Source: a virus
Virus record (IMG/VR): IMGVR_UViG_3300042905_002332
Location: 1 to 28,250 of that record
Length of the DNA stretch: 28,250 nucleotides
Reading direction: 5' to 3' (one strand)
The position numbers were made by a program, and so were the translations under genes. Under the pieces are notes generated by a model. It worked only from the letters and a program-made list of their open reading frames with translations. It was not told the DNA's origin and did not search any database. Within the stretch, counting starts at the first letter, position 1; each line of letters begins with the position of its first letter. Positions 1-28,250 of the stretch are shown in pieces.

Positions 1-29
1 GTCTCGCGTTCACCTGTTTCTGGGTATTA

Positions 30-377
30 TCAAAGAGATTCCTTAGTGCTATTGGGATCTACTCTTAACCTTAAGAGGTAATCCTCATGCCCTCGCGATA
101 TTATGTAAGCAATAGATCCACGAGGAACACCACAAATAGCTGCAATATTATCCAACGTAATACCACGGTCTCTTAGAACAAATGCTTTGTTGCACAACTC
201 CGGTGTGATTGGGCTGCTTGTCTCGTCCTCGGGCTCGATGTTTGGGATAGGGTCGCCCTCGGCGTCCATCAGGGTGCCGTTTGGGTAGGACATCCAGCCT
301 CGTTTGATCGCGAACCGCACAAGGTGTTTCGCTTCACGGAGCACTTGGTTCTGGCTGATGCTGTATTGGGTGGTCAT
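30..377 (-). CDS. small HTH protein of unknown function
   Basis: A 115-residue protein, last gene of the leftward replication block and 6 bases downstream of dnaB. Residues about 69-95 (LRDRGITLDNIAAICGVPRG then SIAYIISRG) have the spacing of a resolvase/homeodomain-like helix-turn-helix, with a short second helix typical of phage DNA-binding proteins. The N-terminal half (VLREAKHLVRFAIKRGWMSY) looks helical and basic, followed by an acidic linker. I do not recognise a named family. A regulatory or replication-accessory DNA-binding role is inference from the HTH and the neighbourhood. Start at ATG 377; no strong ribosome binding site is seen. Confidence 0.7.
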   Translation of the reverse strand: MTTQYSISQNQVLREAKHLVRFAIKRGWMSYPNGTLMDAEGDPIPNIEPEDETSSPITPELCNKAFVLRDRGITLDNIAAICGVPRGSIAYIISRGHEDYLLRLRVDPNSTKESL

Positions 378-383
378 TGGTAT

Positions 384-1679
384 TTAGAAACTGGGAGATG
401 GGTCGGAGAAGCGGCAGTACTGGCCTTCGTACCAAAGGGGCACCAGGCCGCACTCACCGTCTCGTTGTTTGGCGATAGCAATCACAGCTTCGCCTTGGGG
501 CTGGTTGCGCTCCCTGTTGAGCAATAGGACTAGATCAGCGTCCCTCTCAATCTGCCCAGAGTCCGCTAGGTCAGTCAGGCGAGGCACCCGGCCCTTGTCT
601 TTCTCGTTCTCTCGATTGAGCTGAGCCAGGGCAACCACGGCTGTCTTGGTATCGGAGGCCACGCCCTTGAGCCTGCCAGATACTTCTGCGATCTCGTAGG
701 TCTTTTTCTCTGCGGCCTTCGATCCATGGATCTTCTGGAGGTAATCCACCAGGACCAGCTTCACGCCCCATTTGCGTACAGCCCTGCGGATCACCGCGGT
801 GATGGTGGCAATGTTGGACACACCGGATCCGGAGATGAAATGAATCGGGCTGCCTGCGATCTTGGCCGATGCTGTCGACATGGCCTTCATGCCTCCCTGA
901 TCGAGCTGGCCGGTCTTGATGTCCTGCATGGGTATGCTGCCAACAGACGAGACCATCCGGCGCACGATGGACTCGTCGGACATCTCCAAGCTGATGAACA
1001 GGGTCGGGATCCTTGAGTCGATGCTGGCTGCCTTGGCAATGGCAATGGCAATGGCTGTCTTACCGATGGATGGCCTGGCCGCAATGATGGCCAGCTCACC
1101 GAACTGGAAGCCGTCGGTCATCTGGTCGAGCCTGTGGAAGCCTGAGGTGATCCCGGAGAGCTGGCCCTGCCTTGAGAATCGTTCTTGAGTCGAGTCAATG
1201 AACCGACTGACAACCGACTTGGACGATTGGACTTCCTCCTTGGATGCCTCAACGGTGAGCCCTGCTTCGGCATTGGAGACGATTTGATCGACGGAGAGGG
1301 TGGAGACAGCGGACTCACGAATCAGACGGTCTCCAGCGGTTCTCAGATGGCGTCTGTGGTGGGCCTCTAGGACTGCCTGAGCGAATGCCGGGTAGTTCGC
1401 TGGGCTTGGGCATAGCTCGTCGGCCTTGTTCAGAGCCTCGAAAGGCACCGGAGTCTGGCCCATGGAGCGCTTCCACTCCTTGACCACGGTGGCCATGTTG
1501 ACCGGATCGCTCTTGGCAACGAGGCCTTTGGCAATCTCGAACACATGGTACAGATCGCTATCCTGGAAAGCGTCGGTGGGGATCTTGGCGAATACCTCAT
1601 GGCAGACATCCGATCCACCGGACAGGCAGGCGCCGATGAGGCCGAACTCGTCGTCCTGGGCAAAGTAGGGGTCGCTCAT
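384..1679 (-). CDS. dnaB: DnaB-type replicative DNA helicase
   Basis: A 431-residue DnaB-family hexameric helicase, close to the usual phage length, that would unwind DNA 5'-3' at the fork. An N-terminal helical DnaB domain spans roughly residues 8-110. The RecA-like motor follows a linker: Walker A ARPSIGKT at 201-208, the SLEMS motif at 230-234 with its conserved Glu, Walker B LVLVDYLQ at 308-315, then AQLNRE and a C-terminal SGQIERDAD-type motif that is well conserved in DnaB. The ATG overlaps the stop of the upstream replisome-organiser-like gene (ATGA at 1676-1679), implying coupled translation of a helicase and its probable loader. All motor motifs are intact. Antisense frames here are shadows. 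Confidence 0.96.
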   Translation of the reverse strand: MSDPYFAQDDEFGLIGACLSGGSDVCHEVFAKIPTDAFQDSDLYHVFEIAKGLVAKSDPVNMATVVKEWKRSMGQTPVPFEALNKADELCPSPANYPAFAQAVLEAHHRRHLRTAGDRLIRESAVSTLSVDQIVSNAEAGLTVEASKEEVQSSKSVVSRFIDSTQERFSRQGQLSGITSGFHRLDQMTDGFQFGELAIIAARPSIGKTAIAIAIAKAASIDSRIPTLFISLEMSDESIVRRMVSSVGSIPMQDIKTGQLDQGGMKAMSTASAKIAGSPIHFISGSGVSNIATITAVIRRAVRKWGVKLVLVDYLQKIHGSKAAEKKTYEIAEVSGRLKGVASDTKTAVVALAQLNRENEKDKGRVPRLTDLADSGQIERDADLVLLLNRERNQPQGEAVIAIAKQRDGECGLVPLWYEGQYCRFSDPSPSF

Positions 1680-2422
1680 TGGTAGTCAGCAATGTTGGGT
1701 GAGAAGGTGCCGCCGGCACGGGATGTGTTGGCCCCAGATGCAAGTGAGCCCCTAGGAGGAAAGATGCCTTGGTAGTTGCTTGCAATGGAGTGGTTTACCG
1801 CAGCCGGGAACGTTTCAGCGGTGTATTCGTTAGACCATGCCTGTAAGGCTGCGGACAGCCCGATTCGCTTGTAGCCCTGTTTTCGTTCTGCTTTGTAGGC
1901 CAACCATGTTTGTACAGCGGTAAGGCATTCGTTAGTTTGGAGCTTTTCAGGAAGAACCAGTCCGAACTTTAGACCCCACAGAGGTTTCACCGAAACCTCG
2001 TCGACGACAGTCTCCGAAACCTCTCCCTGTTCCTCTTCCCTGTTCCCTGTTCCAAGGCAATCTTTCTCGAATCCTCGCGAATCCTCTCGAACATCGTCGA
2101 ATGATGGGAGCTTAGAGGCTGAAGGTTTGTCGATTTTCTGATGATTTTGCCACTTTGGGATGTCCAAGTAAGATTCACCGTCGACCTGATAGAGCCTGAT
2201 GCAGCCTTGCTTCTCAAGTTCTGAGATCCACACAGGAAGACGCTTGAAAGCATCCTCGTCGTAAGGGAAAAGACGGCTCGCGAGGAGTCGCGAGGATGCG
2301 CGAGCCCTCCCGACATCGTCGCAGCACGAAAAGAGACCGATGAAAAGCAGTCGAGCCTCTCGCGAAACCTTGCTGAGATTCTCGGATTCCCAGAACTCGG
2401 GTTTGATTGAGCGTATTCTCAT
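1676..2422 (-). CDS. phage replisome organiser / helicase-loader-like protein
   Basis: About 248 residues from ATG 2422. That start leaves a 4-base gap to the upstream HNH gene, whereas the first in-frame start (2482) would overlap it by 56 bases. The N-terminal 95 residues (MRIRSIKPEFWESENL, ARLLFIGLFSCCDD, SRLFPYDED, then a PKWQNHQKIDKPSASKLP segment) match the winged-helix module found at the start of many phage replication initiators. A charged, low-complexity linker follows (about residues 95-135, encoded by short GGAACAGGGA-type repeats), then a helical C-terminal domain with WLAYKAERKQ and LQAWSNEY that resembles DnaT/loader tails. It directly precedes dnaB with an ATGA overlap, so delivering the helicase to the phage origin is the likely role (inference). 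Confidence 0.8.
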   Translation of the reverse strand: MRIRSIKPEFWESENLSKVSREARLLFIGLFSCCDDVGRARASSRLLASRLFPYDEDAFKRLPVWISELEKQGCIRLYQVDGESYLDIPKWQNHQKIDKPSASKLPSFDDVREDSRGFEKDCLGTGNREEEQGEVSETVVDEVSVKPLWGLKFGLVLPEKLQTNECLTAVQTWLAYKAERKQGYKRIGLSAALQAWSNEYTAETFPAAVNHSIASNYQGIFPPRGSLASGANTSRAGGTFSPNIADYQ

Positions 2423-2426
2423 AGGG

Positions 2427-2831
2427 TTAAAATCGTTCAACCTTATTCCAGGAAGCATCTTTTGCGTGCACCGTTTTCCCAATGCTGGAAGCTAGATCGT
2501 TTCCGAACCGTTCTTCCATATTGTGGCCTACATGACCCATCATAAGTGCCGTCGTCGAGAGTGCGTTCAGTAGCTTGTAGGGAAGGCAGGACATTCCAGC
2601 TTTGACTTCATCTTCCAACGCCTGGCGATGACGATGGCAGAAAGAACAAAGGCACATTAGATCGCTATCTAGTGCTTCCCATGGTTCTTTTCCTTTTTCA
2701 TATCGACCATGGTGGACGTGTAACGTTGTGGTTGTGTCACCACAGTCTTGGCAACTGAATTCGGCAGATTGCAAAACATTGAGTCTTTTTCGCTGCCACC
2801 GCGGATCTTGGAGTTTTTCGGAGTATGTCAT
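2427..2831 (-). CDS. HNH endonuclease-family protein
   Basis: A 134-residue protein. The first 70 residues fit a phage HNH module: a DPRWQRKRLNVLQ helix, a CQDC zinc knuckle, LHVHHGRY, EPWEA, then LMCLCSFCHRHR. The paired CxxC/CxxCH knuckles bind zinc, and the HH pair in LHVHH would supply the general base. The C-terminal half is helical with no recognised domain. It sits between the DEDDy exonuclease and the replisome organiser, so it may be a recombination/replication nuclease or a free-standing homing endonuclease; I cannot decide. A long inverted repeat lies 13 bases upstream of its ATG. Confidence 0.8.
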   Translation of the reverse strand: MTYSEKLQDPRWQRKRLNVLQSAEFSCQDCGDTTTTLHVHHGRYEKGKEPWEALDSDLMCLCSFCHRHRQALEDEVKAGMSCLPYKLLNALSTTALMMGHVGHNMEERFGNDLASSIGKTVHAKDASWNKVERF

Positions 2832-2844
2832 GATTCAAACGGAA

Positions 2845-2909
2845 ATCCCCACCAGTCACAGGGTAGGAGATCGCAGGAAGGAACTGCGAATGCCTGTGGT
2901 GGTGGGGAT
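2845..2909 (-). other. long two-stage inverted repeat (RNA hairpin) upstream of the HNH gene
   Basis: The 176-base gap 2832-3007 holds this one clear structure. On the plus strand the outer left arm ATCCCCACCAGTCACAGG (2845-2862) pairs with CCTGTGGTGGTGGGGAT (2893-2909), with one small internal mismatch or bulge. An inner perfect 6-bp hairpin TCGCAG/CTGCGA (2871-2876, 2884-2889) encloses a 7-base loop. In the leftward mRNA it folds just before the HNH start and is followed by TTTCCGTTT, so it could be a terminator/attenuator behind the exonuclease gene or a structured leader. I do not recognise a known riboswitch or intron. Confidence 0.6.
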
Positions 2910-3007
2910 AAAAGTTGTCATGTCCTTCAGTTGATTTCGACGCTCACCTCCTACAGCTCACGTCGACGGGCTGCTCCCTATCTGCTGTTCTGGTCGTTGT
3001 CCAGCCC

Positions 3008-3667
3008 TCAGTAGGCCGGAATCAGAATATCCGCCACCGCCTGGGTTAGCTTCACATCCTGGATGCAGTAGTCGATGGCTGCCTGGCGGTCGGTATTCCA
3101 AAGCAGACTAAAGTCGGCGCCGGTGCCTGTCTTGTCACCTAGGCCCAAGTGCCGGCTGATTGCACCAAGGCTTCCGTGCGCCCGGCTGTCTCCAAGCTGC
3201 CACACCTCGCGCAGGTCGATCACCAGATCGTTCCAGTAGCGTCCCTGGCGCAGCCAGTAGGGAGGAAGGATGCGGTGCTTCCAGGAGCGCTTGATGAGGA
3301 ACGGTAGATCGAAGGCCTTAATGTTGAATCCGACGAGTTTAGGCTGCCGCTCGTAGTATTTTACCAACTCCCACCATTCCAGGAGCATGGCGGCCTCGTT
3401 GCCGTCGTTCTTCAGCACCGCGGTCACCTGGTGCTCGATGCGGTATCCGATGCACAGGATCTGCCCCGAGAGAGCGTCCAAGGCTGCGTTCTTGATGAAG
3501 TCCGCGGTGTGGTTCTCCTCGGCCTTCTGAATGCGCTCAGCGATCAGGTCGGGATTCTTGACGTTGCCCAACTTCACGTCGGCCGGGTTGAACGGAGGGA
3601 TGTTGAGTTCCGACAGTGGTAGTGGCCCGGTCTCGATGTCGAAGATGATTGTTGGGTTTGCTGGCAT
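3008..3667 (-). CDS. DEDDy 3'-5' exonuclease (PolB-exonuclease-like)
   Basis: A 219-residue stand-alone 3'-5' exonuclease of the DnaQ/RNase H-like superfamily. All three Exo motifs are visible: IIFDIETGPLP with D10 and E12; LVGFNIKAFDLPFLI with D120; and AAIDYCIQDVKLT with Y200 and D204, the YxxxD signature of the DEDDy subgroup. Length and order resemble the predicted PolB-like exonucleases of phages and bacteria. Next to helicase, SSB-like and RecE/RecT genes it probably removes 3' ends or proofreads during phage DNA synthesis or recombination; no polymerase is visible in the window. Start ATG 3667. The gap 3668-3767 upstream shows two copies of GATGCGCG but nothing assignable. Confidence 0.9.
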   Translation of the reverse strand: MPANPTIIFDIETGPLPLSELNIPPFNPADVKLGNVKNPDLIAERIQKAEENHTADFIKNAALDALSGQILCIGYRIEHQVTAVLKNDGNEAAMLLEWWELVKYYERQPKLVGFNIKAFDLPFLIKRSWKHRILPPYWLRQGRYWNDLVIDLREVWQLGDSRAHGSLGAISRHLGLGDKTGTGADFSLLWNTDRQAAIDYCIQDVKLTQAVADILIPAY

Positions 3668-3767
3668 ATTGCTAAATTGCTTTCAGTTAGTAGTTGATGC
3701 GCGTTTGTCCCGATGCGCGCCCCCGGTTACCCACGAGTCCCAGCAGCAACAGGCTGCCGGAAAGTTG

Positions 3768-4163
3768 TCAGATGTGTTTGCCGCAATGAGGGCAGACGGT
3801 CTTGGTCAACGGCTGTCTTACGGTGGGCACGCCCAGCCATTCGCAGATTTCACGGTAGGATACCCACCCAAACCCACGCACCGACCTAGGCTGCAGGTGC
3901 CCTAGGTTGTAGAGGTCGAGAGCCTCCTGGCGGCTCTTGATGGCTAGGCTTTCGAGGATGTTGAACGTCCTGGTCGAGAACGGGAATCCCCACACCCGCA
4001 GGATCTCCTCGTGCTTCTGTGCTGCCTGTTCAATCTGGTTGATCCGCTGGCGGCTGAGGTTAAACCGTTTGCCGATCTCCTCCAGGGTGCAGCCCTCCGA
4101 CCGTAGTCGGACCACCTCGGGCACCATGTGGATCAGCTTCATCGTGGGTTTGCGTGTCTTCAT
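3768..4163 (-). CDS. sigma-region-4-like HTH fused to an RNAP alpha-CTD-like domain
   Basis: A 131-residue protein with three recognisable parts. Residues 17-48 (GCTLEEIGKRFNLSRQRINQ then IEQAA) read as a sigma-70 region 4.2 helix-turn-helix. Residues 63-112 (STRTFNILESLAIKSRQEAL, then LQPRSVRGFGWVSYREICEW) follow the helix-hairpin-helix pattern of the C-terminal domain of the RNA polymerase alpha subunit (RTxNxLexxxIxsxxE..., RgfGxxSyxEI). Residues 124-127 (CPHC) form half a zinc knuckle at the C-terminus. No sigma region 2 is present, so it is not a complete sigma factor. It starts 3 bases after the SSB-like gene stop. A promoter-binding regulator of phage transcription is plausible but inferred. 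Confidence 0.78.
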   Translation of the reverse strand: MKTRKPTMKLIHMVPEVVRLRSEGCTLEEIGKRFNLSRQRINQIEQAAQKHEEILRVWGFPFSTRTFNILESLAIKSRQEALDLYNLGHLQPRSVRGFGWVSYREICEWLGVPTVRQPLTKTVCPHCGKHI

Positions 4164-4166
4164 GGC

Positions 4167-4907
4167 TTAGAAAGGCACGTCGTCAAAATCGGGCTCGTCG
4201 GCCTTAGCCAGCTCCTCAAGGCGCTTGGTAACCGCGGCAATGAGTGCGATGTCGTCAGGCGTCTTTCCGCTGGAGACCTTAGCCTTGGGCAGCCAGTGCT
4301 CGGCCAGGCCGCGCACAGCGTCAGGCGTTAGCTCGGAAAGCGGGACCCCCCTAAACTTGCCGACGTGCACCTTGATGTCTGCAATCTTAACCGGCGCCGC
4401 GGTAGCCGGCACCACGGTCTTGACCTGGCCATCCTCCCGAGGCGGCCTGTCCTCCAGGCGTACCCACAGGCCCGATGGCTTCAAGGCCTCCCCACTCTTG
4501 TGGGGCATGATCAACTTGATGTTGCTGAACGTCTTGGTGCCGTCCCGAGACTGCTCGTGAACGATCACCACGGTGGCCGGTTTGCCGATCAGGCCGTCGA
4601 GGTTGAGGCTGACGGTCTCCTCGGGGGTGAGTGCTCGGCCGTGCCAGTCCTTGAGGAACTTGGTCAGGCCGGCCTTCTCGTGCAGGCTGGCGGTCATTGG
4701 CGCCGTCATGACCACCCAGGGCTGCACCGGGTTGCGTGACTGGTCCAGGATGTCCAACTCGAATGCGATCTTGAACTTCTGCTTGGTGCCGTACTCCGTC
4801 TCGTAGGCTCGGAGCGGTGTGATGTCGACGCAGACCGCGCGGCCTGTGTACTCGGGGCACGGCGTGAAGGTGCCGCCGCTTGGTTTCGTTGATACTGTGA
4901 TTCCCAT
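4167..4907 (-). CDS. large SSB-like DNA-binding protein with acidic C-terminal tip
   Basis: About 246 residues from ATG 4907; upstream in-frame starts would run through the previous gene. The N-terminal half is beta-rich (GRAVCVDITPLRAYETEYG, KFKIAFELDI, KPATVVIVHEQSRDG), as in phage OB-fold ssDNA-binding proteins. A middle segment (VHVGKFRGVPLSELTPDAVR) resembles the short 'GKYKGxPLxEL' module found in some exonuclease-X-type and phage proteins. The protein ends in DEPDFDDVPF, very like the DFDDDIPF tip by which bacterial SSB recruits replication and repair partners. I infer an ssDNA-coating protein of the phage replisome; the family assignment is not certain. Location beside exonuclease and helicase genes supports this. 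Confidence 0.7.
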   Translation of the reverse strand: MGITVSTKPSGGTFTPCPEYTGRAVCVDITPLRAYETEYGTKQKFKIAFELDILDQSRNPVQPWVVMTAPMTASLHEKAGLTKFLKDWHGRALTPEETVSLNLDGLIGKPATVVIVHEQSRDGTKTFSNIKLIMPHKSGEALKPSGLWVRLEDRPPREDGQVKTVVPATAAPVKIADIKVHVGKFRGVPLSELTPDAVRGLAEHWLPKAKVSSGKTPDDIALIAAVTKRLEELAKADEPDFDDVPF

Positions 4908-4936
4908 ATGTTGCTTCGTGTTTGTGTTGTTGTTGT

Positions 4937-5128
4937 CTACTTGGAGGCCTGTTTTTCGACCTCCGAAATCTGTTTTGCCATGCGGTCGTACTGCGCCCAG
5001 TAGTCGGGCCAAGTGCTCTTAATCTTTGACAGGTTGTCCTGGTCGGCCACGAGTGCCGCGGCGCCCAGCTTGCGAACGAATGACCCGCCGTATTCGATCA
5101 TTGTGCGTGCTACGTCAAAGTCTTTCAC
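4937..5128 (-). CDS. small conserved-looking phage protein, unknown function
   Basis: 63 residues from GTG 5128, overlapping the previous stop as GTGA (5125-5128). The central segment FVRKLGAAALVADQDNLSKI and the WPDYWAQYDRMA helix resemble a short protein family I have seen beside phage replication genes, with no assigned function. No membrane segment or zinc motif. It is the last of the run of tiny coupled genes before the SSB-like gene. Confidence 0.7.
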   Translation of the reverse strand: MKDFDVARTMIEYGGSFVRKLGAAALVADQDNLSKIKSTWPDYWAQYDRMAKQISEVEKQASK

Positions 5129-5274
5129 TTGGAGCCTTTCCCACGCTTCCTGGTAAAGAAGCTGGTGAACTCGATCTTGATCTTACGGGCAGCCCGGTAG
5201 GCCTCACCGGCGTCCCGCTTGGTCAGGTGGTAAGGGCCGGTGCCCTCCCGTTGGATCTGTTGAGCTGTTTTCAT
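5125..5274 (-). CDS. small basic protein, unknown
   Basis: 49 residues from ATG 5274, chosen because it makes an ATGA overlap with the upstream stop (5271-5274) like its neighbours. Basic and helical (TKRDAGEAYRAARKIKIEFT), ending in RKRGKGSK, whose coding bases also carry a weak purine-rich site for the next gene. No recognised domain. Confidence 0.62.
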   Translation of the reverse strand: MKTAQQIQREGTGPYHLTKRDAGEAYRAARKIKIEFTSFFTRKRGKGSK

Positions 5275-5462
5275 TGCAGGATAAAGTCGAAGTTGTTCTG
5301 CCAGGTGTCGCACAGCCTATTGTAGGTGTCGTTCTTGATGCGCCAAGTCCGAGGGTCCCGGGTGGCGCCGGTGTGTCTGCAGCGGATCCGAACGTCGATG
5401 TTCTGAATGGCCGTGTTCCGCAGGTGATGGTCGGGCGGCAGTTCGTGCAGTTTGGTGATCAT
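5271..5462 (-). CDS. small protein, unknown
   Basis: 63 residues from ATG 5462, ATGA-coupled to its upstream neighbour (5459-5462). Rich in His, Arg and Asn (ELPPDHHLRNTAI, RCRHTGATRDPRTWRIKND), ending DTWQNNFDFILQ. No motif that I can assign; its place in the coupled run is the main support. Confidence 0.6.
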   Translation of the reverse strand: MITKLHELPPDHHLRNTAIQNIDVRIRCRHTGATRDPRTWRIKNDTYNRLCDTWQNNFDFILQ

Positions 5463-5650
5463 GGTTTGTTTCTCTCCTCCTCCAATATCGTCAGCATTCC
5501 AGATGCAACCTGTCCATCTGAGCCGTCTCGGAAGAACGCTGTTGCCGCTCGGTTGATGCGGTCCTCCAGGTGCGCGATGCGCTCCTTGGCATCCTCCAGC
5601 TCCTTGTATGTCTTCAGTCCGTCAATGGTTCTCATTTCTTCGATGGTCAT
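5459..5650 (-). CDS. small coiled-coil protein of the tandem run
   Basis: 63 residues from ATG 5650, overlapping the upstream stop as ATGA (5647-5650). A heptad-like helix (YKELEDAKERIAHLEDRINR) is followed by AATAFFRDGSDG and a tail ILEEERNKP. The LEDRI pattern is shared with several neighbours, so it probably belongs to the same expanded coiled-coil set. The last codons (GAGGAGAGAAAC) form the ribosome binding site of the next gene. Confidence 0.65.
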   Translation of the reverse strand: MTIEEMRTIDGLKTYKELEDAKERIAHLEDRINRAATAFFRDGSDGQVASGMLTILEEERNKP

Positions 5651-5871
5651 GGTTTCAGATCCCTGCATTGCTTGATGGCGTCGTCGATGGCTTTACGCAT
5701 CATCGGCCATTCCTCTGGGTTGATGCTGACTTTACCATGGCCATCAGCAGATTGACTGACCTCGACGTACTCACCGCCGCCTTCATCGACGATCTCAATG
5801 TCGGTGCATTCCATGGAAAGCATGTGGTCGTCGGTAGGTGACAGCACCCATTTGATCGGTCGCAGTTTCAT
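5647..5871 (-). CDS. small acidic protein, unknown
   Basis: 74 residues from ATG 5871, ATGA-coupled to the upstream gene (5868-5871). Probably mixed alpha/beta: KLRPIKWVLSPTDDHMLSM, DIEIVDEGGGEYVEVSQS, then helix PEEWPMMRKAIDDAIKQC. It resembles small phage proteins with a 'xEWPxxxxAIDxAI' C-terminal helix, but I cannot name a function. No coiled-coil LEDRI signature, unlike several neighbours. Confidence 0.65.
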   Translation of the reverse strand: MKLRPIKWVLSPTDDHMLSMECTDIEIVDEGGGEYVEVSQSADGHGKVSINPEEWPMMRKAIDDAIKQCRDLKP

Positions 5872-6071
5872 CTTCCCTCCAACCATTTTTCGAGGTCATG
5901 GAGTTCATCCACTTTGGCTTCGAGTTCTTTGATGCGGTCGTTGAGACGATTGAGTTCCATCACAATGCCCCGTGGACGCATGTCGCTTAGGAACTTACCT
6001 TCTGGAGTCTTGATGCTGAATCCGTTCAAAGGAGGCATTCGTCGCAACACGATGTGGGTGTAGCGTTTCAC
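5868..6071 (-). CDS. small protein with C-terminal coiled coil
   Basis: 67 residues if translation starts at GTG 6071, which gives a GTGA overlap (6068-6071) with the tiny membrane-protein gene upstream; longer in-frame starts would read through that gene. The N-terminus (KRYTHIVLRRMPPLNGFSI) precedes a heptad-type helix (ELNRLNDRIKELEAKVDELH) of the type shared by the run. The C-terminal LEGR codons (GGAGGGAAG) serve as Shine-Dalgarno for the next gene. Confidence 0.65.
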   Translation of the reverse strand: MKRYTHIVLRRMPPLNGFSIKTPEGKFLSDMRPRGIVMELNRLNDRIKELEAKVDELHDLEKWLEGR

Positions 6072-6196
6072 CGATTTACCTCCTTCAGTATGAAGTAAGC
6101 CGAACCAGCAATCACAAGTGCAAGCCACAGTTCTGGATGTCGCTTGTGGAACTCCAGTTCTTCTTTCATGTACCCCAACCATTCCTTGAATCTCAC
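6068..6196 (-). CDS. tiny single-span membrane protein
   Basis: 42 residues from GTG 6196, with GTGA overlaps at both ends (6193-6196 and 6068-6071). An amphipathic, charged N-terminus (MRFKEWLGYMKEELEFHKRH) leads into one hydrophobic span (LWLALVIAGSAYFIL) and a short KEVNR tail. The AAGGAGGTAAAT that encodes KEVN is a strong Shine-Dalgarno for the following GTG. ATG 6169 is an alternative start. The precise couplings on both sides make it credible despite its size. Function unknown; inner membrane location inferred. Confidence 0.68.
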   Translation of the reverse strand: MRFKEWLGYMKEELEFHKRHPELWLALVIAGSAYFILKEVNR

Positions 6197-6489
6197 AGCT
6201 TCCCCTCCTTCCCAATCTTAGCGTCGTCCCAGCCCTGCAATAGGTTGTCCATTCGGGTGGTTCTCATGCTCGGATATGGAGGGTTGATGAATGCGTACAT
6301 CGCGTTGCCAGCTAGTTCCAGTTGGCGGATGTGTTCGTTGTAGTACTTCCGTTCTCCCTCCAGCTTGTCCCACAGAGCGCGGAGACGGTTTTCGAGTTGG
6401 GTGACGTGCTGCTTAAGAGCCTCGTTCTCCTTCGCCATGTCTCCGATGGATTTGCACAAGCGTTCGTGCGCTTCGTATTCGGGGTTCAT
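6193..6489 (-). CDS. coiled-coil protein, paralogue of the gene at 7224-7493
   Basis: 98 residues from ATG 6489 (ATGA overlap 6486-6489). The first ~50 residues (MNPEYEAHERLCKSIGDMAK, ENEALKQHVTQLENRLRALW) are nearly identical to the gene 1,004 bp upstream. The long helix has clear heptads. The C-terminal part (AGNAMYAFINPPYPSMRT) then diverges and ends GWDDAKIGKEGKL. The KEG codons AAGGAGGGG are the next gene's ribosome binding site. No enzymatic motif; a structural or protein-protein interaction role is a guess. Confidence 0.72.
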   Translation of the reverse strand: MNPEYEAHERLCKSIGDMAKENEALKQHVTQLENRLRALWDKLEGERKYYNEHIRQLELAGNAMYAFINPPYPSMRTTRMDNLLQGWDDAKIGKEGKL

Positions 6490-6596
6490 CTCTTGTTCTC
6501 CTTTGCTCGCTGCCATGCGTTGGCCAGCAACCGATAGTTTGAGTCGGAAATAGCACCGTCCTTCAGCCACTCAAGCAGTTCGTCACCAGTACTCTT
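6365..6596. repeat. duplicated segment, copy A (pairs with 7369-7600)
   Basis: 232 bp that align without gaps to 7369-7600 at a constant 1,004-bp offset, with roughly a dozen mismatches by my reading. It covers the 5' half of one coiled-coil gene and the 3' end of the gene upstream, so the duplication straddles a stop-start junction. Confidence 0.9.
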
Positions 6597-6854
6597 CATC
6601 AGCTTGATCCGATCTTGCAGGTACTCGACCAGCTCCTTCAGCTCGTTCACATCGGATTGAAGCTCGCGGATCTTTGTGGCCTGTGCGTCGGCAAACCATT
6701 GCTCCTTCATAATCCGAAGCACTTCTTTGGCTGCATCAGTAGCGGGTATGGATTCATTGACCGTGAACCCACCATCCAGATCGACCCGCATGATCTGCGT
6801 CGTTGGGTTGGATATCGGGTGGCTGTTGGTTGAAAAGTAGATTGGTTCGCTCAT
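6486..6854 (-). CDS. coiled-coil protein, C-terminal paralogue of the gene at 7490-7927
   Basis: 122 residues from ATG 6854 (ATGA overlap 6851-6854; good AAGGAG upstream). The N-terminal ~45 residues (MSEPIYFSTNSHPISNPTTQ) look like a separate beta-type segment. A long helix follows (IRELQSDVNELKELVEYLQD), then a 37-residue C-terminal block (LKSTGDELLEWLKDGAISDS through RAKENKR) almost identical to the gene 1,004 bp away. Unknown function. Confidence 0.72.
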   Translation of the reverse strand: MSEPIYFSTNSHPISNPTTQIMRVDLDGGFTVNESIPATDAAKEVLRIMKEQWFADAQATKIRELQSDVNELKELVEYLQDRIKLMKSTGDELLEWLKDGAISDSNYRLLANAWQRAKENKR

Positions 6855-7048
6855 TTGCACTCCTTCCATTTGAATTGAGGTTTCCCGTTCTTGTCGGCCA
6901 CCCATTCGGCATGACCTGCTAGAACTGCCTGTTGCTGCATTTGATCAGTCCCGTTATCGAACCCTTTAATCAAACACATCGTAACCAAAACCACGAACAA
7001 CAGCGTGCATGGAATTACTAGCGAGTATTGCCAGTGTTTGTCGTTCAC
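6851..7048 (-). CDS. small membrane-anchored phage protein
   Basis: 65 residues from GTG 7048 (GTGA overlap 7045-7048, preceded by AAGGAGGCC). One hydrophobic segment near the N-terminus (SLVIPCTLLFVVLVTMCLI) is followed by a soluble tail with QQAVLAGHAEWV and GKPQFKWKECK. The 'AGHAEWVxDxxGxxxFKWK' tail recurs in small phage proteins of unknown role, in my recollection. It is probably inserted in the inner membrane with the tail outside or in the cytoplasm; the sequence does not settle orientation. Confidence 0.72.
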   Translation of the reverse strand: MNDKHWQYSLVIPCTLLFVVLVTMCLIKGFDNGTDQMQQQAVLAGHAEWVADKNGKPQFKWKECK

Positions 7049-7227
7049 GGCTTGGCCTCCTTCTCTTCCCACAGCAGCAGATCGGCGCGGAGAGCGTCGT
7101 TCTCGGATTCGAGTTGCTTGATCCGATCCTCCAGTTTTCGCACCTGAAAGGCGATTGCGCGGAGTTCGCGTGGATGGTTGCAATCGGGAGACTCCGCTAG
7201 GAAAAGGATTCGTTCCTCAACACTCAC
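7045..7227 (-). CDS. small coiled-coil protein of the tandem run
   Basis: 60 residues from GTG 7227 (GTGA overlap 7224-7227, AAGGAGGCC upstream); a second GTG at 7221-7223 is possible. It holds a helical stretch (SVEERILFLAESPDCNHPRE) and a heptad helix (VRKLEDRIKQLESENDALRA), ending EEKEAKP. It shares the LEDRIKxLE signature and the KEAKP tail with neighbouring genes. No catalytic motif. Confidence 0.68.
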   Translation of the reverse strand: MSVEERILFLAESPDCNHPRELRAIAFQVRKLEDRIKQLESENDALRADLLLWEEKEAKP

Positions 7228-7493
7228 AGCTTGGCCTCCTTGGCTTTGCGCCACATTTCTTTTCCGACAGATCCAGTTTCCTCGGCGTCTAATGTCCAAA
7301 ACATTTTATCCCCCGCCTCCTCCAGCCTCTGGATGCGCTCCATGTAGTGCTTGCAGTCTCCATCGTATTTGTCCCACAAAGCGCGGAGACGGTTTTCGAG
7401 TTCGGTGACGTGCTGCTTAAGATCTTCGTTCTCCTTCGCCATGTCTCCGATGGATTTGCACAAGCGTGCGTGCGCTTCGTATTCGGGGTTCAT
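7224..7493 (-). CDS. coiled-coil protein, paralogue of the gene at 6193-6489
   Basis: 89 residues from ATG 7493 (ATGA overlap 7490-7493). The N-terminal half (MNPEYEAHARLCKSIGDMAK, ENEDLKQHVTELENRLRALW) matches its paralogue. The C-terminal half instead carries RIQRLEEAGDKMFWTLDAEE and a WRKAKEAKL tail that resembles the gene at 7924-8286, so this copy looks like a mosaic of two neighbours. Its final codons supply AAGGAGGCC for the downstream GTG. Confidence 0.72.
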   Translation of the reverse strand: MNPEYEAHARLCKSIGDMAKENEDLKQHVTELENRLRALWDKYDGDCKHYMERIQRLEEAGDKMFWTLDAEETGSVGKEMWRKAKEAKL

Positions 7494-7600
7494 CTCTTGT
7501 TCTCCTTTGCTCGCTGCCATGCATTGGCCAGCAGCCGATAGTTTGAGTCGGAAATGGTGCCGTCCTTCAGCCACTCAAGCAGCTCGTCGCCGGTACTCTT
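7369..7600. repeat. duplicated segment, copy B (pairs with 6365-6596)
   Basis: Second copy of the 232-bp block. The flanks diverge abruptly on both sides, so the repeat looks like the surviving core of an older tandem duplication or the product of recombination between related small genes. Confidence 0.9.
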
Positions 7601-7927
7601 GAGTAGATTGATGTGGTCGTTGAGCAATCCAATCTCGTTACGCAGACACTTCTCAGGCCGCTGAAACTCGTCCATATCAGTGCGTCTCCAGCACTCATAG
7701 GTCGTCTCTGTTCGCTTTGGTGAATGGCAGTATGGACAGTTCATGGTCTTGCCTCCTTCCACTTTCCAACCGTCCTCAGGAATGCCTCGTGATGTGGTTT
7801 GTGTTGTGTATTCAGTCATGTGTTTTGTTGTTTTGTTTCTGCATTTGTGGAAGAATGGAAACATGAATCGCCCCATCCATCCAATAAAGTCTCCGCAATT
7901 CTGACAGCAATAGCTTGGATGTCTCAC
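7490..7927 (-). CDS. zinc-knuckle plus coiled-coil protein, paralogue of 6486-6854
   Basis: 145 residues from GTG 7927, which overlaps the upstream stop as GTGA with AAGGAGGCC in front. It has two Cys clusters: CCQNCG near residue 8 with a later HKC, and NCPYC near residue 63 followed by YECW and EKC. These look like small zinc-binding knuckles. The C-terminal 37 residues duplicate the end of the gene at 6486-6854. ATG 7744 has its own strong site (GGAAGGAGGCAAGACC) and would give an 84-residue product starting MNCPYCHS, so two products or an earlier gene fusion are possible. Function unknown. Confidence 0.68.
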   Translation of the reverse strand: MRHPSYCCQNCGDFIGWMGRFMFPFFHKCRNKTTKHMTEYTTQTTSRGIPEDGWKVEGGKTMNCPYCHSPKRTETTYECWRRTDMDEFQRPEKCLRNEIGLLNDHINLLKSTGDELLEWLKDGTISDSNYRLLANAWQRAKENKR

Positions 7928-8286
7928 GGCTTGGCCTCCTTGGCTTCATCCCAGTTCTCGGATGCGCTCTGGCAAACCCTGCAAGGCCCACAGTACATAC
8001 ACCCACATCCAAGCCTTGCATCAAGAGCATCACCCGCCTCCTCCAGCCGCTTTATGCGGTCTTGTAACCCACGCACAACAACCACTCCCTGCTCGATTTC
8101 GTCTGTTCCAAGCAATTCTCGGAACTCTTCGCGGAGGCTGACTCTTTGATCGGCTTGAAGCCGTGCGGTGTTACGCTCTGCAATGAGCAGTCGAATGCGA
8201 TCATGGGCATCGGCTAGTTTGTGTTCTACGTCCAGCAAGTACGCCTGAGCTGACTGGAGTGGGGTCATAATTTCTTTTGGTTTCAT
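7924..8286 (-). CDS. coiled-coil protein with Cys cluster, first gene of the coupled run
   Basis: 120 residues, start ATG 8286 (MKPKEI; ATG 8268 is an alternative). A long helix (AQAYLLDVEHKLADAHDRIR) and a second one (LQDRIKRLEEAGDALDARL) are followed by a compact Cys-rich motif GCGCMYCGPCRVCQ and the tail NWDEAKEAKP. The LxDRIKRLEEAGD segment and the tail are shared with 7224-7493. The Cys cluster may bind zinc. It heads the tightly coupled genes that run down to 4937; the 55 bases upstream show no clear promoter. Confidence 0.72.
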   Translation of the reverse strand: MKPKEIMTPLQSAQAYLLDVEHKLADAHDRIRLLIAERNTARLQADQRVSLREEFRELLGTDEIEQGVVVVRGLQDRIKRLEEAGDALDARLGCGCMYCGPCRVCQSASENWDEAKEAKP

Positions 8287-8341
8287 AGATACAAAATTTA
8301 TTGAGCGTTATCTCGGAATGCGCTCCCCTCCGTGATGCGGT

Positions 8342-8779
8342 TCAGAACGGCTTCGGATCAAGATCGTCGCCATCGACCTCGGCAATCGGAACCTCGCGCA
8401 TGTTCTTGATGCGGAGCGTCTTCTTCGTCTCGCCGTTGACCATATACTCCTCAAAGCGAGCGGTGATGAGCAGTTCCAAGCCGGTCATTGACTTCAGGAA
8501 CGCCGCGTAGCTGCCCTTGACCCCAAGGAAGTCGTACTCGGTTCCATCGGGAACATTGTGTTTCGTTGCGGCGACAAGCTGATTGACGCGGAACCAGACA
8601 TTCTCCTGATTGATGAAGCGGTCAGTGATGGATGCGCCATCTTCAGTCTTGAACGTAACCTTACAGACCTCGCGGCCCTTCGCATCGAGCGTTTCCTCGA
8701 CCTTGGCTACGGTGACGGTGTAGTCGCCTTCGGCATCGATGTATCGGCCTCCGGCATCTCGGCGGTTTACTTGGAACAT
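8342..8779 (-). CDS. small SSB-like (OB-fold type) protein
   Basis: 145 residues, start ATG 8779. Beta-rich throughout: GDYTVTVAKVEETLDAKGRE, CKVTFKTEDGASITDRFI, TGLELLITARFEEYM and KTLRIKNMREV fit the strand pattern of phage OB-fold ssDNA-binding proteins located next to RecE/RecT genes. The acidic C-terminus DGDDLDPKPF resembles an SSB partner-recruiting tip, though less exactly than the larger protein at 4167-4907. It is immediately downstream of the RecE-like nuclease, so coating ssDNA for annealing is the likely role (inference). Confidence 0.66.
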   Translation of the reverse strand: MFQVNRRDAGGRYIDAEGDYTVTVAKVEETLDAKGREVCKVTFKTEDGASITDRFINQENVWFRVNQLVAATKHNVPDGTEYDFLGVKGSYAAFLKSMTGLELLITARFEEYMVNGETKKTLRIKNMREVPIAEVDGDDLDPKPF

Positions 8780-8793
8780 AATTTATTCGGTGG

Positions 8794-9588
8794 TTAGTTT
8801 TCGGATTTATTCAAGACCCACTTAGGGCATGAAAGGGTTTGTGTCGCTGTTGGATAGGCTGGCCAACTGTCCAGTGCGCGGCATTCGTGCAGCGTCGAGA
8901 TTGCTTTGCGTCGCAGATTCGCGCCAGCCTGAAGCCATTCGGCATCCAGTCGATAGATGGCGACAGCATACGGAGCCTTACGCTCGACCGCCACGAAGAT
9001 GAAGCTATCTGCTCCAGTCATCTCCAGATAGTGCGCGGCCTGTATGTGATAACCAAACGATGCGATGGTTCGCAGGAACGCCTCGGGCGATGCGTCGTCG
9101 GTTGTTTTGATGTCAACGAGCGTATGACCCTCGATCCACAGATCGGGACGCGCCTTAAGGGCGATGCCGGTTTCCTCGTCTTGAGCGAACACGCTGGCTT
9201 CGATCCGGTGGTCGAGATGAATGATGTCCCAGAACGGATGGCGACGGACACTGTTGGCCACTCCTTGCACATCGATGTCTTCAGCGTGAGTCAGGTGGAT
9301 GCGGCTCTTGTGCTGCTCCTTCCACGCTTTGCCCTCCTTCGTACGTCCGTCGATGTCCGGCGGAACAACGGCAACGACTTGCGAGTAGAGTTGCGGCTCC
9401 AGCACAGCGGTATGAATCGCCGTACCCATCTGCATCGACTTCGTCGGCTCCTGATGCTCCTCTAGTGCGGCTTTGTAATGAGCCGGGGACTTGAGGATCT
9501 TGGACATCATCGACTTAGAGAGAGCATCAACGGCGTGATACTTCTCCGCTGGCATGTCGAGATTGACGTGTTGGTTGAGAATGCTCAT
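8794..9588 (-). CDS. RecE-like PD-(D/E)XK exonuclease
   Basis: 264 residues, the size of the C-terminal nuclease domain of RecE (exodeoxyribonuclease VIII) used alone by many phages. Visible signatures: SKSMMSKILKSPAHY near residue 25, MGTAIHTAVLEP with H59, ALKARPDLWIEG with D149, LVDIKTT with D159 and K161 (the PD-(D/E)XK core), and FGYHIQAAHYLE with Y180 and Q183. It would chew one strand of linear duplex DNA from the ends, leaving an overhang for the annealing protein RecT encoded two genes upstream. All core residues are intact. Start ATG 9588. Confidence 0.92.
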   Translation of the reverse strand: MSILNQHVNLDMPAEKYHAVDALSKSMMSKILKSPAHYKAALEEHQEPTKSMQMGTAIHTAVLEPQLYSQVVAVVPPDIDGRTKEGKAWKEQHKSRIHLTHAEDIDVQGVANSVRRHPFWDIIHLDHRIEASVFAQDEETGIALKARPDLWIEGHTLVDIKTTDDASPEAFLRTIASFGYHIQAAHYLEMTGADSFIFVAVERKAPYAVAIYRLDAEWLQAGANLRRKAISTLHECRALDSWPAYPTATQTLSCPKWVLNKSEN

Positions 9589-9589
9589 T

Positions 9590-10192
9590 TTAACCTTGGG
9601 TTAGAATTTCTTCGTTGGTTGGCCATGATGTCCCCTCAGTCTTTGACCAGAAGTTCTTGGCAACCTCCTCATTTCCACCGGCCAGACGCAGGTACTCGGT
9701 CTTGCGCTCAGCACGGACCTTGGCGTTGTACGCTTGCTGACGCACATCGCTGTACTTCTCAAGGCACTCGTCGCGCACCTTAACGAACTCGGTGTCGTCC
9801 TGAGTGTATTCCTCAAAATTAGAAGCCTTCTGTGAACCAGCTTCAACGCCGACGTACTTTAAAACAATCTGAGGAGTGTCGCTGGTAATTTTGATTTTGG
9901 GATGGCTGTAGCTGTTCTCCTCAATGCAGATCATTCCCTCAATCGCCTTGGCGGCAATTTGCTCGTCTAGGAAGCCGAAGTTTGAAGAGTGGTATCCCAA
10001 TTTAAGCGTCCAAACTTTAATAGCTTCAGCAGGCTTGGTGTAGCCGCGCCACTCGCTGCGGCGTAGTGCTTCGGACAATGTAATCGGAGGCTTGATGCTT
10101 CGCTCGATTGCTTCCAACCGAATGGAGTCGTTCAACTCCTCGTTGGTTAAATCGATGATTTCGTTTCGGCTAAGTTGAGAAAAGGGTTTCAT
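9590..10192 (-). CDS. unknown protein between RecT and RecE-like genes
   Basis: 200 residues, ATG 10192. N-terminal helical segment (LSRNEIIDLTNEELNDSIRL), a middle part SEALRRSEWRGYTKPAEAIK, a beta stretch (IKITSDTPQIVLKYVGVEAG), and a charged helical C-terminus (VRQQAYNAKVRAERKTEYLR then NFWSKTEG). I recognise no family. It lies 1 base from the RecE-like start and 8 bases from the RecT stop, so it is probably co-translated with the recombination pair; an accessory role is inference. Confidence 0.72.
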   Translation of the reverse strand: MKPFSQLSRNEIIDLTNEELNDSIRLEAIERSIKPPITLSEALRRSEWRGYTKPAEAIKVWTLKLGYHSSNFGFLDEQIAAKAIEGMICIEENSYSHPKIKITSDTPQIVLKYVGVEAGSQKASNFEEYTQDDTEFVKVRDECLEKYSDVRQQAYNAKVRAERKTEYLRLAGGNEEVAKNFWSKTEGTSWPTNEEILTQG

Positions 10193-10200
10193 GTTTTTCC

Positions 10201-11025
10201 TTATTCAGTGGGCGGGTTGGCGAACGCCTTAGCCTTGGAGATGAAGCCGTCGGCATCGGTGACGATCATGTTGGCCACCTTGGCGCTGACATCGCGGAAG
10301 TTCTGGCCTTCCTTGATAAGGTTCTTGCTGATGAGGAACGCGTTGGCGATATCAGAATGTGGCTCAAGAATCTGCTCTAACTTCTCAACGAGCGAGAAGG
10401 CTGGTTCCGGCGTCACATTGACCGTCTGGCGCGTCGTAGCGGTGATGGTGGGTGTTGACGGCGAGGAGGAGAAGTCGGCCACTTCCTCGACGCAATATCG
10501 ACCCTGAGTAATGCGGGGGTCGAGCATCCTTGTGGCGAGACTCACAAGACGCGCACGCATCATAGCTGCTGGGAATTTCTGCCAACCACTCCCCGCTTTA
10601 GCAGGAAGCAAACCGGCCAACTTCGCATCTTCAGTCGTAAACGAAATACGGATCTTCTTCTGCCCCTTGCAAAAGTCAGCAATGGCAGCTTGGGCGTCAA
10701 ATTGCACCCAATCCACGTCCCACCCTGCATCCATTAGACCGGACAACATAGCCTCGGATTTCATGGCAATCTGGCCATTTATGACGTGGTTAGACCTCTT
10801 CCAAGTCAGCGGAGTTTGCTGACTCGCAATGCACTCAAGTGCCAGAACATACCCTTGCTCGGCCTTGGTAAGTCCAAAGAGTCCTGAGTGGGCCATCCAC
10901 TCTCCAAGCGTCTTCACAGCGTCTAGAGACGTGCATGCTTGGGAGTAGAAGTCTGCTCCTGATTGAGGTTGCTGTTCAAGTGACTGCGGCTGATTTGCCG
11001 CGACTGATATCGATGTATTACTCAT
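10201..11025 (-). CDS. recT: RecT-family ssDNA annealing protein
   Basis: 274 residues, typical RecT size. Conserved features: NHVINGQIAMKSEAMLSGLM at about 79-98 (the 'yvI.Gk...ml' block), then GWQKFPAAMMRARLVSLATR at 147-166 (W..FP..M..AR), DPRITQGRYCVEEV at 169-182. These match the RecT core that binds ssDNA and pairs complementary strands. Its neighbour is a RecE-like exonuclease, so together they form a single-strand-annealing recombination system for replication and repair of the phage genome. The low-complexity Ser/Thr linker near 186-205 and the helical C-terminus are typical of this family. Confidence 0.9.
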   Translation of the reverse strand: MSNTSISVAANQPQSLEQQPQSGADFYSQACTSLDAVKTLGEWMAHSGLFGLTKAEQGYVLALECIASQQTPLTWKRSNHVINGQIAMKSEAMLSGLMDAGWDVDWVQFDAQAAIADFCKGQKKIRISFTTEDAKLAGLLPAKAGSGWQKFPAAMMRARLVSLATRMLDPRITQGRYCVEEVADFSSSPSTPTITATTRQTVNVTPEPAFSLVEKLEQILEPHSDIANAFLISKNLIKEGQNFRDVSAKVANMIVTDADGFISKAKAFANPPTE

Positions 11026-11076
11026 GGTTTTGTCTTGTTTTTGTTCTCTGACACGTCTGCCATTCAGCAGACAAAA

Positions 11077-11649
11077 TTATTTAGAAATCATCGGATACTT
11101 TCGGTGATGCGCTTCGTGGCATTGCTTGCAAAGCCACCTTACATCAAGCCGCTTATCTTGATCGTAACTTTCGTGATGAGCCTCTGGAACGCACGTCTTC
11201 ATGCAAGCTGAACAGGATTGCGGCCTGATAAGCTTTCCAGACTTCAGCGCCAACATGACTGCCTTTCTCGACTTCTGCTTCTCTGGATATTTTATCTGAG
11301 ATGCCCTGTTCAATCGACGCGCTCGTTCAAGATACTTCTGGTATCTAACTGCATCATTCTTGATGTTGAAATACGTCTGTCGATGGTACTCGGACCTTTT
11401 GGACAGGTTAGCTGCGTAGTAACCTTTGCCATACTCGCTCAGCCGCTCCTTGTTCTCGGCACACCATTTTTTCTGATAGGCCGAAAGCTTCTCCTTATTG
11501 TCCCGCTTGTATTGCTTGCAGCATGACTTGCAATACCTCTGGTGGCCGTCACTGCTTGTTCGTGTCTTTGAGAATTCTGGGAAACTCTTCTCGATCTTAC
11601 ACTTGCCACACGGCTTAGTCGCTTGAACCTGTTCAACCTCGGTCGTCAT
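11077..11649 (-). CDS. zinc-ribbon plus HNH-like nuclease
   Basis: 190 residues, ATG 11649 (ATGA overlap with the HTH gene at 11646). The N-terminus has a zinc ribbon, CGKCKIEKSFPEFSKTRT through YCKSCCKQYK. A long basic helical region built from repeats of the type 'Nxe+lsxYxkxyxAxN' follows (about 50-100). The C-terminus carries CSACMKTC, PEAHHESYDQD and WLCKQCHEAHHRKYP, a HNH/His-Me type zinc fold. This layout matches phage-borne HNH endonucleases, many of them homing enzymes. It is related in architecture to the HNH gene at 20869-21660. Confidence 0.78.
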   Translation of the reverse strand: MTTEVEQVQATKPCGKCKIEKSFPEFSKTRTSSDGHQRYCKSCCKQYKRDNKEKLSAYQKKWCAENKERLSEYGKGYYAANLSKRSEYHRQTYFNIKNDAVRYQKYLERARRLNRASQIKYPEKQKSRKAVMLALKSGKLIRPQSCSACMKTCVPEAHHESYDQDKRLDVRWLCKQCHEAHHRKYPMISK

Positions 11650-11864
11650 AGCTTCACTTCCTCCTGAGCCTTCGGTTTCCGTGCGAACGGATTTACTTCA
11701 TCTCGCATCACCTTTGAATCAAGCAGCGCGGCCAAATCTGATTCCGTGAACAAAATGCGACGACCGACGCGGCGGTGTTGCGCGCCCTCCCGGCAGAGTC
11801 GGCGCAATGTCTCGCTGCATACGTTCAGCATCTCAGCAGCAGTCTTGGTCGTGTAGCACTTCAT
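11646..11864 (-). CDS. excisionase-type HTH (MerR-like) protein
   Basis: 72 residues from ATG 11864. A winged helix-turn-helix of the excisionase/HTH_17 class covers most of it: YTTKTAAEMLNVCSETLRRL, then CREG, RRVGRRILFTESDLAALLDS. Such proteins act as Xis-type directionality factors or small transcription regulators. No integrase is visible, so excisionase function is unproven; regulation from the inverted repeats just upstream is equally likely. ATG 11864 fits the domain start better than the longer in-frame option. Confidence 0.82.
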   Translation of the reverse strand: MKCYTTKTAAEMLNVCSETLRRLCREGAQHRRVGRRILFTESDLAALLDSKVMRDEVNPFARKPKAQEEVKL

Positions 11865-11877
11865 GGTTCGTTGGTTA

Positions 11878-11953
11878 TGCAATCAGGTGATCATTACAGG
11901 TAAAAATCCGAAACCTCGTTGCGCCACCTCGACGCACTCTACGCCTGATTGCA
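11878..11953. promoter_or_regulatory. 10-bp inverted repeat pair, candidate operator
   Basis: TGCAATCAGG at 11878-11887 and its exact reverse complement CCTGATTGCA at 11944-11953 flank the leader of the excisionase-like gene. A third partial copy (TTGCATCAGG) lies near 11980 inside a candidate promoter. This spacing suits binding by a small HTH protein, perhaps the one encoded at once downstream (autoregulation is inference). Confidence 0.5.
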
Positions 11954-11968
11954 GAAAATCGTTGTGAC

Positions 11969-11997
11969 AAGTTATGGGTTGCATCAGGTCGAGTCAA
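11969..11997 (-). promoter_or_regulatory. candidate sigma-70-like promoter for the 11864 gene
   Basis: Reading leftward, TTGACT (11992-11997) and TAACTT (11969-11974) are separated by 17 bases, upstream of the excisionase-like gene in a 150-base gap. The -10 element is imperfect. Confidence 0.4.
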
Positions 11998-12014
11998 ATC
12001 TTTTTTCATGTTTC

Positions 12015-12542
12015 TCACTTCCAAGCTGCGGCAACCATCGATTCGATGGTGTTGACGGGTGGCTGATGCTTGGTTTTGCGGGGTTTTTCGCTGGGTCTTC
12101 CGAGTGATTCTTTCATCTCTTCCAGCCAGTTGACATCCTCGTCTTGGCTCTTGCCCATCTCCTTCGCGTCGGAATACAAGTCGGCCATCTGCTTGTTCAG
12201 CCTCTTGATTTCTTTCAAAGCCTTTCGCAGTTCGCCATCCATCGCGATGACCCGGCGTTCCAACGCCCGATGCTCAACCAAGATCATGGCGTCCTTGGAG
12301 TTCTCATCGGATGGTAACCAGTCGCAGCCCTTCCACATGCGGTGGACATGATCGAAAACAAGCACCTTCGACTTGGGATGCCTCATCGAGTTGAACGCTC
12401 GGCTCGCTCTACCCAAGTCGCACTGCATATTGACCATGATGTGGGCCAGAACCTGCGAGCGGTTCGGATCGGCATCGTGATGCAGCGGCTCCATCAAGCG
12501 GAACATGCTGCGGTGTGTTGCTCCATTCTCTAAGTAACTCAT
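12015..12542 (-). CDS. unknown protein with coiled coil
   Basis: 175 residues, ATG 12542. The N-terminal half (LENGATHRSMFRLMEPLHHD, NMQCDLGRASRAFNSMR, FDHVHRMWKGCDWLP) has no family I recognise. Residues about 90-125 form a strong charged coiled coil (ALERRVIAMDGELRKALKEI, KRLNKQMADLY). It ends with a basic linker (KPRKTKHQPP) and the short helix MVAAAWK. Single gene directly downstream of a TTGACA-type promoter candidate. Confidence 0.75.
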   Translation of the reverse strand: MSYLENGATHRSMFRLMEPLHHDADPNRSQVLAHIMVNMQCDLGRASRAFNSMRHPKSKVLVFDHVHRMWKGCDWLPSDENSKDAMILVEHRALERRVIAMDGELRKALKEIKRLNKQMADLYSDAKEMGKSQDEDVNWLEEMKESLGRPSEKPRKTKHQPPVNTIESMVAAAWK

Positions 12543-12550
12543 AGGAACTT

Positions 12551-12580
12551 GTAATGCACTCTTCTACGACCATTTGTCAA
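12551..12580 (-). promoter_or_regulatory. candidate sigma-70-like promoter upstream of 12542
   Basis: Leftward reading gives a consensus TTGACA (12575-12580), an 18-base spacer, and a weak CATTAC (12551-12556) about 10 bases from the start codon. If the -10 is right the leader would be nearly absent. The palindrome cluster 12648-12690 lies upstream. Confidence 0.38.
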
Positions 12581-12647
12581 CTTCATTCAAACGAACTTTC
12601 ATCTAACCCACTTCTTGCTAATTAAAAGTTCGCATAGCTGTCGCTAT

Positions 12648-12690
12648 CTCCCCTATTGGGAGTTACTTAACTCCCCATAAATAGGGAGTA
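12648..12690. promoter_or_regulatory. overlapping palindromes, alternating CTCCC/GGGAG arms
   Basis: Four alternating arms CTCCC-GGGAG-CTCCC-GGGAG give three mutually exclusive pairings. The central one, GGGAGTTACTTAACTCCC (12658-12675), has perfect 8-bp arms; ACTCCC/GGGAGT (12670-12675, 12684-12689) and CTCCC/GGGAG (12648-12652, 12658-12662) flank it. This suits either cooperative operator sites or an RNA switch. The gap 12543-12971 otherwise holds only the promoter candidate and a doubtful reading frame. Confidence 0.55.
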
Positions 12691-12912
12691 CAATTCCGCT
12701 TTCGCAGACTTGCTTGAACCGCTCCCTGCCGGGGCGGACGCAGTCAGCGGCGGAATTGAAACCCCTCCAAGACCGCTCAATCGCTCGTTCGACATAGCGT
12801 TCAATCGCTCAGAAAGGGGCTGTAGAGCGTTTTTGATTGGCGAATGACGTGTTGATACCGTTGCGCTATTGGCGACGCGTAGGGGCGAGGGGGAGGATGG
12901 ATGGATTTTCAT
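12667..12912 (-). CDS. doubtful small protein, Ser/Ala-rich
   Basis: 81 residues from ATG 12912, or 42 from ATG 12795. Low-complexity C-terminal half (SIPPLTASAPAGSGSSKSAK) ending ELYSLFMGS. No domain, and only a weak AAGAG before the ATG. It has the same direction as its neighbours, and its stop falls inside the palindrome cluster. It could be real or a chance frame in a regulatory gap. Confidence 0.3.
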   Translation of the reverse strand: MKIHPSSPSPLRVANSATVSTRHSPIKNALQPLSERLNAMSNERLSGLGGVSIPPLTASAPAGSGSSKSAKAELYSLFMGS

Positions 12913-12971
12913 GCTCTTGGATAGGGGGTAGAATGGCCGACAAGTTAGATGCGCGGGGCGGATTGGAGAAG

Positions 12972-13805
12972 TTAGATGGAAAATTGGAAAAGTTGTTTTG
13001 CGAGAGTGCGGAATGCTAGATTGGCGGTTGCGGGGACGACTCCGTTTCCGAGGAGTCGCAAGCGGTCCAAGATAACGGCAGACCGAGCAGACTTTCGACC
13101 CAAGCTGGATTCAAGCGTTCGCGCCGGTTCCCACCATCGTTGAGGTTCATTTGGTCCACTGGGCCACTTCCACGCATCGTCAATGTCGCTATCCGTCGCA
13201 AGATACGCCCCCCCCGGTCCAGTCGCGCAAGCGTCGCGAAGGAAGCATTCTGATCTTTGTCCTCGTTCGCTGTCGGCGTAGGCCAGAATCCAGACCCGCT
13301 TCCTAATATGTGGCGCGCCGCATTCTTCCGCGCTGAATAGTCCGCTCGCAACGCGGTAGCCCATGCGCTCCAATCTCTCCAGCGTCCATCGGATGCAAAG
13401 AGTTCCGTCTGGCATAAGACTGGTAAGCAAGCCTTCGACGTTTTCGATGAGGATGCAGCGCGGACGCATTTGCTGGAGTCCAGTGAGCCAGTCGTTAAAG
13501 AGAAATCTTTCATCGGCTCCACCTTTACGGAGTCCGGCGTGGCTATGGGGCTGACAGGGGATTCCCGCAGCCGCGATATCCACCAGTCCTCGAAATTTTG
13601 CGTATGGGAAGGCGAGCAGGTCCGTCCAGATAGGTGCTGCATCCAGTCGTCCCTCTTCAATTTTCGCAGCCAGATTTGCGACGGCGTATGCTTCCCTTTC
13701 GACGTAAGCGACAGTGCGTAGATGCGGGATAGCCGACTTGAGTCCAATTCCAATGCCGCAATATCCGGCGCAGAATTCGACAAGATTGACGGGATGATGA
13801 TGCAC
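12972..13805 (-). CDS. C5-cytosine DNA methyltransferase
   Basis: 277 residues from GTG 13805. All main C5-methyltransferase motifs are present: motif I FCAGYCGIGIGL (11-22) for AdoMet binding, motif IV GIPCQPHSHAG (81-91) with catalytic C84, motif VI ENV (121-123), motif VIII APHIRKRVWILA (164-175), and motif X RLLGNGVVPATANLAF (250-265). The target-recognition part between VIII and X is short. No cognate restriction endonuclease is visible, so it is probably an orphan enzyme protecting phage DNA from host restriction (inference). Its gene is almost wholly overlapped on the same strand by another open frame (13016-13816), starting 11 bases earlier. Confidence 0.93.
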   Translation of the reverse strand: MHHHPVNLVEFCAGYCGIGIGLKSAIPHLRTVAYVEREAYAVANLAAKIEEGRLDAAPIWTDLLAFPYAKFRGLVDIAAAGIPCQPHSHAGLRKGGADERFLFNDWLTGLQQMRPRCILIENVEGLLTSLMPDGTLCIRWTLERLERMGYRVASGLFSAEECGAPHIRKRVWILAYADSERGQRSECFLRDACATGPGGAYLATDSDIDDAWKWPSGPNEPQRWWEPARTLESSLGRKSARSAVILDRLRLLGNGVVPATANLAFRTLAKQLFQFSI

Positions 13806-13816
13806 GGTGGGTTCAC
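13016..13816 (-). CDS. second long frame overlapping the methyltransferase (WPTP-type protein)
   Basis: 266 residues from GTG 13816, joined to the upstream stop as GTGA (13813-13816), the same coupling used by true genes here. It reads the same strand as the methyltransferase in another frame. It contains GFWPTPTANED (176-186), LNPAWVESLLGLPLSW (235-250) and SETESSP (256-262), a pattern I recall from phage-encoded proteins with WPTP and LNPxxVExLMGxPxxWT motifs. SETESSP is what the conserved motif X codons (LLGNGVVP) read in this frame, so part of the similarity could be a by-product of methyltransferase conservation. Expression and function are unproven; the intact 801-base frame and start coupling favour a real overprinted gene. 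Confidence 0.55.
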   Translation of the reverse strand: MNPPCIIIPSILSNSAPDIAALELDSSRLSRIYALSLTSKGKHTPSQIWLRKLKRDDWMQHLSGRTCSPSHTQNFEDWWISRLRESPVSPIATPDSVKVEPMKDFSLTTGSLDSSKCVRAASSSKTSKACLPVLCQTELFASDGRWRDWSAWATALRADYSARKNAARHILGSGSGFWPTPTANEDKDQNASFATLARLDRGGRILRRIATLTMRGSGPVDQMNLNDGGNRRERLNPAWVESLLGLPLSWTACDSSETESSPQPPI

Positions 13817-14058
13817 GGCTTGGATCGTTCTGCTACCGGATACACATCGTAGTCCTCGCTGAGTTCGACCGGGACGACGCGAATCCGCCCTTGCGTGTAC
13901 TCGCCGGGGTTTAGCTCGCGAGCCGCTCGTTCCGCGTCCTTGCGCGACTCGAATTCGACCGTCTGGTAGCTGACGACCTTCTCCTTCATGTCGCTCCAGC
14001 CAATCGCGCCGCTGAGCTGGACTTTGTAGACTGGCTTCGCGAAGAGGTTGCGGCTCAT
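13813..14058 (-). CDS. small protein, unknown
   Basis: 81 residues from ATG 14058 (ATGA overlap 14055-14058). Compact alpha/beta look: KPVYKVQLSGAIGWSDMKEK, YQTVEFESRKDAERAARELN, IRVVPVELSEDYDVYPV. The 'xxFxsrxdAexaAreLnpge' segment is like small phage domains that add a strand-helix-strand unit. It directly precedes the overlapped methyltransferase locus and is coupled to it. Confidence 0.7.
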   Translation of the reverse strand: MSRNLFAKPVYKVQLSGAIGWSDMKEKVVSYQTVEFESRKDAERAARELNPGEYTQGRIRVVPVELSEDYDVYPVAERSKP

Positions 14059-14399
14059 GGATACATCCCTCCGGCGCGGATGAGGTCGATGATGAACTCC
14101 GAATCGTCGATGAGTTGCTGTCGTCGTTTCTCGCCCTCGCCGGTCGTGTCCGCGCACTTATACATTCGGACGTAGAAAAGCGCGTCCTGAAGGCAGGTGA
14201 GCGCGGCGGCGACGTGCGCGAGACGGGTTGACGCGGATGCTAAGAAAGGATTCTGAAAATCATCGGCCATCAGCTCAAGTTGCTTGGCCAACTCATCGAG
14301 CGGGATATTTCGCGCCTTCAAAGATTCGTCCTTATATTTTTTTTCAACAAACTCTAAGATTTCGTATGCGTTGTACGGTCCGTTTGTTCCAGTTATCAT
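14055..14399 (-). CDS. small helical protein, unknown
   Basis: 114 residues from ATG 14399 (ATGA overlap 14396-14399). Predominantly helical (NAYEILEFVEKKYKDESLKA, LDELAKQLELMADDFQNPFL, TRLAHVAAALTCLQDALFYV). No family recognised. It is part of a four-gene coupled series with its neighbours. Confidence 0.7.
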   Translation of the reverse strand: MITGTNGPYNAYEILEFVEKKYKDESLKARNIPLDELAKQLELMADDFQNPFLASASTRLAHVAAALTCLQDALFYVRMYKCADTTGEGEKRRQQLIDDSEFIIDLIRAGGMYP

Positions 14400-14629
14400 A
14401 ACGTCTCCAGATCAGGCGTTCTGGAGCAAAGCACGTCGCCTTCCTCGCGCTCGATGATGAGTTCAAGGATTTGCGTGCCATCCTTCGCGATGAGCGAGCA
14501 GATATGTTTGTTGTCGTCGTAGATTGAGAGCGGTGTCGCGCCGGATTCTTGCTCCTCGCCGGTTAGGATGGCGTTGAACAGATCAACGATGGTTTGCGCG
14601 TTGGCTTTGCTTTGAATGGTTAGTTTCAT
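14396..14629 (-). CDS. small protein, unknown
   Basis: 77 residues from ATG 14629 (ATGA overlap 14626-14629). Helix-strand pattern: LTIQSKANAQTIVDLFNAIL, then TPLSIYDDNKHICSLIAKDG and TQILELIIEREEGDVL. No recognised motif. Confidence 0.68.
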   Translation of the reverse strand: MKLTIQSKANAQTIVDLFNAILTGEEQESGATPLSIYDDNKHICSLIAKDGTQILELIIEREEGDVLCSRTPDLETL

Positions 14630-14982
14630 TTCTTTGCTGTTGTTTGACTGGTTTCGAGAGAGGAAAGTTTGCGCATGACGCGACGGCCATAGGCGCGGGA
14701 AGAGGACCGCTTGAGGGCTTTTGGCCCACCCTGCCAGATGCGCGCCAGCGATTCGTCGCTGAGATTGCGTCCGTAATGGCTTAGGTAGGCGTGGGCGATG
14801 AACGTCGCGACGGCGCGGTTGGTGACTTGGGCGTGCGCGTAATGCGTCCCCATGATGCGATTCACATCGCGAACAAGAATCGGCTTGATCTGGAGCGCGC
14901 CAAGCTCGCCGTGACGGCCTTTGGCATGATCGTTTCCATGGGATTCGATCTGGATGAGCGCGGATAAGAGCAGTGGATGCAT
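14626..14982 (-). CDS. small lytic transglycosylase-like (SLT-type) protein
   Basis: 118 residues. The first 50 (LLLSALIQIESHGNDHAKGR, then HGELGALQIKPILVRDVNRI) have the lysozyme-like SLT layout: catalytic-type Glu at 13 in IQIES, then GxxGxxQI-like ELGALQIKP. Later YLSHYGRNLSDESLARIWQG fits the family's helical end. The C-terminus is basic. No signal peptide or membrane segment is evident. It lies in the early/accessory block rather than with the lysis genes, so it may act in DNA entry or be a cryptic lysin rather than the main endolysin (inference). Confidence 0.78.
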   Translation of the reverse strand: MHPLLLSALIQIESHGNDHAKGRHGELGALQIKPILVRDVNRIMGTHYAHAQVTNRAVATFIAHAYLSHYGRNLSDESLARIWQGGPKALKRSSSRAYGRRVMRKLSSLETSQTTAKK

Positions 14983-15055
14983 GATTTGATGCGCGATAGA
15001 GTTTTATTCGTGGGATTTGATGCGCGGACAGGGTTTACCGGATAACCGGAGCGGC

Positions 15056-15322
15056 TTAAAGCCCTTTCGCCTTCCTGATGATGGCGCGAGCGTAGTCCAG
15101 ATCGTCGTCGTCGGCCATTGGGTGCGCGAGGCGTTCGAGGGCGGAGAGAAGATCGGGGGCGGAGGCGATAAGGCGCGCATCCTCGGGCAGTATGTCACCA
15201 GCAATAAACGCCGGATTCCATTCGCCAGTCGTCGTGACGATATCCATGCGGAGGCTGTTAGGGTTGTGCGGATTGCCTGTCGTGGGCGTTGCAAGCCAAG
15301 GGCCGGGGGTATGGGTTTTCAT
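15056..15322 (-). CDS. 'HTPGPW' phage protein, unknown function
   Basis: 89 residues from ATG 15322; the longer frame would overlap the preceding gene. The start MKTHTPGPWLA and the later DARLIASAPDLLSALERLAH plus ARAIIRKAKGL match a small family widespread in phages and prophages ('HTPGPW ... ANARLIAAAPELLxAL'). Its function is not known. The pattern supports both the start and the phage origin. The gap 14983-15055 shows only a CCGGATAACCGG palindrome. Confidence 0.85.
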   Translation of the reverse strand: MKTHTPGPWLATPTTGNPHNPNSLRMDIVTTTGEWNPAFIAGDILPEDARLIASAPDLLSALERLAHPMADDDDLDYARAIIRKAKGL

Positions 15323-15326
15323 TGGT

Positions 15327-15560
15327 TCAGGCGCGTAAAGTTCCGGTTTCGATTGCCCATTGGATTCCCTGCGCGGCTTCCTGCTGGTTTTCATCCAGTC
15401 GCTTACCGTCGCAACGAATTTCGGTCGTGATAAATGAGTTTTTTCCGTTCGCTCGCTTAACCGCACGCGAGAAACGATAGGATGCGCGGACTGCGGCTTC
15501 GATGGAACGATGGCGCGAGACGGTTCCGCCGTTGAAGGTGTCGTGAAGAGTGTATTTCAT
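15327..15560 (-). CDS. small basic protein, unknown
   Basis: 77 residues, ATG 15560, preceded by AAGCATCCCATG, the non-Shine-Dalgarno leader recurrent in this block. Sequence: HDTFNGGTVSRHRSIEAAVR, then KRANGKNSFITTEIRCDGKR. It has a beta-alpha-beta feel like small phage domains that carry 'sixxAvrAsyrfxRav'. Ends 4 bases before the HTPGPW start. No assigned role. Confidence 0.7.
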   Translation of the reverse strand: MKYTLHDTFNGGTVSRHRSIEAAVRASYRFSRAVKRANGKNSFITTEIRCDGKRLDENQQEAAQGIQWAIETGTLRA

Positions 15561-15645
15561 GGGATGCTTTCGTTTGATTTGAGGAAGGACTTATGGCCTA
15601 CCCTTTCGCCCTACTCTTTCGAATAAGGCGCGTAGGATAGGTCAT

Positions 15646-15849
15646 TCAGTCGAGACTAGACCAGAGGGCGGAGCCGCGTAGGCCGCTATAATGGACTTCG
15701 TATCGCGGGGGATTGGCAACGCCCACTTCGCGCCACAGGTCAAGTTGCTGGCGCGCATAGGCGACGGCGTCCGATTCGGTTTTGGACCAGTGGACTAGCT
15801 GAGGTTTTGAGCCGCTAGAAAGCGATGTTTGCATGACGTAGTATTTCAT
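15646..15849 (-). CDS. small protein, unknown
   Basis: 67 residues, ATG 15849, preceded by CGCGCATCCAATG. Short alpha/beta look (KYYVMQTSLSSGSKPQLVHW, ESDAVAYARQQLDLWREV, RYEVHYSGLRGSALW). The start MKYYVMQT and a central helix echo the preceding gene's layout, but similarity is weak. Downstream gap 15561-15645 has an imperfect CCTACCCT/AGGATAGG inverted repeat. Confidence 0.68.
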   Translation of the reverse strand: MKYYVMQTSLSSGSKPQLVHWSKTESDAVAYARQQLDLWREVGVANPPRYEVHYSGLRGSALWSSLD

Positions 15850-15868
15850 TGGATGCGCGGGGAATGGG

Positions 15869-16150
15869 TTAAATGTCGAAGGTAATCAGACGGTAGCCTT
15901 TGCGCGGCTCAATCTTGGCCGTCATTCGCTCCTTTCGCGTCGCGTCGCGCATGGCCTGATTCCATTCTACTTTTTCGCGGAAAGAGCCGTTTCCGATTTT
16001 TACCGAGACATTGCGCGGCATTTCATGCGCGAGATGTTGTGCGCGTTCGAATTGCGCCAGTGGTGAAAGATTGAGAAAAGCCGGGATTGAATCGCCAAAG
16101 CCATTCCAGAATTGATCCGACAAATCGCGGAAGATTGCGGTGATTTTCAT
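15869..16150 (-). CDS. small protein, unknown
   Basis: 93 residues, ATG 16150, preceded by the same CCCCGCGCATCCAATG leader as the previous gene. Segments: FRDLSDQFWNGFGDSIPAFL, SPLAQFERAQHLAHEMPRNV, KVEWNQAMRDATRKERMTAK. Ends with a beta-type RLITFDI. Family not recognised. Confidence 0.68.
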   Translation of the reverse strand: MKITAIFRDLSDQFWNGFGDSIPAFLNLSPLAQFERAQHLAHEMPRNVSVKIGNGSFREKVEWNQAMRDATRKERMTAKIEPRKGYRLITFDI

Positions 16151-16168
16151 TGGATGCGCGGGGATAAA

Positions 16169-16477
16169 TTAAAATTGCTGAATGACGATTCCGCCGTCGA
16201 ATGGGACGACTTGCGTGCGGTCCTGAAGCCATTCCAAAGCCTCGGATTCAGATTCGAAACTCTGGCCGTATTCTTTGGATGCGGAGATTGCGGAGGGGTG
16301 TTCCGCGAATTCACAGCAGATGCCGATAGGATCGAGTTCCAACTCAAAACAAGTTGACTTTTCGTAGTCTTCCAAATGCGCGAATAACGCACGGCGTGCG
16401 GGGACGGTGAATTGTGTTTCGCGGCCGCATAGGCGGAATGCTTCGATGAATTGGAATTCTGTGACAATGGTTTTCAT
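16169..16477 (-). CDS. small acidic protein, unknown
   Basis: 102 residues from ATG 16477 (leader AAATCCAATG); the longer frame would read upstream of the shared leader. Contains EFQFIEAFRLCGRETQFTVP, CFELELDPIGICCEF and a C-terminal SESEALEWLQDRTQVVPFDG. The EALEWL segment resembles EAFEWL in the next gene upstream (16558-16878), suggesting a distant relation. Unknown role. Confidence 0.68.
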   Translation of the reverse strand: MKTIVTEFQFIEAFRLCGRETQFTVPARRALFAHLEDYEKSTCFELELDPIGICCEFAEHPSAISASKEYGQSFESESEALEWLQDRTQVVPFDGGIVIQQF

Positions 16478-16517
16478 TGGATTTGGATTTGTTGAATCAG
16501 AGAATCGGGATGATTCA

Positions 16518-16570
16518 CCGCCGGAGGCTACCGTTGCCGATAGACTCTCGCGGGGAGTCACTTCCGGCGG
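16518..16570. other. 8-bp-arm inverted repeat with inner hairpin
   Basis: CCGCCGGA (16518-16525) pairs with TCCGGCGG (16563-16570), and GACTC/GAGTC repeats lie between. It extends partly into the 3' end of the 16558 gene and occupies the gap 16478-16557. Could terminate or stabilise the leftward transcript. Confidence 0.5.
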
Positions 16571-16878
16571 ATGATTCCGGCAGCAATCATTGCCTTGCGC
16601 CAGTATTTCAGCGTGCGCGGATGGTTTGACTGGTCTAGGTGAAGGGATTCCGTCCGATTAGAGCAATCGCGATAGTCCGTTTCGGAATGGGATGAAAGCC
16701 ATTCGAAAGCCTCGCCTCGCGGAGGATAACACGAAGGAAGGGGATGATCGCGCATTAGGGACACTAGCTCGCGGAAAGTCACGGCTTCGCCTTCGGATAG
16801 GAAACCGGATTCTGCGGATTCGCCTTCCTCTGCGGATTCCGGCGTTATGACTTCGAAGGTGCGGGATATTAAGATCAT
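16558..16878 (-). CDS. small protein, unknown
   Basis: 106 residues from ATG 16878, chosen because the longer frame would overlap the previous gene and because the leader ends CATCCCATG. Contains RTFEVITPESAEEGESAESG (acidic), FRELVSLMRDHPLPSCYPP, GEAFEWLSSHSETDYRDC and a basic C-terminal HPRTLKYWRKAMIAAGII. The EAFEWL segment recalls the next gene. No known family. Confidence 0.68.
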   Translation of the reverse strand: MILISRTFEVITPESAEEGESAESGFLSEGEAVTFRELVSLMRDHPLPSCYPPRGEAFEWLSSHSETDYRDCSNRTESLHLDQSNHPRTLKYWRKAMIAAGIIRRK

Positions 16879-16897
16879 GGGATGGGATGGGATGGGA
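16879..16897. repeat. GGGAT microsatellite in the leader of 16878
   Basis: The 19-base gap between two genes is almost entirely GGGATGGGATGGGATT, three to four repeats of a 5-base unit (ATCCC on the coding strand). It extends the ATCCCATG leader motif of the block and may vary in copy number. Confidence 0.6.
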
Positions 16898-17128
16898 TTA
16901 AGCGCGAGTTTCGACTTCATGGATTCCTAGCAAGTATCCCTTGCCGGTTTGAACGGTAAGGTTTTCTCCGTTGAAAAGGTCAACGTGAACTTCGCCGGGT
17001 TTGACTGAACCATACCACTTGACTACAGGCTCCGGTGAATTGCCGGTGACATAATGCGCGGATTCATTTGCGCGGGGAAAGGTTCGGCGGACTTTAGATT
17101 GTGGCGCGAGGTAGAGGATTGGCTTCAT
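16898..17128 (-). CDS. small protein, unknown
   Basis: 76 residues, ATG 17128, leader AAATCAAATCCCATG. Likely beta-rich: KPILYLAPQSKVRRTFPRAN, EPVVKWYGSVKPGEVHVDLF, NLTVQTGKGYLLGIHEVE. Fold and role unrecognised. Confidence 0.68.
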   Translation of the reverse strand: MKPILYLAPQSKVRRTFPRANESAHYVTGNSPEPVVKWYGSVKPGEVHVDLFNGENLTVQTGKGYLLGIHEVETRA

Positions 17129-17168
17129 GGGATTTGATTTGGATTTGGTCGGCTTTAATTCGCCGCTA

Positions 17169-17192
17169 TTCCCTTCAGTTGCCCGAAGGGAA
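17169..17192. other. hairpin between small genes
   Basis: TTCCCTTC (17169-17176) pairs with GAAGGGAA (17185-17192) around an 8-base loop, in the 74-base gap between the 17203 and 17128 genes. There is no convincing U-run on the leftward transcript, so a processing or stabilising hairpin is as likely as a terminator. Confidence 0.5.
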
Positions 17193-17202
17193 ACGCGGGG
17201 AA

Positions 17203-17385
17203 TCAGGCTAAGTTAAAGAGGGCGCGAAAGTCCGCGTAGTCATGGCAAAGGTCCGTCGCAAAGCGATAGACTCCAATATCCTCTTCCCCGTCGGCGCGTT
17301 TGACGGTGACGAATTGCCATTTTTCGCCGTCCATTACGAAAGGATCTTCAAAGGAACGGAGGCGGATAAATTCAAGGACTTTCAT
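17203..17385 (-). CDS. small protein, unknown
   Basis: 60 residues from ATG 17385, leader AAATCAAATCCCATG. Looks beta-rich (VLEFIRLRSFEDPFVMDGEK, WQFVTVKRADGEEDIGVYRF) then a short helix YADFRALFNLA. Unrecognised. Confidence 0.66.
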   Translation of the reverse strand: MKVLEFIRLRSFEDPFVMDGEKWQFVTVKRADGEEDIGVYRFATDLCHDYADFRALFNLA

Positions 17386-17403
17386 GGGATTTGATTTGAT
17401 TGA

Positions 17404-17460
17404 GTTTGAACGCTGAATTCTGGTTTCCATTTCAGAAAACCAGTGGTTCAGGATTCAAAC
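17404..17460 (-). other. long nested stem-loop between two small genes
   Basis: Three nested perfect arm pairs: GTTTGAA/TTCAAAC (17404-17410, 17454-17460), CTGAA/TTCAG (17413-17417, 17447-17451) and CTGGTTT/AAACCAG (17420-17426, 17437-17443) around a 10-base loop. Together they make about 19 base pairs with small internal loops. It spans the stop of the 17455 gene and nearly the whole gap to the next leader. Likely an mRNA structure (stability, attenuation or processing). Confidence 0.65.
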
Positions 17461-17865
17461 TTCGACCGCTTCAAGTCGCTTCATGGATTGCCATGCTTTG
17501 CGGAGCGTTTCGATTTCACCTAGAGTATCTAAGTCGCAGTCGATGCCTTCATCCTGAAGTGACGAACAAATCCCGTCGGTATCGTCGCCTAACATAGAAA
17601 CGAGGACGAAGTACTTGCTGCGATTGCTTAGGCTGAACTCCGCTTGGACGGCGCGACGGTAGGCCAGAAACTCCGGGGAGAGGTTCGCTTGCTTCTCTTT
17701 TATCTTCGACCAATAGGCCTCCGTTGAAATGCCTTCCTTCAGGTGAACCACCTTCCATCCTTCGCCTCGATTGCGGAGGACGGTTCCGTTGCTGCGGAGG
17801 CTGAGTGAATACTGAAGCGCATTAACTCTTTCGAGTTCAGTGCCTTGCTTGCTTAGGGTTGCCAT
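17455..17865 (-). CDS. unknown protein
   Basis: 136 residues, ATG 17865. Contains LERVNALQYSLSLRSNGTVL, GEGWKVVHLKEGISTEAYWS, SNRSKYFVLVSMLGDDTDGI and DCDLDTLGEIETLRKAWQ. Mixed alpha/beta; no motif I can assign. Stop lies within the stem-loop at 17404-17460. Second gene downstream of the 18001-18029 promoter candidate. Confidence 0.7.
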   Translation of the reverse strand: MATLSKQGTELERVNALQYSLSLRSNGTVLRNRGEGWKVVHLKEGISTEAYWSKIKEKQANLSPEFLAYRRAVQAEFSLSNRSKYFVLVSMLGDDTDGICSSLQDEGIDCDLDTLGEIETLRKAWQSMKRLEAVEV

Positions 17866-17885
17866 AGTTTTATTTAGTAGGGGAT

Positions 17886-17990
17886 TCAGAATTGTGAGCG
17901 AAAGAAAACGAAGAAAAATGACCAGCCTGCGACGGCGTAGGCAAGGGAGAGGAAGAGGATGGAAGCGAGTTTTTTAAACGTGGGTTTCAT
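17886..17990 (-). CDS. tiny membrane peptide
   Basis: 34 residues: MKPTFKKLASILFLSLAYAV then AGWSFFFVFFRSQF. A positively charged N-terminus followed by one long hydrophobic span suggests a single-pass inner-membrane peptide. Start ATG 17990 lies just downstream of a good promoter candidate (18001-18029), so it would be the first gene transcribed. No ribosome binding site stands out. Function unknown. Confidence 0.5.
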   Translation of the reverse strand: MKPTFKKLASILFLSLAYAVAGWSFFFVFFRSQF

Positions 17991-18000
17991 TGCTGAGGAC

Positions 18001-18029
18001 AGACTAGGGGACGGAGCGGAATGAGTCAA
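18001..18029 (-). promoter_or_regulatory. candidate promoter of the leftward accessory operon
   Basis: Leftward reading: TTGACT (18024-18029), exactly 17 bases, TAGTCT (18001-18006), with A/T tracts upstream (AAAAATATTCTCGATTTTTC, 18030-18049). It sits in the divergent gap 17991-18172 between leftward 17990 and rightward 18173. No equally good rightward promoter is seen in this gap; a GTTGC/GCAAC inverted repeat lies near 18137-18156. Confidence 0.55.
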
Positions 18030-18172
18030 AAGAAAAATCGAGAATATTTTTGAGAATAGGTGAAAAGGCCGGATTCATTGGGGAAAATGAGGGAAAATAA
18101 ATTCTAGGAAAGCGACTAGAGGAGGGGAAAACCGGAGTTGCAACGGACGGCGCAACGGCCGATCTTTGCAGA

Positions 18173-18607
18173 ATGACAGCCAAGCAATGGAAGAGCGCAA
18201 CGGCGCAGTATCTCAGCGGGAAAGACTGGGCAGCAATTGCAAGCGATTTGAGCGTGCCTATAAATACTCTGCGCAGTAGGGCGTGCCGCGAAGGGATTAC
18301 GAAAGTGAAGGCGCAAATGCAAACGGTTTGCATTGAAAAGAAAGCCCAGAGCCTAGAAAGTCTATCGGCTTTAGTGCGTTCGAAGCTCGCCGCAGATGCA
18401 GCTTCTACGCTTGAGCGCGTTGACTCTTACGACCTAGACGGCCTGAAGGACGAGGCAACTCGCGAGACGATATTAAACAGCGTAGCTAAGCGAAGTGCAC
18501 TTGTGTTTGGCTGGTCCGAAGCCGGAGAAGCGACTTCGGTATCGATTAATCTGCTGGGTTCAATGCCGGATCGGTTCGCAGAGGTTCAGGTGAGCAATCC
18601 CGTTTGA
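18173..18607 (+). CDS. HTH protein, possible terminase small subunit or regulator
   Basis: 144 residues, ATG 18173, first gene of the rightward block. Residues 3-45 (AKQWKSATAQYLSGKDWAAI, ASDLSVPINTLRSRACREGI) form a clear helix-turn-helix. The rest is helical (LESLSALVRSKLAADAASTL then SVAKRSALVFGWSE) with a C-terminal tail. HTH plus helical body at the head of a virion block is common for small terminase subunits, but no large terminase follows, so a regulator is equally possible. Not decided. Confidence 0.72.
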   Translation: MTAKQWKSATAQYLSGKDWAAIASDLSVPINTLRSRACREGITKVKAQMQTVCIEKKAQSLESLSALVRSKLAADAASTLERVDSYDLDGLKDEATRETILNSVAKRSALVFGWSEAGEATSVSINLLGSMPDRFAEVQVSNPV

Positions 18608-18641
18608 AGTAAAGATAACAGCTAATGTGCAACGGGGGAAA

Positions 18642-18660
18642 ACTTATCATCAGGATAAGT
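18642..18660. other. small hairpin in the 18608-18788 gap
   Basis: ACTTATC (18642-18648) and GATAAGT (18654-18660) form a 7-bp stem with a 5-base loop, about 35 bases after the HTH gene stop. No U-run follows. Confidence 0.4.
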
Positions 18661-18722
18661 AAATCTAATGGGACAAAAGGATTGTTTTTCCACAGAATGG
18701 CACGATTATTGACGTAGGACCT

Positions 18723-18744
18723 GGCACCCCCTTTGCGGGGTGGC
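18723..18744 (+). terminator. GC-rich hairpin, possible terminator
   Basis: CACCCC (18725-18730) pairs with GGGGTG (18737-18742) around CTTTGC, followed by TTCGTTT. The tail is only partly T-rich. It lies between the HTH gene and the PD-(D/E)XK-like gene. Confidence 0.45.
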
Positions 18745-18788
18745 TTCGTTTACGATACCCCCCTCAAAAATTTTCCGTCTTTTTGACC

Positions 18789-19325
18789 ATGTTAAGTAAA
18801 ATTAAAATTGGTCAAGTTATTTCTCTCAATCAAGCTGAGAGGAAGTTGGCCCACTTCGTGGCTAAGAATCGCAACGGCAATAATCGTCATTTCAACACTA
18901 CGAACTTGAAGATAAGCACGGATGACCCTGCGACGGTGGATCTGGAGGGCGTGTGCGGCGAGATAGCTTTCTGTAAGCTATTTAATGTCTACCCCGACAT
19001 CGACACGGATCGCGAACCACCGCACCCGCTCTACGACGCGATTATACCTCCCATTCCACCGGGCATTCGCATCGATGTGAAGACGACGAAGTACGAGAAT
19101 GGCAAGCTACTGGTCGATGCGCGCAAAGGTTCCAAGACCGATGGCGTGGATTTCTATGCGCTGATGATCGGTCAATTCCCCGGTCCGTATACGTTCAGGG
19201 GATTCATCGCGAAGGAGCATATCATCCAGCCGCATAGAATCGGAACGATCATCAAGGGATACAAAAGCTACATTGCCGAACAGAGTGAACTTATCGACGG
19301 CATTCCCGAGCAAGACTTATTCTGA
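18789..19325 (+). CDS. PD-(D/E)XK nuclease-like protein
   Basis: 178 residues from ATG 18789 (TTG 18783 is possible). A nuclease-like core is visible: GVCGEIAFCKLF with E58, LYDAIIPP with D83, and GIRIDVKTTKYENGKLLVDA with D96 and K98, which fits the E...D...DxK spacing of restriction-endonuclease-like proteins. The C-terminal half (FYALMIGQFPGPYTFRGFIA) is beta-rich, as in this superfamily. It could be a phage nuclease or a virion-associated DNA-processing protein. It lies between the HTH gene and the capsid gene; catalytic activity is inferred from the motif only. Confidence 0.7.
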   Translation: MLSKIKIGQVISLNQAERKLAHFVAKNRNGNNRHFNTTNLKISTDDPATVDLEGVCGEIAFCKLFNVYPDIDTDREPPHPLYDAIIPPIPPGIRIDVKTTKYENGKLLVDARKGSKTDGVDFYALMIGQFPGPYTFRGFIAKEHIIQPHRIGTIIKGYKSYIAEQSELIDGIPEQDLF

Positions 19326-19524
19326 TTGACGCGTAAGGCACCAGTGTGTCTCAGTCCGGCTATCGACCTTAAGCAAGGCGGAGGCTTGGTCAGCCATCGC
19401 AAAACTGTCTAAGCGGCAATGACGCTCCGCATCGGTCAGCGCGTAGGTCCGGTCCGCCATCGTTTGATGGATGGATAGAATGGCCTACCAAATGCAGATA
19501 ACGTCGGTTTAATTTTTTCTCAAT
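19326..19524 (+). other. 199-base leader region upstream of the capsid gene
   Basis: No convincing gene. Two tiny frames sit in line here, 19419-19478 (19 codons) and 19480-19512 (10 codons), the second ending 12 bases before the capsid ATG. GGATAGAATGG near 19473 contains a TAGAAT like a -10 box but no matching -35. A highly expressed capsid gene probably has its promoter or leader control here. Confidence 0.35.
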
Positions 19525-20763
19525 ATGGCTTGTCCTAATGTCTTCAACGCCTTCGCCGTAGCGACTGAGTCGCTCGCGCAGGACGTCTATAAACGCGCCT
19601 CGTATCGCTCGATGTGGCTCAATATGATTGAGCGCGGAGAGTATCCTCAAGGTACTGGTTTGACCCAGACCTCGTTCACCACCACTTCCATCGAGCCGAC
19701 TGCGGCTGAGGAGTGGTCGGCCATCACGCTTGCCAGTGGCGAGAACGGTGGCGCTTGCGATGTCACTTACAGCGAGGTTCCGGTCGGCTATAATGCCGTC
19801 ACTTGGAGTCCTGAGCGTTTCGCCCTCAAAGGTCCGCTCCTGTGTAAGGACGATTTGACCTTCGACCATCGCGTCGAGGCGTTCTTGCGTGTGTACTTGG
19901 AGAAGCTCTCGATCCGCGCACAGCGTTCATGGGAAACCCGCTATCAGAATACGTTCGCGAAGTTCGCGATCAAGGCTGTGGCCGACTCGTCCTTCACTCA
20001 GGTCGAGACGATTCCCTCTGGCGTGAATGAGTTCCCATGGATTCAGACCGGATCGGCTGGTCAGGCGCTCAATCAGTCTACCTCTGAGCTGACTCAGGAG
20101 ATGCTGGATGTCGCGGCTGCTACGCTGATCCGCAATGGTGCGACGAATCCTGATAGCTCCGGTTTCATCTCGTACAGCAGCGACGGTCCGGTATTTCCGC
20201 TATATATCGGCTTGGAGGCTTCGCAGCGTATCGCTCAGAACAACCCGGCGTTCCGCGATGACTTGCGTTTCGCTGATCAGGGCAGTGGCGCTGGAGCGGA
20301 GTTGCTTAAGCGGATCGGTGCGAACCGGGTGATTAAGAACTATCGCCATGTTCCGAATCTGTTTCCGCCCCGCTTCACTTATGCCGGTGGCAAGTACACG
20401 CTGGTGCAGCCGTTCACCAGTGCGAGCGGAACGAAGGGTACTGTGTTCAGCGTCAATTCGAGCTGGACGACTGCTCCGTACGAGGCTGCGTTCATCGTGA
20501 CTCCGTATGTGTTCAAGAGCCACATCGTGCGGCCCGTCAATCGGGTTGGCGATCTGAGCTGGATGCCGACCAACTACATGGGCGAGTGGCAGTGGGTGAC
20601 GGGTGCCTACAAGCTCGATGTGGATTGCGCCGATCCGCTGGAGAAGAAGGGTCAGCATTACGCTGAGTTCGTTCATGCTTCGGAGCCTATATTCACGTCG
20701 CAGGGAATGACTATTATCTTTAGGCGCTGCACAGGCGCTTTAACCCAAGTCATCTGTTCCTGA
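19525..20763 (+). CDS. probable major capsid (or other major virion) protein
   Basis: 412 residues, ATG 19525 (MACPNVFNAFAVATESLAQD). The length, lack of enzymatic motifs and beta-rich, aromatic composition fit a tailed-phage capsid protein: SIRAQRSWETRYQNTF (a spine-helix-like stretch), FPLYIGLEASQRIAQNNPAF, then PYEAAFIVTPYVFKSHIVRP and CADPLEKKGQHYAEFVHASE near the C-terminus. It is followed by a strong terminator, as expected for an abundantly expressed gene. A scaffold-like gene exists at 25261-26442 but on the opposite strand. I cannot prove HK97-fold from sequence alone. Confidence 0.62.
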   Translation: MACPNVFNAFAVATESLAQDVYKRASYRSMWLNMIERGEYPQGTGLTQTSFTTTSIEPTAAEEWSAITLASGENGGACDVTYSEVPVGYNAVTWSPERFALKGPLLCKDDLTFDHRVEAFLRVYLEKLSIRAQRSWETRYQNTFAKFAIKAVADSSFTQVETIPSGVNEFPWIQTGSAGQALNQSTSELTQEMLDVAAATLIRNGATNPDSSGFISYSSDGPVFPLYIGLEASQRIAQNNPAFRDDLRFADQGSGAGAELLKRIGANRVIKNYRHVPNLFPPRFTYAGGKYTLVQPFTSASGTKGTVFSVNSSWTTAPYEAAFIVTPYVFKSHIVRPVNRVGDLSWMPTNYMGEWQWVTGAYKLDVDCADPLEKKGQHYAEFVHASEPIFTSQGMTIIFRRCTGALTQVICS

Positions 20764-20785
20764 TTAGTTAATACTTAATTAACGC

Positions 20786-20820
20786 GCTCCAGAGGAGGAA
20801 TCTTCTGGAGCTTTTTCTTT
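20786..20820 (+). terminator. rho-independent terminator after the capsid gene
   Basis: GCTCCAGA (20786-20793) pairs perfectly with TCTGGAGC (20804-20811) and is followed by TTTTTCTTT. It lies 22 bases after the capsid stop and would insulate the downstream HNH gene. Confidence 0.88.
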
Positions 20821-20868
20821 GCAAGAATCTCTTGACGAATCAATGTTGATTGCATAAGATTTGATTGC

Positions 20869-21660
20869 ATGGAAAACCTCAAACGTGGAGACGTACGCAA
20901 GAGCGATGGAAAGCTGTTCTGGTTCTACGGACCAAAGCTGGTCGATGGGAAACGATCCGAATACTGGGTGAATTTAGAAAAATACGACGAGCTGCTTCGA
21001 AAATCCGCAGAAAAAATGAAGCGGTACAACGAAGAGAATGCTGACCGATTGAAGCTTGAGGCTGCTCGTCGCTATCTTGAAAACCGAGAAAACAGGCTCG
21101 GGAAGGCTAGGCAGTATTACGTTGAAAACAAAGAAACGGTCAACAAGCGGAACAGCGAGTACGGAAAGAAGAACGCTGAGCATCTTAAGAAAAAAGCCAA
21201 CGAATACCGTGCCAACAATCGAGAACGCGCTCGCCGCTGGCAAAAGCGATATAGCACAGCAAACCATTCCAAGATAATCGACAAGCTCCGTGAGCGCCGC
21301 CGGAACGACCCAATGATGCGGCTCAAGGACGCCATTCGAGGTTCGATTCGTGCGTATCTTGGCAGCAAGAAAACGCGACGGTCGGCCACGTTTGAGATTG
21401 TCGGCTGCACTCCCGACTTTCTGCGTGGTCATTTGGAGAGGCAGTTCAGGGATGGAATGACGTGGGAAAACTACGGTCCGTACTGGCATGTTGATCATCG
21501 CATTCCATTGGCCAGTGGAAATTCGCCAGAGGAGGTTATGGGATTGAGCCATTGGACAAACCTGCAACCGCTGACCGCGTTCGAGAACATTTCCAAAGGA
21601 TCAAAATTGGTGTTGCCCAACGATAACTCTGAGCTAGGTTTGCCTCGGTTGAATCAATAG
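20869..21660 (+). CDS. HNH homing-type endonuclease
   Basis: 263 residues, ATG 20869. The C-terminal quarter has a His-Me finger HNH site: YWHVDHRIPLASGN with H207/H210, TNLQPL with N231, ENISKG with N240 and K243. A FLRGHLERQF plus MTWENYGPYWHVDH order is typical of phage HNH enzymes. Residues 48-135 form a long, very basic helix of imperfect repeats (RRYLENRENRLGKARQYYVE, NKRNSEYGKKNAEHLKKKAN), probably for DNA binding. The gene lies alone between two terminators after the capsid gene, which suits a free-standing homing endonuclease. Confidence 0.9.
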   Translation: MENLKRGDVRKSDGKLFWFYGPKLVDGKRSEYWVNLEKYDELLRKSAEKMKRYNEENADRLKLEAARRYLENRENRLGKARQYYVENKETVNKRNSEYGKKNAEHLKKKANEYRANNRERARRWQKRYSTANHSKIIDKLRERRRNDPMMRLKDAIRGSIRAYLGSKKTRRSATFEIVGCTPDFLRGHLERQFRDGMTWENYGPYWHVDHRIPLASGNSPEEVMGLSHWTNLQPLTAFENISKGSKLVLPNDNSELGLPRLNQ

Positions 21661-21696
21661 GTTGAATGTCTTGTAAAGCGCCTTATTGTGAGGCAC

Positions 21697-21733
21697 CCCG
21701 TCACTGGCCCGAAAAGTTAGTGGCGGGTTTTTT
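21697..21733 (+). terminator. rho-independent terminator after the HNH gene
   Basis: CCCGTCACT (21697-21705) pairs with AGTGGCGGG (21719-21727, one G-T pair), followed immediately by TTTTTT. Together with 20786-20820 it brackets the HNH gene. Confidence 0.88.
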
Positions 21734-21789
21734 ATTGCCCGTTATCGCTTAGACATTGACATCCCAATAGGTCGCGTAATGCTCCCCGT

Positions 21790-22071
21790 ATGCCGTCATT
21801 TACGATTCCAAAAGGCGTAGAAATCCCCGAGAACCTTGCGGAGGGCGAAGCGTTCCAGACTATGGCGACCATCGTTCTTGGCAAGGGCGGTAAGGCGGAG
21901 GTCATCGAGATTGATGGTGTGGCCATTCCCGGATACGAGAAGAAATCCAAGGGCAAGAAGCTGGCCGAGCGCGGCGAGGAGGAGGAGATGGAGGAGGAGG
22001 GCGAGGCTCCCGGCGGCGGTGGTTTCATCGCCGAGGTGATGCAGCGTGGCGCTGGTCCGATGGCACGATAA
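21790..22071 (+). CDS. small acidic protein, possibly virion-associated
   Basis: 93 residues, ATG 21790. An ordered-looking N-terminal half (MPSFTIPKGVEIPENLAEGE, TMATIVLGKGGKAEVIEI) precedes a strongly charged stretch (KKSKGKKLAERGEEEEMEEE) and a Gly-rich turn. No family recognised. It opens the post-terminator virion cluster. Confidence 0.72.
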   Translation: MPSFTIPKGVEIPENLAEGEAFQTMATIVLGKGGKAEVIEIDGVAIPGYEKKSKGKKLAERGEEEEMEEEGEAPGGGGFIAEVMQRGAGPMAR

Positions 22072-22091
22072 CCATTTTTCAATAGAACGAT

Positions 22092-22529
22092 ATGCCAAAC
22101 ATCACATGCGACGAGGCGGCAACGCTCATCAACGAGGCGGCGTCGCTGGGATGTCGCTCACCGTGGGAGGTTGAGTTGGCCAAGCTGGCGCTGGAGAACC
22201 GCATTGCGACGTATCTTCAGGGCGGCGGCGCGACACGCGGTGCGTATCGGTCGGTGACGACCAGCGGCAGCGTGGTGAGCGGCGATTACTTCTTGGTCTG
22301 CGATGCGACGGCTGGCGCGATTACGCTGACATTGCCCCCGGCGGCGCTGGTTGCTGGTCGTATCTACGTTTTCAAGCGCATCAATGCTGGCGCGAATACG
22401 GTGACGGTCGATGCGTATGCGTCCGAGACGATTGACGGAGCGGCCACACATGTACTGTCTCCGCAATGGAATTCGATTACAATCATTTCGAACGGTACGG
22501 CTTGGTTCATCACTTCGCATCCGTTCTAA
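22092..22529 (+). CDS. virion-type beta-rich protein with repeated N-terminal module
   Basis: 145 residues, ATG 22092. N-terminal helical module about 45 residues (MPNITCDEAATLINEAASLG, CRSPWEVELAKLALEN) is shared with the next gene. The C-terminal ~90 residues (SGDYFLVCDATAGAITLTLP, AGRIYVFKRINAGANTVTVD, ETIDG, WNSITIISNGTAWFITSHP) match a beta-sandwich/beta-helix type domain common in phage tail-tip and fibre proteins. A decoration or adsorption role is likely (inference). Confidence 0.75.
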   Translation: MPNITCDEAATLINEAASLGCRSPWEVELAKLALENRIATYLQGGGATRGAYRSVTTSGSVVSGDYFLVCDATAGAITLTLPPAALVAGRIYVFKRINAGANTVTVDAYASETIDGAATHVLSPQWNSITIISNGTAWFITSHPF

Positions 22530-22535
22530 AATATC

Positions 22536-22745
22536 ATGGCAAACATTTCTTGCGCCGATGCGGCCACACTAATTGCGGAGGCTCAGGGAGCTTCGTGCAT
22601 GAGTCCGCGTGAACGCATTCTGCTGGAGATTGGCCTACTCTGGGAAGCGGCGACGCTTGGCGGAATGGCGGATATCACGGCGGATAATACGGTGATAAGC
22701 GCGGACGTGACGAGCATCACGGCGGACATGACCGAATTTCTGTAG
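22536..22745 (+). CDS. small virion-type protein sharing the N-terminal module
   Basis: 69 residues, ATG 22536, 6 bases after the previous gene. Residues 1-45 (MANISCADAATLIAEAQGAS, MSPRERILLEIGLLWEAATL) parallel the previous N-terminus, followed by a short Asp/Thr-rich repeat (DITADNTVISADVTSITADM). It looks like the same attachment module with a truncated partner domain. Confidence 0.72.
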   Translation: MANISCADAATLIAEAQGASCMSPRERILLEIGLLWEAATLGGMADITADNTVISADVTSITADMTEFL

Positions 22746-22772
22746 GTCAACGTAACATTCATTTAGTCATAT

Positions 22773-23813
22773 ATGTCAAAGCAAACCATCAATATCGGCG
22801 CATCGCCGAACGACGGAACGGGGACGCCGCTGCGAACCTCGTTCGATTATACCAACCAGAACTTCACTGAGATATACACCGCTCTTGGCGGTGGTGTCGC
22901 CCTTCCCGGCGCGACGACTCAGGTCATCTTCAATGATGGCGGGACGAATCTGGCAGGCGATGCAGGTCTGGTTTACAACAAGACAACCGATGCGCTGACC
23001 GTTGCCGGACTCGTTACCGCTGGCTCCGCCACCATCACCGGCGATCTGACGGTGGACACCTCGACGCTGAAGGTTGATTCGACGAACAATCGGGTGGGTA
23101 TTGGGACGACTACGCCTGCGCTGCCATTAGATGTAGTCGGTGGAATTCAGGTAACATCTGGAAGTGCTGGCGGATTGTATCAGTGGGCATATGGAGCGAG
23201 TGCTTCCAGTAGAAGCTGGAGAGCTTGGAACGACGTTTCTGCAAATGGCGACTTCCAGATTTCAACTTCGACGACCAGAACTGGATCGACTTACTCTGAT
23301 CGTTATCGCATTGATGTAACAGGAGTCCACGAATGGTCTAATACATCTGGCACCGCCATGACCCTGAACTCTACGGGGTTGCTGGTTGGCACCACGAGCG
23401 ATCTTACTGGAGCAAACATTTCTTCATCAAAAGGTCTAGGAACCGCTAACATAGCAACCAATAGGTTTGCAACAGTAGAATACGGATCTGGCGCAAGCGG
23501 CGCATTTACAACCATTACCATTTCTGTTACTGTGTCTAACTCAAGTTCAAGTGTAATTATTGAAGCACTGCTTACAGGATTTAGCGGAGTGTATTTAGAT
23601 CATGTAGCTGGAAGATATAGCAACCAAGCGGCAGTTGTTATAAGAAACAACGCATCTGTTGGCACTACGGCTGCATCTTTAGCAGTAGATGCCACAGTTA
23701 CAATTTACACGCTAACCATCACCACAGTAGTTACGAACCCAGTAATAAAGGTAAAAGCCACTGTTGGCGGTTTGGGTGGTTCGATCACATTGCCAGTAAT
23801 TACCTTTGCGTAA
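22773..23813 (+). CDS. tail fibre / adsorption protein, mosaic
   Basis: 346 residues, ATG 22773. The N-terminus (INIGASPNDGTGTPLRTSFD, NQNFTEIYTALGGG) is a common phage fibre anchoring module ('NDGTGxPLRxxFxxxNxNFxExY'). A middle beta repeat region follows (NNRVGIGTTTPALPLDV), and the C-terminal half from about residue 130 is Ser/Thr-rich and beta-type, with low-charge composition typical of receptor-binding tips. Base composition and codon use shift at about 23,150-23,200, suggesting a swapped distal domain. Probably recognises a host surface glycan or protein. Confidence 0.85.
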   Translation: MSKQTINIGASPNDGTGTPLRTSFDYTNQNFTEIYTALGGGVALPGATTQVIFNDGGTNLAGDAGLVYNKTTDALTVAGLVTAGSATITGDLTVDTSTLKVDSTNNRVGIGTTTPALPLDVVGGIQVTSGSAGGLYQWAYGASASSRSWRAWNDVSANGDFQISTSTTRTGSTYSDRYRIDVTGVHEWSNTSGTAMTLNSTGLLVGTTSDLTGANISSSKGLGTANIATNRFATVEYGSGASGAFTTITISVTVSNSSSSVIIEALLTGFSGVYLDHVAGRYSNQAAVVIRNNASVGTTAASLAVDATVTIYTLTITTVVTNPVIKVKATVGGLGGSITLPVITFA

Positions 23814-23832
23814 TAACTTAATCCATACCACC

Positions 23833-24207
23833 ATGATTACCCTCTCTTGGATCATCGAACGCCTTCTCGTTAAGCCGACCGAAGGCTCTGAAACGAATGT
23901 CGTAATCACCGCCGACTGGCGTTGCAACGGCACTGATGAAACCTACAGCGGCACTTGCTACGGCTCCTGCTCGTTCGCTCCGCCGTCTGGTGAGTTCACG
24001 CCTTACGAAGACCTGACGCAGGAACAGGTCTTGAACTGGTGCTACGAGAACGGTGTCGATAAGACCGCCATCGAAGCGAACGTCTCGCAGCAGATCAACG
24101 ACCAGATCAATCCGCCGGTGGTGACGCTGCCGTTGCCGTGGGTTCCTGTGCCGCCTCCGGTTGTGGTTGCACCCGTCGAAACTGTCACCGATGCTCCGGC
24201 GGCATGA
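23833..24207 (+). CDS. conserved phage protein of unknown function, post-fibre
   Basis: 124 residues from ATG 23833. MITLSWIIERLLVKP, TNVVITADWRCNGTDETYSG, CYGSCSF, FTPYEDLTQEQVLNWCYENG and VDKTAIEANVSQQINDQINP match a phage family usually found after tail or fibre genes; the final NPPVVTLPLPW is also characteristic. Pro/Val-rich low-complexity C-terminus. No function known to me. Confidence 0.8.
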   Translation: MITLSWIIERLLVKPTEGSETNVVITADWRCNGTDETYSGTCYGSCSFAPPSGEFTPYEDLTQEQVLNWCYENGVDKTAIEANVSQQINDQINPPVVTLPLPWVPVPPPVVVAPVETVTDAPAA

Positions 24208-24362
24208 TTAAAATTGAACTGACCGCCGAACAAGCGAACACCCTGCTGCAACTCATCGATATCGCCATCAAGGCTGGCGGTTTCCAGAATGCAAAGGTCG
24301 GAGTACCTCTGGCCGAAATCATTCTCGAAGCCGCCAAATCGCAGGCTCCGCTCGCTAACTAA
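24204..24362 (+). CDS. small helical protein, unknown
   Basis: 52 residues from ATG 24204, ATGA-coupled to the previous gene. IKIELTAEQANTLLQLIDIA, IKAGGFQNAKVGVPLAEIIL. A short helical protein recurring in phage lysis or tail regions in my recollection ('ltxxqantllxLidiAvkaxG'), no known role. Confidence 0.75.
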   Translation: MIKIELTAEQANTLLQLIDIAIKAGGFQNAKVGVPLAEIILEAAKSQAPLAN

Positions 24363-24370
24363 CCATCACG

Positions 24371-24565
24371 ATGACGGACCACCACACCTTTTTCAGAGAC
24401 ATCTCAATCGGCGTCGGTGGTCCGATCATCGGTATTCTGGGGAACGCGGTATTTTCAGATCCTCATCTCAAGACTGCGTCATTAGCTCTTGGCGCATTCG
24501 CCGCGCTTCTAACCTGCGCCGTCAAAGCACTCGAACTGTATCGCAAACTAAAAACAGAAAAATGA
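24371..24565 (+). CDS. small two-span membrane protein, holin-like
   Basis: 64 residues, ATG 24371. Two hydrophobic spans (ISIGVGGPIIGILGNAVF; ASLALGAFAALLTCAVKAL) with a short polar loop and basic C-terminus (ELYRKLKTEK), a layout usual for small holins or pinholins. It is the first of two neighbouring small membrane proteins, a common holin pair arrangement. Lysis role inferred. Confidence 0.7.
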   Translation: MTDHHTFFRDISIGVGGPIIGILGNAVFSDPHLKTASLALGAFAALLTCAVKALELYRKLKTEK

Positions 24566-24759
24566 ATCCTAATCTCGCCTCTCTTGTCCGCCACATCTTG
24601 ACCGCTGCCGGTGGTTTCCTCGTCGCCAAAGGGTTGGCCAGTGCCGATCAACTCGCTGAACTCGTAGGCGCTGTCGTAAGCATCGCTGGCGTTGGCTGGT
24701 CTGTTTACAACAACAAGAAAGCCGCGAAGGCTGCGCCCGAAGTTGTCAAAGCTGAATGA
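24562..24759 (+). CDS. holin-like membrane protein
   Basis: 65 residues from ATG 24562, ATGA-coupled to the previous gene. An amphipathic/hydrophobic helix (LVRHILTAAGGFLVAKGLAS) and a second one (ELVGAVVSIAGVGWSVYNNK) with a KKAAKAAP basic tail match the small Pam3-gp28-like putative holins. Likely forms inner-membrane lesions at lysis (inference). Confidence 0.78.
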   Translation: MNPNLASLVRHILTAAGGFLVAKGLASADQLAELVGAVVSIAGVGWSVYNNKKAAKAAPEVVKAE

Positions 24760-24935
24760 ACTTTTTGGCCGACTTGGTGATGAAGCTGGTTATCTGGCTT
24801 CACGCGCTGACGAAGCAGGATGTCACAAGCGAAGATGCGAAAAAACAACCCGATCTTAAGCGCGGTCTGCTTGCTCGCATTGATGAGCATGAGCGTGAGC
24901 TGCGCAAGCCGGGTGATTTACGTCCCCCACGGTGA
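24756..24935 (+). CDS. small inner-membrane-type protein, spanin-like context
   Basis: 59 residues from ATG 24756, ATGA-coupled to the holin-like gene. One hydrophobic/amphipathic N-terminal helix (NFLADLVMKLVIWLHALTKQ) followed by a charged soluble tail (KRGLLARIDEHERELRKPGD). The lipoprotein gene starts inside it in another frame, an arrangement reminiscent of Rz/Rz1 spanin pairs, but it is much shorter than Rz. Frame is intact and precisely coupled at both ends. Confidence 0.68.
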   Translation: MNFLADLVMKLVIWLHALTKQDVTSEDAKKQPDLKRGLLARIDEHERELRKPGDLRPPR

Positions 24936-25062
24936 GCCTGTGCGCCTCGCTGAGAGCGTTAAGGCTAAGGTTTGGGTGGTTGACGCCGAAGGCAAAACGG
25001 TGCGTAGTAATAACCGCATCATCATCCACGAAGGCTGGTATGCACTACCAAAGGACAAATGA
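24835..25062 (+). CDS. lipoprotein, spanin-like partner
   Basis: 75 residues from ATG 24835, overlapping the previous gene by about 100 bases in a different frame. A signal-type N-terminus (MRKNNPILSAVCLLALMSMS) ends in VSCAS, a plausible lipobox with the modified Cys. The mature part (RVIYVPHGEPVRLAESVKAK and EGWYALPKD) matches small phage lipoproteins I recall near lysis genes ('VPxGEPVRLAExVKAKVWV'). Membrane-anchored after lipidation; outer membrane if the host is Gram-negative. ATG 24820 is a second possible start. Confidence 0.78.
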   Translation: MRKNNPILSAVCLLALMSMSVSCASRVIYVPHGEPVRLAESVKAKVWVVDAEGKTVRSNNRIIIHEGWYALPKDK

Positions 25063-25196
25063 GCAATAACGCACCGTACAAAGGTTCACCGTCTGTTAAG
25101 GGGAGTGGCAGCGGACCTTACAAGCAGTCTCCTCCACCGAAGCCTCCGGTTAAGCCGAAGCCTGCTCTAAGTGGCAGCGGTCCGTATCGTAAGTGA
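25059..25196 (+). CDS. tiny Pro/Lys-rich repeat peptide
   Basis: 45 residues from ATG 25059, ATGA-coupled to the lipoprotein gene. Contains three related units: APYKGSP, GSGSGPYK and GSGPYRK, with a Pro/Lys linker (SPPPKPPVKPKPA). Basic, disordered. No known family; its exact coupling makes translation credible. Confidence 0.55.
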   Translation: MSNNAPYKGSPSVKGSGSGPYKQSPPPKPPVKPKPALSGSGPYRK

Positions 25197-25207
25197 TTCA
25201 AAGCAAA

Positions 25208-25240
25208 ATCCCCCGCTGGTAATGAAACCAATCGGGGGAT
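25208..25240. terminator. bidirectional hairpin terminator between convergent blocks
   Basis: ATCCCCCG (25208-25215) pairs with CGGGGGAT (25233-25240), with an inner TGGT/ACCA stem. Right end reads AATTGTTT rightward; leftward, GGGGGAT is followed by TTTGCTTT. It separates rightward lysis genes from leftward genes. Confidence 0.82.
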
Positions 25241-25260
25241 AATTGTTTGAGCGCAGCGAA

Positions 25261-26442
25261 TCAGCGTCCTAACGACTTCAGGACGTTCGTGACAAAGTCC
25301 TCGCTCTTCGAACCATTCGCATTTGATGCACGGGAGCCGCCAGCCGTTGCTTTCGAACTAACACCGGGTTCACTGCCTCTATATTTCGCCAGTTCGGCTT
25401 GCAGGCGCTTGTTTACCTCGACCTGAGAGTAGAGAAGCTCACGGTATTTCGGTGCGGCAGCAGCCCATAGAGCGGCCTTGGCGAGGTCTTCTTCGCTGTT
25501 CTCGCCATTGAAGATCTGCTGGGCGAGGCTAAGTCGGCCAGTTAGCTCCGTATTCCATTCGTCGTCGTTCTCACGCGGCTCAAAGATTTCCAGAGCGCGA
25601 GCGTTCTCGCTGACCTTTGTCCAAGTCTTATTGGCCGACTCCAATGCAGCGCGAGTGCCTTCCTCGTTGTCCTGCTGGTACTTCGAAATGATCGAGTCGT
25701 AGTCGGACTTCGCTTCGGACATCTCCGCAGACTTCTCGCCGTTAATCTCGTCGTACTTGACGATGAGAGCGCCAAGTTTTGCCTTCTTGGAGGGCGAAAG
25801 ACCCTCAACGATGTCGTCGATCTGCGAGTTGCGATAATCGTTCTCAGGAGACTTGAGTAGGCCAACAAGCCTGTCGCCATCCGTACCAACGACCGATTTC
25901 ATCGAGTCGAACACGCCGGTAATCTTGCCTTCGTACTTTTTGACGAAGTTGGGATGGCGCTCAATGTCGAGGAGTCGAACACGTTCGGAAAGCGCGTCAC
26001 GCTCCTCCTGCAAAGTCTTGAGCTGAGCCTCGAAGTTCGGATTGGCAACCTTGCCAGACTTCATTTCCTCAAGTTGCTTGGCCAACTGCGCCTTCTCTTC
26101 CTTGATCTTACGGAAAGCATCAGCGGCTTTCGTAGATTTGATGGACTCAGGGATGCCAGAGTCATCAGTAGCCGAGGAATCCTCGGTAGCTGAAGCCTTC
26201 TCCTTCGGACTGAACATCCGCTCGATATCCATCTCAGACTTGCTGAGCTTGGTATTCGCTTCGGACTTAGGCTGCGTTTGCTTCTTCTGCTTAGGCTCCT
26301 CGGTTACTTGCGAAGCTTTTGCACTAGCCTCTCCAGCGGCAGCATCCTCAAGAGTGTTAGCCTTGAAAGATTCGATGAAGGAGCTTTCGAAATCAGGCGT
26401 TTGCGCGGAGTTAACGGTCGGTGAGTTCAGTGGTTCTTCCAT
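25261..26442 (-). CDS. scaffold-like acidic coiled-coil protein
   Basis: 393 residues, ATG 26442. An acidic, disordered N-terminus (about 1-105), then coiled coil (AFRKIKEEKAQLAKQLEEMK, QLKTLQEERDALSERVRLLD), a helical middle (DSIISKYQQDNEEGTRAALE, WTKVSENARALEIFEP), and a basic C-terminal end (GSKSEDFVTNVLKSLGR). This layout is typical of phage capsid scaffolding proteins, whose basic tail binds the capsid protein. It is on the opposite strand to the probable capsid gene and 4.5 kb away, which is unusual, so the assignment is tentative. Confidence 0.6.
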   Translation of the reverse strand: MEEPLNSPTVNSAQTPDFESSFIESFKANTLEDAAAGEASAKASQVTEEPKQKKQTQPKSEANTKLSKSEMDIERMFSPKEKASATEDSSATDDSGIPESIKSTKAADAFRKIKEEKAQLAKQLEEMKSGKVANPNFEAQLKTLQEERDALSERVRLLDIERHPNFVKKYEGKITGVFDSMKSVVGTDGDRLVGLLKSPENDYRNSQIDDIVEGLSPSKKAKLGALIVKYDEINGEKSAEMSEAKSDYDSIISKYQQDNEEGTRAALESANKTWTKVSENARALEIFEPRENDDEWNTELTGRLSLAQQIFNGENSEEDLAKAALWAAAAPKYRELLYSQVEVNKRLQAELAKYRGSEPGVSSKATAGGSRASNANGSKSEDFVTNVLKSLGR

Positions 26443-26448
26443 AAAATG

Positions 26449-26739
26449 TTAGTATTGTTTTTCGAATGTTGCTTCAGGTTCTCTCGTTGTGTCGGTTACT
26501 GCAAGTTTTCGAATGTTTTCGAGACAATGCGCGTAGCCAGCAGTCACGCCAGCAGCGAAAACAATGTCCGATTCCTTGCTTCCTTGGGAGGGCATAGGCA
26601 CCGGCATCGACTCAGCCACGATGCGTAAAGCCATCCGAAGAATCGGATTTCGTAAAATAAGCGCAAGTTCGCCCTGTTGGCCAGCCGTTGTCCATTCGAG
26701 AATGTCTACCTCAGGCAAGTCCATCAGACTTTTTGCCAT
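26449..26739 (-). CDS. unknown protein, start uncertain
   Basis: Ends at 26449, 6 bases before the scaffold-like start. The first in-frame ATG (26781) overlaps the previous gene by 71 bases; ATG 26739 or 26724 reduce that, with an AAGGAG just before 26739. Body: LPEVDILEWTTAGQQGELAL, NPILRMALRIVAESMPVPMP, IVFAAGVTAGYAHCLENIRK. The C-terminal half resembles small phage proteins that precede capsid or scaffold genes, but I cannot name a family. Confidence 0.65.
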   Translation of the reverse strand: MAKSLMDLPEVDILEWTTAGQQGELALILRNPILRMALRIVAESMPVPMPSQGSKESDIVFAAGVTAGYAHCLENIRKLAVTDTTREPEATFEKQY

Positions 26740-28066
26740 CTCCTTGCGGTTCTTCGTCGAGCCTCTTAGCCAGTTCATCATACTTTGATTTCTTGTTTCG
26801 TTTTAGTTTATGTCTCTGCGGAATTGGATCGAGAACTTCGTCGAGTTTGATCGGGTTCTCTTTGTTGACGACGTCACGCTTGGGTCGAATCACCTTCGTC
26901 ACCTCAAGCAAGTCGGCCAACGGAATTTTGATGTAACCACAATCCACATCGTTGATTCCGTACGAGACGACAAACTTATTCTTTGCGGTATCGAAGAATG
27001 CGCCGCAAGGGAACACGACCGCAGGCAATCCCGGCCACCAATCCTGTTGATTCGTTCCAGTCAGAAGCGGCAGTGTCGTCATTCGGACGATTCGGAAAGG
27101 CGGCTTCGCTTCGAAAGCGTAGGCACCCATGTAATACCGGCGCTTCTTGTTTATCCACGGCAGCGAGCTGTGGAAGAAAGTCCAGTACAGGCCGTCGCAT
27201 AGGATCGGATTGGAGCCTCCGCGCACCTCGCCAAACTTCCAGAGAGGATTGAACTCGTCGGTGACGTATTCCTCCTCCTTCTCTAAACGCCCATTAAGGC
27301 GCACAACGACGTGAGGATTGGCCGAATACACCATGTGTGGCGCGTTATCATGGACGAAGTAGAGCCAGTTCTTCTCATGCCCATCGTTGATCATGGCCTG
27401 CGCGTAGTTGTTGCCGTAGATCATGTCGAAACGGCCTACGTTCAGGAAATGCTTGTCCAGAAGGAACATGCCCTGATGCGCGTAGCTCTTGAACGGGACG
27501 AATGTGCAGCACGCAAGCCCGTACTTGTCGCCGAATTTTAGGACGCGAGGGTCTTCGAACTGTTCGAGGGGGTAGTGGGAGATTAACTGGGTCAGAGACT
27601 TCTTTGTGGCGCGAAGATCCTGACTCAGCTCGAAGATAACGATGTCGTTCTTCTCGATGTAGACATCCTCGTCTTTCTCGCGCTTGTTACGGCAGCGACG
27701 GGCAAAAAGCATGATTCGACCATCTGGTTCGAGCATGATTGCCGGGTTGAAGTAGTACGTCCCCGTTTCCTGCGGCAGGACGATTTTGCCAGTCTCCCAA
27801 TCGGTTTGTTCACTCAGCTTGGGGACGTCATTTTTTGCGTAGCTCATTAGAAACTCGGCAGCGAATTTAACTTCATCGTAGAGAGCGAGCCAATGATCGC
27901 GCTCCTCGCGGACCTCGGTCAGATGCTCGTCATGTTCTTTGGTTCGAATCTCAAGCGTTTTGCGAAGGTCTTCAATTTCCTGAAGAAGATCCGCCGGACC
28001 ATCGCCGCCCGTTGCAAATCGTTTGAGAGCTTTAAGGGACAGACTTCGGATTATGTCTTTCATCAT
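26711..28066 (-). CDS. GH130-like beta-propeller glycosidase/phosphorylase with N-terminal coiled coil
   Basis: 451 residues, ATG 28066 (ATGA overlap with the upstream gene at 28063). Residues 20-65 form a coiled coil (LLQEIEDLRKTLEIRTKEHD). The rest fits a five-bladed propeller of the GH130/GH43-like kind: FNPAIMLEPDGRIMLFARR (107-123), FEDPRVLKFGDKYGLACC (170-187), NWLYFVHD (233-240), EVRGGSNPILCDGLYWTFFH (280-299), VVFPCGAFFD (350-359), SYGINDVDCGYIKI (368-381). GH130 enzymes phosphorolyse or hydrolyse beta-mannosides. The last 60 residues are basic. A role in processing host or phage glycans is likely (inference); the coiled coil suggests oligomer or virion attachment. Confidence 0.75.
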   Translation of the reverse strand: MMKDIIRSLSLKALKRFATGGDGPADLLQEIEDLRKTLEIRTKEHDEHLTEVREERDHWLALYDEVKFAAEFLMSYAKNDVPKLSEQTDWETGKIVLPQETGTYYFNPAIMLEPDGRIMLFARRCRNKREKDEDVYIEKNDIVIFELSQDLRATKKSLTQLISHYPLEQFEDPRVLKFGDKYGLACCTFVPFKSYAHQGMFLLDKHFLNVGRFDMIYGNNYAQAMINDGHEKNWLYFVHDNAPHMVYSANPHVVVRLNGRLEKEEEYVTDEFNPLWKFGEVRGGSNPILCDGLYWTFFHSSLPWINKKRRYYMGAYAFEAKPPFRIVRMTTLPLLTGTNQQDWWPGLPAVVFPCGAFFDTAKNKFVVSYGINDVDCGYIKIPLADLLEVTKVIRPKRDVVNKENPIKLDEVLDPIPQRHKLKRNKKSKYDELAKRLDEEPQGDGKKSDGLA

Positions 28067-28250
28067 GGATACAAGTTTGTGTTCTCCTGCGTAGCTAACC
28101 TTGGAAGAACCCCGTAGAAGTTCATCCTTGGCATTGAATCGACCAGCATCTGGATGTCGATTGGTGCCCAGACCTTTTGATTCGTTTCGAGGAGCTTACA
28201 AACGCCCTCGTAATTTACAAGATATGCGTGGGTACACATGCCTCTCACCA
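28063..28250 (-). CDS. 3' end of a GT25-like glycosyltransferase (partial)
   Basis: Only the last ~62 codons lie in the window; the gene continues beyond 28250, so the 28248 ATG need not be its start. GMCTHAYLVNYEGVCKLLET, WAPIDIQMLVDSM and YGVLPRLATQENTNLYP match the C-terminal part of GT25-type LPS glycosyltransferases ('thAYlvsxxgAxkLl...piDxxl...vlPxlaxQ'). Its stop overlaps the GH130-like start, so the two glycan enzymes are co-translated. Confidence 0.65.
   Translation of the reverse strand, partial: VRGMCTHAYLVNYEGVCKLLETNQKVWAPIDIQMLVDSMPRMNFYGVLPRLATQENTNLYP

Follow-up and report, generated by a model that had tools for sequence, protein, structure and literature searches.

The window analysed here is a 28,250-nucleotide stretch of viral DNA (IMG/VR record IMGVR_UViG_3300042905_002332, positions 1 to 28,250), and the gene considered below lies on its minus strand at 3768..4163, with an ATG at 4163 and a stop at 3768. 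The first-pass annotation had placed a 131-residue phage protein in this interval, and the coordinates proved exact; the coding strand is the minus strand, and the plus strand across 3768-4163 is interrupted by stops. Comparison of five relatives gave dN of ~0.05-0.2 against dS of 0.4-2.3; because dN is well below dS, the sequence behaves as a working gene under purifying selection, a pattern that holds family-wide, and 3768-4163 is a real gene. Its product combines an N-terminal helix-turn-helix (HTH) with a C-terminal domain resembling the alpha-CTD of RNA polymerase (RNAP), followed by a short cysteine- and histidine-containing tail.

Genes of DNA metabolism surround this locus, also on the minus strand. 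Directly upstream lies a gene for a 246-aa single-strand DNA-binding (SSB)-like protein (4167..4907) that ends in DDVPF; such an acidic C-terminal tail is typical of single-strand DNA-binding proteins, and the only family match recovered was a distant one to phrog_862, a family of unknown function. Downstream is a PolB/DnaQ-type 3'-5' exonuclease (3008..3667; PF10108, E 4e-13), whose leader contains a hairpin (3740-3760) and an H-type pseudoknot (3699-3726) that together form a candidate RNA element at 3699..3760, outside the protein gene. The minus-strand order is thus a 63-aa gene, the SSB-like gene, the HTH gene and the exonuclease, usually with an HNH gene, a replication initiator and DnaB, and the operon also encodes a RecT-like protein and a PDDEXK nuclease. 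A further small minus-strand protein (8342-8779), beside a DUF3799 PDDEXK nuclease, carries the acidic C-terminus DDLDPKPF and may be a second SSB-like protein.

Gene order around the HTH gene is kept in nearly all loci fetched by that gene, the SSB-like gene adjoining it in nearly all of them. Since the gene itself had served to retrieve these loci, the view that the operon always contains it was set aside: among loci retrieved through the RNA element, 84 carry the HTH gene between the SSB-like and exonuclease genes and 3 lack it. The HTH gene is therefore a common yet dispensable operon insert. In one locus (L050, 2303-7807), which may be misassembled, the HTH and SSB-like genes are on opposite strands and the RNA element occurs twice.

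The family comprises hundreds of members in IMG/VR contigs and belongs to freshwater viruses of bacteria. Alignment-based scans of IMG/VR recovered 193 encoding stretches in one case and 248 in another, and a divergent clade adds 32 members. When 50,697 deposited phage records were queried with three diverse members, no homolog was found, the few matches covering the HTH only. In a search of 289 Verrucomicrobiota genomes, the complete architecture turned up on a single 4-kb MAG contig and nowhere else; this contig has phage genes, with neighbours like those in the window, and the other matches were HTH segments, mostly sigma region 4. Verrucomicrobiota were considered as the host and not retained, given that a single MAG contig is too weak a basis and the window contains no tRNA.

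The N-terminal module is a sigma-region-4.2-like HTH (residues 22-48; 4020..4100, minus strand), in line with the sigma-region-4-like HTH of the first-pass annotation. It matches Sigma70_r4 (PF04545) with an E-value of 1.7e-7 and 31.1 bits against a curated cut-off of 24.1, the same profile was matched in all 22 relatives scanned, and a single-sequence search of the PDB with the 131-aa protein gave sigma region 4 as its top matches. The region is incomplete relative to a full region 4, which has both 4.1 helices: the PF04545 match begins at profile position 18 of 50, and both the alignment with host sigma factors and the predicted structure, which has three N-terminal helices (10-22, 27-34 and 38-58), indicate that region 4 lacks its first helix here. 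A Pfam scan of the 131 residues found no sigma region 2, the part responsible for core binding and melting.

The recognition helix also departs from that of host sigma factors. Primary-type sigma factors in the alignment have R-E-R-[IV]-R-Q at this helix, and host sigma factors show R-E-R or R-A-R, whereas all 51 distinct phage sequences have [RK]-Q-R-[IV]-x-Q, with Q39, R40 and Q43 invariant; the R-E-R-x-R-Q pattern of a -35-reading helix is thus absent from the family, and the equivalent of E585 is Q in 51/51. In structures of sigma bound to the -35 element, the recognition-helix glutamate is among the base-reading residues, and its replacement by Q suggests that the phage HTH probably prefers a sequence other than the host -35 consensus. 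K/R-Q-R motifs of this kind are also present in other HTH proteins, for example a serine recombinase in another locus (L114), so that "sigma-4-like" names a likeness and not a job.

The C-terminal module spans residues about 60-112 (3828..3986, minus strand), with the equivalent of Arg265 at R65. The Pfam alpha-CTD profile PF03118 did not match the window protein on its own, and none of 22 relatives scanned passed its cut-off (best E 0.014), with sub-threshold matches in 10 of the 22; a PHROGs search likewise found no family covering this domain. Comparison of the family C-domain with 29 Verrucomicrobiota alpha-CTDs in hhalign gave P 1.5e-4 and a score of 24.7, at 34-35% identity over 46-47 columns, and a wider family alignment gave P 9e-5. 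None of 300 column shuffles did as well (best 17.2), the reversed alignment scored 8.3, and the N-domain used as a control aligned over 10 columns only. When the whole set of PDB sequences was searched by profile, the alpha-CTD 2max came first (E 0.04).

Structure prediction points in the same direction. When residues 55-114 were modelled by themselves, AlphaFold gave a pLDDT of 86; in a Foldseek comparison of this model with 350,542 PDB chains, ranks 1-6 were all RNAP alpha-CTDs, from several bacteria, and the match to 2max had a probability of 0.97, a TM-score of 0.64 and a deviation of 2.2 Å. The shortness of the domain keeps the Foldseek E-values weak (0.37 and above). The likeness to alpha-CTDs was therefore recovered by four routes in one register, namely sub-threshold Pfam matches, hhalign, Foldseek and the PDB profile search; although no single test is overwhelming, jointly they make chance an unlikely explanation, and residues about 60-112 are alpha-CTD-like. 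The first-pass annotation had named lack of relation between residues 60-112 and the alpha-CTD fold as the outcome that would overturn its reading, and profile comparison, AlphaFold/Foldseek and the PDB profile search all point to the opposite.

Conservation within this domain is uneven with respect to the known contact surfaces of the alpha-CTD. In the alpha-CTD, residues 268-302 contact DNA and an acidic patch around 257-261 contacts sigma. Arg265 of alpha is in addition crucial for UP-element binding (PMC2988021). The Arg265 position is R in 51/51 distinct relatives, the G296 position (G99) is G in 51/51, and the S299 (S102) and E302 (E105) positions are S and E, respectively, in 50/51 each; the N268 position (residue 68) is N in 33/51 and R in 17/51, and the K298 position is K or R in 27/51. 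The acidic sigma-contacting patch, at residues 257-261 in alpha, is absent from the phage family: host E259 and E261 are replaced by G59 and P61, both invariant, within a W-G-x-P motif. Judged from the aligned residues, the DNA-facing surface is retained and the sigma-facing surface is lost, a combination that favours an independent DNA-binder over a mimic of a polymerase subunit, with other contacts possible.

Beyond the alpha-CTD-like domain is the CPHC tail (residues 124-127; 3783..3794, minus strand), a single zinc-knuckle-like motif. The tail noted in the first-pass annotation is real, in that 51 distinct relatives all have C124, H126 and C127; C107, in the last helix, and H89 are invariant in the same number. 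A zinc ribbon has two CxxC knuckles per chain, whereas this protein has one CPHC only, and zinc-ribbon profiles matched the family weakly, under the cut-off. The five invariant residues (H89, C107, C124, H126 and C127) are consistent with zinc binding.

The same two kinds of module are joined in bacterial proteins, so that the fusion is not unprecedented. We sought alpha-CTDs outside rpoA in 59 Verrucomicrobiota genomes and found joins of sigma region 4 and alpha-CTD in 3 of them. Two of these proteins (350-390 aa; L163 1457-2620 in genome G005 and L164 1502-2554 in genome G057) carry an alpha-CTD followed by sigma region 4, with PF03118 and PF04545 both above cut-off; they thus share both modules with the phage protein, but have the alpha-CTD first, are three times longer, possess an extra C-terminal region and a full-length region 4, and are bacterial. 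By eye only, the region beyond sigma region 4 in these two proteins looks HARE-HTH-like. The third (L162 504-1754 in genome G047) is a 417-aa complete sigma factor with regions 1.2, 2, 3 and 4 and a C-terminal alpha-CTD, all above Pfam cut-offs; its order, sigma region 4 then alpha-CTD, is that of the phage protein, which in contrast lacks the remainder of regions 1.2 to 4 and has a CxHC tail that the bacterial protein does not.

NCBIfam contains no named model for alpha-CTD/sigma fusions, neither a named model nor a paper was found for a sigma factor with an alpha-CTD of the third type, and no description of the fusion was found in the open-access literature, which leaves out most subscription papers. 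The first-pass annotation had known of no standard name for the fusion; this holds for the small viral version, which is unnamed and has no known counterpart among cultured phages, whereas the fusion itself has the bacterial precedents just described. Relative to the RNAP alpha-CTD (PF03118; 2max), the phage domain shares the fold, the register and the Arg265-type residues, but has a 3-residue insert before the last helix, has lost the acidic sigma-contacting patch and falls below the Pfam cut-off; unlike the alpha subunit, the phage protein has no N-terminal dimerisation and assembly domain, the HTH standing there instead. Jumbo phages encode minimal single-HTH sigma factors and gp33-type proteins (PMC7824862), which are similarly small and built on a lone sigma-4-like HTH, but for which no alpha-CTD-like domain is described in that work. 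The BREX proteins PglW and BrxL use alpha-CTD-like and sigma-HTH-like domains as DNA-binding modules (PMC12839542) and thus resemble the phage protein in treating these domains as portable, yet they are large defence enzymes with one module each. Whole-chain Foldseek searches of the PDB and BFVD gave no full-length match, the HTH alone being matched; the nearest were ParB/VirB-type DNA-binding cores and other HTH proteins, all weak.

We consider it somewhat probable that the protein is a two-module, DNA-binding transcription regulator of the phage, encoded within its replication operon. The sigma-4.2-like HTH would read a short major-groove sequence of its own, distinct from the host -35 consensus, and the alpha-CTD-like domain would grip the adjoining backbone and minor groove through its Arg265-type surface. 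The CxHC knuckle, present once per chain, might bind zinc, and two copies could share the metal and thereby dimerise. Such a regulator would bind DNA with sequence specificity and, acting on phage promoters, would adjust how strongly or when the replication operon or later phage genes are expressed. A more specific version, in which a single chain recognises a composite signature at promoters, made up of a -35-like word and a neighbouring minor-groove site, and replaces or blocks sigma region 4 and the alpha-CTD at phage promoters, strikes us as improbable. Should the protein bind DNA as predicted, the phage would have packed both promoter-gripping modules of RNAP into about 110 residues, providing a small tool with which to dissect how each module influences promoter choice; the analysis also brings out an abundant, uncharacterised freshwater phage family without cultured relatives.

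Points against a regulator come from BREX, where BrxL and PglW put HTH and alpha-CTD-like domains to non-transcription roles (PMC12839542), from the weakness of the whole-chain structural matches, from the absence of the HTH gene at the equivalent spot in some relatives, which means that it is not obligatory, and from the genomic setting: every neighbouring gene has to do with replication or recombination, so that a role in origin binding or repair is possible. One may postulate a replication or recombination accessory that, bound to the phage origin or to structured DNA, assists in loading the neighbouring DnaB-type helicase, SSB-like protein or exonuclease. This would be in keeping with the position of the gene between the SSB-like and exonuclease genes, with the replication initiator, DnaB, RecT-like protein and PDDEXK nuclease encoded in the same operon, and with the weak ParB/VirB-type structural matches. 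We regard this as unlikely, however, since both modules are of kinds that belong to transcription machinery, the 121 bp adjoining the gene showed no iterated binding sites, and the HTH gene is missing from otherwise similar operons.

The first-pass annotation had suggested redirection of transcription to phage promoters or mimicry of sigma and alpha. Both modules do resemble the promoter-recognition parts of the polymerase, and phages are known to take over both surfaces, as in T4 MotA/AsiA and in ADP-ribosylation of alpha Arg265 (PMC2988021), so that a factor docking on host polymerase, at the beta-flap through its sigma-4-like module or at sigma or activator surfaces through its alpha-CTD-like module, could redirect the enzyme. 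The two-module fusion stands, but the proposed activity is weakened by the invariant G59 and P61 of the W-G-x-P patch in place of host acidic positions 259 and 261, by Q at the E585 equivalent in every sequence and by the absent first helix of region 4; a free-standing DNA-binder therefore fits better, and we hold the docking model to be quite unlikely. That the protein is a generic HTH protein whose C-domain is alpha-CTD-like merely as a short helix-hairpin-helix fold, with no functional relation, would accord with the failure of every member to pass the Pfam cut-off and with Foldseek E-values of 0.37 and above, but is very unlikely given that the matches are specifically to alpha-CTDs and not to the many other helix-hairpin-helix families, at 32-35% identity and with DNA-contact residues in register.

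The RNA element between the HTH and exonuclease genes is a 62-nt conserved structure. Across 44 distinct sequences, pairing holds in 92.7% of cells and 9 of 18 pairs are changed on both sides; the covariation score of 0.28 compares with 0.14 for shuffles and a maximum of 0.11 for slid positions of the structure. Rfam contained no match to the element, and a reading of the pseudoknot as a guanidine-III riboswitch, which had no Rfam support, was discarded. Where the HTH gene is missing the pseudoknot is kept, directly after the SSB-like gene. In T4, the single-strand DNA-binding protein gp32 acts through a pseudoknot to repress its own mRNA (PMC535899), and by analogy the element may possibly be a new structured RNA controlled by the neighbouring SSB-like protein, which makes SSB-type control of the downstream nuclease a testable idea. 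In another phage (L314), a shorter pseudoknot lies upstream of a RuvC-like gene, with an SSB-like gene of 28% identity on its other side.
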